DNA of 53,014 nucleotides from an uncultured Bacteroidota bacterium (GTDB lineage Bacteria; Bacteroidota; Bacteroidia; Flavobacteriales; Flavobacteriaceae), in contig CABXGL010000010.1 of the NCBI GenBank assembly GCA_902511755.1, positions 1 to 53,014 on the forward strand, read 5' to 3'. A program made the translations under genes and the position numbers. Below, piece by piece: positions 1 to 53,014 of the stretch (position 1 is the first letter of the stretch; the number at the start of each line of letters is the position of its first letter). Under the pieces are notes generated by a model, which was not told the origin of the DNA, searched no databases, and saw only the letters and a program-made list of their open reading frames with translations.

Positions 1-426
1 TTCAAAATCTAAATTAATTTCCTCATTAATTGAAAAATCAAATGGGGAAGACAATAAAGAGGGGTAAAATTCCTCTACTTCCTTAATTCTTTGAATTAAC
101 CTTTGATAGGATAAATTAAAAAAAGACAATTCATAATCAATTAATTGATTGTCTAATTGAAACTTAAATTTCTTAAATTCTCTATAATCTGAAGCTAAAA
201 AATATTTTTTCTGAGAGTCTAATAAATCTATATATGTATCAAACATGTTTTCAGAAAACTCATCATTAATTTCTATTGAATTATAATGATATTTTTCTAA
301 AACATACTTAATAATTTCAATTAATAATTTGTCTTTATTAGGATTATCAAATTTTGGATTAATTAATTTCCAACTTGCAAAAACCAGTGAAAAAGCTATA
401 AAAACTAAAATTAATTTACGTTTCAT
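1..426 (-). CDS. prc: Carboxy-terminal (tail-specific) processing protease, N-terminal part, cut by window edge
   Basis: Only the first 142 codons are inside the window, starting at the ATG at 424-426. Residues 4-18 form a hydrophobic export signal or anchor. The rest matches the N-terminal domain of tail-specific proteases (Prc/Tsp), including the stretch LLDSQKKYFLASD at residues 68-80, which resembles the LLDP..RYFL..D signature of that domain. The PDZ domain and the Ser/Lys catalytic dyad would lie beyond the left edge and cannot be checked. Family members degrade misfolded or tagged proteins in the periplasm. The gene is divergent from surE with 147 bases between the starts. The family call is fairly sure from the N-terminal domain alone, but the activity cannot be inferred. 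Confidence 0.75.
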   Translation of the reverse strand, partial: MKRKLILVFIAFSLVFASWKLINPKFDNPNKDKLLIEIIKYVLEKYHYNSIEINDEFSENMFDTYIDLLDSQKKYFLASDYREFKKFKFQLDNQLIDYELSFFNLSYQRLIQRIKEVEEFYPSLLSSPFDFSINEEINLDFE

Positions 427-573
427 AAAAAATATTCAAGCTACTTAAAAGTAAATTTAGGAAATTAGGTCAAAAATCATGCTATATTATCAATATTAAA
501 ATTATTTCATTACTTGAATTGGATATATTCAAAGAACTATATTCTTTTCAGTATTTTTACTCAAATTTTATGA

Positions 574-1344
574 ATGTCTAAAAAGCCCTTAATATTAGTA
601 ACTAATGACGATGGGATATCAGCTCCTGGAATCAGATCATTAATTAAAGTAATGAATACAATAGGAGATGTCGTTGTAGTTGCACCAAATAGTCCTCAAT
701 CAGCAATGGGACATGCAATCACTGTAAATTCAACATTAGAATGTAACTTAATTAAAATTGATAATGGTCCACAAAAAGAATATTCATGCTCAGGAACTCC
801 TGCAGACTGTATCAAACTAGGTATAAATGAAATCCTAAAAAGAAAACCTGATATATGTGTTTCTGGAATTAACCATGGTTCTAATTCTTCAATTAACGTC
901 ATTTATTCTGGAACGATGAGTGCTGCATTAGAAGCTAGCATTGAAGGAATTCCTGCAATTGGATTTTCTCTTTTGGATTATAGATGGGAAGCCAATTTTG
1001 ATTCATTAACAAAATATATAGAAAGAATTACAAAAACAGCTCTAAAAGAAGGTATACCTAAAGGAAATGCCTTGAATGTAAATTTTCCCAAATTAAAAGA
1101 AAAAGAAATAAAAGGAATAAAAATTTGTAGACAAGCTAAAGCTTATTGGATTGAAAAATTTGATAAAAGAACAAACCCTCAAGGAAAAGAATATTATTGG
1201 TTAACTGGTGAGTTTATTAATGAAGATAATGGAATTAATACTGATGAATGGGCTTTAAATAACGGATATATTTCTATAGTTCCTGTAAAATTTGATATGA
1301 CTGACCACAATAATATTAAAAGATTAAATAATTGGAAATTTTAA
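574..1344 (+). CDS. surE: 5'/3'-nucleotidase SurE
   Basis: 256 residues, the usual SurE length. The N-terminal metal site is visible as LVTNDDG at residues 8-14, with the two Asp at 12-13. It is followed by the GTPADC segment near residue 74 and SGINHGSN near residue 97, which supply further metal and phosphate contacts. Known SurE enzymes are cytosolic, metal-dependent phosphatases acting on nucleoside 5'- and 3'-monophosphates, and are linked to stationary-phase survival. The gene starts at an ATG and lies 9 bases upstream of lpxB, so the two are probably co-transcribed. The surE-lpxB pairing is common in flavobacteria. Confidence 0.95.
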   Translation: MSKKPLILVTNDDGISAPGIRSLIKVMNTIGDVVVVAPNSPQSAMGHAITVNSTLECNLIKIDNGPQKEYSCSGTPADCIKLGINEILKRKPDICVSGINHGSNSSINVIYSGTMSAALEASIEGIPAIGFSLLDYRWEANFDSLTKYIERITKTALKEGIPKGNALNVNFPKLKEKEIKGIKICRQAKAYWIEKFDKRTNPQGKEYYWLTGEFINEDNGINTDEWALNNGYISIVPVKFDMTDHNNIKRLNNWKF

Positions 1345-1353
1345 AATAAATTA

Positions 1354-2463
1354 ATGAGGTATTATATTATAGCAGGTGAAGCTTCTGGTGATTTACATGG
1401 ATCTAATTTAATAAAGGAAATTTATAAATTAGATTCAAATGCTAAAATAAAAGCTTGGGGAGGTGATAAAATGCAAAATGCTGGTGCAAAAATTGTAAAA
1501 CATTACAAAGAATTATCTTTTATGGGATTCTATGAAGTGTTAAAAAATTTAAATGCTATTTTAAAAAATATTGAATTCTGTAAAAAAGACATATTAAATT
1601 TTAAACCAGATAAAATTATTTTTATTGACTATCCCGGTTTTAATATGAGGATTGCTAAATGGGCAAAAAAAAACAAATTCAATACAAATTATTACATAGC
1701 TCCACAAATATGGGCATGGAATGAAAAAAGAATTAATAATATTAAAGATAATATTGACAATCTATATGTAATACTTCCGTTTGAAAAAAAATATTTTGAA
1801 CAGAAACATAATTTTGCTGTTAAATTTTTAGGACACCCTCTTTTAGATAGTATTGAGCAATATAAAAAAAGTAAAAAAGAAGATTTTTTTATAAAACATA
1901 AATTAAGTAATAAAAAAGAGATTATATCAATTTTGCCTGGAAGTAGAAAACAAGAAATTAAAAAAATTTTAGGAACAATGTTAAAAGTAATTGATCATTT
2001 CCCAAATTACCAATTTGTAATAGCTGGTGCTCCTAATATAAATTTGAATTTTTATCAAAATTTAATAAGAAACAAAAATGTTTCTATAATTAAAAATGAA
2101 ACCTATTCATTACTTTCTAATTCTAGGGCATCTTTAGTTACAAGCGGAACTGCAACATTAGAAGCATCTATTTTTAGAATTCCTCAAGTAGTATGCTACA
2201 AAACCAGTTTTATAAGTTATTTTCTAGCTAAGATATTTGTAAAAATTAAATTCATATCATTGGTTAACTTAATAATGGATGAAGAAGTAATTAAAGAACT
2301 TATACAAAGTAAATGTTCAAAACAAAATATAATTAAAGAACTAAAAAAAGTTTTAGATTTAGAAAAAAGACATAATTTAATATCAAAATATGATAAATTA
2401 ATTTCATTATTAGGATCATCAGGCTCAAGCGAAAGAGTTGCTAAAGACATTGTTTTAAATTAA
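1354..2463 (+). CDS. lpxB: Lipid-A-disaccharide synthase
   Basis: 369 residues. LpxB is a glycosyltransferase (family GT19) that joins UDP-2,3-diacylglucosamine and lipid X to form the lipid A disaccharide at the inner face of the inner membrane. The diagnostic N-terminal loop GEASGDLHG is at residues 8-16. PQIWAWNE follows in the middle, then GSRKQEI at the start of the second Rossmann-like half, and VTSGTATLEA in the C-terminal half where the UDP-sugar binds. All four are hallmarks of the family. The gene sits between surE and an Lrp-type regulator with gaps of 9 and 6 bases. It shows that the host makes lipid A and so has a classical outer membrane. Confidence 0.95.
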   Translation: MRYYIIAGEASGDLHGSNLIKEIYKLDSNAKIKAWGGDKMQNAGAKIVKHYKELSFMGFYEVLKNLNAILKNIEFCKKDILNFKPDKIIFIDYPGFNMRIAKWAKKNKFNTNYYIAPQIWAWNEKRINNIKDNIDNLYVILPFEKKYFEQKHNFAVKFLGHPLLDSIEQYKKSKKEDFFIKHKLSNKKEIISILPGSRKQEIKKILGTMLKVIDHFPNYQFVIAGAPNINLNFYQNLIRNKNVSIIKNETYSLLSNSRASLVTSGTATLEASIFRIPQVVCYKTSFISYFLAKIFVKIKFISLVNLIMDEEVIKELIQSKCSKQNIIKELKKVLDLEKRHNLISKYDKLISLLGSSGSSERVAKDIVLN

Positions 2464-2469
2464 TAAATC

Positions 2470-2922
2470 TTGAAAATAGACGGAATAGATAAGCAAATTT
2501 TAATAGAATTAACAACCAATTCAAGGACTCCTATTTTAGAAATTTCTAGAAAAATTGGCATTTCTGGTGCTGCAATTCATCAAAGAATTAAAAAATTAAA
2601 TGATTCTGGATTAATAGCAGGCCATCAATTAAAAATTAATCCAAAGGTTTTAGGTTATTCTACATTAGCTTTTATTGGAGTATATTTTGATAAGGCTGAA
2701 AGAAACTCTGATGCTATTAAAAAAATGAAAACAATTCCTGAAATTCTTGAATGTCATTATACAACAGGAAATTGGAGTGTGCTAATTAAAATTATATGTA
2801 AAAATAATGAGCACCTCATGACTCTTTTAAACAAACAAATACAATCTATTGAAGGGGTTTCAAGGACCGAAACATTTATTTCTCTTGAACAACAAATAGA
2901 TAGACAAATTTCAATTAATTAG
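2470..2922 (+). CDS. Lrp/AsnC-family transcriptional regulator
   Basis: 150 residues, a full-length Lrp/AsnC protein. The N-terminal winged helix-turn-helix spans about residues 1-60: IDGIDKQILIEL, then ISRKIGISGAAIHQRIKKL as the recognition part. The C-terminal half is the RAM ligand-binding domain, with HYTTGNWSVLIKI near residues 96-108. The start is a TTG at 2470, because no ATG fits and the first residues (KIDGIDKQIL) align with the usual N-terminus. It follows lpxB by 6 bases. Lrp-type proteins are multimeric and respond to amino acids; the ligand and targets here cannot be read from sequence. Its 3' end overlaps the convergent SemiSWEET gene by 8 bases. Confidence 0.9.
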   Translation: MKIDGIDKQILIELTTNSRTPILEISRKIGISGAAIHQRIKKLNDSGLIAGHQLKINPKVLGYSTLAFIGVYFDKAERNSDAIKKMKTIPEILECHYTTGNWSVLIKIICKNNEHLMTLLNKQIQSIEGVSRTETFISLEQQIDRQISIN

Positions 2923-3181
2923 AATTTTTGTTTTTTAAAATATAGTAAATAATTATTGAAGCTAATAATACGGTAATTCCATTTCCTAAGATCATAGAAA
3001 AACTCATTTTAAATATTCCATAAATTAACCATAAAGAAACTCCTGTAATAAAAATTAAATAGGTAGTTAGCGATAAGCCTTCAGAAGATTCCGCTTTCAT
3101 TACTTTAAATACTTGAGGAATAAAGGCTGTAGTTGTTAAGATAGCTGCTAACAAACCTATAAGTTCAATTTTATCAATCAT
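2915..3181 (-). CDS. SemiSWEET-type sugar transporter (MtN3/PQ-loop family)
   Basis: 88 residues with three predicted membrane helices, roughly residues 5-25, 38-58 and 65-83. This is one triple-helix bundle, as expected for a bacterial SemiSWEET that works as a dimer. The PQ signature is at residues 22-23 in TTAFIPQVFKV, followed by the SSEGLSL turn typical of the family. Characterised SemiSWEETs carry small sugars down their gradient through the inner membrane; the substrate here is unknown. The stop of leuS lies one base upstream of its start on the same strand, so it is likely the last gene of a leuS transcript. Confidence 0.85.
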   Translation of the reverse strand: MIDKIELIGLLAAILTTTAFIPQVFKVMKAESSEGLSLTTYLIFITGVSLWLIYGIFKMSFSMILGNGITVLLASIIIYYILKNKNSN

Positions 3182-5995
3182 TTAACAAACAATATTTATT
3201 ATTTTATTAGGAACTATTATTACTTTCTTAATTTCTTTTAGATTCAAATATTTTTCTGTTTTCTCATGTTTTATAACTTCTTTTTTAATTTCGTCAACTG
3301 TTAAAGAAGTCTGTAAATTAATTTTAAATCTTAATTTTCCATTAAAAGATACTGGATAATCAATCATATTCTCCTTCAGAAAATCAGGGTTATAAACTGG
3401 ATACTTTACATTTGAAATAGATTTATCATTACCTAATTTGTTCCATATTTCTTCACAAATATGAGGAGCAAAAGGAGACAACAAAACACAAAGATCTTCT
3501 AGAATTAATCTATTATTACATCTCAAAGCATTTAATTCATTGACACAAATCATAAAGGCACTAACTGACGTATTAAATGAAAAATTTTCTATATCCTCAC
3601 TAACTTTTTTAATTGCTTTATGAAGTATTTTAAAAGCTTTATCAGTTGGCTCACCATCACTAACAATAAATTTTTCATTAATATGAAATAAATTCCAAAA
3701 TTTATTCAAAAATGAAAATGTTCCAGTAATACCAGCTGTATTCCATGGTTTTGCCTGATCAATTGGTCCAAGAAACATTTCATATAATCTTAAAGTGTCT
3801 GCTCCATATTTATCACATATCTCGTCAGGATTTACAACATTATATTTAGATTTTGACATTTTTTCAACCTCCCTTTTTACATAAAACTTCTTATTTTCAA
3901 GTTTAAAATCTGATTTTGAAAATTGAGGTTGCCATTTTTTTAATTCTTTAATATTCAATTCATTATTTACATTAACAAATTTGACATCAACATGAACAGC
4001 TTGAACATTCTTTCCATCAATAAGCCCATTTGATAAATAGATATTTGAACCATTTAATCTATGTATGTATGCGCTATTTCCAAGAATCATACCTTGATTG
4101 ATTAGTTTTTTGGCATAATCAGGCACTGGTACTAAGTCATGATCATATAAAAAATATTGCCAAAATCTAGAATATAATAAATGTCCTGTTGCATGTTCAC
4201 TTCCACCAACATATAAATCTACTTCTTTCCAATATTCTAATGACTCTTTTGATGCAAAAAACTTGTCATTTTTTGGATCCATGTATCTATTAAAATACCA
4301 AGAACTTCCAGCCCAACCAGGCATTGTATTGAGTTCCATTGGAAAAACATTTTCATTATCAATCAATTCATTTTTAACTATGATATTGTTTATACTATCC
4401 CATGCCCAAATTTTTGAATTTCCCAATGGAGGCTTCCCCTCTTCTGTTGGAAGATATTTATCAATATCAGGCAAAATTATTGGTAAATATTTTTTATCTA
4501 TCATTACAGGTAAACCATCTTTATAATAAACAGGAAAGGGTTCCCCCCAATATCTCTGTCTACTAAATACTGCATCCCTTAATTTATAATTTATTTTGTG
4601 TATTCCTTTACCTACTTTTTTCAGACCCTCAACTGCTTTTAAAAATCCATTTTTAAAATCTAATCCGTCTAAAAAATCTGAGTTTATCAACTTAAAACCT
4701 TCCTTAGCTTGAAAAGCTTCTTTAGAGATGTCAATGTCTTTAAAAATATTATTAATCGGTAATTTAAAAAACTTCGCAAAATTATAATCTCTTTGATCAC
4801 CACATGGAACTGCCATTACAGCACCAGTTCCATAACTAGCTAAAACATAATCTGAAATCCAAATAGGAAGTTCTTTATTGGTTAAAGGGTGAAAAGCATA
4901 GGCCCCTGTAAAAACTCCACTAATTGTTTTTACATCTGCAATCCTATCTCTTTCTGTTTTTTTTGATGATTGAATTATATATTTATTAACTGAATCTTTA
5001 TTTTCTTTTGTTGTTATATCTTTAACAAAAGGGTGTTCTGGCGCTAGAGTAATAAAGGTAACTCCATAAATTGTATCTGTTCTAGTTGTAAAAGCTTCTA
5101 TTTGTTCATTAAAATCCTTAACATCAAATTTTACCAACGATCCTTCAGATTTTCCAATCCAATTTCTTTGCATTTCTTTTAATGGCTCTGGCCAATCTAT
5201 ATTATTAAGCCCGTTTAATAATCTTTCTGAAAATGGGGATATCCTAATACTCCATTGTGTCATTTTTTTTCTAACAACTTCGTGCCCTCCTCTTTCTGAT
5301 AATCCATCAATAATTTCATCATTTGCTAGAACAGTGCCTAATTTTGGACACCAATTAACATCTATCTCTGAAAGAAATGCTAATCTATAACATAGTAGAA
5401 TTTTTGCCTTTTTTAATTCAGAAAAATTATTCCATTGATTAGCTGAAAATTTTTCAGTAGAATCACTTTCATAAGCACTAATATTTTTATTTCCTTTTTT
5501 TTGAAGAATTTTAATCAATTCTTTAATGCAAACAGATTTATCTTTTTCAATATCATACCAAGAATTAAATAGTTTTATAAACATCCATTGTGTCCACTTA
5601 TAATATTCTTTATTAGAGGTTCTTATTTCTCTAGACCAATCAAACGAGAAACCTAATCTATCCAATTGTTCTCTATATCTATCAATATTTTCATCTGTAG
5701 TTTTTGATGGATGTCTTCCAGTTTGAATAGCATATTGTTCAGCAGGCAAACCAAATGAATCGTAACCTTGAGGATGTAATACATTAAAACCTTTTTGTCT
5801 TTTAAATCTAGAATATATGTCACTAGCAATATAACCTAATGGATGTCCAACATGGAGGCCAGCTCCAGATGGATATGGAAACATATCCATCACATAATAT
5901 TTTGGTAATTTACTATTATTATCCGCTTTAAAAATTTGATTTGTAGACCAATATTTTTGCCACTTTGATTCAATTTCCTTAAAATCGTAGGCCAT
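3182..5995 (-). CDS. leuS: Leucyl-tRNA synthetase
   Basis: 937 residues, close to the usual length of a bacterial class Ia leucyl-tRNA synthetase. The HIGH motif appears as HVGH at residues 48-51 inside MFPYPSGAGLHVGHPLGY. The KMSKS loop is at about residues 712-716. Between them are the CP1 editing domain, with the conserved threonine-rich segment AFTTRTDT, and the SRQRYWGEPFP motif. The WYFNRYMDP segment precedes the anticodon-binding C-terminal part. The enzyme charges tRNA-Leu with leucine in the cytoplasm and edits mischarged products. The ATG start is at 5993-5995. A possible -7 box lies just upstream. Confidence 0.98.
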   Translation of the reverse strand: MAYDFKEIESKWQKYWSTNQIFKADNNSKLPKYYVMDMFPYPSGAGLHVGHPLGYIASDIYSRFKRQKGFNVLHPQGYDSFGLPAEQYAIQTGRHPSKTTDENIDRYREQLDRLGFSFDWSREIRTSNKEYYKWTQWMFIKLFNSWYDIEKDKSVCIKELIKILQKKGNKNISAYESDSTEKFSANQWNNFSELKKAKILLCYRLAFLSEIDVNWCPKLGTVLANDEIIDGLSERGGHEVVRKKMTQWSIRISPFSERLLNGLNNIDWPEPLKEMQRNWIGKSEGSLVKFDVKDFNEQIEAFTTRTDTIYGVTFITLAPEHPFVKDITTKENKDSVNKYIIQSSKKTERDRIADVKTISGVFTGAYAFHPLTNKELPIWISDYVLASYGTGAVMAVPCGDQRDYNFAKFFKLPINNIFKDIDISKEAFQAKEGFKLINSDFLDGLDFKNGFLKAVEGLKKVGKGIHKINYKLRDAVFSRQRYWGEPFPVYYKDGLPVMIDKKYLPIILPDIDKYLPTEEGKPPLGNSKIWAWDSINNIIVKNELIDNENVFPMELNTMPGWAGSSWYFNRYMDPKNDKFFASKESLEYWKEVDLYVGGSEHATGHLLYSRFWQYFLYDHDLVPVPDYAKKLINQGMILGNSAYIHRLNGSNIYLSNGLIDGKNVQAVHVDVKFVNVNNELNIKELKKWQPQFSKSDFKLENKKFYVKREVEKMSKSKYNVVNPDEICDKYGADTLRLYEMFLGPIDQAKPWNTAGITGTFSFLNKFWNLFHINEKFIVSDGEPTDKAFKILHKAIKKVSEDIENFSFNTSVSAFMICVNELNALRCNNRLILEDLCVLLSPFAPHICEEIWNKLGNDKSISNVKYPVYNPDFLKENMIDYPVSFNGKLRFKINLQTSLTVDEIKKEVIKHEKTEKYLNLKEIKKVIIVPNKIINIVC

Positions 5996-6012
5996 AAACT
6001 AAATTAAAGAAA

Positions 6013-6020
6013 CAAAAATA
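6013..6020 (-). promoter_or_regulatory. Possible -7 promoter element of leuS
   Basis: On the minus strand this reads TATTTTTG, a match to the Bacteroidota -7 box TAnnTTTG, 18 bases before the leuS ATG. No TTG is found at the right spacing for a -33 box, so support is weak. Confidence 0.3.
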
Positions 6021-6109
6021 CGTTTATTGTCTGAATAGGAAAAGTTTAAACGCTCTAACGTAACAATTAAAAAGGTTTCTTATTTTTACATTTATCAAAA
6101 TATATTTCA

Positions 6110-6973
6110 TTGTCAAAAAACAAAAATAGAAGACTACTTTCATCCTATTTCTTTGTTACGATTAGTATATCCCTGGTTCTATATATAATGGGGGCCTTTT
6201 TTTTATTAGCATTTAATGCAAAGAAAATTTCAAATGATTTTAAAGAAAAAATTCCTGTTACTATATATTTAAAGGATATTGCTAAAAAAATAGAATTAGT
6301 TCAACTTCAAAAAAAGATAAATTTAAAAGATTATACCAAATCCATCAATTACATTTCTAAAGAGAAAGGAGCTGAAATACTAATTGAAGAGATTGAAGAA
6401 AATTTCTTAGAATTTCTAGGAACAAATCCCATTTTAAATTCTATTGATATTTATTTAAAATCAGATTTTGTTAAGTCAGATATTTTAGATAACATTTCAA
6501 AAGAATTTAGTGAAATAAGCTTCGTAGATGAAGTCAGATATGATGCTCCATTGGTTTCATTAATTAATGAAAATCTAAAAAAGATCAAATTTTGGGTTCT
6601 AGTTTTTGCTTCATTTTTTCTATTGATTTCTATCTTAATTATTAATAGTTCTATCAGATTATCAATATACTCCAACAGAATGATCATTAAGACAATGCAA
6701 CTGGTTGGGGCAACTAAAAGATTCATTAGAAAACCTTTTATTAATACTCATATTAAATTGGGGATAGTCAGTTCTATAATAGCCATATCACTATTGAGTG
6801 TTTCAATATATTATTTAGAAAGTTCTATTGTTGGATTGAATCTGATGGCTGATTTTAAGTTAATATTTACATTATTTTTATGTATACTTATTTTTAGTAT
6901 AATTATTACATCGATATGTACTTATTTTGCAACTCAAAGATTTCTTAAATTAAAAATTGAACAACTTTACTAA
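6110..6973 (+). CDS. ftsX: Cell division protein FtsX (ABC permease-like)
   Basis: 287 residues. One membrane helix lies near the N-terminus (about residues 14-36), followed by a periplasmic domain and three further helices in the C-terminal half (about residues 160-180, 215-235 and 250-275). This is the FtsX layout. The motif TMQLVGATKRFI sits before the third helix, as in the FtsX/MacB permease domain. FtsX pairs with the ATPase FtsE to regulate peptidoglycan hydrolases at the septum; ftsE is not in this window. The start is TTG at 6110, since no ATG is in frame before the conserved N-terminus. The stop overlaps the start of the next gene by one base. Confidence 0.9.
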   Translation: MSKNKNRRLLSSYFFVTISISLVLYIMGAFFLLAFNAKKISNDFKEKIPVTIYLKDIAKKIELVQLQKKINLKDYTKSINYISKEKGAEILIEEIEENFLEFLGTNPILNSIDIYLKSDFVKSDILDNISKEFSEISFVDEVRYDAPLVSLINENLKKIKFWVLVFASFFLLISILIINSSIRLSIYSNRMIIKTMQLVGATKRFIRKPFINTHIKLGIVSSIIAISLLSVSIYYLESSIVGLNLMADFKLIFTLFLCILIFSIIITSICTYFATQRFLKLKIEQLY

Positions 6974-7218
6974 TGAAAAAAAATAAAAAGCCATCCAAAG
7001 ATTTTATTTTTAAAAAGAAAAACTACATAGTAATGTTAGTTGGAATTTTATTTATTGCCATTGGATTTATTTTAATGTCTGGGGGAGGAAGTGAAGATCC
7101 AAATGTTTTCAATGAAGAGATTTCTAATTTTAGAAGAATTAGATTAGCTCCAACACTGGTTTTGATTGGTTTTGGAATACAGGTATATGCTATTTTACTT
7201 AATCCAAGAAAAAAATAA
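6973..7218 (+). CDS. DUF3098-family small membrane protein
   Basis: 81 residues with two membrane helices, about residues 18-36 and 57-75, separated by a loop rich in Gly and acidic residues (SGGGSEDPNVFNEEI). The pattern FKKKNYIVMLVG, then GGGSEDP, then RRIRLAPTLVLIGF is typical of the DUF3098 family, which occurs in Bacteroidota between ftsX and uppP. No function is known. The gene overlaps ftsX by one base and is directly followed by uppP with no gap, so it is surely co-translated with them. A role at the division site or in envelope assembly is inferred only from position. Confidence 0.85.
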   Translation: MKKNKKPSKDFIFKKKNYIVMLVGILFIAIGFILMSGGGSEDPNVFNEEISNFRRIRLAPTLVLIGFGIQVYAILLNPRKK

Positions 7219-8019
7219 ATGGATTATTTACAATCTGTTCTTCTTGGGATAGTTCAAGGTTTAACCGAATTTTTACCTATTTCTTCCAGTGGACATTTAG
7301 AAATTTCAAAAGTAATTTTAGGAAATAACCTTTCAAATAAAGAAAGTTTACTATTTACCATTGTTCTACATTCTGCTACTGCTTTTAGCACTATGTTTTA
7401 CTTCAGAAAAGATCTTTTGGATATTTTTTCTGGTTTATTAAATACAAAATATAATAATTCACATAATTTCTCTGTTTTAATTATCATTTCAATGATTCCT
7501 GCAGTTTTGGTTGGGTTATTATTTGAAGAAAAAATAAATTCTTTATTTGATGGGAATTTAATATTGGTAGGATGCATGCTTTATATTACCGCAATTTTAT
7601 TATTTGCATCTGATTTTTTGAAATGGAAACAAAAAGAAATTAATTTCAAAAATAGTTTTTTTATTGGTTTAGCTCAAGCAATTGCAATCTTGCCAGGTAT
7701 ATCCAGAAGCGGAGCAACTATAGCTTCTGCTATTATGATTGGTATTGACAGAGAAAAGGCTGCTAGATTTTCTTTTATAATGGTGATACCTATAATTTTT
7801 GGGAGTATGATTAAATCATTATTAGATAATGGTTTAAGTTTTGAAAATTTTGATCTAATTTCTCTATTATTAGGCTTCATCTCAGCATTTATTACAGGCC
7901 TTTTTGCATGTAAATGGATGATTCTTCTAGTTAAAAAAAGTAAATTATATTTCTTTTCAATTTATTGTTTAATTGTAGGGTCAATAATTATTTTTTATTC
8001 TCTATACAATGGACTTTAG
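7219..8019 (+). CDS. uppP: Undecaprenyl-diphosphatase (BacA/UppP)
   Basis: 266 residues, with about eight hydrophobic segments. Both family signatures are present: QGLTEFLPISSSGHL near residues 14-28, and ILPGISRSGATI near residues 156-167. These hold the catalytic Glu, Ser, Arg and His residues. The enzyme removes a phosphate from undecaprenyl diphosphate in the inner membrane, recycling the lipid carrier for peptidoglycan and other wall polymers, and gives bacitracin resistance when abundant. It sits in the ftsX-DUF3098-uppP-truB series and overlaps truB by 11 bases. Confidence 0.96.
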   Translation: MDYLQSVLLGIVQGLTEFLPISSSGHLEISKVILGNNLSNKESLLFTIVLHSATAFSTMFYFRKDLLDIFSGLLNTKYNNSHNFSVLIIISMIPAVLVGLLFEEKINSLFDGNLILVGCMLYITAILLFASDFLKWKQKEINFKNSFFIGLAQAIAILPGISRSGATIASAIMIGIDREKAARFSFIMVIPIIFGSMIKSLLDNGLSFENFDLISLLLGFISAFITGLFACKWMILLVKKSKLYFFSIYCLIVGSIIIFYSLYNGL

Positions 8020-8704
8020 TAGAGAATCTTTTATTAATGGAAAATTACTTTTAATAAACAAGCCTATTAATTGGACGTCTTTTCAAGTAGTAAATAAAAT
8101 TAGATGGCTTATAAAATCAAATTATAAAATAAAAAAAATTAAAGTTGGACATGCAGGAACACTAGATCCCCTTGCACAAGGTTTATTAATTGTGTGTACT
8201 GGAAAATTAACAAAAAAAATAGTTGAATATCAAAATAAAAAAAAATCTTATTCTGGAACTTTTTTTATAGGAGCAACTACTCCATCTTTTGACCTAGAAA
8301 CTGAAATTGATTCAACTTATTCAATAAAAAATATTGATAAAAAAAAATTGATTCAAACATCAAAAAAGTTCTTAGGAACATCTAAACAATCCCCTCCCCT
8401 TTTTTCAGCAATTAAATTAAAAGGGAAAAAACTTTATGATTATGCTAGAAAAGGAGAGAATGTAAAATTAGAAAAAAGAGAAATAAATATTTACAAATTT
8501 GAAATCACAAATACTAATCTTCCATTAGTTGATTTTGTAATTGAATGTAGTAAAGGAACTTATATAAGGTCTATTGCAAATGATTTTGGAAAAGAGTTAA
8601 AATCAGGAGCCTATCTTCAAAATTTAGTTAGAAATTCTATAGGAAATTATAATTTAAAAGATGCATTAAGCATAAATGATTTTGAAAAAATGATAATTAA
8701 TTAA
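8009..8704 (+). CDS. truB: tRNA pseudouridine(55) synthase TruB
   Basis: 231 residues. The catalytic loop VGHAGTLDPLAQG holds the nucleophile Asp at residue 53. The N-terminal segment LLLINKPINWTSF and the later SALK-like segment FSAIKLKGKKLYDYAR are also TruB hallmarks. CSKGTYIRSIANDFG in the C-terminal half is the conserved RNA-binding and active-site Arg region. The enzyme makes pseudouridine 55 in the T-loop of tRNAs. The protein is shorter than E. coli TruB because the C-terminal PUA-like part is missing, as is usual in flavobacteria. It overlaps uppP by 11 bases and the convergent aat gene by 4. Confidence 0.95.
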   Translation: MDFSRESFINGKLLLINKPINWTSFQVVNKIRWLIKSNYKIKKIKVGHAGTLDPLAQGLLIVCTGKLTKKIVEYQNKKKSYSGTFFIGATTPSFDLETEIDSTYSIKNIDKKKLIQTSKKFLGTSKQSPPLFSAIKLKGKKLYDYARKGENVKLEKREINIYKFEITNTNLPLVDFVIECSKGTYIRSIANDFGKELKSGAYLQNLVRNSIGNYNLKDALSINDFEKMIIN

Positions 8705-9333
8705 ACTAGATATTTAACAAATTCTTCTCTGGAAATTTCTTCAGCTCCAAGACTTTTTAGATGAGCACTCGGCACTTGACAATCAATCAAATCATATCCA
8801 TTTTTAGTTAATTCTTTAACTAAATAAATAAAAGCTATTTTACTTGCATTATTTTTTTTAGTAAACATACTTTCACCACAAAATATATTTCCTAAGTCTA
8901 TTCCATAAAGTCCTCCTACTAATTCCATATTTTCCCATACTTCAACTGAATAGGCATGTCCTTTTTCATGTAGTTTTTTATAAGCTTCCATTAGACCTTT
9001 TGTAATCCAGGTTCCATTCTGTCCAAACCTTTTGACTTTAGCACAAGCATTAACTACTTCCATAAAAGATTTATTAAATGTTATTTCAAATGGATTATCT
9101 TTTAAAATTTTCCTGGTTGATTTAGAGATTTTTAATTTTTCAGGAAACAATACCATTCTAGGATCTGGACTCCACCAAAGCAAATAATCATCATTTTCAA
9201 ACCAAGGGAAAATTCCCTTTTTATAAGCAAGTAATATTCTGTCTGGATCTAAATCTCCACCAAAAGCAACTATCCCTTCTTGATCTGCAGATAATGGAGA
9301 GGGAAATATATGTTCACTGGTAAGCTGATACAT
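8701..9333 (-). CDS. aat: Leucyl/phenylalanyl-tRNA--protein transferase
   Basis: 210 residues, the normal length. The family motifs GIFPWF, WWSPDPR and LVGGLYGIDLGNIFCGESMF are all present, as is CQVPSAHLKSLGAEEISR near the C-terminus. The enzyme transfers Leu or Phe from charged tRNA to N-terminal Lys or Arg of proteins, marking them for ClpS/ClpAP degradation in the N-end rule pathway. The gene lies 5 bases downstream of the DUF3127 gene on the same strand and is probably read with it. Its last bases overlap truB. Confidence 0.96.
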   Translation of the reverse strand: MYQLTSEHIFPSPLSADQEGIVAFGGDLDPDRILLAYKKGIFPWFENDDYLLWWSPDPRMVLFPEKLKISKSTRKILKDNPFEITFNKSFMEVVNACAKVKRFGQNGTWITKGLMEAYKKLHEKGHAYSVEVWENMELVGGLYGIDLGNIFCGESMFTKKNNASKIAFIYLVKELTKNGYDLIDCQVPSAHLKSLGAEEISREEFVKYLV

Positions 9334-9338
9334 TTTTA

Positions 9339-9716
9339 TTAAAAAGGTAAATCATCTGGCTCATCTTGATTAAGTTCATCGGCTGCTTGAAATGCTTCAG
9401 CAGGTGGGACAGGGGGAATTTCCGAATTTTCATCTTCAGAAAATAATTTTTCAATTCTCCAACCCTGAATAGAATTAAAATATTTGATTTCTCCTTGTGG
9501 ACTCTCCCATTCTCTTCCTCTTAAATTTATATCTATTTTAACACTTTGTCCTACTTGAAAAGAATTTAATATATCGCATTTATCTTGAACAAACTCAACC
9601 AATAAATCTTGAGGGTATTGTTCTTCTGTAGTTATTACAACTTCACGTTTCCTAAAGCCATTATTTCCATATTCTTTAGTTTCATTAATTAATTTTATTT
9701 TTCCTGAGATATCCAT
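9339..9716 (-). CDS. DUF3127-family protein with SSB-like layout and C-terminal tip
   Basis: 125 residues, of the DUF3127 family, which has no assigned function that I know of. Residues 3-91 look like one compact beta-rich domain. They are followed by an acidic, Pro/Ala-rich tail of about 30 residues ending in DEPDDLPF. That tip is the same as the last five residues (DDLPF) of the SSB protein encoded at 25188-25613. The segment around VGQSVKIDINLRGREWESPQG (residues 55-75) also lines up with GDKIYVEGKIKTRKWQSEDG of SSB: both keep the Gly, R-x-W, Ser and Gly positions at the same spacing. I infer an OB fold related to SSB that can recruit SSB partners. It is followed after 5 bases by aat. Confidence 0.8.
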   Translation of the reverse strand: MDISGKIKLINETKEYGNNGFRKREVVITTEEQYPQDLLVEFVQDKCDILNSFQVGQSVKIDINLRGREWESPQGEIKYFNSIQGWRIEKLFSEDENSEIPPVPPAEAFQAADELNQDEPDDLPF

Positions 9717-9806
9717 ATTTTATTTATTAATTTTTTAAAATTAAATAATTTTTAGTGCTTAGTTAAAGGAAAAAAAACTTTTATATTAGATTATATTAAC
9801 AATGTT

Positions 9807-10982
9807 GTGATAAAAGCTAATTCAAATAATAATTTAATAAGGTTAATTCTATTTATTGGATTAATCTTGAGTGTCTTCTTAATTCTATTTAATACAAATA
9901 AAATTATAGAGTATACCAAGAATGAAGAAAGAAAGAAAATAGAACTATGGGCAATGGCTCAGAAAAACTTTATTGAATCTAAAAACTTAGATGAAGATTT
10001 GGGAGAATTAACTTTTATGGTATTAACAAAAAGTTTTGAAAATCCTATAATTCAGGTTGATGAAAATGGAAAAATTTTGTCTCATAAAAATATATTTGAT
10101 GAAGCTTCTTTAGTAATAGATTCTATTAAATTGAAAAGTATTCTAAAAATAATTTCTCAAGAAAATAAGCCTATTGAAATAAAGTTCAATAATAGTATAA
10201 ATCAAAAACTATACTTTGGAAACTCCTCTACTTTTAATAAAATTAGATACTATCCATTCGCCCTATTAATTGTAGCAATATTTTTCTCGTTAATTGTATT
10301 TAATTATTACAAATCCTTTGTAAGCTCAAATAAAAATAAAATTTGGGCATCATTTGCAAAAGAAACAGCTCATCAAATTGGCACTCCTCTTTCTTCATTA
10401 ATGGGTTGGTCATCTATTCTTAAAGAACAAAAAGTTGATAATAATATAATTGTTGAGATTGAAAAGGATATAGAAAGACTTAATAAAATAACTAAAAGAT
10501 TTTCTGAAATTGGATCCATCCCTAAATTAAAAAAGGAAGATATTAATGATGTTTTAAGTAGTACTATAAATTATTTAAAAAAGAGAAATTCTTCACTAAT
10601 TAAGTTTGAATTTAAACCTTTTAAAGAGACCATTTTTTCTTCAATAAACAGAACATTATTTGAGTGGGTAATTGAAAACATAGTAAAAAATGCCATAGAC
10701 TCCATGAAGGGTAATGGAAATATCCTTATTGGTGTATATAAAGTTAATAACGAAATCCAAATCCTAATTGAAGATGATGGACTAGGAATTGAACCAAAAT
10801 TCCATAGTAAAATATTTTCATCTGGATTCTCTTCAAAGAAAAAGGGTTGGGGACTTGGTTTATCTTTATCTAAAAGAATAATTACAGAATATCACAACGG
10901 GAAAATATTTATAAATAATTCTGAAATAAATAAAGGAACTACTATAGAATTGAATTTGCCTGTCTTTAAAGAAAATTCTTAA
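9807..10982 (+). CDS. Membrane sensor histidine kinase (orphan)
   Basis: 391 residues. A membrane helix at about residues 9-29 is followed by a periplasmic sensing region of some 110 residues and a second helix at about 150-170. The dimerisation and phosphotransfer domain carries the H-box AKETAHQIGTPLSSL with His189. The ATPase domain shows an N-box (IVKNAIDSMKG), a G1-box (EDDGLGIEP) and a G2-box (KKGWGLGLSLSKRI). The start is GTG at 9807, because the ATG five bases earlier is out of frame and soon stops. No response regulator gene is adjacent, so its partner is unknown. The gene overlaps the convergent HIT gene by 17 bases. Confidence 0.9.
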   Translation: MIKANSNNNLIRLILFIGLILSVFLILFNTNKIIEYTKNEERKKIELWAMAQKNFIESKNLDEDLGELTFMVLTKSFENPIIQVDENGKILSHKNIFDEASLVIDSIKLKSILKIISQENKPIEIKFNNSINQKLYFGNSSTFNKIRYYPFALLIVAIFFSLIVFNYYKSFVSSNKNKIWASFAKETAHQIGTPLSSLMGWSSILKEQKVDNNIIVEIEKDIERLNKITKRFSEIGSIPKLKKEDINDVLSSTINYLKKRNSSLIKFEFKPFKETIFSSINRTLFEWVIENIVKNAIDSMKGNGNILIGVYKVNNEIQILIEDDGLGIEPKFHSKIFSSGFSSKKKGWGLGLSLSKRIITEYHNGKIFINNSEINKGTTIELNLPVFKENS

Positions 10983-11355
10983 TTTTTTCAGCAATTTCTT
11001 CAAACTCATCCTTTGAACATTTTACTTTATTAGTAAAAGTAACATCCTTCATCTCGTTTATTGGAATTAAATGCACATGTGAATGAGGAACTTCTAATCC
11101 AATTACAGACATTGCTACTCTATTACACGGAATTGCTTTTTTAATCGCTATAGCAATAGTTTTAGAAAAGTTTAATAAATTTTCATATGATTTAGAATCC
11201 AAATCAAATACATAGTCTTCTTCTCTCTTAGGAATACAGAGTGTATGTCCAATTGAATTTGGATTAATGTCTAAAAAAGCGAAACAATCCTCTGTTTCAG
11301 CTATTTTATAACATGGGATTTCATTATTAATAATTTTTGTAAATATTGTAGCCAA
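10966..11355 (-). CDS. HIT-family nucleotide hydrolase/transferase
   Basis: 129 residues. The histidine triad is HSHVHLIP, with His at 91, 93 and 95. The N-terminal IFTKIINNEIPCYKIAE and DINPNSIGHTLCIPK segments match the HINT-like branch. These are small dimeric enzymes that hydrolyse adenylated substrates such as AMP-lysine or AMP-phosphoramidates; the true substrate here is not known. The gene starts 5 bases downstream of the greA stop on the same strand, a common pairing in flavobacteria, so it probably belongs to the greA transcript. Confidence 0.92.
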   Translation of the reverse strand: MATIFTKIINNEIPCYKIAETEDCFAFLDINPNSIGHTLCIPKREEDYVFDLDSKSYENLLNFSKTIAIAIKKAIPCNRVAMSVIGLEVPHSHVHLIPINEMKDVTFTNKVKCSKDEFEEIAEKIKNFL

Positions 11356-11360
11356 TGGAT

Positions 11361-11834
11361 TTATCTATTAATTGAAAGTATTTCAAATTTTAAAGTTCCA
11401 TTTGGAACATTTATTTCAGCTATTTCTCCTACTTTTTTTCCAAGCAATCCTTTCCCTATTGGAGAATTGACCGATATTTTTCCTGTTTTAAGATCTGCTT
11501 CACTTTCAGCAACTAAAGTATAATTCATTTCCATTTGATTATTCAAATTCTTAATAGTAACCTTAGATAAAACTAAAACTTTTGATAAATCAAGTTGTGA
11601 CTCATCAATTAATCTTGCATTTGCAAGAACATCTTCCATCTTAGAAATTTTCATTTCTAGCATTCCTTGGGCTTCTTTAGCAGCATCGTATTCAGCATTT
11701 TCACTCAAATCACCCTTATCTCTAGCTTCAGCAATAGCATTAGAAGCTTTAGGGCGTTCTATATCTTTAAGATGATTTAATTCATCTTTTAATTTTTTTA
11801 ATCCTTCTTTAGTATAATAAGAAACGTTACTCAT
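11361..11834 (-). CDS. greA: Transcription elongation factor GreA
   Basis: 157 residues, the usual GreA length. The N-terminal coiled coil contains EGLKKLKDELNHLK and the loop RDKGDLSENAEYDAAKE, whose acidic residues reach into the RNA polymerase channel and stimulate cleavage of backtracked RNA. The C-terminal FKBP-like domain contains ISVNSPIGKGLLGKKVGE. The ATG start is at 11832-11834. A hairpin with a run of T lies just upstream and a -7 box before that (entered separately). The hit gene follows closely. Confidence 0.97.
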   Translation of the reverse strand: MSNVSYYTKEGLKKLKDELNHLKDIERPKASNAIAEARDKGDLSENAEYDAAKEAQGMLEMKISKMEDVLANARLIDESQLDLSKVLVLSKVTIKNLNNQMEMNYTLVAESEADLKTGKISVNSPIGKGLLGKKVGEIAEINVPNGTLKFEILSINR

Positions 11835-11854
11835 CGTTATATATTTAAAAGAAA

Positions 11855-11877
11855 AAATCCCGATACATATGGGATTT
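11855..11877 (-). terminator. Terminator-like hairpin in the greA leader
   Basis: On the minus strand AAATCCC (11877-11871) pairs with GGGATTT (11861-11855) across a 9-base loop, and the second arm runs into further T (GGGATTTTTTC). The structure lies 20 bases before the greA ATG and immediately after a likely -7 box, so the message would begin with it. No minus-strand gene lies upstream for it to terminate. It could be an attenuator or a simple 5' hairpin; the 7-bp stem has only three G:C pairs. Confidence 0.45.
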
Positions 11878-11881
11878 ACAA

Positions 11882-11889
11882 CAAATATA
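11882..11889 (-). promoter_or_regulatory. Possible -7 promoter element of greA
   Basis: Reads TATATTTG on the minus strand, a full match to the Bacteroidota -7 box TAnnTTTG. It places the transcript start at the foot of the leader hairpin. No TTG at the proper -33 spacing is seen. Confidence 0.4.
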
Positions 11890-11932
11890 CAAAATTATTA
11901 AGTGTATTATTTTTTGCTTACTTTCATTAATT

Positions 11933-12364
11933 ATGGATAAAAAAAGAAGGTTTTACTTTTTAATATCATTTATTATTATAACATCTTGTTCAAAAGAACA
12001 AATAAATAATAATCCTTATTTACAAAATATTTCTTTTGAGAAAACAATCAATCTAAATCTTCCACAATATGATAACTTAAGATATAGCGGAGGTTCAGTT
12101 TATATACAAAGTGGTGGAATAAAAGGAATTTTATTATTTAATATGAATGACCAATTTATGGCATGGGAAGCAAGTTGTCCTAACCATTATCCATCTGACT
12201 GCTCAACAATGGTCCTAAGTGGAGTTCAATCTAATTGTAAATGTGAAGATTATAAATATAGTTTAGCTACAGGGCAACTTTTATCCTCTGGCAATGAAAA
12301 TAACTATCCTATGCTATCGTATTTTGCTCAAAAAAACGGCAATTCAATTCGAATATCAAACTGA
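11933..12364 (+). CDS. Rieske-like lipoprotein lacking the usual histidine ligands
   Basis: 143 residues. The N-terminus is a lipoprotein signal, FLISFIIITSC with the lipidated Cys at residue 19, so the protein should sit in the periplasm on a membrane. The remainder resembles the Rieske fold family of flavobacterial lipoproteins. The first cluster loop reads CPNHYPSDC (Cys82, Cys90) and the second CKCEDYKYSLATGQ (Cys102, Cys104). A classical Rieske site is C-x-H then C-x-x-H; here both histidines are replaced and two extra cysteines appear. Whether an iron-sulfur cluster is bound, possibly through four Cys, cannot be told. The gene faces the metal-type TonB receptor with only 16 bases between their stops. 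Confidence 0.75.
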   Translation: MDKKRRFYFLISFIIITSCSKEQINNNPYLQNISFEKTINLNLPQYDNLRYSGGSVYIQSGGIKGILLFNMNDQFMAWEASCPNHYPSDCSTMVLSGVQSNCKCEDYKYSLATGQLLSSGNENNYPMLSYFAQKNGNSIRISN

Positions 12365-12380
12365 ATTGCCATTTAAAAAT

Positions 12381-14417
12381 TTAGAAATTATAATTTAAAC
12401 CAAAGGAAATATTCCTTCCCATTTCATATATCTCCATGTTTTTTAATCTTGATAAATGATCATAATACTCTCTATCAAATAAATTATTAATTGACCAACT
12501 TAAATTAATAGAATTAAAGTCATGTGAACCAGAAATATCCATAACAAAATAAGAATTAGTTTTAGTTTCAAACTGACCTATTTTTTGTTTTTTCCCTTTT
12601 GCAAGTGCACTTATTTCAAAAGAATTATTATCAAATTCAAAATTAAATGAATGTTTTAAAGTTAGTGGAGGAATTAATGGCAAATATCCACCTTTATTAG
12701 CTTTTTCTCCACTCACGAAGGCTAATGAAGTTTTATGAGACAACCAATCCAGTGATGTTTTTTTGTTTAAAAAAATCTCCCCTCCAAATAAAGAGGCATC
12801 TTCTTGTAGGTAATTATAGACTTTAAAATCACCTATTTTATTTCCAGTTGGATTTAAATAAATATAATCACTTAATTTATTATAAAAAATGTCCATTCCA
12901 AATGTAGAATTTGACGTAGATGTTTCAATTGATAAATCTGTCTGAGAACTCTTTTCTACCTTTAAATTTTTATTTCCAATTTCATATTGAGCTGTTCCAT
13001 GATGAACCCCTTCAGAAAATAATTCAGAAAGATTAGGTGCTCTATATCCCCTGGAAAAATTTATTCTCATAACACCTTTTTCTCCTAACTTTCTTTTAAA
13101 ACCTAAGGAGGAAGTAAGGCTACTGAAATTTTTATCAAAATCTGTTTTTTTAATAGTTCTATAATCAGCTCTTAAGCCTATCATAATATCCAAGTTAGAG
13201 GTGTGTATATGTGTTAAACCATATACTCCAAAGTCATTTTTCTTAGCATCAGGAATTAACGCTTCTTCGCCAATATTTTTATTTTCTTGAAATAAAATAT
13301 TTGATCCTAATACAAGCTCTGATTTATCTTTCTTTGGAAATAAATATTTCATATCAACCGTGGTTGTATTTAGATCAAAATCAATATGTGCCTCTCCTTC
13401 ATGCTCTTCATGTTCTTCTTCATCATGATCCTCATCCTCATCCTCATGTTCTTCTTCATGTTCTCCAAATTCTTTTCTATTATTAAGACTACGTCCTAAA
13501 ATTATTTCAAACTCCGATTTGTTGTCAAATAGAAAGGTGTTTTTCCATGTTACTATAGAGTTTGTTAAATCTTGATAGCTTTCCTCTTCATGTTCTTCAT
13601 CTTCATGATCTTCATCTTCATGATCTTCATCCTCATGATCTTCATCCTCATGTTCACTATGTGGAATTCCAACTTTAGTCTTTGAATAATTAAATCTGAA
13701 ATCAGAAATGAATTTCCCAGATTTATAACCTAATCCTAATTTTAAATCTTTATTTTCAAAGTAAGTACTTTCAACTTTTTCTTTGGGAGTTTCAAAATCT
13801 TTATTCTCTACAACACTTCCTTGAATAAGGTAGCTAAGATTGTTTAAATTTCCTTTTACACCTAAATTGTTAGTAAAACCTTTATAATTTGAATTATAGT
13901 GACTGCCAATTTCAACTTCGATGTCGTCATTTGTATAATTATCTGGATGCACATAAAGCACTCCTCCAATTGCATCGCTACCATAAAGAACAGACATTGG
14001 TCCTTTTATTAATTCAACGGATTCAACTCCGAAACCAGAAATACCCATTCCGTGTTCACCTCCCCATTGTTGATTTTCTTGTCTCATATTTTGGTTAAAG
14101 ACAACTACTCTATTAGAAGATAAACCTCTAATAACTGGTTTTGCAATACCAGGTCCTGTTGTTATTAAAGAAAGGCCTGGAATCTCAATAAGAGATTTTG
14201 AAAAGTTTTGTGATTTAATATAGTTTAAGTTTTTAATGTTTAGTTTATTTACTCTTAATACATTATTTTTCAATGACTCTTTAAATGGAATAGAAACTAC
14301 CACTTCATCAAGATCAACAGAGATTATACTGTCATTTACTTGTGTATTTTGAGATAAAATTTTGTTTGTGCAAAAAAGCAATAATGCCATAAAGGCATAT
14401 TTTATAATATTTTTCAT
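12381..14417 (-). CDS. TonB-dependent receptor with His/Asp/Glu-rich loops, probable metal uptake
   Basis: 678 residues. A signal peptide (about residues 1-22, ending at ILSQ) is followed by a TonB-box-like DLDEVVVSI, a plug domain (KPVIRGLSSNRVVVFNQ, YGSDAIGGVLYV) and a 22-strand type barrel ending in NISFGLNYNF. Two predicted external loops, about residues 253-282 and 316-344, are made almost wholly of His, Asp and Glu. That resembles the zinc receptor ZnuD and related heavy-metal receptors. I infer uptake of zinc or a similar divalent metal; the exact ion is unknown. The small secreted Cys/His protein at 14459-14764 lies 41 bases upstream and is likely a partner. The first loop is encoded by a 15-base tandem repeat. 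Confidence 0.85.
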   Translation of the reverse strand: MKNIIKYAFMALLLFCTNKILSQNTQVNDSIISVDLDEVVVSIPFKESLKNNVLRVNKLNIKNLNYIKSQNFSKSLIEIPGLSLITTGPGIAKPVIRGLSSNRVVVFNQNMRQENQQWGGEHGMGISGFGVESVELIKGPMSVLYGSDAIGGVLYVHPDNYTNDDIEVEIGSHYNSNYKGFTNNLGVKGNLNNLSYLIQGSVVENKDFETPKEKVESTYFENKDLKLGLGYKSGKFISDFRFNYSKTKVGIPHSEHEDEDHEDEDHEDEDHEDEEHEEESYQDLTNSIVTWKNTFLFDNKSEFEIILGRSLNNRKEFGEHEEEHEDEDEDHDEEEHEEHEGEAHIDFDLNTTTVDMKYLFPKKDKSELVLGSNILFQENKNIGEEALIPDAKKNDFGVYGLTHIHTSNLDIMIGLRADYRTIKKTDFDKNFSSLTSSLGFKRKLGEKGVMRINFSRGYRAPNLSELFSEGVHHGTAQYEIGNKNLKVEKSSQTDLSIETSTSNSTFGMDIFYNKLSDYIYLNPTGNKIGDFKVYNYLQEDASLFGGEIFLNKKTSLDWLSHKTSLAFVSGEKANKGGYLPLIPPLTLKHSFNFEFDNNSFEISALAKGKKQKIGQFETKTNSYFVMDISGSHDFNSINLSWSINNLFDREYYDHLSRLKNMEIYEMGRNISFGLNYNF
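13596..13655 (-). repeat. In-frame 15-base tandem repeat, four units
   Basis: Four consecutive 15-base units, ttcatcttcatgatc or close variants, lie inside the TonB receptor gene and encode repeats of acidic residues with His (unit EDEDH). The multiple-of-three length means that slippage would change loop length without breaking the frame. Units differ by one or two bases, so the array is not perfectly fresh. Confidence 0.85.
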
Positions 14418-14458
14418 GTTTTTTATTTATTAATGATTGATTTAATTGATAATAAGAA

Positions 14459-14764
14459 TTAGCAATTGGCTGGAGGGCCCCTAGAATCAAAACCATTAAT
14501 AAAATTTGAAGAGAATATTTCTATAATAGAAATTTTGTATTCAGCTGTACTTAAAAAATTATTTTCTGAATTTTCAAATTTATTAGAAGAATAGTCAAAA
14601 CTTTTTCTTAAATAATCACATGTTAAACAATCAATTTCAAGTTCATGAAAATGAGTTTCTTGTTCATTGCAAACAATATGATCTTCATTAAGAAAATGAT
14701 TTAAGCCAAATATGGAAGGAAGGCTTAAAATAACTATAAGTACAAAACTTAATATTCTTTTCAC
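14459..14764 (-). CDS. Small secreted Cys/His protein, putative metal-binding partner of the next receptor
   Basis: 101 residues. A clear signal peptide (residues 1-20, KRILSFVLIVILSLPSIFG) precedes a short region with the pattern HIVC, HFH, DCLTC, that is, Cys and His spaced as in a metal site. The protein ends in FDSRGPPANC; an RGPP-type C-terminus is typical of small flavobacterial proteins placed before TonB receptors. No established function is known to me. It begins 22 bases after the stop of the TPP-regulated receptor and ends 41 bases before the His-rich receptor, so it may be read with either. I infer a periplasmic or surface metal-binding helper for the His-rich receptor. Confidence 0.75.
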   Translation of the reverse strand: MKRILSFVLIVILSLPSIFGLNHFLNEDHIVCNEQETHFHELEIDCLTCDYLRKSFDYSSNKFENSENNFLSTAEYKISIIEIFSSNFINGFDSRGPPANC

Positions 14765-14786
14765 ATTGCGAATTTAAAAAATAAAT

Positions 14787-16949
14787 CTAAAATTTAAGAG
14801 TTAAACCAAAGAAAAGATTTCTGGTTGCTTGAGGATAGTAACCTGCTCCATCTAAAGTTTTTACTTGACCGGGAATAGACCATGTATCATCATATGTATA
14901 ATAATATCCATTTGAAACATATTCAACATCAAAAATATTATTAACTAATCCTGAAATCAATATCTCTTTAAAAAATCTATTGGGATTTATTTTATAAGAA
15001 ACACTAATATCATTTACAAAGTAACTATCGAGTTTTGAATTCATTGAATCAGTATTCCCCATATATTGCATTCCAACATATTTTGACAAAAGGCTTAATC
15101 TTAAGTTATCTTTAGGTCTATATGTAACTGTATTTGAAGTAATAAATTCTGGCGAAAAAGAAATGTTAGTTTTACCAAAATCAATAATTTTTCCATCAAA
15201 TGGCAGTAAAGTTTGTTTATTCTTATTGGAGCTAAGTGTTAGGTTAGGATTAATTGTAAAGAAATTCGACAAATTAACTTTACTGTCAACTTCTAATCCA
15301 ATTCTATAACTTGACCCGCTATTAGTTCTTATTGGAGTGCCAACATCATCTAAGGCTCCTGTAAGTGCTAATTGCTCATTATATAACATATAATAGGAAT
15401 TTATATTAAATTTCAATCCATTTTTCATATATCTCCATCCCAATTCAAAATCATTTAACTGTTCTGGTTTTATATTTATATTACTTTCATAATCACTTCG
15501 ACTTGGTTCTCTATTGGCTCTAGAATAAGATCCGTAAATAATTGAATCTGAGTTTAACTTAAAGGACAAGCCAAATTTTGGATTAAAAAAACTGTAAGCC
15601 TCATCAAGAGTCATATTGACTAAATCAGATGTTAAACCTGTAGTTTTATAATCTACATTTCTAACTTGAAGATCTCCATAAAATTCTAATTTATTATTTA
15701 GTAAATAAGATGCCTTTCCAAAAATACTAAAGTCTGTTTTTTTACCATTACCATCATAGTATCTGTCTCTAATTGAATAGTTTTTTCCAAATTTTCGAGC
15801 CCATATAACTTCACCAAAATGATCTCCATTATAAGTACTGTAAGAGCTAGAAAATGTCATATTAAGTTTACTGCTTTTATAATTAGCAGATGCATTTAAA
15901 AAATAAAAATTATTATCTAACCAACGTCTTCTTATCAAATCCGTTGTTCCTAATTCTATTCCGTTTGCATCCATATCAGACTCTACAATTCCACCATAAG
16001 TTTTAACTGAATCATTTTCTCTAAACTGTTCAAAATATCCGCGACCATAAGTATAATTTAAACCAATATTTGTTGACCACCTATCGTTTATTTTTTCATT
16101 CCAATGAAATTGATAATGATCTTGTTTGTAGTTGTCAATTTCATTTTCATAAGTATAAGGATTTTGACGTCTATTTTCTAAAATTTGATCTTTAGTTACT
16201 CCAAACCAGGATTGGTAAGTTTTCTCATGACCTCCAAAAGTTAAAACTTTTATAAAAGTGTTTTCATGAATATAGGAACCCTGAAGAAAATATGATTTTA
16301 AATCGGAAAAAGCTCTTTCTATGTAACCATCAGAGTCAATTTTAGACAATCTTCCCGATAGTTCAAAAGCATCGTTGATTTTCCCTGTACTAAATTTAAC
16401 CGTATGTTTAAAAGTATTATAACTACCAACAGAATTTGATATTTCAGTATATGCATTTTGAGAAACAGCATCAGTAAGTATATTAACACTAGCTCCAAAA
16501 GCACCTGAACCATTTGTAGAAGTTCCAACTCCTCTTTGAACTTGTAAGCTTTCAATTGAAGAGGTGAAATCAGGTAAATTTACCCAATAAGTTCCATGAG
16601 ATTCTGGATCATTAAAAGGTATCCCATTTATGGTAATATTTGTAGATTGTGGACTTACTCCCCTAATACGAATACCTGTATAGCCAACTCCATTACCAGC
16701 ATCTGAAGTTGTAATAATAGAAGGTAAAAAGTTTAATAAAATTGGCAAATCTTGTCCCAAGTTTCTTAAAGATAATTCAGCTTTCGAAATATTGGAGTGA
16801 CTAATTGGTGAAGAATATTTAACTCTAATAGATTCCACCACTACCTCATCCAAATCTTGTTTTGTTCCTTGTATAGTATCAATTACTTTTTTCTGAGAAA
16901 ATAAAGTCAGGGGTATTACTAATAATAAAAAGTATATATTTTTTTTCAA
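14787..16949 (-). CDS. TonB-dependent receptor under TPP riboswitch control, probable thiamin uptake
   Basis: 720 residues from the TTG at 16949. This start is chosen because it gives a clean signal peptide (KKNIYFLLLVIPLTLFSQ). A longer reading from a TTG at 17006 would begin inside the riboswitch and put 19 odd residues in front. The TonB box DEVVVESIRV is followed by a plug (GIRIRGVSPQSTNITINGIPF, then GVGTSTNGSGAFGASVNIL) and a long barrel ending in NLFFGLTLKF. Receptors behind a TPP riboswitch in Bacteroidota have been proposed to import thiamin or its phosphates (the omr1 group). That assignment rests on the riboswitch, not on the protein itself. A NadR-like kinase and PnuC-type transporter lie directly upstream. 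Confidence 0.85.
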   Translation of the reverse strand: MKKNIYFLLLVIPLTLFSQKKVIDTIQGTKQDLDEVVVESIRVKYSSPISHSNISKAELSLRNLGQDLPILLNFLPSIITTSDAGNGVGYTGIRIRGVSPQSTNITINGIPFNDPESHGTYWVNLPDFTSSIESLQVQRGVGTSTNGSGAFGASVNILTDAVSQNAYTEISNSVGSYNTFKHTVKFSTGKINDAFELSGRLSKIDSDGYIERAFSDLKSYFLQGSYIHENTFIKVLTFGGHEKTYQSWFGVTKDQILENRRQNPYTYENEIDNYKQDHYQFHWNEKINDRWSTNIGLNYTYGRGYFEQFRENDSVKTYGGIVESDMDANGIELGTTDLIRRRWLDNNFYFLNASANYKSSKLNMTFSSSYSTYNGDHFGEVIWARKFGKNYSIRDRYYDGNGKKTDFSIFGKASYLLNNKLEFYGDLQVRNVDYKTTGLTSDLVNMTLDEAYSFFNPKFGLSFKLNSDSIIYGSYSRANREPSRSDYESNINIKPEQLNDFELGWRYMKNGLKFNINSYYMLYNEQLALTGALDDVGTPIRTNSGSSYRIGLEVDSKVNLSNFFTINPNLTLSSNKNKQTLLPFDGKIIDFGKTNISFSPEFITSNTVTYRPKDNLRLSLLSKYVGMQYMGNTDSMNSKLDSYFVNDISVSYKINPNRFFKEILISGLVNNIFDVEYVSNGYYYTYDDTWSIPGQVKTLDGAGYYPQATRNLFFGLTLKF

Positions 16950-16989
16950 ATTAAAATTTCTAATTAAATAGGATGTAAATAGGTAGATA

Positions 16990-17058
16990 ACAATTTCCCT
17001 TTCCAAAATTACTTGGCAGGTTCATTGGGTATAATCTCAGCCTTAGCACCCCATTTAT
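16990..17058 (-). promoter_or_regulatory. TPP (thiamin pyrophosphate) riboswitch
   Basis: On the minus strand the conserved TPP aptamer parts appear in order: GGGGTGCT (17052-17045), GGCTGAGAT (the CUGAGA pyrimidine-sensing loop), ATACCC closing the same arm, TGAACCTG, a short hairpin CCAA-GTAATT-TTGG, and AAAGGGAAA ending near 16994. Spacing is as in compact Bacteroidota TPP elements. The closing P1 helix is weak. The start codon of the TonB receptor is about 45 bases further on, leaving room for control of translation or early termination, but I see no strong terminator stem there. Confidence 0.88.
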
Positions 17059-17065
17059 TTGATTT

Positions 17066-17073
17066 CAAATATA
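17066..17073 (-). promoter_or_regulatory. Possible -7 promoter element before the TPP riboswitch
   Basis: Reads TATATTTG on the minus strand, a full match to the Bacteroidota -7 box. Transcription would begin about where the aptamer begins. This suggests the receptor has its own riboswitch-led transcript, separate from the kinase and transporter genes upstream. No good -33 TTG is present. Confidence 0.42.
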
Positions 17074-17091
17074 ATAAAAAGTGAAAAATAT

Positions 17092-17658
17092 TTAGTTGCT
17101 AGATAATAATTTATCAATTTCAAATATTGCTATTTGCATTCTATTTCTGAGATTTCCAGAAACTAATATATATGGTCTATTGTATTTTATAAGAGCTTCT
17201 TTAAAAGCTAAAAACATTTCTTTTCTATTATTCGGTCTATCTCTTAAATCATCTTTAATCCAAGGAATATCTATATCAGTAAGAATATATAAATCATACT
17301 TATTTTCTAATGCATATTTTTCTAAAACAGGATCACAAAAACCATTATAATATGTTTGAGAATAAACTTTAGTTTCAAGCAAATCTGTATCACAAAAAAG
17401 TATCTTATTTGCTTTTTTACAAAATTCATTTTCTAATTTTATTTGCCCAATAGCAATTGGAAGCATATCATTTAATTCACAGGTTTTATTTTCTTTATTC
17501 CATTTTTCTTGTAAATATTCTCTCGCAAATTCTTCAATCCATATAGTATTGTAGTATTTAGCTAATTCACGAGACAGTGTAGTTTTACCTGAAGACTCCG
17601 GACCATAAAGGACTACTTTTAGGCAGTCTGATTTGACTTGTTTAAGATTTTTTTCCAT
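17092..17658 (-). CDS. NadR-like P-loop kinase (ribosylnicotinamide-kinase-type domain)
   Basis: 188 residues, a single P-loop domain. The Walker A motif is YGPESSGKTT (residues 18-27). IEEFAREYL, FCDTDLLETKVYS and LTDIDIPWIKDDLRDRP follow in the order seen in the kinase half of NadR. The NMN adenylyltransferase half and the helix-turn-helix of E. coli NadR are absent. Such stand-alone proteins normally phosphorylate a nucleoside-like vitamin after it enters by a PnuC-type channel, trapping it. The gene overlaps the PnuC gene by 40 bases and is followed by a TPP-controlled receptor. Its substrate could therefore be nicotinamide riboside or, by context, thiamin. The sequence cannot decide. Confidence 0.82.
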   Translation of the reverse strand: MEKNLKQVKSDCLKVVLYGPESSGKTTLSRELAKYYNTIWIEEFAREYLQEKWNKENKTCELNDMLPIAIGQIKLENEFCKKANKILFCDTDLLETKVYSQTYYNGFCDPVLEKYALENKYDLYILTDIDIPWIKDDLRDRPNNRKEMFLAFKEALIKYNRPYILVSGNLRNRMQIAIFEIDKLLSSN

Positions 17659-18248
17659 GAATAATAACCTGCAATTGCTATAAAAGTAAAAATAAGATAT
17701 TGTAAACTCGTAAATGTTAATCCTTTATAAAAATAAAGAGGAATTGATATTATATCTCCAATAATCCAAAAAATCCAGTTTTCTATTTTTCTTTTTGCCA
17801 TTAACCACATTCCTACAAAGAAAATTGCTGTAGTAAAATTGTCTATATAAGCAGTAAAAGAATCCCATTTATCAAAATAAACATAAATTGAATAGACAAA
17901 AATTATTGAGAAAACAAAAATCAAAATTGAGATTTTCTTTTCCTTATAATTTAAGGTTGATATGGGAGTCACTACATTGTTTTCTTTTCTCGTCCAAACA
18001 TACCAACCATAAATACTAACGATGAAATAGTATGCATTAATCATCATATCACCTAATAAAATCCATTTGTAAAGAAGATAAACAAAAATTGAAGTAGAAA
18101 TCATTCCAGTTGGAAAAACAAGAATATTATTGTTTTTAGAGAACCATACACTTAATAGACCAAATACAACTCCCGTAATTTCTAGAATAATATCTAAAGT
18201 TTCGTATTCAGAATATTGCTCAAATAAATAATTAAAAATTTGTAACAT
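17619..18248 (-). CDS. PnuC/PnuT-family vitamin transporter
   Basis: 209 residues with about seven hydrophobic segments. The family signature YGWYVWTRK is near residues 79-87, and KIENWIFWIIGDIISIPLYFYKG in the second half is a second conserved block. PnuC proteins are inner-membrane facilitators for nicotinamide riboside, and relatives named PnuT carry thiamin. They depend on a cytosolic kinase to trap the substrate. The kinase gene that follows overlaps by 40 bases, which fits that logic. The nearby TPP riboswitch favours thiamin, but it is downstream and controls a separate receptor transcript, so the substrate stays open. Confidence 0.88.
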   Translation of the reverse strand: MLQIFNYLFEQYSEYETLDIILEITGVVFGLLSVWFSKNNNILVFPTGMISTSIFVYLLYKWILLGDMMINAYYFIVSIYGWYVWTRKENNVVTPISTLNYKEKKISILIFVFSIIFVYSIYVYFDKWDSFTAYIDNFTTAIFFVGMWLMAKRKIENWIFWIIGDIISIPLYFYKGLTFTSLQYLIFTFIAIAGYYSWKKILNKSNQTA

Positions 18249-18254
18249 AATAAA

Positions 18255-18887
18255 TTATAGTGATTTATTTTTTATATGATTTGCTACAGAACAAATGTAT
18301 TGTGAAAAATTAATTATATCTACATTATAGTTTTCAATTATTTCATTTTTATTAATTTTTACTTGGGCCTTATTAAATTCATTATTAATGTTTTTAATTA
18401 AAATATTTTCTTTAAAATCAATTCCTTGATAACCAAATGCTTTATAAACTGATTCTTTAATAGTCCAAACTTTTGTTAAATTTTCAATATCAAGTTCCTT
18501 TATTAGATCTTTTTCATATCGAGAAATAAATTTTTTTGATATATCTGAAATCTTTGGTCTAAATTTTTCAATATCTACACCTACCTTATTATAACTAATA
18601 GCTACCCCACTATAATCAAATGAATGGGAAATGGAAATAAATTTATTATTTGACAGTTTAGGTTTACCATTAGAATCATAAAAAAGTTCTTTATTAATTT
18701 TAGTAATTTTTAGAAGGTGATGAATGCTTAGAGATTGTTTTCTTCGGATTGTTGATTTTATTTTTCTAAGTCTAGATTTAGAAAAATTAGATAGATTTAG
18801 TTCTTTATTTAATTCTTCTTCACTTTCACTAATTCTCCAAAGCAATAAATTACTTGAATTAATATTTAATGTATTTACCAATGGCAT
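18255..18887 (-). CDS. 4'-phosphopantetheinyl transferase superfamily protein
   Basis: 210 residues, the Sfp-type length. The hallmark motifs are present: ISISHSFDYSGVAISYNKVG, then VGVDIEKFRPK (Mg-binding Asp and Glu), and KVWTIKESVYKAFG (the W-x-x-K-E-x-x-x-K signature). These enzymes move the phosphopantetheine arm of CoA to carrier proteins of fatty acid, polyketide or peptide synthesis. No target synthase lies in the window, so the partner may simply be an acyl carrier protein. The gene ends 6 bases before the PnuC gene and likely leads that transcript. A weak dyad (TATTGT, 8 bases, ACAATA) lies at 18906-18925 before it. Confidence 0.9.
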   Translation of the reverse strand: MPLVNTLNINSSNLLLWRISESEEELNKELNLSNFSKSRLRKIKSTIRRKQSLSIHHLLKITKINKELFYDSNGKPKLSNNKFISISHSFDYSGVAISYNKVGVDIEKFRPKISDISKKFISRYEKDLIKELDIENLTKVWTIKESVYKAFGYQGIDFKENILIKNINNEFNKAQVKINKNEIIENYNVDIINFSQYICSVANHIKNKSL

Positions 18888-18940
18888 AGTTCAATATATT
18901 AAACTATTGTGATATTTAACAATAAAAGAAATTGATTTAT

Positions 18941-19201
18941 TTAAGCTTCGAAGGGAATTATAGAAACATAGGATTTATTGTCCTTTTTCTTTGTAAATTT
19001 TACCGTTCCATCAACTCTAGCATGCAAAGTATGGTCTTTACTAACATAAACATTTTCACCTGGTTTATGGGCAGTTCCTCTTTGTCTAACTATTATATTT
19101 CCAGCAATTGCTGATTGACCACCAAAAATTTTTACACCAAGCCTTTTCGATTCTGATTCTCTACCGTTTTTTGAACTACCAACACCTTTTTTATGAGCCA
19201 T
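18941..19201 (-). CDS. rpmA: 50S ribosomal protein L27 (bL27)
   Basis: 86 residues, full length. It begins [22 protein letters not shown] and contains [22 protein letters not shown], both diagnostic of bL27, whose N-terminus reaches the peptidyl-transferase centre. There is no N-terminal extension of the type that Firmicutes cleave. It follows rplU by 15 bases on the same strand, the usual rplU-rpmA operon. Confidence 0.98.
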
Positions 19202-19216
19202 GATATAAAAATTTAA

Positions 19217-19714
19217 TTAAGATTTTTTAGTTTTTTTCTTAGCGACAGGTTTCTTAGCAACTGTTTTTTTAGCAATTGTTTTTTTAGCAGCTGGTTTTTT
19301 AGTAGCTGGTTTCTTAACAGGTATTTTTTTCTCTTTAATAGGTTTAGACTCTTTAGCTTCTACTTTAGCTTCTACTTTAACTTCTAATTTAGGTTTTGCT
19401 CCTTTTTCAAGAATTTTCTCAACCATAATTTGAGTTAAAGACTGACGATGTCCATTTTTGACTTTATATCCTTTTCTTCTTTTCTTCTTAAAGACTATAA
19501 CTTTATCATCTTTCAAATGCTTTAAAATTTTTGCTTCTACAGCAGCACCCTTAATAGAAGGATTACCCAAAAGTATTTTACCAGCATTATCAAGCATTAA
19601 AATATTATCAAGAGTAATTTTAGAACCCTCTTTACCTTCAAGTCTATTTACATATACTTTTTGATCTTTTTCGACTTTAATCTGTTTACCACCTATTTCT
19701 ACTATTGCGTACAT
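19217..19714 (-). CDS. rplU: 50S ribosomal protein L21 (bL21) with a Lys/Ala/Pro-rich C-terminal extension
   Basis: 165 residues. Residues 1-102 are a normal bL21: YAIVEIGGKQIKVEKDQK at the start, FKKKRRKGYKVKNGHRQ in the rRNA-binding part, then LTQIMVEKIL. After this comes a low-complexity tail of about 60 residues built from repeats of Lys, Ala, Pro and Thr (KKPATKKPAAKKTIAKKT and similar). The standard protein ends near residue 103, so the tail is an addition, likely disordered and able to contact RNA. It is the first gene of the rplU-rpmA operon, with a well-formed promoter. Confidence 0.97.
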   Translation of the reverse strand: MYAIVEIGGKQIKVEKDQKVYVNRLEGKEGSKITLDNILMLDNAGKILLGNPSIKGAAVEAKILKHLKDDKVIVFKKKRRKGYKVKNGHRQSLTQIMVEKILEKGAKPKLEVKVEAKVEAKESKPIKEKKIPVKKPATKKPAAKKTIAKKTVAKKPVAKKKTKKS

Positions 19715-19737
19715 ATTTTTTTAATCAAAAACGTGTG

Positions 19738-19768
19738 CAAATATACAAGGATTGACCACATATCACAA
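19738..19768 (-). promoter_or_regulatory. Promoter of rplU-rpmA
   Basis: On the minus strand a TTG (19768-19766) is followed after 20 bases by TATATTTG (19745-19738). This fits the flavobacterial pattern TTG, 17-23 bases, TAnnTTTG. The expected transcript start is about 17 bases before the rplU ATG. Confidence 0.6.
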
Positions 19769-19841
19769 TAATTTTATTAATTAATAGTAATTGGAGTAAT
19801 TTATTGTAATAGATTAATTAATAATAGAATGTAAATAGAAC

Positions 19842-19870
19842 TTACAAATGAAATATAATTGATAGATTTG
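19842..19870 (+). promoter_or_regulatory. Probable promoter of the M16 peptidase pair
   Basis: A TTA at 19842-19844, one base off the -33 TTG, is followed after 18 bases by TAGATTTG at 19863-19870, a match to the -7 box TAnnTTTG. The first M16 gene starts 18 bases later. It is arranged back to back with the rplU promoter. Confidence 0.45.
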
Positions 19871-19888
19871 TTTTTCTAAATTTTAGTT

Positions 19889-21205
19889 ATGAGAAAAATA
19901 CTATTCTTTATGTTAATAGGGATATGGTCTACTATTAATTTATATGGTCAATCTGTAGAATTTGAACAATACAAATTAGACAATGGATTGACAATTATTC
20001 TTCATCAAGATAATTCAGCTCCAGTAATAAACACTACACTTATGTTTCATGTTGGGGGAAAAAATGAAGATTCAAATAAAACTGGATTTGCTCACTTTTT
20101 TGAGCATTTACTTGGAAAGGAAACCAAAAACATGAAAAGTGGAGAATGGTATAAGATTTTATCATCCAACGGAGGAAATGGAAATGCTGCAACAAGTGTA
20201 GATCTTACTTATTATTATGCAACTATGCCTTCTAATAGCTTAAAGCTTGGACTATGGAGATATTCTGAAATCATGTTACACCCTGTAATTGATCAAGAAG
20301 GGATTGATATTCAAAGAGAGGCAGTAAAAGAAGAAAAAAGAATTAGAGATAATCAACCTTATAGTCGTTTTTATGAAGCTCTAAAATCAAACCTTTTTGA
20401 AAAACATACCTATAAAAATCCTTTAATTGGAGTTCCTGAACATTTAGATAATGCTATTTTACAAGATTTTATAGATTTTAGATCTGATTTTTACATGCCT
20501 AGTAATGCTGTTTTTGTTGTAGCTGGTGATATTGAGATTGAAAAAACAAAAAATTTAATTTCACAATATTTCAGTGAAATTCCAGCGGCTCCAAAAAAAG
20601 AAAGAAAAATTATTTTAGAAGATCCTATTGTAAAGGAAATTCGAGCTAAGGAATACGATCCAAATATTCAAATTCCTGCTGTTATAATAGGTTTTAGAAC
20701 TCCATCAATGAAATCAAGAGATGCGAGAGTTCTAGATTTAATTTCAACCTATTTAAGTGATGGACCAAGCTCAAAACTCTACAAAAGAATGGTTGATAAG
20801 AATAAAACTGCTATTGAAGTACAAGCTTTAAATATAGCTCATGAAGATTATAGTATGTATGCTATACTTTCTCTTCCATTAGGAGAAACTTCCTTAGATG
20901 AATTAACCAAAGAAATTGAAGAAGAAATAGTTAAAATTCAAAAAAATCTAATTTCAACCAATGATTATGAAAAACTACAAAATAAGTTTGAAAATCAATT
21001 TGTTAATTCAAATTCATCTGTTTCAGGAATAGGAACCTCTTTGGCAGAATACTTTACACTGTATGGTGATGCTAATTTAATTAACTCAGAAATTGAAATT
21101 TATAGATCAATTACTAGAGAAGAAATTAAAAACATAGCACAAAAATATTTAAAAACGAATCAGAGATTAATCCTAGAATATCTTCCTGAAAATCAAAAAA
21201 ATTAA
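19889..21205 (+). CDS. M16-family zinc peptidase, catalytic subunit
   Basis: 438 residues. A signal peptide (residues 1-20, ending LYGQ) exports it. The inverted zinc motif HxxEH is HFFEH at residues 69-73, with a distal Glu in REAVKEEKRIR some 75 residues later, so the active site is complete. Its length is that of one M16B half-enzyme (two domains). The next gene, 4 bases away, encodes an M16 protein without the zinc motif. The two probably form a periplasmic heterodimer in which one subunit cuts and the other supplies the substrate-binding Arg/Tyr pair. The natural substrate is not known. Confidence 0.93.
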   Translation: MRKILFFMLIGIWSTINLYGQSVEFEQYKLDNGLTIILHQDNSAPVINTTLMFHVGGKNEDSNKTGFAHFFEHLLGKETKNMKSGEWYKILSSNGGNGNAATSVDLTYYYATMPSNSLKLGLWRYSEIMLHPVIDQEGIDIQREAVKEEKRIRDNQPYSRFYEALKSNLFEKHTYKNPLIGVPEHLDNAILQDFIDFRSDFYMPSNAVFVVAGDIEIEKTKNLISQYFSEIPAAPKKERKIILEDPIVKEIRAKEYDPNIQIPAVIIGFRTPSMKSRDARVLDLISTYLSDGPSSKLYKRMVDKNKTAIEVQALNIAHEDYSMYAILSLPLGETSLDELTKEIEEEIVKIQKNLISTNDYEKLQNKFENQFVNSNSSVSGIGTSLAEYFTLYGDANLINSEIEIYRSITREEIKNIAQKYLKTNQRLILEYLPENQKN

Positions 21206-21209
21206 AATA

Positions 21210-23306
21210 ATGAAAAATATATTTTTAAACATCACTTTATTAACTTTTACTATCTCATTATTTGCTCAAATAGATAGATCTATTCCTGAGCCTGATCCAG
21301 CCCCTCAAATTAATTTTGAGGAACCCATCTCCTTTGAAATGAAAAATGGATTAAAGGTTATGCTAATTGAAAATCATAAGCTACCTAGAGTGTCTATCAA
21401 TTTGTTAATAGATAACCCTCCTATTTTTGAAGGTGATTTAAATGGCATTGGCTATCTCACTGGAGGAATAATGGGTAAGGGAAATAAATATCAAGATAAA
21501 GATAGTGTAAACGAAGAAATAGATTTTATGGGAGCTAGAATGAGTTTTTCCTCTCAAAGTGGATTTGCTAGTTCTCTCTCAAGATATTTTGAAAGAACTA
21601 TTACAATGTTTTCACAAAGCGCATTAAATCCCAGTTTCACAGAAGAAGAATTTAATCAAGAAAAAAATATTCTTCTAGATAACATAAAGAATAATGAAAA
21701 AAATACTGTTTCTATTGCTAGAAGAGTAGAAGATGTATTAGCATATGGTGCTGAACATCCCTATGGAGCATTTACAACTAAAGAATCCATGGAAAAAATT
21801 GAATTAAAAAATGCTATAGAATTCTATGAAAGTTATTATAAACCTAATAATGCATATCTAGTAATTATTGGAGATATAAATATCAATAAAACAAAAAAAA
21901 TAGTAAGAAAACTATTTGGAAAATGGAAAAATGATCCAAAACTTGGTTTAAAATTTTCTAAAGGATCAATTAATGAAATTAAAGATCCTGATAGTATAGA
22001 AGACATTTCTATTAATGTTATTGATATGCCTAATTCAGCTAATTCTGAAATAACATTTCAAAATCTTATTGATCTAAAAATGTCAGATAAGGATTACTAT
22101 AGTGCATTAATAGCAAATAGAATTCTAGGAGCTGGACCAGAATCAAGATTATTCAATAATATAAGAGAAAATAAAGGATATGCCTATGGTGCATATTCAT
22201 CAATTGGGGATGACAAATACAGTAAAGCAAAATTTAGAGCTACTACATCTACTAGATTTCAGGTAACAGATAGTGCTTTAATAGAAATAATTAAAGAAGT
22301 TAAAAAAATTCGTACAATACCAGTATCTAAGGAAGAATTAAAAAATGCTAAAGCTAAATATTTAGGAGAATTTGTATTAGCTATGGAAAGACCTTCTACC
22401 ATTGCTAATTATGCAATAAATATTGAAATGAATGATTTAAATCCAAGTTATTATAAAACTTTTTTATATAATATCAATAAAGTTAGTATTGATGATGTTA
22501 ACAATGCAGCAAACAAATATTTTAAATTAAATAATGCACAACTAGTAATTACAGGGAAAGGTTCTGAAATCATAGAAAAATTAGAAAATATAACTATTGA
22601 TAATAATAAAATAGCTGTTAAATTTTATGACAAACAGGGTTCATTAACTCAAAAGCCCCAAAAAGCTGAAACTCCAAATGGAATAACGGCTAAATCAATT
22701 ATCCAAAATTATTTAAATGCAATAGGTGGAGTAGAAAAATTAAAATCTGTACAATCTATTATTTTAAAATATAAGGGCGAGGTTATGGGAGCTTCAATTA
22801 TTAGTGAAGAAAAAAGACTTGAAAAAAAGTATACAAATTCAACTTCTATGAATGGAAATTTAATGATGAAAATGGTAGTAAATGAAGATAGTGCTTTTAT
22901 TAAACAAGGTCCAAGTAAAATGGATTTGCCCGAAAATTTTCATAATGATTTAAAAAATTTGTTAGGAATATTTCCTGAATTAAGTCTTGTAGATAATCCT
23001 AATGTAAAATTTATTGGAAAAGAGACGTTTGAAGAGACTGAAGTATATGCAATTGAGATTAATGGAGAAATGATATCAAACAAATTTTTATATGATATCA
23101 ATTCAGGTCTAAAAATCAAAGAGATATCTATAACAAATATGGGTGAGCAATCTCAAACTCAAGAATCTATAATTGGAAATTATAAAGATTACAATGGAAT
23201 TTTATTACCAACTCAAAGGTCTCAATCAATGGGGCCACAATCCATTGAAATGAAACTTATTGATGTTCTTTTTAATGAGAAGTTTAATGCCGAAGATTTT
23301 AATTAA
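21210..23306 (+). CDS. M16-family protein, non-catalytic subunit with C-terminal extension
   Basis: 698 residues with a signal peptide (about 1-20, ending LFAQ). Residues 35-460 show two M16 domains, but the place of HxxEH reads LTGGIMGKG, so no zinc site exists. The R/Y-type segment NIRENKGYAYGAYS of the C-terminal M16 domain is kept, as expected for the helper subunit. After about residue 490 there is an extra domain of about 200 residues (AIGGVEKLKSVQSI at its start) that resembles LolA/LppX-like outer-membrane lipoprotein carrier folds seen fused to such proteins in Bacteroidota. This last comparison is tentative. It is translated 4 bases after the catalytic partner. Confidence 0.88.
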   Translation: MKNIFLNITLLTFTISLFAQIDRSIPEPDPAPQINFEEPISFEMKNGLKVMLIENHKLPRVSINLLIDNPPIFEGDLNGIGYLTGGIMGKGNKYQDKDSVNEEIDFMGARMSFSSQSGFASSLSRYFERTITMFSQSALNPSFTEEEFNQEKNILLDNIKNNEKNTVSIARRVEDVLAYGAEHPYGAFTTKESMEKIELKNAIEFYESYYKPNNAYLVIIGDININKTKKIVRKLFGKWKNDPKLGLKFSKGSINEIKDPDSIEDISINVIDMPNSANSEITFQNLIDLKMSDKDYYSALIANRILGAGPESRLFNNIRENKGYAYGAYSSIGDDKYSKAKFRATTSTRFQVTDSALIEIIKEVKKIRTIPVSKEELKNAKAKYLGEFVLAMERPSTIANYAINIEMNDLNPSYYKTFLYNINKVSIDDVNNAANKYFKLNNAQLVITGKGSEIIEKLENITIDNNKIAVKFYDKQGSLTQKPQKAETPNGITAKSIIQNYLNAIGGVEKLKSVQSIILKYKGEVMGASIISEEKRLEKKYTNSTSMNGNLMMKMVVNEDSAFIKQGPSKMDLPENFHNDLKNLLGIFPELSLVDNPNVKFIGKETFEETEVYAIEINGEMISNKFLYDINSGLKIKEISITNMGEQSQTQESIIGNYKDYNGILLPTQRSQSMGPQSIEMKLIDVLFNEKFNAEDFN

Positions 23307-23313
23307 CAATTAA

Positions 23314-23856
23314 TTATTTCCATTCAAATGTTTCAATGATTTTCTTAATATCATTTTTTACATATGAAATCGAAGGCAGTAAAGAATCGTAGTGTGGTTT
23401 AGAGTTAAAATATAGGGATCCGGTTAAAAAATTTGAGATTGAATCTGTCACATAAAACTGAATGTTTGATGGTGCATCTCCGATAAAAGAATAATAAAGC
23501 GCAAATACATTTTGATCTATATTATTAAACTCACTAGTATTAATACTTGAAACTAAAGAAGAATTATCTGAAATCTTTTGATTAAAATCATATCTAATCA
23601 ATTCTAAATTATTCTTTATTTTAATATTTGAAATAAAAATATCTGCTTTTAAGAAATCATAATTAATTTTCGCGTTACAATTAGAATCAAAACTTATTTT
23701 TGAATCAGAATTTATTGCAAACGAATAGCCACATTTTTTTGAAATCATTTCATAATTAGGTAAAGAAAATTGATGAGCTAAATACGCTTTCTGTTTTGGC
23801 AAATGAAACTCTTCACACCCAATTAATATAAACATGATTATCAATAGTCTAAACAT
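23314..23856 (-). CDS. gldD: Gliding-motility lipoprotein GldD
   Basis: 180 residues. A lipoprotein signal (FRLLIIMFILIGC, Cys14) is followed by PKQKAYLAHQFSLPNY, which matches the PKP+AYLRL-type start of GldD, and by the conserved CGYSF region. GldD is essential for gliding and for type IX secretion-linked adhesin handling in Flavobacterium johnsoniae, though its precise task is unclear. It directly follows gldE without a gap, with ssb and mutY before that: the same order as in F. johnsoniae. Its presence does not by itself prove motility, because non-gliding relatives keep it. Confidence 0.88.
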   Translation of the reverse strand: MFRLLIIMFILIGCEEFHLPKQKAYLAHQFSLPNYEMISKKCGYSFAINSDSKISFDSNCNAKINYDFLKADIFISNIKIKNNLELIRYDFNQKISDNSSLVSSINTSEFNNIDQNVFALYYSFIGDAPSNIQFYVTDSISNFLTGSLYFNSKPHYDSLLPSISYVKNDIKKIIETFEWK

Positions 23857-25167
23857 TTATTTTTTAAGAGTAATTTTAATTTTTTTGATTCTTTTTCTAT
23901 CGATATCCTCAATTTTGAATTTTATATTATTTACTTTTAAAACAGATCCTTTCTTTGGAAAATAACCAAACTGTTCTAGAATAAAACCTGCCATAGTTTC
24001 AGATTCTCCTTTTTTATTTTCAAAAATTGTTTCATCCTTAATTTTTATAACTCTGTAAAAATCTTTTAAATTAGTTTTTCCTTCAAAAATATAATTATTG
24101 GAATCTATTTTATAATACGATAAATCTTCTTGATAGAATTTATCTTTTAATTCTCCTACTATCTCCTCGACAATATCCTCCATTGTTATTATGCCAGAAT
24201 TTCCTCCATACTCATCAACTACAATTGCAAAATGAATTTTTAATTGTTGAAATTCACTAAGCAAATCATCTAATTTTTTGTTTTCAGGTACAAAATATGG
24301 TTCTCTAATTAATTGATTCCAATTATAATCCTTTTCATCTAAAAAAGGGAATAAGTCTTTTAAATAAATAACCCCTACTATCTTATCTATCTTTTCTTCA
24401 AAAACAGGAATCCTAGAGTACCCCTCTTCTCTTACTTGTTTAATAAGTTCATCAAAAGTTAAATCCTTAGAAACAGAAAAAACATCTATTCTAGGCTTCA
24501 TGACTTGTTTTGTTTCTATACTTCCAAAGGAAACAATTCCCTTTAAAATTTTTTGTTCATCTTTTGATGTTTCACTTTTATCAGTAAGCTCTAAAGCATC
24601 AGATAATTTATCAACCGATAAGTTGGTTGATTTAAAAACTAATTTTTTTTGAATAAATTCTGTCATCATACTCATTGGAATCGTTAAAAAAAAGAAAATA
24701 TATTTATCCAATATTTGTATTGGTAATGCCATCTTCTTTGAAAAAGAAATAGGATTCCTATTTGCGTATACTTTTGGTAATATTTCTCCAAATAATAAAA
24801 TAAATAGGGTTATTATTCCAACTTCAAGTATAAAGTTTGCCCAAAAAGGGATAGAAGAGAAATACATAGCATCTCCAAAAGAAGAGAAAAGTAATACTAT
24901 TGCAATATTTATAAAGTTATTTGAAACTAATAAAGCAGCCAATAACCTTTTAGGGTTATTCCTTAAATTATAGACAAGTTTTAGGCTCTTATTTTTAGAA
25001 TTGTTTGCTTTTTTAATATCAGTACTAGAAAGTGAAAAAAAGGCTACTTCTGACCCTGAAATCAAAGCAGAAAAAATTAAAAGTAAAATTATTAAGATTA
25101 TTTTAAGGGCTAATGTATATGAATCTATAAAAAACAGTATAGTAATTAGATTTATTTGAGTCTCCAA
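23857..25167 (-). CDS. gldE: Gliding-motility protein GldE (CNNM/CBS-domain membrane protein)
   Basis: 436 residues. The N-terminal half is a CNNM (DUF21) domain with membrane helices at about 18-40, 78-98, 105-125 and 140-160, including [19 protein letters not shown]. Two CBS motifs follow around [12 protein letters not shown] and [27 protein letters not shown], then a CorC_HlyC C-terminal domain. Such proteins act in magnesium or cobalt handling elsewhere; in F. johnsoniae GldE supports gliding together with GldD. The start appears to be TTG at 25167. The gene begins 20 bases after the ssb stop and touches gldD. Confidence 0.9.
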
Positions 25168-25187
25168 TATTATATTAAAAAATTGAT

Positions 25188-25613
25188 TTAGAATGGTAAA
25201 TCATCGGCCTCATTACTTTCGTTTGAAGATTGATCTTGTTGAATATTTTCCTGATTATTATCAGTATTTAAATCATTTTTAGTGTTCAAAAAATTAAACT
25301 CTGAAACATGAATTTCAGTAGAGTATCTTTGAGTTCCATCTTCAGATTGCCACTTTCTAGTTTTTATTTTTCCTTCAACATAAATTTTATCTCCTTTTTT
25401 TAAATATTTTTCACATATCTCAGCTGCCTTATTTTTTACAACCAAATTATGCCATTCTGTATTTGAAATTTTTTCTCCTGTAGCTTTATTTGTATAATTT
25501 TCGTTTGTAGCAATTGGAAACCTACCTATACATCCTCCTCCATCAAAATGATGCATTTTGACATTATCACCTAGATTACCTATTAACATTACTTTGTTTA
25601 AAGACCCGCTCAT
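25188..25613 (-). CDS. ssb: Single-stranded DNA-binding protein SSB
   Basis: 141 residues from the ATG at 25611-25613. This start is preferred to a TTG 39 bases earlier because it gives the usual SSB beginning, SGSLNKVMLIGNLG. The OB fold contains FPIATNE, TEWHNLVV and GDKIYVEGKIKTRKWQ, all typical. A flexible Asn/Gln/Asp linker ends in the acidic tip ADDLPF, the docking site for replication and repair partners. It coats single-stranded DNA in replication and repair. The gene lies between mutY and gldE. The DUF3127 protein at 9339-9716 ends in the same five residues. Confidence 0.97.
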   Translation of the reverse strand: MSGSLNKVMLIGNLGDNVKMHHFDGGGCIGRFPIATNENYTNKATGEKISNTEWHNLVVKNKAAEICEKYLKKGDKIYVEGKIKTRKWQSEDGTQRYSTEIHVSEFNFLNTKNDLNTDNNQENIQQDQSSNESNEADDLPF

Positions 25614-25655
25614 TTCATTGATTTTATTAGGATCAAATATACGAAAAAGCAAATA

Positions 25656-26726
25656 TTACCAATTATAGTTCAAAAGGAAATTAGAAATTGGTTTTGGAAA
25701 TGGAAACATCTTTAAATTTCTAATATTGGTTTGATTATTTTTGATGTTTTTAACATCGAAAATCCAAAATGAGTAATTGATATTTTGATGAGAAAGTTTA
25801 TGTATAAAACTTTTATTTTGATATAAATAAAATTCATTTTTTTTCGAATTAAAAAATTTGTTTTCTTTTAATTTAATTGATAAGTTTTTTTTATCCAATG
25901 ATTTTTCTGATTCAATTAGAGGAAATTGATATAAATTTTGCCAAATATCTTTATTAATTCTTTTTTCAATTACAGTATCTCCATTTGGAGATTTCATGAT
26001 TAAAAAGTTAAAAAATCTTTCTTTATTTTTTTTCTTGCCAATCTTTACAGGCAAAGCTGAGATTTTTTGATTTAAATATGCATAACAAGTCTTTTGATAA
26101 ATACACTTTTTACATATTGGGTTTTTTGGTTTACAAACCAATGATCCAAACTCCATTATAGCTTGATTAAAATCAGAAGGATTTTTTTTTGATATCAATA
26201 TTTGTGCAATATTTCTAAACTCTTTAAAAGATTTGCTAGTGTTAATTGGAATTTTAATTCCAATCAATCGAGATAAAAACCTATAAACATTTCCATCTAC
26301 AACAGGATTAATTTCATTTATTGAAAAGGAGCTTATAGCACTGGCAGTATAATCTCCAATTCCTGGTAATTTAATAAGGTCTTCATATTTAGAGGGAAAA
26401 ATACCTTCAAAATTTCCAACAACAATTTTAGCTGTTTTATGTAGATTTCTAGCTCTACTATAATACCCCAAACCTTCCCATAATTTCAAGACTTCTTTCT
26501 CTGAAGCAAAAGCTAATGTTTGAACATTTGGATATTTTTTAATAAAACGATTATAGTAAGGGAGGCCTTGAACAATTTTAGTTTGTTGTAAAATGATTTC
26601 AGATAACCAAATTTTATAAGGGTCATTTGTGTTTCTCCATGGCAATTCTCTTTTATTTATACTATACCAACTAATCAAATTATTAGAAAAACTGTTTAAA
26701 AAACTTAGTGACAAATTGAAAATCAA
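25656..26726 (-). CDS. mutY: A/G-specific adenine glycosylase MutY
   Basis: 356 residues. The helix-hairpin-helix glycosylase domain contains WLSEIILQQTKI with the catalytic Glu, LPGIGDYTASAI (the hairpin), and NPVVDGNVYRFLSR with the catalytic Asp. The iron-sulfur cluster ligands are four Cys spaced 6, 2 and 5 apart (CKPKNPICKKCIYQKTC). A C-terminal NUDIX-like domain, which reads 8-oxoguanine, fills the last 130 residues. The enzyme removes adenine opposite 8-oxoguanine. The start is uncertain: TTG at 26726 is the longest reading, and another TTG 12 bases later is equally possible. ssb follows on the same strand. Confidence 0.95.
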   Translation of the reverse strand: MIFNLSLSFLNSFSNNLISWYSINKRELPWRNTNDPYKIWLSEIILQQTKIVQGLPYYNRFIKKYPNVQTLAFASEKEVLKLWEGLGYYSRARNLHKTAKIVVGNFEGIFPSKYEDLIKLPGIGDYTASAISSFSINEINPVVDGNVYRFLSRLIGIKIPINTSKSFKEFRNIAQILISKKNPSDFNQAIMEFGSLVCKPKNPICKKCIYQKTCYAYLNQKISALPVKIGKKKNKERFFNFLIMKSPNGDTVIEKRINKDIWQNLYQFPLIESEKSLDKKNLSIKLKENKFFNSKKNEFYLYQNKSFIHKLSHQNINYSFWIFDVKNIKNNQTNIRNLKMFPFPKPISNFLLNYNW

Positions 26727-26778
26727 AATAGTTAGTATTAATAGCTTTATTAAAAGGTGAATTTAGAATATAAATTTA

Positions 26779-26786
26779 TATATTTG
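26779..26786 (+). promoter_or_regulatory. Possible -7 promoter element of the HU gene
   Basis: TATATTTG, a full match to the -7 box TAnnTTTG, 36 bases before the HU start codon. No TTG at the usual -33 distance. Confidence 0.4.
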
Positions 26787-26822
26787 GCAACTTAAAAAGT
26801 AAACATAAATAAAAATAAGAAT

Positions 26823-27104
26823 ATGACCAAAGCAGAGATTGTATCAAAAATTTCGAATAATTTAGGATTAGAAAAAAATGAGGTTCTTGCTACTGTAGAA
26901 AATCTAATGACTGAGATTAAAACCTCTCTTAATAACGGAGAAAATGTTTACTTAAGAGGATTTGGAAGTTTTATTGTAAAGAAAAGAGCTGAAAAAACAG
27001 GTCGAAATATCTCAAAAAATACAACTATTAGAATTCCTGCTCATCATATTCCTGCTTTTAAACCTGCCAAAGTGTTTGTTGATGGTGTAAAGAAAAATAA
27101 TTAA
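26823..27104 (+). CDS. HU/IHF-family DNA-bending protein
   Basis: 93 residues, one HU unit. It starts TKAEIVSKISNNLGL. The DNA-binding arm region includes LRGFGSFIVKKRAEKTGRNI and ends with TIRIPAHHIPAFKPAK, the standard bacterial HU/IHF pattern (GFGSF, P at the arm tip, F-x-P-x-K). Such dimers bend DNA and compact the nucleoid. The flavobacterial gene at this place is sometimes called himA, but whether it acts as HU or IHF is not decided by sequence, so no symbol is given. A 29-codon gene follows after 14 bases, then RNase G. Confidence 0.93.
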   Translation: MTKAEIVSKISNNLGLEKNEVLATVENLMTEIKTSLNNGENVYLRGFGSFIVKKRAEKTGRNISKNTTIRIPAHHIPAFKPAKVFVDGVKKNN

Positions 27105-27118
27105 TTAAAAAATAATAT

Positions 27119-27208
27119 ATGCCAAGTGGTAAAAAAAGAAAAAGACACAAGGTAGCTACACATAAGCGAAAAAAAAGAAGTCGAGCTAACCGACACAAAA
27201 AGAAATAA
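27119..27208 (+). CDS. 29-residue, extremely basic protein, probable ribosome-associated (bS22/COX24-like)
   Basis: ATG at 27119 and TAA at 27206-27208 frame 29 codons. The product begins MPSGKKRKRHKVATHK and is over half Lys, Arg or His. The same short protein occurs between HU and RNase G genes in other Bacteroidota, as far as I recall. The spacing of Lys, Arg and His resembles the COX24/AURKAIP1 motif of bS22 and mitochondrial mS38, small-subunit ribosomal proteins of similar size. That relation is my inference from pattern, not a search. It lies 14 bases after the HU stop, so it is probably translated from the HU message. Confidence 0.75.
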   Translation: MPSGKKRKRHKVATHKRKKRSRANRHKKK

Positions 27209-27324
27209 TCTAATTATTTCTTATACGAACTATAAAAGTTCTTTGAAATGAAGTTTATTTTAGTATTTGTTCATTACTAATTATTCTTCCCGGTAAAATT
27301 AAATCCTGTATATATAGTATAACC

Positions 27325-27346
27325 TATTCATATTTTAATATGAATA
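27325..27346. promoter_or_regulatory. Perfect dyad in the RNase G leader
   Basis: TATTCATATT, two bases, AATATGAATA: ten paired bases with a TT spacer, ending 14 bases before the GTG start of RNase G. It may be an RNA hairpin near the ribosome-binding region or a protein operator. A second, shorter dyad (GAACT, 5 bases, AGTTC) lies at 27228-27242. Confidence 0.5.
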
Positions 27347-27360
27347 CTAAATCATAAATT

Positions 27361-28911
27361 GTGAGTAAAGAAATTATTATTCGATCAAACTCTACTGCAG
27401 TTGATTTTGCATTACTTAAAAACGGAAAATTAATTGAGCTTCATAAACAAAATGATGGAAACAAGTTTAATGTTGGTGACATTTTTTTAGCTAGAACAAA
27501 AAAAACTATTTCTGGCTTAAATGCAGCATTTGTAAATGTTGGTTATGAAAAAGATGCTTTTTTACATTATCATGACCTAGGTCCGAAAATTCTATCTACA
27601 ATAAAGTTCATTAAAGGTGTAAGTACAGGTAAAATAAAGAATTTTTCCCTTGACAGATTTCATTTTGAATCTGAAATTAATAAGGAAGGGAGTATCTCTG
27701 ATGTTATAAGTCCTAATCAATCTTTATTGGTTCAGATTATCAAAGAGCCAATATCTACAAAAGGCCCAAGAATTAGTTCAGAATTATCTTTTGCTGGACG
27801 TTTTCTAGTATTAGTGCCTTTTTCAAATAGAATTTCTATTTCACAAAAAATAGAAAGTAGAGAAGAAAAAAGTAGATTAAAAAGATTAGTTCAAAGTATA
27901 AAACCCAAAGGTTTTGGAGTCATTGTTAGAACAGTTGCAAAAAATAAAAAAGTTGCTGAGCTTGATAAAGATTTACAAAACTTATATGGATACTGGATAC
28001 AACTTTGTAAAAAAATAAAAGGAGCAGAAATGCCTTTAAAAGTACAAAGTGAATTAAACAGATCTTCATCAATTTTAAGAGATATTTTTAACGACTCCTT
28101 CACAGGAATTTATGTTAATCAAAAATCCATGTTTTCGGAGATTAAGGATTATTTAAAACAAATTGCTCCAAATAAGCAATCTATTTTAAAGCTACATAAT
28201 TCAGATATACCAATTTTTGAACAATATGGAATTGAACGTCAAATTAAAACAGCCTTTGGAAAAACAGTAACAATGAGTAAAGGTGCTTATCTAATTATTG
28301 AGCACACTGAGGCACTTCATGTTATAGATGTAAATAGTGGCAATAGATCAACAAAGGCAAAAAATCAAGAAGAAACTGCTCTTGAAGTAAATTTAGTAGC
28401 AGCTTCAGAAATTGCTAGACAACTAAGGCTTAGAGACATGGGTGGAATTATTGTTATTGATTTTATAGATATGACAAGCCCAGAAAACAGAAAAAATCTA
28501 TTTGATCATTTTAAAACTGAAATGGGGTCAGATAGAGCTAAGCACAAAATTCTTCCACCAAGTAAAATTGGATTAATTCAGATGACTCGACAAAGAGTAA
28601 GACCAGAAATGGAAATAAAAACAAAAGAATTAAATCCAAATACTAATGGAACTGTTGAAGCTCCAATTGTTTTAATTGAAAAGATTTCAAATAAGTTAGA
28701 AAAAATCATAAATAATAAAAAGTACGATAATAAAAAACTCGTTTTACATTTGCATCCATTTATAGCTGCATACGTAAAAAGTGGTTATCCTTCAATAAGA
28801 TCAAAATGGTATTTTGATCATAAAAGATGGGTTAAAATTATCGCTAGAGATGCTTACACCTATTTACATTTTCGATTTTTTGATAAAGATGGTAAAATCA
28901 TCAATGTATAG
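27361..28911 (+). CDS. rng: Ribonuclease G (Rng/CafA, RNase E/G family)
   Basis: 516 residues, the size of RNase G rather than the longer RNase E. An S1 domain near residues 38-130 contains FVNVGYEKDAFLHYHDL. The catalytic DNase-like domain has Asp323 in VIDVNSGN and Asp367 in IIVIDFIDM, 44 apart, as with the two metal-binding Asp of E. coli RNase E. GLIQMTRQRVRPEME is the family motif that follows. It cuts AU-rich single-stranded RNA in rRNA maturation and mRNA turnover. The start is GTG at 27361. A strong terminator follows the gene. Confidence 0.95.
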   Translation: MSKEIIIRSNSTAVDFALLKNGKLIELHKQNDGNKFNVGDIFLARTKKTISGLNAAFVNVGYEKDAFLHYHDLGPKILSTIKFIKGVSTGKIKNFSLDRFHFESEINKEGSISDVISPNQSLLVQIIKEPISTKGPRISSELSFAGRFLVLVPFSNRISISQKIESREEKSRLKRLVQSIKPKGFGVIVRTVAKNKKVAELDKDLQNLYGYWIQLCKKIKGAEMPLKVQSELNRSSSILRDIFNDSFTGIYVNQKSMFSEIKDYLKQIAPNKQSILKLHNSDIPIFEQYGIERQIKTAFGKTVTMSKGAYLIIEHTEALHVIDVNSGNRSTKAKNQEETALEVNLVAASEIARQLRLRDMGGIIVIDFIDMTSPENRKNLFDHFKTEMGSDRAKHKILPPSKIGLIQMTRQRVRPEMEIKTKELNPNTNGTVEAPIVLIEKISNKLEKIINNKKYDNKKLVLHLHPFIAAYVKSGYPSIRSKWYFDHKRWVKIIARDAYTYLHFRFFDKDGKIINV

Positions 28912-28912
28912 T

Positions 28913-28943
28913 AAAAAAAGCGGCATTATGCCGCTTTTTTTTT
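28913..28943 (+). terminator. Rho-independent terminator after rng
   Basis: GCGGCA (28920-28925), loop TTA, TGCCGC (28929-28934), then nine T. A run of A precedes the stem. It is among the very few G:C-rich hairpins in the window and begins two bases after the rng stop. Confidence 0.93.
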
Positions 28944-28969
28944 GTTCAAAATTGTTCTAATTTCAATAG

Positions 28970-29434
28970 ATGAATAATTTCGATTTAACATTAAAAGAAA
29001 TAGAAAGAAAGCTACAGCATTACTGCTCTTATCAAGATAGATGCCATAAAGAAGTTATCGAAAAATTAAAAACATATAAAATTAAATCCTCTGATTTAAA
29101 TCAAATAGTATCCAACCTAATTAATAAAAACTTTTTAAATGAATCTAGATTCTCAAAAAGTTTTGTAAGAGGAAAGTTTAATATAAAGAACTGGGGAAAA
29201 TTAAGAATCCAAAATGAATTAAAAAAAAGAAATATATCTTCTTATAATATTTCCCTAGGAATGAAAGAGATTGATGAAATAGATTATCATAAAAAGCTAG
29301 ATCTTATTTTTAATAAAAAATTATCATCTTTGGATAGAATAAATACTATTTCTAAAAAGAAAAAAATTATTTCTTACTTGACCTATAGAGGATGGGAAAG
29401 CAATTTAATTTATGATAAAATCAATGAAATATAG
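28970..29434 (+). CDS. recX: Regulatory protein RecX
   Basis: 154 residues, the normal RecX length, made of three-helix repeats. Recognisable parts are YCSYQDRCHKEVIEKL in repeat one, LINKNFLNESRFSKSFVRGKFNIKNWGKLRIQNELKKR in repeat two (quoted only in outline: FLNESRFS, then NWGKLRI), and YLTYRGWESNLIYDKI at the end. RecX binds RecA filaments and limits recombination. recA is not in the window. The gene follows the rng terminator by 27 bases and its end overlaps the next start by 23 bases. Confidence 0.9.
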   Translation: MNNFDLTLKEIERKLQHYCSYQDRCHKEVIEKLKTYKIKSSDLNQIVSNLINKNFLNESRFSKSFVRGKFNIKNWGKLRIQNELKKRNISSYNISLGMKEIDEIDYHKKLDLIFNKKLSSLDRINTISKKKKIISYLTYRGWESNLIYDKINEI

Positions 29435-31058
29435 TTTAAAAATAAGTTTCTTATTTCTATTTTTTTTCTCATTAATCGGATGTAAAAAAAATGCAGATTT
29501 GATTATTTACAATGCTAATATATATACCGTTAATAAAAATTTTAATATTGCAAAGGCAATTGTAATTAAGGATGGAAAATTCCTTGAGGTTGGAGAAAAT
29601 GAACTTCAAAATAAATACAATTCTAAAAAATCTATTGATCTAAAGGGATCTACTATTCTCCCCGGTCTTATTGATGCACATTGTCATTTCTATGGTTTAG
29701 GAACAAATCAATTGGTTATTGATTTAGTAGGCACTAAATCATTTGAAGAAATTATATTTAGATTAAAATCTAATTCTTCTGAAAAAAATACTATAATTAA
29801 AGGAAGGGGATGGGACCAAAATGACTGGAAAAATAAAGACTTTCCAGAAAAAAGTGAATTAGACATGCTTTTTCCCAATATTCCTGTTGTTTTAGAGAGG
29901 ATTGATGGTCATGCTTACCTTGTTAATCAAAAGGCTTTAGATATGGCCAAAATAAACCTTAATACTAAATCTAATAGTGGGAGTATTTTAAAAAAGAATG
30001 GACAATTAACTGGTGTTTTAATCGATGGTCCTATGAGATTAATTGACAATGTTATTCCAGAACTATCAAAATCTGAAAAAATAAAGGCTCTTTTAGATGC
30101 TCAAAGAATATGCTTTAAAAATGGATTAACCACTGTTGATGATGCTGGATTATCTAAAGAAATTATTCTCTTAATTGATAGTTTACAAAAAAATAAGGAT
30201 TTAAAAATGAGAGTTTATGCCATGATTAGTAACTCTAAAAATAATCTTGATTATTTCCTTAAAAAAGGGGCTATTAAAACACCTAGATTAAATGTTAGAT
30301 CTGTTAAAGTATATGGAGATGGTGCATTAGGATCAAGAGGAGCTGCATTGAAGTACCCTTATCATGATGATAAAAAAAACTATGGAAAATTAATTACAAA
30401 ACCTGAAGAAATAAAAGATTTAGCTTCAAGATTAGCAGATGCTAATTTTCAAATGAATACACATGCTATAGGAGATTCTGCAATAAAATTACTAATTGAT
30501 AGCTATTCTAAGGTTTTAAAAAATAAATTAGATCCAAGGTGGAGAATCGAACATTCTCAAATTATAGATTTAGACGACATAAATGGTTATAATGAGAAAA
30601 TTCTTCCTTCAGTCCAGCCTACTCATGCAACAAGTGACATGTATTGGGCTGAAGAAAGAGTAGGATCTTCAAGAATTAATGGAGCCTATGCATATAAAAA
30701 GCTATTGGAAAAATCCAAAGTAATTGGCTTAGGTACAGATTTTCCTGTGGAAAGAGTAAACCCCTTCCTCACATTTTATGCTGCTATTTCTAGAAAAGAT
30801 TTAAATGAATACCCTGTAAATGGATTTCAATTTCAAAATGCACTATCAAGACAAGAAACATTAAAAGGAATGACTATTTGGGCTGCCTATTTGAATTTTG
30901 AAGAAAAAGAAAAAGGAAGTATTGAAAAAGGAAAGTTTGCTGACTTTATTGTGATTGACCAAGATATTATGAAAGTTGAAATAAATAAAACTCCAAAAAC
31001 TAAAGTTTTAAAAACCTATTTGTCAGGAGAATTAGTCTATACTAAAGAGAACCCCTAG
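29412..31058 (+). CDS. Amidohydrolase-family lipoprotein (YtcJ-like, amidohydrolase_3)
   Basis: 548 residues. A lipoprotein signal ends LIGC (Cys24 from the first ATG). A second ATG at 29424 would serve equally well. The metal-dependent hydrolase domain shows LPGLIDAHCHF with His90 and His92, GRGWDQNDW, DGHAYLVN, VKVYGDGALGSRGAAL, MNTHAIGDSAI, RIEHSQI and GLGTDFPVE, the order seen in YtcJ-like enzymes. These hydrolyse amide or related bonds; the substrate is unknown. Lipidation puts it on a membrane facing the periplasm or the cell surface. The gene overlaps recX by 23 bases and the convergent TonB receptor by 27. Confidence 0.9.
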   Translation: MIKSMKYSLKISFLFLFFFSLIGCKKNADLIIYNANIYTVNKNFNIAKAIVIKDGKFLEVGENELQNKYNSKKSIDLKGSTILPGLIDAHCHFYGLGTNQLVIDLVGTKSFEEIIFRLKSNSSEKNTIIKGRGWDQNDWKNKDFPEKSELDMLFPNIPVVLERIDGHAYLVNQKALDMAKINLNTKSNSGSILKKNGQLTGVLIDGPMRLIDNVIPELSKSEKIKALLDAQRICFKNGLTTVDDAGLSKEIILLIDSLQKNKDLKMRVYAMISNSKNNLDYFLKKGAIKTPRLNVRSVKVYGDGALGSRGAALKYPYHDDKKNYGKLITKPEEIKDLASRLADANFQMNTHAIGDSAIKLLIDSYSKVLKNKLDPRWRIEHSQIIDLDDINGYNEKILPSVQPTHATSDMYWAEERVGSSRINGAYAYKKLLEKSKVIGLGTDFPVERVNPFLTFYAAISRKDLNEYPVNGFQFQNALSRQETLKGMTIWAAYLNFEEKEKGSIEKGKFADFIVIDQDIMKVEINKTPKTKVLKTYLSGELVYTKENP

Positions 31059-32834
31059 CAAAATATTTCTTCCAGGCATTGGAACTAAATTAGTTTCAGA
31101 ATAAACCTCATCTAATATATTATTTGCAGAAACAAAAAAAGATTTATAAGATATTTTAGAATCTAAAACACTATAACTAACTCCATCTGATCTTTTTGCA
31201 GATTTGTATACAATTGAATGATAAATATTTTTATAATTAAGGTTAAGCTTAGAAATAAAATGATTTTTTATAGAATTCAATGAATACTTAGAATAATTTA
31301 TATTACTAACATAATTATCATCTTTAATATTAGAGTATCCTAAACTAAATGAATTTGAAGAAAAATTATACAACAAGTCAAATTCAAAGCCTCTAGTATT
31401 TAAAGAACCTATATTTACAGCTTTCCATAAATCATTTTGATTTTCCTTAACGTAATCTATAATATTTTTAGACTTTCTTGAAAAAATAGCAACTGAAAAA
31501 TCAAATTTCGAAGTATTATATTTAAATCCAAATTCAGTAGATGTTGCTTGCTCTGGATCTAAATCCTGATTTCCAACCGTTGTTCTATCACTATAATATA
31601 AATCAGTATAAGTAGGTATCCTATATGTTTTACCAATATTAGAATAAAGTTTTAGTTTGGAATTTAAGTGATATCCAAAATCAATTCCTGGAAAGGAATG
31701 AAATGACAAATCTGAGAAATAACTAATGGCAATACCAGGAGATATTGTCAGATTATCATTAAAAAATTCAAAAGTATGGTCGACAAAAACATTAAGTGTC
31801 GTTCTGTTGTGATCTCCTAAATTATTACTAGTAATATTTACCGTTGATAAATCAATACCAAATCCTGTAATTCCTCCCTTATTAAAATAAGACCCACTTA
31901 ATTCAGCAGAAATCTTATTTGTTTTATGAAGATTTCTATATACAGATGGATTATCTCTAATATATATGTATTCATCTTGTCCCCTTTTCCAATACAATTT
32001 TGGTTTAATGATTAATTTTTCTGATTTTAAAACAGTAGAAAGTCCTAATAGACTTGCCTGAGTTTCTTCATATTGTTCTGTTGCAGAAGGACTAGCATAA
32101 AAACCATTTGCACCAAACCTGCGTTCAGAAAAAGAACTTATTAAATCAATTGGGGAACTTTTAGTTATAAAAGAGGTTTTTATAAAATAGTTGTTATTTA
32201 TATAGTCCGTATTATGTCTATATCCATCTGATCGATTAGTAGAAAAACTCAATAAACTTTTTACTTTTTCACTAACCACTTTTGATGATAAAGAAAAATT
32301 CTTCTGTTTATAAGAACCTAAAGAGATTTCCTTTACAAATAAATTTGCTTCATTAATTTTACCTTCTACTTCCTTAGTTACAATGTTTATAGCTCCCGAG
32401 AATGCATTTTGTCCAAAAATTCTTGCAGCAGGACCTTTAATTATTTCTATTCTTTCTATTAAATAAAGTGGAAGAATCATATTAAGTGTATGATGACCTG
32501 TTTGTGCATTATCCATTTTCATTCCATCTATTAAAAGTAAAGTTTGGTCAAATCCTCCTCCTCTTATATATAAATCTCCTTGAACTCCACCAACTCCCCT
32601 TCTTCTAATATCAATTCCTATTACTTGTTGTAATAAATCAGAGACATTAGTAGCATAACTACTTTCTATTTCTTTTGTACCAATTATTTTAATTGTTCTA
32701 AAATTTTTTGAAAATGGTAAATTAATCTTTGTTGAAGATACCACCACTTCATCTAAAATTTCATCTAAAGGGGGCCCCTGAGATAACAAAATTTGAAAAA
32801 AAAGGAAAAGTATAATTGAAATCTTATATTTCAT
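31032..32834 (-). CDS. TonB-dependent receptor, BtuB-like size
   Basis: 600 residues, a short receptor of BtuB type. A signal peptide (1-18) is followed by the TonB box ILDEVVVSST, then a plug with QVIGIDIRRRGVGGVQGDL, YIRGGGFDQTLLLIDGMKM and IKGPAARIFGQNAFSGAINIV, and a barrel ending NILLGVLFSID. BtuB relatives import cobalamin, but no cobalamin riboswitch is seen in the 46 bases between it and atpC, so the ligand is open. It lies downstream of atpD-atpC on the same strand and may be read from them. Its last 27 bases overlap the amidohydrolase gene. Confidence 0.87.
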   Translation of the reverse strand: MKYKISIILFLFFQILLSQGPPLDEILDEVVVSSTKINLPFSKNFRTIKIIGTKEIESSYATNVSDLLQQVIGIDIRRRGVGGVQGDLYIRGGGFDQTLLLIDGMKMDNAQTGHHTLNMILPLYLIERIEIIKGPAARIFGQNAFSGAINIVTKEVEGKINEANLFVKEISLGSYKQKNFSLSSKVVSEKVKSLLSFSTNRSDGYRHNTDYINNNYFIKTSFITKSSPIDLISSFSERRFGANGFYASPSATEQYEETQASLLGLSTVLKSEKLIIKPKLYWKRGQDEYIYIRDNPSVYRNLHKTNKISAELSGSYFNKGGITGFGIDLSTVNITSNNLGDHNRTTLNVFVDHTFEFFNDNLTISPGIAISYFSDLSFHSFPGIDFGYHLNSKLKLYSNIGKTYRIPTYTDLYYSDRTTVGNQDLDPEQATSTEFGFKYNTSKFDFSVAIFSRKSKNIIDYVKENQNDLWKAVNIGSLNTRGFEFDLLYNFSSNSFSLGYSNIKDDNYVSNINYSKYSLNSIKNHFISKLNLNYKNIYHSIVYKSAKRSDGVSYSVLDSKISYKSFFVSANNILDEVYSETNLVPMPGRNILLGVLFSID

Positions 32835-32880
32835 AATTATAAACTAATACTAATGTAGTAAAATTAAAAAGAGACAGAAC

Positions 32881-33159
32881 TTAGTCTGTTAAAATGATTA
32901 TTTTATTTTCTTTCATTTCAACAACACCTGAAGATATATTTAAATGTGTTTCCTTTGAATTAATTTTAGAAAAAATATCAGATAAATTTTCAGGAATTTT
33001 AATATCTCCTAAAATTTTTACAGTTCCTTTACTTAAAGTAGAAACAATTGGGGCGTGATTATTTAACATCTGAAATGAACCATCCGAACCAGGAACCAAA
33101 ACAGATTCAACATCTCCATTAAATAAAGTTTTTTCTGGACTTACAATTTCTAAATACAT
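32881..33159 (-). CDS. atpC: ATP synthase F1 epsilon subunit, short form
   Basis: 92 residues, equal to the N-terminal beta-sandwich of epsilon only. It begins YLEIVSPEKTLFNGDVESVLVPG and contains GSFQMLNNHAPIVSTLSKG, both standard. The C-terminal two-helix part (about 45 residues) that inhibits ATP hydrolysis in E. coli is absent, as commonly in Bacteroidota. The subunit links the central stalk to the c-ring. It follows atpD by 9 bases. The other ATP synthase genes are not in the window. Confidence 0.93.
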   Translation of the reverse strand: MYLEIVSPEKTLFNGDVESVLVPGSDGSFQMLNNHAPIVSTLSKGTVKILGDIKIPENLSDIFSKINSKETHLNISSGVVEMKENKIIILTD

Positions 33160-33168
33160 AATTATTAA

Positions 33169-34707
<1,539 letters not shown>

Positions 34708-34730
34708 TTATAAATGGAAATTTATTGAGG

Positions 34731-34738
34731 CAAATATA
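34731..34738 (-). promoter_or_regulatory. Possible -7 promoter element of atpD-atpC
   Basis: Reads TATATTTG on the minus strand, 51 bases before the atpD ATG and just after the terminator of the gene upstream. A TTG occurs but only 12 bases away, too close for the usual -33 box. Confidence 0.4.
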
Positions 34739-34771
34739 AAATTTAAACTTCAATTTTTTTAATTTTTAAAC

Positions 34772-34801
34772 AAAAAAAAGGCGCCAATAGGCGCCTTTTT
34801 A
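34772..34801 (-). terminator. Rho-independent terminator between the large TonB receptor and atpD
   Basis: The stem AGGCGCC, loop TATT, GGCGCCT is flanked by A and T runs on both sides, so it would work in both directions. On the minus strand it lies 20 bases after the stop of the 968-residue receptor and separates it from atpD. Confidence 0.92.
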
Positions 34802-34820
34802 TTAACATTAAAAATTGGTA

Positions 34821-37727
34821 TTAAGGATTCAAAGTAAACCCTACATAATATTGGCTTCCGATCATTCCTGATCCTGGAATCATTTGATATTCGTTTCCTC
34901 CTATGTTAGCACCTCCAACTTTAATTCTAGCATCGATTTTAGGTAACTCAAAATTCATTGAAGCATCATATACTGTACAATGAGGAATTCTAGCATCTAT
35001 AAAACCACTTTGTTCCCACATAAAGCTATCGTGGTATCTAGCACTTACATTGAATGAGAAATTCTTAGCAAGCTTAGTCGAACCAAAACTTAGTTTTACT
35101 CTAGTCTGAGGAGTATTAAATCCTGCCTCATAGGTAGATAATGGATCTTTAAATGTCATCTTGTTATATGAACCTGTTATATTTACGTCATAAGTTTTAA
35201 AAAGTTCAGTTTCAAATCCAGCACTAACCCCATAAGTTCTAACAACCTCGTCGGTGTTGCTATCAACACTAACTGCTCTAAAATCACCTTGAGCAAGTGC
35301 AGCTAATCCACCAAAAGCAGGATGCATATACATAGGTGTTACTACCGTTTGAGCAGCAATAAAATTATCCCATTCTGTAAAATAGGCGTTAATATCTAAA
35401 GCCGTTTTCGTGCCATTTATCCTATATCCAAGATCATAAGATTTTACATATTGTGGTTCTACATTTGTTAGTACAGCCGCAACTGGTGCTCCAGCTTGAA
35501 CAGAGGCTAATGTCCATGAATTTTCCATAATATGCTTACCTGTTAACATATATCTTGCAGTTGAACTTACTCCTTGAACTTCCATTTTAAAACGATTAAT
35601 ATTATCTGAAGATGATCCCATTAAAATAGCAGAGCCTATATCCAATCCAATATATTGATCTTGAGAGGATGGATTTCGGTATCCAGTTTGGTAAGAGAAT
35701 CTTATATTCTGATTTTCTGTTAAAGACACTAATCCTCCAATTCTTGGAGTGATATGTCCATCAAAAAACTCACTCTTATCATAACGCATAGAAGCTGTTA
35801 ATTTTAAAGCTCCGTCAAAAAAGTCTTTTTTAGCTTGAGCATATAATCCCATGTCTGTATATTCAATTGGAGCTGTATAATCCGTAAATAACGTACCATT
35901 AGATCTTAAAATATAATCTCTATAAGAACCTCCAACAATAACATCGGCAATACTAACTAAGTCTTGTAGATTATAATTAACTTCAAAGCTATTAGATTTA
36001 GATGTATCTAAGATTCCTGCACCTCCACGAAAAACATCAATTCCGTTAGTTATAGCTTGTTTGTATACTTTATCCCATAAAGCACTTCCTTTCTTTATCA
36101 TATTTGCATCTGCTGCTTTTCTTGCTGCAGCATGTGCAGAAAGATCATTTTTAGCTAATGACGCAAGCAATTGTTTAAAGGTAGCTCCTTGTGCCGCAGC
36201 TCCAAGAATAGTTTGAAGTCCAACCACAGGGTTTGCATTAATAGTAGTATAAACTCCACTTAAACCAAAATACTGACCTAAATATCCTCCATACCATGCA
36301 GCTGCACCTCCTGGTTGAGAAAGTACCATAACTGAACCTAATGCTTCCATATCGTGAGTATTACCAGAATCTTCAATAGTAGTATATGCTCTTAAAGTAA
36401 GGTTTCTGTTGTTATACTCTATTTTATGTTGCTGAAGACCAAAGTTTTTTAGCATGTTTCTATTAGTTGCATGAAGCATGGTATTACCTTGACCTATTTT
36501 AGAGTTAATAATTAATTCAGAATCTTCAGTTGGTTTAAAATGAAGAGCGATATCAGTCTTCATACTAGAAGCTTTATTATCTGTTAGATCCACTTCATTA
36601 TAACCTGTTGTTCTAATTGTTTGGGTTCCAAAGAAAGTTTGTGTAGCAAAAATATTTCCAAAGAAAGCAGCTTGAGCAGGGCTAATTAATCCTTGTTGTA
36701 CCAAACCAGGGAGAACTAATCCAGCAAAAGCTAAATCCATATTAATATTTTGAGCAAGATTACCATAAACATTTATACCATCATAATCAGCAAAAGATCT
36801 AGGATCTTGTTCTGATGAATCAGCAGCAGCATATGCTCCACCTAATTTATTTATGTCTCTATAATCTACTGCATGCCAATCTTCCCCTTGTACATAACTA
36901 ACAGTAACTTTCGCGGCAAATTTGTCACTAAATTTATGAGCTGCTCTCATTGCAATATCATAATAGTAGTTATCTCCAGCAGCTTTCTGTGAAGTTACTC
37001 CATGTTTATATGCGACACTTATACCTGGAAAATCAAAAGGATTTTTACTATTCATAAATAAAATACCTTTTGTTGCATTTGCTCCATATAAAGCAGAAGC
37101 AGCACCAGGCATTAATTCAACACTCTGAATGTCTAATTCATTTATTCCTAATAAGTTACCAGCTGAAAAGTTTAATCCAGGAGCCTCATTATTCATTCCA
37201 TCTACAAGCTGAACAAAACCTTCATTATAAACAGTAGAAAAACCTCTAGTATTTACCTGTTGTAATAATAGTCCTCCAGAGTTAATTTGAACTCCTTTAA
37301 GTCCATCTAGGCTACTGTAAAAATCTGGCCCAGTAGACTGAGCAATATCCTTATAATCAAACTTCTCAATAGTTACAGCAGATTCAAAAAGTCTCTCAGG
37401 AACCCTAGAAGCTGAAACTACTATTTCATCTAAAAGGTTTTGTGAAGAAACTAATTGTACATCAAAATTTAAATTTGATGTTGTAACATTTAAAGTAGCA
37501 GAATTAAAACCTACACTTGAAACTGTTAAAGTAAATGGTGGATTTTGATTGATAGAAATAGAAAAATTTCCATCGAAATCAGCAATCGTACCATTCATTT
37601 CATTGAAAACAATATTTGCTCCAGGAACTGGATCATTGTTATCATCCGTTACAGTTCCTGTTACGGTTGTTTGTGCGAAAATTAATGTACTAAAAAGTAC
37701 AGCAATCAGTGACAAAATTCTTTTCAT
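34821..37727 (-). CDS. TonB-dependent receptor with N-terminal carboxypeptidase-like domain
   Basis: 968 residues. A signal peptide (1-18, ending IFAQ) leads to a CarboxypepD_reg-like beta domain (about residues 20-105: VTGTVTDDNNDPVPGANIVF). Then come the TonB box LDEIVVSASRVPE, a plug with QVNTRGFSTVYNEGFVQLVDG and PGAASALYGANATKGILF, and a barrel ending GSQYYVGFTLNP. It has the SusC-like front end but no SusD partner beside it, so a polysaccharide locus is unlikely. The middle (about residues 508-557) is Ala/Lys-rich and looks helical, which is odd for a barrel protein. The substrate is unknown. A terminator follows, so it is probably a single-gene unit. Confidence 0.9.
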   Translation of the reverse strand: MKRILSLIAVLFSTLIFAQTTVTGTVTDDNNDPVPGANIVFNEMNGTIADFDGNFSISINQNPPFTLTVSSVGFNSATLNVTTSNLNFDVQLVSSQNLLDEIVVSASRVPERLFESAVTIEKFDYKDIAQSTGPDFYSSLDGLKGVQINSGGLLLQQVNTRGFSTVYNEGFVQLVDGMNNEAPGLNFSAGNLLGINELDIQSVELMPGAASALYGANATKGILFMNSKNPFDFPGISVAYKHGVTSQKAAGDNYYYDIAMRAAHKFSDKFAAKVTVSYVQGEDWHAVDYRDINKLGGAYAAADSSEQDPRSFADYDGINVYGNLAQNINMDLAFAGLVLPGLVQQGLISPAQAAFFGNIFATQTFFGTQTIRTTGYNEVDLTDNKASSMKTDIALHFKPTEDSELIINSKIGQGNTMLHATNRNMLKNFGLQQHKIEYNNRNLTLRAYTTIEDSGNTHDMEALGSVMVLSQPGGAAAWYGGYLGQYFGLSGVYTTINANPVVGLQTILGAAAQGATFKQLLASLAKNDLSAHAAARKAADANMIKKGSALWDKVYKQAITNGIDVFRGGAGILDTSKSNSFEVNYNLQDLVSIADVIVGGSYRDYILRSNGTLFTDYTAPIEYTDMGLYAQAKKDFFDGALKLTASMRYDKSEFFDGHITPRIGGLVSLTENQNIRFSYQTGYRNPSSQDQYIGLDIGSAILMGSSSDNINRFKMEVQGVSSTARYMLTGKHIMENSWTLASVQAGAPVAAVLTNVEPQYVKSYDLGYRINGTKTALDINAYFTEWDNFIAAQTVVTPMYMHPAFGGLAALAQGDFRAVSVDSNTDEVVRTYGVSAGFETELFKTYDVNITGSYNKMTFKDPLSTYEAGFNTPQTRVKLSFGSTKLAKNFSFNVSARYHDSFMWEQSGFIDARIPHCTVYDASMNFELPKIDARIKVGGANIGGNEYQMIPGSGMIGSQYYVGFTLNP

Positions 37728-37855
37728 AATATAATTGTTTTAGTTTTTTTTGTTGTTACCTATACGTAAATAACCATGTAAATATAAATAAAATTGTAAA
37801 ACTAGCATCTTTTTAGGATATAAATAGAGAATTTAACAACAGAAAAGGGTGTCAT

Positions 37856-38536
37856 TTAAAGAATATAAAAAATAAGCCCTACTTTAAATTGTTTAATATT
37901 CTTAATATTTATGTGGTTTTTAGTGAATTCTTTATCAAATAAAGGCTGAAGGCCTAGATAAACTCCTAAATTCCAGGTATTATTACCCGCATTTAAGGTA
38001 AAACCAGATTGAAAATTATTAAATGGTAAATTTCTAATTGTCTGATTATTAGAGGAAGATTCATATTTAACTTTACTACTAATAATATAACTAGTTTTCA
38101 AACCAAAGTAAATTCTCCAAAATTTGTAGTTTTCAGGTGTTGAAGTTCTCCATCTAATTTCAAAAGGGAACTCTAATTCATTTAAAACCCATTTATTTTT
38201 AGTAAAAGAATCTAAATCTGAAACAATTTTTGCATCAAGCTGATTATTTGTGTTAGAAAATTTTAGATTATTATGGAAACTACTATTAGAATATCCCAAA
38301 CCTAAACCTATTCCAAAATTTCTAGACTTATTTAAGGGGATATCTCGAATAAAACCTAAATTAATAGAACTTGAAAACTTATTTTGATTAAAGTCAGTGG
38401 GGCTGTTTATTAAGGAGTTATAGAATACACCAAAATAAATCTGATCTTCTCTATATTTATCATCAACTTCATTAATCTGTGAGTAGGATAAAATTGAAAA
38501 TAATAAAAAATAAATAAGGTTTACTAATCTTAACAC
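37856..38536 (-). CDS. PorT-like outer-membrane beta-barrel protein
   Basis: 226 residues. A signal peptide (about 1-19, ending SYSQ) precedes alternating hydrophobic strands such as SINLGFIRDIPL, NFGIGLGLGYSNS, LEFPFEIRWRTS and FWRIYFGLKTSYI, with a C-terminal FKVGLIFYIL. This is the pattern of the small 8- to 10-stranded PorT/outer-membrane protein family. PorT (SprT) of gliding relatives takes part in type IX secretion, but this branch found beside exbD genes has no proven role. The start is GTG at 38536. A terminator lies between it and exbD, so it is at most partly co-transcribed. A palindrome ACTTTATAAAGT lies right at the start. Confidence 0.75.
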   Translation of the reverse strand: MLRLVNLIYFLLFSILSYSQINEVDDKYREDQIYFGVFYNSLINSPTDFNQNKFSSSINLGFIRDIPLNKSRNFGIGLGLGYSNSSFHNNLKFSNTNNQLDAKIVSDLDSFTKNKWVLNELEFPFEIRWRTSTPENYKFWRIYFGLKTSYIISSKVKYESSSNNQTIRNLPFNNFQSGFTLNAGNNTWNLGVYLGLQPLFDKEFTKNHINIKNIKQFKVGLIFYIL

Positions 38537-38560
38537 TTTATAAAGTTACTTATTAATATA

Positions 38561-38590
38561 AAAAAAGCATCCGAAAAAGGGATGCTTAAA
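38561..38590 (-). terminator. Rho-independent terminator after the exbB-exbD cluster
   Basis: On the minus strand AAGCATCC (38587-38580) pairs with GGATGCTT (38572-38565) around a 7-base loop, followed by a T run. It lies 29 bases after the last exbD stop and before the PorT-like gene. Confidence 0.85.
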
Positions 38591-38615
38591 TATTTTTAAT
38601 AAAAAAAACAATTTA

Positions 38616-39095
38616 TCAATAGTTTTGAGTATAATCTCCAATTCGTGTGGTATAATTAATTTTTAAAGCATTAACTTTTCTTAATTCTTGCTTAATATCT
38701 GAAATTAGACCCATATTAGTTTCTCCATCAACTTTTAAGGCAGTTGTAAGAACATTTTGAAGTTCCTCACGCTTAGTTGCTCTCTCAGCCAAAACGTAAG
38801 CTCCTACATCAGAAACTACAGAAAACTTATCATTTAATTGTATTCTTGGCTGATCCCCATATTTATCTTGATACCTAGCACTTGGCTTTCCAGCGTATAT
38901 ATAGATAACACGATCTTTTTTATCTAATTTTTTTATTTGATCGGCTGCTGGAAGAGTATTTGTAACCATTAAAGTATTATCACGCATAACTGTTGCTACC
39001 ATGAAAAAAAACAGAAGCATGAATACAATATCAGGAAGAGAAGCTGTAGATATTGCAGGTAATTCACCACCTTTCTTCTTTTTAAACTTAGACAT
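38616..39095 (-). CDS. ExbD/TolR-family biopolymer transport protein (second copy)
   Basis: 159 residues. The single N-terminal helix holds the proton-path Asp in LPDIVFMLLFFFMVATVM (Asp near residue 22). A periplasmic domain follows, including INYTTRIGDYTQNY at the end. ExbD with ExbB uses the proton gradient to energise TonB and the outer-membrane receptors. It starts 4 bases after the first exbD. Having two unequal ExbD in one operon is common in Bacteroidota. Confidence 0.9.
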   Translation of the reverse strand: MSKFKKKKGGELPAISTASLPDIVFMLLFFFMVATVMRDNTLMVTNTLPAADQIKKLDKKDRVIYIYAGKPSARYQDKYGDQPRIQLNDKFSVVSDVGAYVLAERATKREELQNVLTTALKVDGETNMGLISDIKQELRKVNALKINYTTRIGDYTQNY

Positions 39096-39099
39096 CTTA

Positions 39100-39723
39100 T
39101 TAATTATTTGTTTTACTAGGTTCAGCCTCAGACAACTTCTGAGGATACATTTTTTTTAATACAGCAAGCTTTGGCTTTAGTAAAGCTTTAACTTTAGGGC
39201 TTGTTCTAGGATCAGAATAAACTTTATCTGCCTCAACATAAGTCATTCTTTCATTAGGATAAATAGCCATAAACTCTCTATCCCTAAGTTGATTATATGC
39301 TGCTACTAATTCATTTTGAACTGATATATAAACCTTATAATCTGTTTCTCTATCATTTTTAAGAGAAATTATCGCCTTATCTGGATTATCAGAAGAAGAT
39401 TTATCTTTTTCACCCTTGCAATAATCACAAGCTTCTTCACCAATACCTCCTCCATTATCAAGAAATTTTACTGCTGCTTCCCTAACATCTCTTAAATCCA
39501 TAAGTTTTTCTTCAACAAGAATATCATTATTCTTATTTACAACGACAGTAAAAATATTTCTTTCCTTTATAATCGGAGGATCTATCACCTCTTCCATTGG
39601 CGGAAGTTTTCTATTAATACCTGAGTCCGTTTCAATGGTAGTAGTTACCAAGAAAAATATTAATAATAAAAAGGCAATATCGGCCATAGAGCCAGCATTA
39701 ACCTCTGGTGATTTTCTAGCCAT
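39100..39723 (-). CDS. ExbD/TolR-family biopolymer transport protein (first copy), with Cys-containing insert
   Basis: 207 residues, longer than the neighbour. The N-terminal helix with the proton-path Asp is SMADIAFLLLIFFLVTTT (Asp near residue 15). Then follow RKLPPMEE and a periplasmic domain with IISLKNDRETDYKVYISVQNEL, typical of ExbD. An insert around GIGEEACDYCKGEKDKSS brings a C-x-x-C pair that ordinary ExbD lacks. It might form a disulfide or bind a metal. The gene touches the 4-TM gene upstream and is 4 bases from the second exbD. Confidence 0.9.
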   Translation of the reverse strand: MARKSPEVNAGSMADIAFLLLIFFLVTTTIETDSGINRKLPPMEEVIDPPIIKERNIFTVVVNKNNDILVEEKLMDLRDVREAAVKFLDNGGGIGEEACDYCKGEKDKSSSDNPDKAIISLKNDRETDYKVYISVQNELVAAYNQLRDREFMAIYPNERMTYVEADKVYSDPRTSPKVKALLKPKLAVLKKMYPQKLSEAEPSKTNN

Positions 39724-40173
39724 TTATTTCTTTATTAATTTTTTAACAGAATGAAATGCCATTGCACCAACTGCAATTATAGTTAAAAAATAAAAAGTTC
39801 TTATTCCAGTCTCTACCATTCTAGCTCCGCCAGCAGATAACATTTCGCCATCCTGCATAGGAGTCTCCTCTCCAGATGAAAAAACAAATGCAACTACAAT
39901 TACCAAAGCAAAAGCTGCTATAGACATAAGAGATTTTTTTAAATTTCCTTTATCACTAGCTAAATTTTTAATTGAAAAAAACAAGGTAATCAAAACGGTA
40001 ATTAATAAAATAAATTGAGCTAAATAAATGATATACGAAACAGTTCCAAAATCTCCTTGCATAGCACTCATTTCAATAGCATCATCTCCTTTTCCAATTA
40101 TCAATGCTAAAAAAATTAAGCCAATTACTCCTAAACTTGCAGAAACAAGTGTGGTTATTTTTTGAATATTCAT
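39724..40173 (-). CDS. Unknown four-helix membrane protein between exbB and exbD
   Basis: 149 residues with four hydrophobic segments, about residues 9-27, 45-65, 83-101 and 124-142. I recognise no named domain. It directly abuts exbD and lies 5 bases after exbB, so it must be part of the same translated unit. A similar small membrane protein sits at this place in other flavobacterial exbB-exbD clusters. I infer a structural or regulatory part of the proton-driven complex; nothing in the sequence proves it. A Glu/Met-rich loop (SGEETPMQDGEML) lies between the third and fourth helices. Confidence 0.8.
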   Translation of the reverse strand: MNIQKITTLVSASLGVIGLIFLALIIGKGDDAIEMSAMQGDFGTVSYIIYLAQFILLITVLITLFFSIKNLASDKGNLKKSLMSIAAFALVIVVAFVFSSGEETPMQDGEMLSAGGARMVETGIRTFYFLTIIAVGAMAFHSVKKLIKK

Positions 40174-40178
40174 ATTTA

Positions 40179-40955
40179 TTATTTTTTATGAGCTACTAAA
40201 ATGTCTATCAAAGTTATTGATGCATCTTCCATATCGTTTACGATACTATCAATTTTAGCAATTATATAATTATAAAATACCTGTAAAATTATAGCTACAA
40301 TAAGTCCAAATACGGTTGTTAAAAGTGCAACTTTAATACCTCCAGCAACTAATGAGGGTTGCATATCCCCTGCAGCTTGAATTTTATCAAATGCTTGAAT
40401 CATACCAATAACAGTACCCATGAAACCAAGCATTGGAGCAAGAGCGATAAATAAAGAAATCCATGATACATTTTTTTCAAGTTGTCCCATTTGAACACCT
40501 CCATAAGCAACTACTGCTTTTTCAGCACTTTCTACACCTTCTCCAGCTCTATCCAATCCTTGATAGAAAATAGAGGCTACAGGGCCTGGAGTGTTTCTAC
40601 AAACTTCCTTTGCAGCTTCAGTTCCACCTGATTTTAAAGCGCTTTCAACATCTTCGGTTAATTTCTGTGTATTGGTTGTTGCAAGATTTAAATAAATAAT
40701 CCTTTCGATAGCTATTGCTAATCCAAAGATTAAACAAGCAAGTACAATACCCATAAAGCCTGGTCCTCCTTCAATAAAACGATTCTTTAATTCTTGAGTA
40801 AAAGAACGTTCTTCTGGTTCTTCAACCATTACTTCTTCAACCATTACTTCTTCTTGTACAGCTTCATCCTGAACAGCAGATTCATCTTGAGCATAAATAG
40901 TAAAACTTGAGAAGAAAAATGACGTAATTACTAAAAGTGATAAAATTCTTTTCAT
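40179..40955 (-). CDS. exbB: MotA/TolQ/ExbB proton-channel family protein
   Basis: 258 residues. After a signal-like hydrophobic start (residues 1-22) comes a short acidic repeat (EEVMVEEVMVEEPEE). Next is a helix at about 62-84 and the conserved core LAPMLGFMGTVIGMIQAFD, then GGIKVALLTTVFGLIVAIILQVFYNYI. These are the two channel helices of ExbB/TolQ. The protein forms the proton channel with ExbD in the inner membrane and drives TonB-dependent uptake. It is the first gene of the cluster, read into the 4-TM gene and two exbD. Confidence 0.93.
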   Translation of the reverse strand: MKRILSLLVITSFFFSSFTIYAQDESAVQDEAVQEEVMVEEVMVEEPEERSFTQELKNRFIEGGPGFMGIVLACLIFGLAIAIERIIYLNLATTNTQKLTEDVESALKSGGTEAAKEVCRNTPGPVASIFYQGLDRAGEGVESAEKAVVAYGGVQMGQLEKNVSWISLFIALAPMLGFMGTVIGMIQAFDKIQAAGDMQPSLVAGGIKVALLTTVFGLIVAIILQVFYNYIIAKIDSIVNDMEDASITLIDILVAHKK

Positions 40956-41019
40956 TATGATAAGTTTGTTTGTTAATTTTTAAGTTGTTAAATATATATA
41001 AAAAGTTTAATTAATAATA

Positions 41020-41132
41020 ATGTTTTTATAAAACATCAACCAATGTTAATTAACATAATCAAATTACAGTCAGTAAATTACATTTTTTGCACATACTTAT
41101 ACATTGATTTATAAAACATTATCATTAGATAA
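41020..41132. promoter_or_regulatory. Cluster of dyads between exbB and the S15 peptidase gene
   Basis: Within the 271-base divergent region lie ATGTTTT-tat-AAAACAT (41020-41036), the perfect palindrome ATGTTAATTAACAT (41043-41056) and TTATC-atta-GATAA (41119-41132). TTATAAAACAT also occurs twice (41026-41036 and 41109-41119). Half-sites ATGTT/AACAT recur, which suggests binding of one dimeric regulator to control exbB, the peptidase gene or both. The protein is unknown, and AT-rich chance dyads cannot be excluded. Confidence 0.4.
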
Positions 41133-41226
41133 ATGACTTGGTTAAAAAAAATAGATTACCAAAAATAAAAAATGGTTTTGTACTTTTAAGAAACTATTTT
41201 TCTATTATTTTAAAACAGTATCCCTT

Positions 41227-43044
41227 ATGAAAAAATTAATTCAACTAATAACGTTTTTTATATTAATATCTCTTAATGCACAAGAAAAATCTGTTCCATT
41301 TTTTAAAAATGGTGAAGCTCAAGTAGTTGAATCGTTTAAAGACGAAGCCAAGTGGATACGTCATGATCTTTGGGTTGAAACTTCTTTTGACTCTGATGGT
41401 GATGGAAAAATGGATCGAATGCATGTTGATGTTACTCGCCCTGCTCAAACAGAAGATGGATTAAAACTGCCCGTAGTTTATGAAACTAGTCCATATTATG
41501 CTGGAACTGCTGGACTTTCAACTGAATTATTTTGGGACGTAAAACATGAGTTAGGGCAGCAACCTAATCCAAGAAAACATATAGAGGTAAATAGAAGAGG
41601 CAAACGTCCAATCATATCAAATTCACAAGTAAGAATTTGGGTTCCTAGAGGTTTTGTAGTTATCCACTCATCATCTCCGGGCACAGGTTTATCTGATGGT
41701 GCTCCTACTGTAGGAGGAAAAAATGAATCTTTGGCTCCAAAGGCTATAATAGATTGGTTAAATGGAAGAGCAAGGGGGTACACTTCTAGAGAAGGGAATA
41801 AAGAAGTAATTGCTTACTGGTCTACTGGGAAAGTAGGAATGACAGGAACTTCCTACAATGGCACCTTACCATTAGCAGCAGCTACAACTGGAGTGGAAGG
41901 ATTAGAGGCTATCATTCCTATTGCACCGAATACATCATATTATCATTATTATAGATCTAATGGTTTGGTTCGATCACCAGGAGGTTATTTGGGTGAAGAT
42001 ATAGATGTTTTATATGATTTCATTCACAGTGGAAAAGAAGAAAATAGGGCTCGAAATAATAGGGTGATAAGAGATACTGAAATGATTAATGGAATGGATA
42101 GAATAACAGGAGACTACAACGATTTTTGGGAGGGTAGAGATTATCTAAATCAAATGAAACCTATGAAAGCAGCATTGTTAATGGCTCATGGATTTAATGA
42201 TTGGAATGTTATGCCAGAACATAGTTATCGTATCTCTAAAAAAGCAATAGAAATGGGAATTCCAACACAAATATATTATCATCAAGATGGACATGGCGGT
42301 CCACCACCACTAAAAATGATGAATAGATGGTTTACTCGCTACTTATTTGGGATAGAAAATGGCGTAGAAAAAGACCCTAAAGCCTGGATAGTTAGAGAAT
42401 ATAATTCCCGACAAAAACCAACCCCCTACCAAGCATATCCAAATCCAGATGCCTCGTTAGTAACTTTATCTCTTCATCCTGGAGCGCCAGGAACAGGAGG
42501 CTTATTTCTCAAGAAAAACAAAATAAAAACACTAGAAACATTAACAGACGATTATGCCTACGACGGAGCTTCTCTAGCTAAAGCTAAAACCTCAGAAAAT
42601 AGACTTCTATTTCTTAGTCCTGTTCTTAAAGAAGACATTCATTTGTCTGGATTATCAACTCTAACCATTAAAGTAGCTAGTAGTAAAAAAGCTGCAAATT
42701 TATCAGTTTGGCTAGTTTCACTTCCTTGGAATTCTGATCAGAAAGTCAAAATAACTGACAATATAATAACACGAGGTTGGGCAGATATTCAAAATTATAA
42801 ATCATTGACGGAGAGTACAAATTTAATCCCTGGTAAATTTTATACGATAAGTTTTGATTTACAACCCGATGATCAAATTATAAAAAAAGGTCAGCAAATA
42901 GGATTGATGATCTTTTCAAGCGATCCTGAATTTACATTACATCCTAAACCGGGTACAATACTAACTGTAGACATTAATTCCACTTCGTTAAAGATTCCTG
43001 TGATTGGAGGACGTAAATCTTTTTATAGGGCTACTAAACAATAA
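41227..43044 (+). CDS. Secreted S15-family Xaa-Pro dipeptidyl-peptidase (CocE/NonD type)
   Basis: 605 residues. A signal peptide (1-18, ending SLNA) is followed by an alpha/beta-hydrolase core. Ser209 lies in GMTGTSYNGTLP (G-x-S-x-x-G type elbow), Asp325 in HGFNDWNVMPEH, and His356 in HQDGHGG, giving a full triad in the expected order. A jelly-roll C-terminal domain fills the last 200 residues, typical of PepX_C. Family members release Xaa-Pro dipeptides from peptides or split some esters. A periplasmic peptide-feeding role is likely. It stands alone with a 271-base upstream region and a small unknown gene 12 bases after it. Confidence 0.92.
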   Translation: MKKLIQLITFFILISLNAQEKSVPFFKNGEAQVVESFKDEAKWIRHDLWVETSFDSDGDGKMDRMHVDVTRPAQTEDGLKLPVVYETSPYYAGTAGLSTELFWDVKHELGQQPNPRKHIEVNRRGKRPIISNSQVRIWVPRGFVVIHSSSPGTGLSDGAPTVGGKNESLAPKAIIDWLNGRARGYTSREGNKEVIAYWSTGKVGMTGTSYNGTLPLAAATTGVEGLEAIIPIAPNTSYYHYYRSNGLVRSPGGYLGEDIDVLYDFIHSGKEENRARNNRVIRDTEMINGMDRITGDYNDFWEGRDYLNQMKPMKAALLMAHGFNDWNVMPEHSYRISKKAIEMGIPTQIYYHQDGHGGPPPLKMMNRWFTRYLFGIENGVEKDPKAWIVREYNSRQKPTPYQAYPNPDASLVTLSLHPGAPGTGGLFLKKNKIKTLETLTDDYAYDGASLAKAKTSENRLLFLSPVLKEDIHLSGLSTLTIKVASSKKAANLSVWLVSLPWNSDQKVKITDNIITRGWADIQNYKSLTESTNLIPGKFYTISFDLQPDDQIIKKGQQIGLMIFSSDPEFTLHPKPGTILTVDINSTSLKIPVIGGRKSFYRATKQ

Positions 43045-43056
43045 GAAATTAAACAA

Positions 43057-43251
43057 ATGATTTGTATAAAAACTCATATCCCAAAAGAAGTCTGTGAAAT
43101 TGATGACGAATTAAAAGCAATCTATCATAGTAGAGAATCTGTTTGTATTTGGATTTTTAAAAATAGAATTGATAGAAACAAGTTTATGGATGAAACAATT
43201 GGAATGCTTAAGAAAGAAAGAGAAGATCATTACATCTTAAATTATAAGTAA
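43057..43251 (+). CDS. Small hypothetical protein (64 residues)
   Basis: The ATG at 43057 lies 12 bases after the peptidase stop. The product is mixed charged (DDELKAIYHSRESVCIWIF, then KKEREDHYILNYK at the end) with three Cys and no signal peptide or membrane helix. I recognise no family. Codon use and the tight spacing suggest it is real and read with the peptidase, but no function can be suggested. Confidence 0.5.
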   Translation: MICIKTHIPKEVCEIDDELKAIYHSRESVCIWIFKNRIDRNKFMDETIGMLKKEREDHYILNYK

Positions 43252-43385
43252 AACCTCAAGTTAGCACATACTCATTCTTTAATGTATAATAAAGAGTTTA
43301 ATCTAACATTGGTTTATAAATATAAAGTTAAGTTCAAAAATAGTAGGGTATTAATTAAGGTATTTTAAGATAACTTATAAATATC

Positions 43386-43814
43386 TCATTGTAGTTTCTT
43401 AAATGGATCAGAAAAAAAAACATATCCAAAAAATAATGTAAAAAGACAGTAAATTATAGTGTACATTATTATTAGCTGAAGATTATTCTCAAATTTGAAG
43501 ACTAATTTTATCATAGCAATTGAAGCAGTTAAGAAATGAAGTGTATTTCCTATAAGTAAAGGTTTGTTATAAATACCACCTATTAAACTATTTTTTGACA
43601 TCCAATTTATATAGCTAAAACCCAAATATAGAGCCCCTAAAATCTGTAGAATTAATATAAAAATATGATTATCATCGTTGGTTAGTAAAAAAGAAATTTC
43701 ATTAGGGAAAAAAGAAAGTCCAAATCCATTGACGGCTAAAAAAATAGCACTTATTATCATTAAAGTTTTTGTGTACTTTCGATGGAAAGAATTTTCTTTA
43801 TCATATTTCGTCAT
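43386..43814 (-). CDS. Hypothetical four-helix membrane protein
   Basis: 142 residues with hydrophobic segments at about 17-37, 51-68, 84-103 and 112-133. There is a charged N-terminus (TKYDKENSFHRKYTK) and a short C-terminal tail. I recognise no family. The gene stands alone: 134 bases separate its stop from the gene facing it, and tRNA-Ser lies 46 bases upstream on the same strand. No function is proposed. Confidence 0.65.
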   Translation of the reverse strand: MTKYDKENSFHRKYTKTLMIISAIFLAVNGFGLSFFPNEISFLLTNDDNHIFILILQILGALYLGFSYINWMSKNSLIGGIYNKPLLIGNTLHFLTASIAMIKLVFKFENNLQLIIMYTIIYCLFTLFFGYVFFSDPFKKLQ

Positions 43815-43860
43815 AAGCCTATTATAATATAATTAAATTATAAATTAAAGTATGAGTTAG

Positions 43861-43948
43861 CAGAGAGGAAGGGATTCGAACCCTCGATACACTTTTGGCG
43901 TATACACGCTTTCCAAGCGTGCGCCTTAAACCACTCGGCCACCTCTCT
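43861..43948 (-). tRNA. tRNA-Ser (anticodon GGA)
   Basis: 88 bases. Acceptor stem AGAGAGG with CCTCTCT, discriminator G, D-arm GCC/GGC, anticodon stem CACGC/GCGTG with loop TTGGAAA giving anticodon GGA (reads UCC and UCU). A long variable arm (ATAC/GTAT) marks it as a class II serine tRNA, and the T-arm GAGGG-TTCGAAT-CCCTT follows. The 3' CCA is not encoded and must be added by the CCA-adding enzyme. Confidence 0.97.
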
Positions 43949-43980
43949 TTTTAAAAAAATCAAAATTACTTAATAATCTG

Positions 43981-44748
43981 TTATATCCTGAAAATGTTTT
44001 TAGAATTTTCAGTCGTTAATTTGGCAAGTTCATTTTCACTAATCCCATATAATTCAGACAATTTGGATAATACATATTTAATATATGAGCTTTCATTTCT
44101 TTTTCCCCTAAATGGGACAGGGGATAAATATGGAGAATCCGTTTCTAAAACTATATTGTTAATACTTATCTGATTAATAAACTTATCAATTCCTCCATTT
44201 TTAAATGTTACTACTCCACCTATTCCAAGTTTAAATCCTAAATTAATTGCTCTTCTAGCTTGATCTAATGTGCCAGTAAAACAATGAAACACGCCTCTAA
44301 GTTTTTCACATTTTTCAGCATCTAATATTTCAAAAATTTCATCAAATCCTTCCCTACAATGAATAACAATTGGCAAATCATTTGAAATAGCCAATCTAAT
44401 TTGAAACTCAAATGCATCTTGTTGTTGTTTTAAAAAAGTTTTGTCCCAATACAAATCGATTCCTATTTCTCCAATAGCAACATAATTGTGATTAGTTAAA
44501 CTTTTTACTACCAAACCTAATTCATCCTTATAATTTTCTTTTACAGAAACAGGATGAAGTCCAGACATTAAATAAATATTTTTGGAATATTTACTTTGCA
44601 AATCATGCATTTGTTTTGAATAAGAAGAGTCAATTGCTGGAAAAATAAATTTGTCTACTCCATTATTTATTGCTCTTTTTATTACCTCATCTATATCTTC
44701 ATTAAATTGTTTTAAATATAAATGAGTATGTGTATCAATTATTTGCAT
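43981..44748 (-). CDS. TatD-family metal-dependent hydrolase
   Basis: 255 residues, the normal TatD length. Metal ligands lie in IDTHTHLYL (start), GEIGIDLYWD, LPIVIHCREGFDE, GVFHCFTGT and LETDSPYLSP, the family order. TatD proteins are 3'-5' exonucleases or deoxyribonucleases on single-stranded DNA and RNA, possibly in repair of oxidised DNA. Here this is known only from the family. The gene is single, with tRNA-Ser downstream and a divergent retropepsin-like gene upstream. Confidence 0.93.
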   Translation of the reverse strand: MQIIDTHTHLYLKQFNEDIDEVIKRAINNGVDKFIFPAIDSSYSKQMHDLQSKYSKNIYLMSGLHPVSVKENYKDELGLVVKSLTNHNYVAIGEIGIDLYWDKTFLKQQQDAFEFQIRLAISNDLPIVIHCREGFDEIFEILDAEKCEKLRGVFHCFTGTLDQARRAINLGFKLGIGGVVTFKNGGIDKFINQISINNIVLETDSPYLSPVPFRGKRNESSYIKYVLSKLSELYGISENELAKLTTENSKNIFRI

Positions 44749-44786
44749 GCCCTAAAGTTAATATTTTAGGTTAATTTTATTTTTTT

Positions 44787-45227
44787 ATGAAGCAAACAAG
44801 ACATTCCTTTTTAAAATCTCAAGGTTATACCAGTATTAAATTAAACAAAACAGATACAAATCATTATCAAATTGAAGCAAAAATTAATGATATTGAAGGT
44901 TTATTTATTCTAGATACTGGTGCTTCAAATACATGTACAGATTTACAAATAAATAAATTCCATTTAATCTCAATTGATAGTGAAGTAAAAGCTTCTAGTG
45001 CAACGGATTTAATGAGTGAAACCAAAGTCTCAAAAAAGAATAAATTACAGATAGGAAAATGGATTAGCAAATCATCTCCAATAGTTTTGTTTGATATGAC
45101 TCATATCAATAAAGCACTTAGTGAAAGAGACATAAAAGCAGTTGATGGAATAATAGGAGCAGATATATTAAAAAAAGGGAAAGCAATAATTGACTACGAA
45201 AAAAACAAACTTTATTTAAAGCTCTAA
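44787..45227 (+). CDS. Retropepsin-like aspartic protease domain protein
   Basis: 146 residues with no signal peptide. The catalytic Asp43 is in [10 protein letters not shown], the D-T-G-A-S motif of retropepsin-like proteases. A second conserved block [19 protein letters not shown] lies near the C-terminus, as in clan AA proteins. Like viral enzymes it should act as a dimer. Bacterial relatives of this short type are widespread in Bacteroidota, but the substrates are unknown. It is divergent from tatD and overlaps sucB (convergent) by 12 bases. Confidence 0.88.
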
Positions 45228-46436
45228 TGCTTTTTTAATGTTTCCATTCATTAGTTTATCAACTGGATTTTCGAGAGCTTCTTTAATATTTACTAAAAAC
45301 CCTACAGATTCTTTACCATCAATAATTCTATGATCATAAGATAATGCAAGATACATTATAGGGTGTACTTCGACCTTTCCTCCAACAGCAATAGGACGTT
45401 CCACTATATTATGCATTCCTAAAATAGCTGATTGAGGTGGATTAATTATTGGAGTAGAAAGCATTGATCCAAAAACTCCTCCATTAGTTATTGTAAAAGT
45501 TCCTCCAGTCATTTCATCAACCGTAATTTCTCCATCTCTAGCTCTAATAGCTAATCTTTTTATTTCTTTTTCAATTCCTGAAAAGGTTAATTTTTGAGCA
45601 TCTCTAACAACTGGGACCATAAGACCCTTTGGACCAGAAACAGCAATGCTTATATCAAAGAAATCGTATTTAATTTGCAGATCTCCATCTATCATTGAAT
45701 TAACATCTGGAAATTCTTGCAATGCCTGAACAACAGCTTTTGTAAAGAAACTCATAAAGCCAAGGCCAACGCCATGTTTTTCTTTAAAGTCCTCCTTATA
45801 CTTTTTTCTAAGCTCAAAAATAGGAGTCATATTAACCTCATTAAAAGTAGTCAACATTGCCGTTTGATTCTTTACAGCAACTAATCTTTGGGCTACCTTT
45901 CTTCTAAGCATAGAAAGTTTTTTAGATTCTATCTTTCTACCTTTTACTATAGCATCTAAATCTACTTTTGGAAGCGCTTTAAGAGCATCGTCTTTTGTAA
46001 TTCTACCACCTTTTCCACTTCCAATAACTTTAGAGGATGATATGTTTTTTTCATCTAAAATTTTTGCTGCTGCAGGCGAAGCAGTACCACTAGCAAAACC
46101 TTTTTCTTTAGATTTAATTTCTTTTATAGGAGTTTCTTGTTCAGCATTACTTTCAACTACTTCCTTAACTACCTTTTTTTCATTTGATTTTGGAGCTTTT
46201 GCTGAAGTGTCAATTAAACAAATAACCGATCCCACTTCTACTGCATCTCCTTCATTTGCTTTTAAGGTAATTACTCCACTTTGTTCAGCAGGAAGATCTA
46301 AAGTTGCCTTATCTGAATCCAATTCAGCAATGATCTGATCTTTTTCTACATAATCCCCATTCTTAACTAACCATTCTGCAATTTCAACTTCTGAAATGGA
46401 TTCACCTGGTGACGGAACTTTTATTTCTAAAATCAT
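45216..46436 (-). CDS. sucB: 2-oxoglutarate dehydrogenase E2, dihydrolipoamide succinyltransferase
   Basis: 406 residues from the ATG at 46434-46436, chosen because the lipoyl domain must begin [13 protein letters not shown] longer reading adds 18 unrelated residues. The lipoyl Lys is residue 43 in [13 protein letters not shown] peripheral-subunit-binding domain follows a Lys/Glu-rich linker ([13 protein letters not shown]). The catalytic domain ends with [13 protein letters not shown], with His369 and Asp373. E2 is the core of the complex that makes succinyl-CoA in the TCA cycle. It is read after ahcY (16 bases); its usual partner sucA lies further upstream, beyond metK. Confidence 0.95.
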
Positions 46437-46452
46437 TCTATTAATTATTTTT

Positions 46453-47763
46453 TTAATACCTATAATATTCTGGCTTATATGGTCCTTCAACTTTTACACC
46501 AATATAATCAGCCTGTTCTTTATTTAATACTTCTAATTCAACACCAAGATGTTTTAAATGTAATTTAGCAACTTTTTCATCTAAGTGCTTAGGAAGCATA
46601 TAGACTTTGTTTTCATAAGAATCTGTATTTAACCACAGCTCTAATTGAGCCAAAGTTTGATTAGTAAATGAATTACTCATTACAAAACTAGGGTGACCTG
46701 TTGCACATCCTAAATTAACTAATCTTCCTTCAGCTAAAATAATAATATCCTTTCCATCAATATTATAAAGGTCAACCTGAGGCTTAATTTCATCCTTGGA
46801 ATATCCATAGTTCTCATTTAACCATGCCATATCAATTTCATTATCAAAATGTCCAATATTACAAACTATTGCTTTATCCTTCATTAACCTAAAATGCTCT
46901 TCATTTAAGATGTCTTTATTTCCTGTAGCAGTAACAATTATATCTGCATTTTGAATTACTGTCTTCATTTTTTTAACTTCATATCCATCCATTGAAGCTT
47001 GAAGAGCACAAATAGGATCAATTTCTGTAACAGTTACAATTGCACCTGCTCCATTAAAAGAAGCTGCAGTTCCCTTTCCAACATCTCCATATCCAGCAAT
47101 AATGACTCTTTTTCCAGCTATCATAATATCTGTTGCTCTTCTAACAGCATCTACAGCACTTTCTTTACATCCAAATTTATTATCAAATTTAGATTTAGTA
47201 ACAGAATCATTTACATTAATAGCAGGAATTGGAAGTGTTCCATTTTTAACTCTTTCATATAGTCTAAGTACTCCGGTTGTTGTTTCTTCAGAAATTCCTT
47301 TTATTCCCTTAACAAGCTCTGGATAATTATTTAAAACTAAATTAGTTAAATCACCTCCATCATCTAATATCATATTTAGTGGCTCTTTCTCTTTACCAAA
47401 AAATAATGTTTGTTCAATACACCAATTAAATTCGTCTTCATTCATTCCTTTCCACGCATAAACAGGAATTCCTGTTGTTGCAATAGCAGCGGCAGCATGA
47501 TCCTGTGTAGAAAAAATGTTACAAGAACTCCAGGTCACCTCTGCACCCATTTCAACTAAGGTTTCAATAAGTACAGCTGTCTGAATTGTCATATGAAGGC
47601 ATCCTGCAATTCGAGCTCCTCGTAATGGTTTTTCTTTTCTATATTCTTCTCTTAAAGCCATTAATCCTGGCATTTCAGCCTCAGCAAGATTGATTTCTTT
47701 TCTTCCCCAATCTGATAATGAAATATCTTTTACTTTATATTTTAAATAACTATTATTACTCAT
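46453..47763 (-). CDS. ahcY: Adenosylhomocysteinase
   Basis: 436 residues. It includes [16 protein letters not shown] near the N-terminal substrate site, [16 protein letters not shown], the NAD-binding [14 protein letters not shown] and the conserved C-terminus YKPEYYRY. It splits S-adenosylhomocysteine into adenosine and homocysteine with bound NAD, renewing the methyl cycle. Its start overlaps the end of metK by 8 bases, so the two steps (making and recycling SAM) are translationally coupled. sucB follows. Confidence 0.97.
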
Positions 47764-49018
47764 TATTTTTTAATTTAAAATGACGAATTATTTTATCTAC
47801 AAAGTCTAGTTTTTCCCAGGTAAAAAGTTCAACTTCAAATTTTTTAATTTCACCTGAACTAGATTTAAAATTTTTTGTAACTGTTTCAGATTTTCTACCC
47901 ATATGACCATACGCAGCTGTTTCAGTATAAATAGGATTTCTGAGTTTTAATCTTTTTTCAATATAGTATGGTCTTAAATCAAAAATTTCCTCAACTTTCT
48001 TTGAAATTTCGCCATCAGAAAAATCAACTTTTGACGTTCCAAAAGTGTTTATAAAAAACCCCATAGGTTTTGCAACTCCAATTGCATAACTAACTTGAAC
48101 TAAACATTCATTAGCAATTCCTGCAGCAACAAGATTTTTTGCAATATGTCTTGTTGCATAAGCAGCACTTCTATCTACTTTACTAGGATCTTTTCCCGAA
48201 AATGCTCCACCACCATGTGCACCTTTTCCTCCATAAGTATCAACTATTATTTTCCTTCCTGTCAATCCAGTATCACCATGAGGCCCACCAATAACAAATT
48301 TTCCGGTAGGATTAATGTGGTATTCAATGCTTGAATTAAAAAACTTATTGTAATTAGGATATTTTATTAATAGTCTAGGAATTAAGATTGATATAATATC
48401 TGAATTAACTTTTGCTAACATTTTTTCTTCAATATCAAAATCATCATGCTGAGTAGAGAGCACAATTTTTACAATTTTCTCTGGTTTGTTGTCATCTGAA
48501 TACTGAATTGTAACTTGAGATTTTGAATCTGGTCTTAGGTATTTAATTTCTTTATTTTCTCTTCTTAATTCTGCCAATTCAATTAATAATTTATGTGACA
48601 AATCTAGAGTTAGTGGAATAAAATCTTCTGTTTCATTACAAGCATACCCAAACATAATGCCTTGATCCCCAGCTCCTTGATTTTCTAGTATTTTTTTTTC
48701 AATCCCTTGATTAATATCTGAAGATTGTTCATGAATGTAAGAAAGTATTCCGCAAGAATTGCCATCAAATAAATAATCACTTTTATTGTACCCTATTTTC
48801 TTAATCACTTCCCTAGTAATAGATTGAATATCTAAATATATCTTTGAATTAACTTCGCCAGCTAATATCACCTGCCCTGTAGTTACTAAAACCTCGCAAG
48901 CAACTTTTGAATTCTTGTCAAATGCTAAAAAATTGTCAATCAGTGCATCACTAATTTGATCTGCAATCTTATCAGGATGACCTTCGCTAACTGACTCTGA
49001 TGTAAATAAATAACTCAT
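47756..49018 (-). CDS. metK: S-adenosylmethionine synthetase
   Basis: 420 residues from the ATG at 49016-49018. A longer reading with 13 extra residues is unlikely, since the family starts [48 protein letters not shown] and [16 protein letters not shown] are the ATP- and methionine-binding signatures. It makes SAM from methionine and ATP. It lies 4 bases after sucA and overlaps ahcY by 8 bases. No SAM riboswitch is visible in front of it, since the preceding gene leaves no room. Confidence 0.97.
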
Positions 49019-49022
49019 ATAC

Positions 49023-51776
49023 TTAAGGCATATTATTTTTAGATTTGTCAAAAACATAATCCATTACCTCTTTATGTCTTTTAGAAGACCTCGCGCTACT
49101 TCCAGCTGCAGGGCTACCATAAAATCTTCTAGAAGCAACTCTAAAGCTCATAGATAATGGTAAATGCAATAACAAATGGCTCCAAGCTCCCATGTTTCTA
49201 GGTTCCTCTTGTGCCCATACTATATCATCGGAATTTGAATATTTTTTTAAAACTTCATTAATTTCTTTCAAAGGAAGAGGGAATAATTGCTCTAATCTTA
49301 CTAAAGCTACATCATTAATTTTATGTTTTTCTAAATGGGCTAATAAATCATAATAGAATTTTCCTGAACAAAAAACTACTTTTTTAATTTGATCAGATTC
49401 AAATAAATTTTGATCAATTAATGGCATGAATTTTCCTTTGCAAAAGTCATCAACTTCTGAAACAGCTTTTGGATGTCTTAATAGACTCTTAGGGGTAAAA
49501 ATAACGAGAGGCTTTCTAAACTCTGTAATCATTTGCCTTCTTAGAATATGAAATAAATTAGCAGGAGTAGTACAATTTGCTACATACATATTATCATTTG
49601 CACATAACTGTAAATATCTTTCTATTCTTCCTGAAGAATGTTCTGCACCTTGACCTTCATATCCATGAGGAAGTAGTAAAACAAGTCCATTTTGTAATTT
49701 CCATTTATCTTCAGCAGCTGAGAGATATTGATCTATTATTATTTGAGCGCCATTACTAAAATCACCAAATTGTGCTTCCCATATGCAAAGTGTTTTAGGG
49801 CTTGTTAGAGCATAGCCATATTCATAACCCATAACTCCATATTCTGATAATGAGGAGTTATAAATATTAAAATTCCCTTGATCTTTACTTATATTTTTTA
49901 AAAGGACTATCTCTTCTTCTGAATCTTCTGCTTTTAATACTGCATGTCTGTGAGAAAAGGTTCCTCTTTCCACATCTTGACCTGATATTCTAATATTGAA
50001 ACCTTCTTTTAATAGTGCGCCAAATGCTAATAATTCTCCCATAGCCCAATCCAATTTATTGGAATCAAAAAACATTCTTTTTCTGTCATCAATAAGTTTT
50101 TCAATCTTTCTTAAAAATTTATAATTTGATGGCAATGATGTTATTTTGTTAGCAATCTTAGTCAAATCAGGTTTTGAAACACTTGTTTCAAATTCATTTA
50201 ACATTGTTTTTTCCTTAACTCTTTTATAACCTTTCCATTCATAATCCATAAAAGGAGTAATTAAAATACTTTTGTCACTTTTTGATATTTCTAATTTATC
50301 TTCAAGACTTTTCTTATAATTAATTTCTATCTCATTAATTTTATCTTGAGTAATAACTCCCTCAGTAATTAATTTTTCCGAATATATCTGCATTGGATTT
50401 GGATGCTTAGAAATTGTTTTATAAAGCTTGGGTTGAGTAAACCTAGGTTCATCTCCTTCATTATGACCATATTTTCTATATCCTAATAAGTCAATAAAAA
50501 TGTCTCTTTTATATTTCATCCTGTAGTCGAGTGCAAAAATCATGGAATGAACTACTGCTTCTACATCATCTGAATTGACATGAAGCACAGGACTTAAATT
50601 AGGCTTAGCGACATCTGTACAATATGTTGATGACCTTGCATCCAAATAATTTGTAGTAAAACCTATCTGATTGTTTACTACAATATGGACTGTTCCTCCT
50701 GTTTTAAAGCCCTTTAATCTTTCCATTTGGACAACTTCATAAACTACTCCCTGTCCTGCAATAGCTGCATCGCCATGAATAATAATTGGCAAAACATTTT
50801 CAATATTATTTGGGTGATATTTTTCTTGTTTTGCTCTAGCAATACCTTGAACAACTGGTCCTACTGATTCTAAATGAGATGGGTTTGGAGCAATATTCAT
50901 GTATACTTTTATTCCGGAGTCTGTCTTTCTTTCAGATGACCATCCTAAATGATATTTTACATCTCCATCGAAAACTTCTTCTTCATAATCTTTTCCATCA
51001 AACTCATTAAAAATCTCCTTAACAGGTTTGCCAAAAATATTAGTAAGTGTATTAAGTCTCCCTCTATGAGCCATTCCTAAACAAAACTCATTAACACCTT
51101 GTATTGCTGCTCTTTCTATAAGAGCATCTAAAGCTGGTATTAAAGATTCTCCTCCCTCTAAAGAAAATCTTTTTTGACCAACATATTTTGTATGCAAAAA
51201 CTTTTCAAAAGTAACCGCTTCTATAGTTTTTCTTAATATTTGTTTCTTTTCATCTTTGGAAAAATTGGGATGATTAGAGTTTTTATTTAACCTCTCTTGA
51301 ATCCAGCCAATTCTTTCAGGATCTCTAATAAACATATATTCTATTCCAATGGAATCACAGTAAATAGTTTCCAACTGAATTAAAATATTAGCTAATGTTG
51401 TAGGGCCTAATCCTATAATCTCTCCTGCATTAAATACAACTTCTAAATCGTCTTTATCTAAATCAAAATTTTCAACTTCTAAATTAGGAGCATATATTCT
51501 TCTATCTCTTACTGGATTGGTTTTAGTAAACAAATGCCCTCTAGTTCTATAAGCATTAATTAGTTTTACAACTTTAAATTCTTTTAAAATATTTTCTGGT
51601 ACTTCAACCCCTTCATAAGAAGGTTTTTCTTTTTTTGATTCTTCAATTCCAAATTCAAAACCTTGAAAAAAAGCTCTCCAACTTGGCTCAACTTGCTCAG
51701 GGTTTATTAAATACTGATCATAAAGTTCAGCAAAGTAAGCTGTATGTGCTGTGTTTAAGAAAGAATACGGATCCAT
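49023..51776 (-). CDS. sucA: 2-oxoglutarate dehydrogenase E1 component
   Basis: 917 residues from the ATG at 51774-51776; a TTG lies directly before it. The N-terminal DPYSFLNTAHTAYFAELYDQY is the E2-contact segment. The thiamin-pyrophosphate domain contains AHRGRLNTLTNIFGKP, GDAAIAGQGVVYEV and GYRKYGHNEGDEP. The transketolase-like part contains QDVERGTFSHRHAV and LLPHGYEGQGAEHSSGR. E1 decarboxylates 2-oxoglutarate with TPP. It leads a same-strand run sucA-metK-ahcY-sucB. A 9+2+9 palindrome lies just upstream. Confidence 0.97.
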   Translation of the reverse strand: MDPYSFLNTAHTAYFAELYDQYLINPEQVEPSWRAFFQGFEFGIEESKKEKPSYEGVEVPENILKEFKVVKLINAYRTRGHLFTKTNPVRDRRIYAPNLEVENFDLDKDDLEVVFNAGEIIGLGPTTLANILIQLETIYCDSIGIEYMFIRDPERIGWIQERLNKNSNHPNFSKDEKKQILRKTIEAVTFEKFLHTKYVGQKRFSLEGGESLIPALDALIERAAIQGVNEFCLGMAHRGRLNTLTNIFGKPVKEIFNEFDGKDYEEEVFDGDVKYHLGWSSERKTDSGIKVYMNIAPNPSHLESVGPVVQGIARAKQEKYHPNNIENVLPIIIHGDAAIAGQGVVYEVVQMERLKGFKTGGTVHIVVNNQIGFTTNYLDARSSTYCTDVAKPNLSPVLHVNSDDVEAVVHSMIFALDYRMKYKRDIFIDLLGYRKYGHNEGDEPRFTQPKLYKTISKHPNPMQIYSEKLITEGVITQDKINEIEINYKKSLEDKLEISKSDKSILITPFMDYEWKGYKRVKEKTMLNEFETSVSKPDLTKIANKITSLPSNYKFLRKIEKLIDDRKRMFFDSNKLDWAMGELLAFGALLKEGFNIRISGQDVERGTFSHRHAVLKAEDSEEEIVLLKNISKDQGNFNIYNSSLSEYGVMGYEYGYALTSPKTLCIWEAQFGDFSNGAQIIIDQYLSAAEDKWKLQNGLVLLLPHGYEGQGAEHSSGRIERYLQLCANDNMYVANCTTPANLFHILRRQMITEFRKPLVIFTPKSLLRHPKAVSEVDDFCKGKFMPLIDQNLFESDQIKKVVFCSGKFYYDLLAHLEKHKINDVALVRLEQLFPLPLKEINEVLKKYSNSDDIVWAQEEPRNMGAWSHLLLHLPLSMSFRVASRRFYGSPAAGSSARSSKRHKEVMDYVFDKSKNNMP

Positions 51777-51797
51777 CAATGGACATTTTTTTCAATA

Positions 51798-51817
51798 TAT
51801 AAAGTTACAACTTTATA
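51798..51817. promoter_or_regulatory. Perfect 9-bp dyad upstream of sucA
   Basis: TATAAAGTT, AC, AACTTTATA, ending 22 bases before the sucA ATG. It could be an operator or a leader hairpin. The first 11 bases (TATAAAGTTAC) recur at 38539-38549 in front of the PorT-like gene. Confidence 0.45.
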
Positions 51818-51846
51818 AAAATTAGAGAGGTTATTTTTATATTTTT

Positions 51847-52329
51847 TTATCTTCCAAAATCATCTTGAACTCTGACTATATCCTCTTCGTTGGAAGGATT
51901 ATTTTTATCTGTGTGTTGCCATATTTCAGCTACTAAACAATATTCATCTAAACCAATTAATCTGTGCCTTTCACCTTGTTTTAATTTAATTTGATCGCCC
52001 TCATTATAAATCTTCATTTGATTTTCCATGTCCGTATCACTTCTAATTATACCGCACTCCCCTTTAAAAACTCTCCAAATTTCAGCTCTTCTGTGATGAT
52101 ATTGCCATGATAATCTAGCCTTTGGCTTTACTATTAATATCTTAGGACTTAATTTTCCTCCAATTTTCAAAGTTTCCACGTCCAATCCTTTAAAAAATTG
52201 ATTTGAGAAATCTTGTGCTTGACTCTCGTCGATAACTAAAAAACCTCCCCAAGGCCTTTCAAAATCTTTTGAAACAACTTTAAATGCTTTGGATTTTATT
52301 AGATCCTCTGTGTTATTATAAAAACTCAT
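51847..52329 (-). CDS. Cupin protein of the phosphomannose-isomerase type II / sugar-phosphate isomerase-like family
   Basis: 160 residues. The cupin core is visible in ERPWGGFLVIDE, SWQYHHRRAEIWRVFKGE (metal-binding His and Glu) and GDQIKLKQGERHRLIGL, with LVAEIWQHTDKNNPSNEEDIVRVQDDFGR-type ending (in outline: EIWQH, then EEDIVRVQDDFGR). This matches short flavobacterial proteins called phosphoheptose or mannose-6-phosphate isomerase-like, related to the C-terminal domain of GDP-mannose pyrophosphorylases. The substrate is not known. It is divergent from umuC and 70 bases upstream of sucA. Confidence 0.8.
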   Translation of the reverse strand: MSFYNNTEDLIKSKAFKVVSKDFERPWGGFLVIDESQAQDFSNQFFKGLDVETLKIGGKLSPKILIVKPKARLSWQYHHRRAEIWRVFKGECGIIRSDTDMENQMKIYNEGDQIKLKQGERHRLIGLDEYCLVAEIWQHTDKNNPSNEEDIVRVQDDFGR

Positions 52330-52348
52330 TTTAATTATTTTAAAGGTT

Positions 52349-52356
52349 CAAATTTA
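52349..52356 (-). promoter_or_regulatory. Possible -7 promoter element of the cupin gene
   Basis: Reads TAAATTTG on the minus strand, matching TAnnTTTG, 20 bases before the ATG. The nearest TTG upstream is 28 bases away, beyond the usual spacing. Confidence 0.35.
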
Positions 52357-52428
52357 CAATAAGAATTGTTAAAAACTTTAATTGCAAAATAGATTGATTT
52401 AAAAATATCTTAAATGTAGTTTTATAAA

Positions 52429-53014
52429 ATGTTTGCACTAGTTGATTGCAATAATTTTTATGCTTCTTGTGAGAGAGTTTTTAATCCAAAATTGGATAAA
52501 AAACCTATAGTTATTTTATCAAATAATGACGGCTGTGTGATTTCTAGAAGTAATGAAGCTAAAGCACTTGGAATCCCTATGGGAGCTCCAGCGTTTAAAT
52601 ACGACTCTGTTTTTAAAAAAAATAAGGTACATGTTTTTTCCTCTAACTTTCCCTTGTACGGTGATATGAGCAGTAGAGTAATGAGTATTTTAAGTAAATA
52701 CACTCCAAATATCGAAATCTACAGTATAGACGAAGCATTTTTGGAATTTAAAGGGTTTAAACACTATGATTTAGAAAAGTATGGTAAAGAAATTAGAAAA
52801 ACTATTTTAAAATGGACAGGAATCCCAGTTAGTATTGGGTTTGCTCCTACAAAAGCACTAGCTAAAGTAGCTAATCGGATTTCTAAGAAATTTGACAATA
52901 AAACTGGTGGAGTTTATGTGATAAACTCCAAAGAAAAAAAAGATAAAGCTCTTAAATGGCTTAAAATTGAAGACGTTTGGGGAATTGGCTTCAAACATGC
53001 TGCGCGCTTAAAAA
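52429..53014 (+). CDS. umuC: DNA polymerase V catalytic subunit UmuC (Y-family), N-terminal part, cut by window edge
   Basis: 195 codons are visible from the ATG at 52429. FALVDCNNFYASCERVF contains the first metal Asp (residue 6). NNDGCVISRSNEAKALGIPMG and YSIDEAFLEF (Asp101, Glu102) complete the Y-family active site. SIGFAPTKALAKVANRISKK follows. The rest, including the little-finger domain, lies beyond the right edge. UmuC copies past DNA lesions together with processed UmuD. umuD normally precedes it but is not present in the 99 bases to the cupin gene. Confidence 0.93.
   Translation, partial: MFALVDCNNFYASCERVFNPKLDKKPIVILSNNDGCVISRSNEAKALGIPMGAPAFKYDSVFKKNKVHVFSSNFPLYGDMSSRVMSILSKYTPNIEIYSIDEAFLEFKGFKHYDLEKYGKEIRKTILKWTGIPVSIGFAPTKALAKVANRISKKFDNKTGGVYVINSKEKKDKALKWLKIEDVWGIGFKHAARLK

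Follow-up and report, generated by a model that had tools for sequence, protein, structure and literature searches.

What would a small protein of the DUF3127 family do with the C-terminus of a single-stranded DNA binding protein (SSB)? The question is raised by a gene on the minus strand at 9339..9716 of the window, the whole 53,014-nucleotide stretch analysed, which comes from an uncultured member of the Flavobacteriaceae. The gene was assigned by profile matches as a DUF3127 (PF11325) coding sequence, encoding a second SSB-type protein of 125 residues plus stop. The plus strand at these positions is rich in stops and the coding strand is the minus strand. The product matches PF11325 over residues 3-89 with an E-value of 2e-29 and 102.1 bits, above the curated cut-off of 27 bits. 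It also matches the phage family PHROG 4932, annotated as 'single strand DNA binding protein', over its full length (residues 1-125 on 1-117 of 117, E 8e-45). A further match is to PHROG 44, which bears the same name. No other DUF3127 gene was found in the genome of the window (1.41 Mb in 57 contigs, estimated 68% complete).

The gene ends five bases before aat (8701..9333, minus strand), which encodes leucyl/phenylalanyl-tRNA-protein transferase (PF03588, E 1e-74), and the two are probably co-transcribed. With the window's aat as query, aat was found downstream on the same strand at 79 of 80 Flavobacteria loci, at all four further loci of a family designated f2, which is discussed below, and at 19 of 70 loci of a phylum-wide sample, in which many flanks extend just 1.5 kb, so that distant pairs may be missed. 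The operon was considered as a clue to the function of DUF3127 and set aside; the pairing is seen only in the order to which the window belongs. Elsewhere in the window, an open reading frame at 11933-12364 encodes a lipoprotein-like product of 143 residues without a Pfam match, with a C-x2-H and C-x-C spacing that, we presume, resembles a Rieske site.

The window also encodes a canonical SSB (25188..25613, minus strand; PF00436, E 6e-30), the sole TIGR00621 match in the same 1.41-Mb genome, estimated 68% complete. Its coordinates assume a start at the ATG at 25613; begun at a TTG further upstream, the protein would have 154 residues. The flanks (23314-26726) hold a gene for a MutY-like glycosylase on one side and genes for a CBS/CorC protein and then GldD on the other, and the same order is found in genome G134. 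That this SSB and the DUF3127 product share a tip was the starting point of the original prediction, and both do end in DDLPF, the DUF3127 product as NQDEPDDLPF. At the DNA level, the pattern [DE]D-[hydrophobic]-P-F-stop has two matches in the genome (again 1.41 Mb, estimated 68% complete), the DUF3127 gene and the SSB tip with its stop codon (25188..25205, minus strand), the only match outside DUF3127. The same pattern run backwards gave no match in that genome.

An aligned internal segment had also been proposed. The coordinates hold, residues 56-75 of DUF3127 (GQSVKIDINLRGREWESPQG) aligning without gaps to residues 74-93 of SSB (GDKIYVEGKIKTRKWQSEDG) with 5 of 20 positions identical, but some of the motif spacings were off by one and should read G-x4-I-x4-R-x-R-E-W-E-S-x2-G for DUF3127 and G-x2-I-x6-K-x-R-K-W-Q-S-x2-G for SSB. 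The two proteins find one another in a pairwise BLASTP at E 1e-4, tail included. When the tails were removed and profiles of the cores were compared with hhalign, the score was 44.7 (E 7e-8); the highest score among 50 column shuffles was 19.0, and a reversed profile reached 11.7. The DUF3127 product has no PF00436 match at E-values up to 1 and matches none of the NCBIfam SSB models, and DUF3127 is therefore a separate family by profile. The low pairwise identity and the lack of a PF00436 match could be read as an unrelated small barrel having come to end in DDLPF by chance. The tail-free core score, far above that of any shuffle, and the identity of the listed fold matches, all SSBs, speak against convergence of the tail alone, which we consider extremely unlikely.

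By sequence alone, the best match among solved structures was an SSB at a non-significant E-value of 0.17. A structure was predicted with AlphaFold2 from an alignment of 74 sequences, comprising the window and related loci. The model has a mean pLDDT of 82.7, with core blocks at 85-95 and a low-confidence tail. Its layout is that of an OB fold, with five strands of which the third and fourth are joined through a helix (strand segments 2-10, 14-16, 21-30, 37-43, 58-71 and 77-90; helix 44-52). A fold search of the PDB gave 124 matches at E-values up to 0.001, and the 50 listed were all bacterial SSBs, with E-values from 1.1e-6 to 2.6e-5; the TM-score of the best was 0.58 for the query and 0.72 for the target. 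The 50 matches listed from a viral structure library were DUF3127 proteins, phage SSBs, one 'uncharacterized protein' and unnamed entries. In the predicted model, DUF3127 thus has an SSB-type OB fold, and the view of it as an OB-fold relative of SSB is supported; it may also bind single-stranded nucleic acid and compete for SSB partners, as the original prediction proposed.

The protein can accordingly be divided into three parts, all on the minus strand: a predicted OB-fold core (residues 1-90, 9447..9716), from the model and its SSB structure matches; a variable proline-rich linker, predicted to be disordered (residues 91-117, 9366..9446), with unconserved columns and blocks of pLDDT 50-66 after residue 90; and an acidic docking tip resembling the SSB C-terminus, DEPDDLPF (residues 118-125, 9342..9365), identified by its conservation across the family.

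An OB fold is also compatible with an RNA-binding protein of the cold-shock type, whose acidic tail would serve RNA metabolism, and the NCBIfam models CspD (E 0.0055) and CspE (E 0.038) do match the product weakly. These matches are far below the cut-offs, CspD scoring 16.6 bits where 115.4 are required. The 50 listed PDB matches are SSBs, the DUF3127 tip has the make-up of an SSB C-terminus, and recombination exonucleases, annealing proteins and helicase loaders are among the neighbours of the phage genes, all of which make an RNA-binding role very unlikely.

We then consider how far the tip extends through the family. A Pro-Phe end is present in 172 of the 175 chromosomal members read, drawn from two sets that may overlap in species. 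All members of a Flavobacteria set, the best 80 of at least 583 loci by similarity, end in DDLPF. In the phylum sample, 92 of 95 members, in 24 of 25 families, end in Pro-Phe; these 95 come from 93 of the 171 genomes with a match, and the 78 unread genomes include some of the lowest-scoring members. A match cut by a contig end (G257) and a gene in two pieces (G077) were left out of the 95. Conservation of the tip, as expected from the original prediction, therefore holds for nearly all members, but the tip is lost in family f12 and altered in f17. The three f12 proteins read (L460, L463, L464) end in NVDDE, DVDDD and EEDEA; the f12 SSB retains DDLPF although the DUF3127 tip is lost. All seven DUF3127 proteins read from f17 (L176, L182, L186, L187, L230, L447, L448) have Ala, Met, Cys or Arg before Pro-Phe. 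The f17 SSBs read end in DDLPF despite these unusual DUF3127 tips. A member from f32 ends in SIPPF.

In an alignment of 43 diverse members, drawn without any from f12, no column of the whole protein is invariant apart from P124 and F125. Among 25 representatives at 60% identity, likewise drawn without f12, the two terminal residues do not vary, acidic residues make up 60-88% at positions -4 to -8, and the preceding linker is unconserved. Viral members follow the same pattern: 72 of 77 closed reading frames of close relatives (not dereplicated; one with a wrong start and a true end) and 51 of 54 unique divergent ones end in Pro-Phe or Pro-Trp, and several of the remaining five and three are wholly tailless. 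Phage DUF3127 proteins that end with the OB core or a little beyond it, and have no tip, were seen at L038, L040, L074, L079, L080, L334 and L335. On the strength of the aligned termini, the C-terminus of DUF3127 has the make-up of an SSB docking tip. For E. coli SSB, the account in PMC10164576 gives removal of the last Phe, or of the last eight residues, as lethal.

The bases of single-stranded DNA stack in E. coli SSB on W40, W54, F60 and W88, as set out in the relevant part of PMC3991886. With the window's SSB assumed to share E. coli residue numbers, the core profile alignment pairs W70 of DUF3127 with W88, Y34 with Y40 and residue 43 with position 60, while W54 falls in an 11-residue gap and has no counterpart. 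In the 43 diverse members an aromatic residue is found at Y34 in 43, at W70 in 42, at F80 in 43 and at W86 in 43; at position 43 itself it is found in 21, and at 42 or 43 taken together in 29. From the alignment, Y34, W70 and position 42/43 are likely to be the positions at which DUF3127 would contact single-stranded DNA.

The same alignment bears on whether DUF3127 might be a decoy or regulator, a protein that no longer coats DNA and whose DDLPF tip occupies SSB partners or hands them over. One of the four stacking positions has no counterpart in DUF3127, another is aromatic in just 29 of 43 members even with two neighbouring columns counted, and conservation is higher in the tip than in the core. 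Against this, 42 or 43 of the 43 members retain aromatics at Y34, W70, F80 and W86, and the tipless, core-only phage copies are unexplained by a pure decoy. A decoy is, we judge, unlikely, and we prefer a DUF3127 that would still bind single-stranded DNA.

Such a protein would work alongside SSB in most of the genomes that encode it. Of the 296 genomes in the phylum sample, 171 have DUF3127, with a single match in 167 of these; in the window's class it was found in 72 of 73 genomes among the matches listed. An SSB was found beside it in 41 of 41 DUF3127 genomes in one set and 20 of 22 in another. Two genomes with DUF3127 (G220 and G024) have no SSB match at E-values up to 1; this is taken as an assembly gap, because other genomes of their genera have SSB. 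The 42nd genome of the first set (G292) has SSB and lacks DUF3127. In the one-contig genome G059 (L406 and L500), the only SSB match ends in GGSHTE and DUF3127 ends in LEDLPF. In the window's own family, genomes G134, G029 and G053 (L414-L416) have a second SSB of 110-112 residues without a tip; the window's genome shows one SSB.

The tips of the two proteins were also compared pair by pair. Where the residue at -3 of the SSB is Ile or Val, DUF3127 has Ile or Val as well in 13 of 13 genomes, as against 4 of 37 with other SSB residues (Fisher p 7e-9). Nine of 59 pairs had been dropped, eight because one partner lacks Pro-Phe (G269, G099, G059, G095, G281, G001, G006, G016) and that of G196 because the SSB read ends in LLY. 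All 13 genomes come from three families (f22, f24, f27) and the agreement is thus possibly one of shared descent; as a pattern in the sequences, this co-variation is suggestive only.

A different arrangement is found in f2, a family of the window's order that we take to be perhaps the Weeksellaceae. A PF00436 match was obtained in 54 of 60 sampled f2 genomes; the other six have none at E-values up to 0.001, and five of these six are at least 93% complete. All SSBs from the 25 genomes with a single match were read, and 22 of them end without Pro-Phe. About 17 of these 22, judged by eye, stop at the end of the OB domain (in LLLGGK and similar sequences). The other three keep a Pro-Phe end, one of them degenerate. 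In the 29 genomes with two or more SSB matches, of which the copies were partly read, a tip-bearing copy is present in at least 10. For 43 tipless f2 SSB genes, all forward frames were searched from -60 to +300 bases of the gene end, and none held remnants of a tip.

DUF3127 of f2, by comparison, ends in DDLPF with further acidic residues in 6 of 6 genomes read, which include two (G012 and G281) of the 22 whose sole SSB is tipless. In four genomes (G012, G210, G265 and G281) the sole SSB match, at E-values up to 1, is tipless and DUF3127 is tipped; there, therefore, DUF3127 keeps the tip and the main SSB is without one. In the two others, G095 and G277, a tip is present on a second, divergent SSB. 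Judging from these termini, DUF3127 probably carries the docking role in f2, where it would be the main recruiting platform beside a mostly tipless sole SSB. We suggest more tentatively, as a possibility somewhat short of an even chance, that the docking tip has moved from SSB to DUF3127, leaving SSB just to coat DNA with DUF3127 as the recruiting hub; where SSB is undetected, DUF3127, if present, may even be the sole SSB.

In phages, the identity of DUF3127 as a single-stranded DNA binding protein is already partly known from database annotation. RefSeq phage records and PHROG 4932 name it as single strand DNA binding, and most of the GenBank originals listed call it a hypothetical protein. 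SSB and DUF3127 domains are described together in one phage gene product in a section of PMC8004638. The gene comes after those for an Erf annealing protein and an exonuclease in Nonlabens phage P12024L, and lies about 1.4 kb downstream of RecT in Cellulophaga phage phi18:3. At 81 representative viral loci (of 148), 120 of the 297 genes within two genes of DUF3127 were compared with 120 of the 267 genes further off. The commonest PHROG families among the near genes, in a tally of the top 25 families in which one gene may match several, were exonucleases (7, 6 and 5), replication initiation proteins (5 and 4), DnaD-like loaders (4, 3 and 3) and a structural family (4); in Pfam terms, YqaJ was found five times and ERF twice. 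The far genes were led by methyltransferases, primase/helicases and endonucleases; two members of a repair exonuclease family and a single Sak annealing protein also occur among them. The contrast is modest, because the far genes too are largely DNA-metabolism genes. The neighbourhood of phage DUF3127 genes leans towards recombination and replication, a context in which the protein may serve as the phage's own SSB.

A canonical SSB over the cut-off was found in none of 46 DUF3127-bearing phage records, made up of the 42 behind the 148 viral loci and four phage records, with two phages probably counted twice; there was one weak match (E 5e-6). Among 45 control records anchored on RecT, DUF3127 alone occurs in four, SSB alone in four, both in none and neither in 37; of the four with DUF3127 alone, one is the phage from which the RecT query was taken and the others have an almost identical RecT. 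Because SSB is rare in RecT-anchored phages too, its absence from DUF3127 phages says little, and mutual exclusion of the two proteins was discarded as strong evidence. Viral relatives of the window's SSB were found at 18 loci.

Taken together, we favour, with a probability of about 0.78, the reading that DUF3127 is an auxiliary chromosomal SSB-type protein that works beside SSB and recruits SSB partners, and that in f2 is probably the main docking carrier. Its SSB-like OB core would bind single-stranded DNA, and the variable disordered linker would lead to the acidic tip, which is the part directly visible in the sequences. The tip would dock the same repair and replication enzymes as that of SSB, of the RecO, PriA or ExoI type, so that DUF3127 may serve as a second recruiting platform next to the canonical protein.

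With canonical SSB (PF00436/TIGR00621) DUF3127 shares the predicted SSB-type OB fold, the Trp at the W88 position in the R-x-W block, and a disordered linker with an acidic Pro-Phe tip. It differs in having no PF00436 match, no W54 segment, a shorter core of about 90 residues and a separate gene. A second SSB beside the main one is familiar from SsbB of the Firmicutes, which is a member of the SSB family and is not known to have the tip; DUF3127, in contrast, is a distinct profile family and keeps the tip. The phage proteins of PHROG 4932 belong to the same family as the 9339-9716 product, and their name is an annotation; chromosomal members, the family-wide tip and the situation in f2 are absent from that entry. 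An open-licence PubMed Central search, mostly by title, found neither a second tip-bearing SSB in the Bacteroidota nor a wholesale loss of the SSB tip, and in the open-licence PubMed Central literature DUF3127 occurs in a single paper and PF11325 in none. The phage identity is already given in databases, while the class-wide conservation of the tip and the f2 pattern were not found described in the literature searched.

The finding proposes a function for a domain that is listed in Pfam as one of unknown function. SSB is usually regarded, together with its tip, as a single hub. As a natural experiment, family f2, where DNA coating and partner recruitment may sit on two proteins, makes their separation directly testable. 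If the proposed role is true, the SSB interaction maps of E. coli and Bacillus would miss a near-universal player in the class to which the window belongs.
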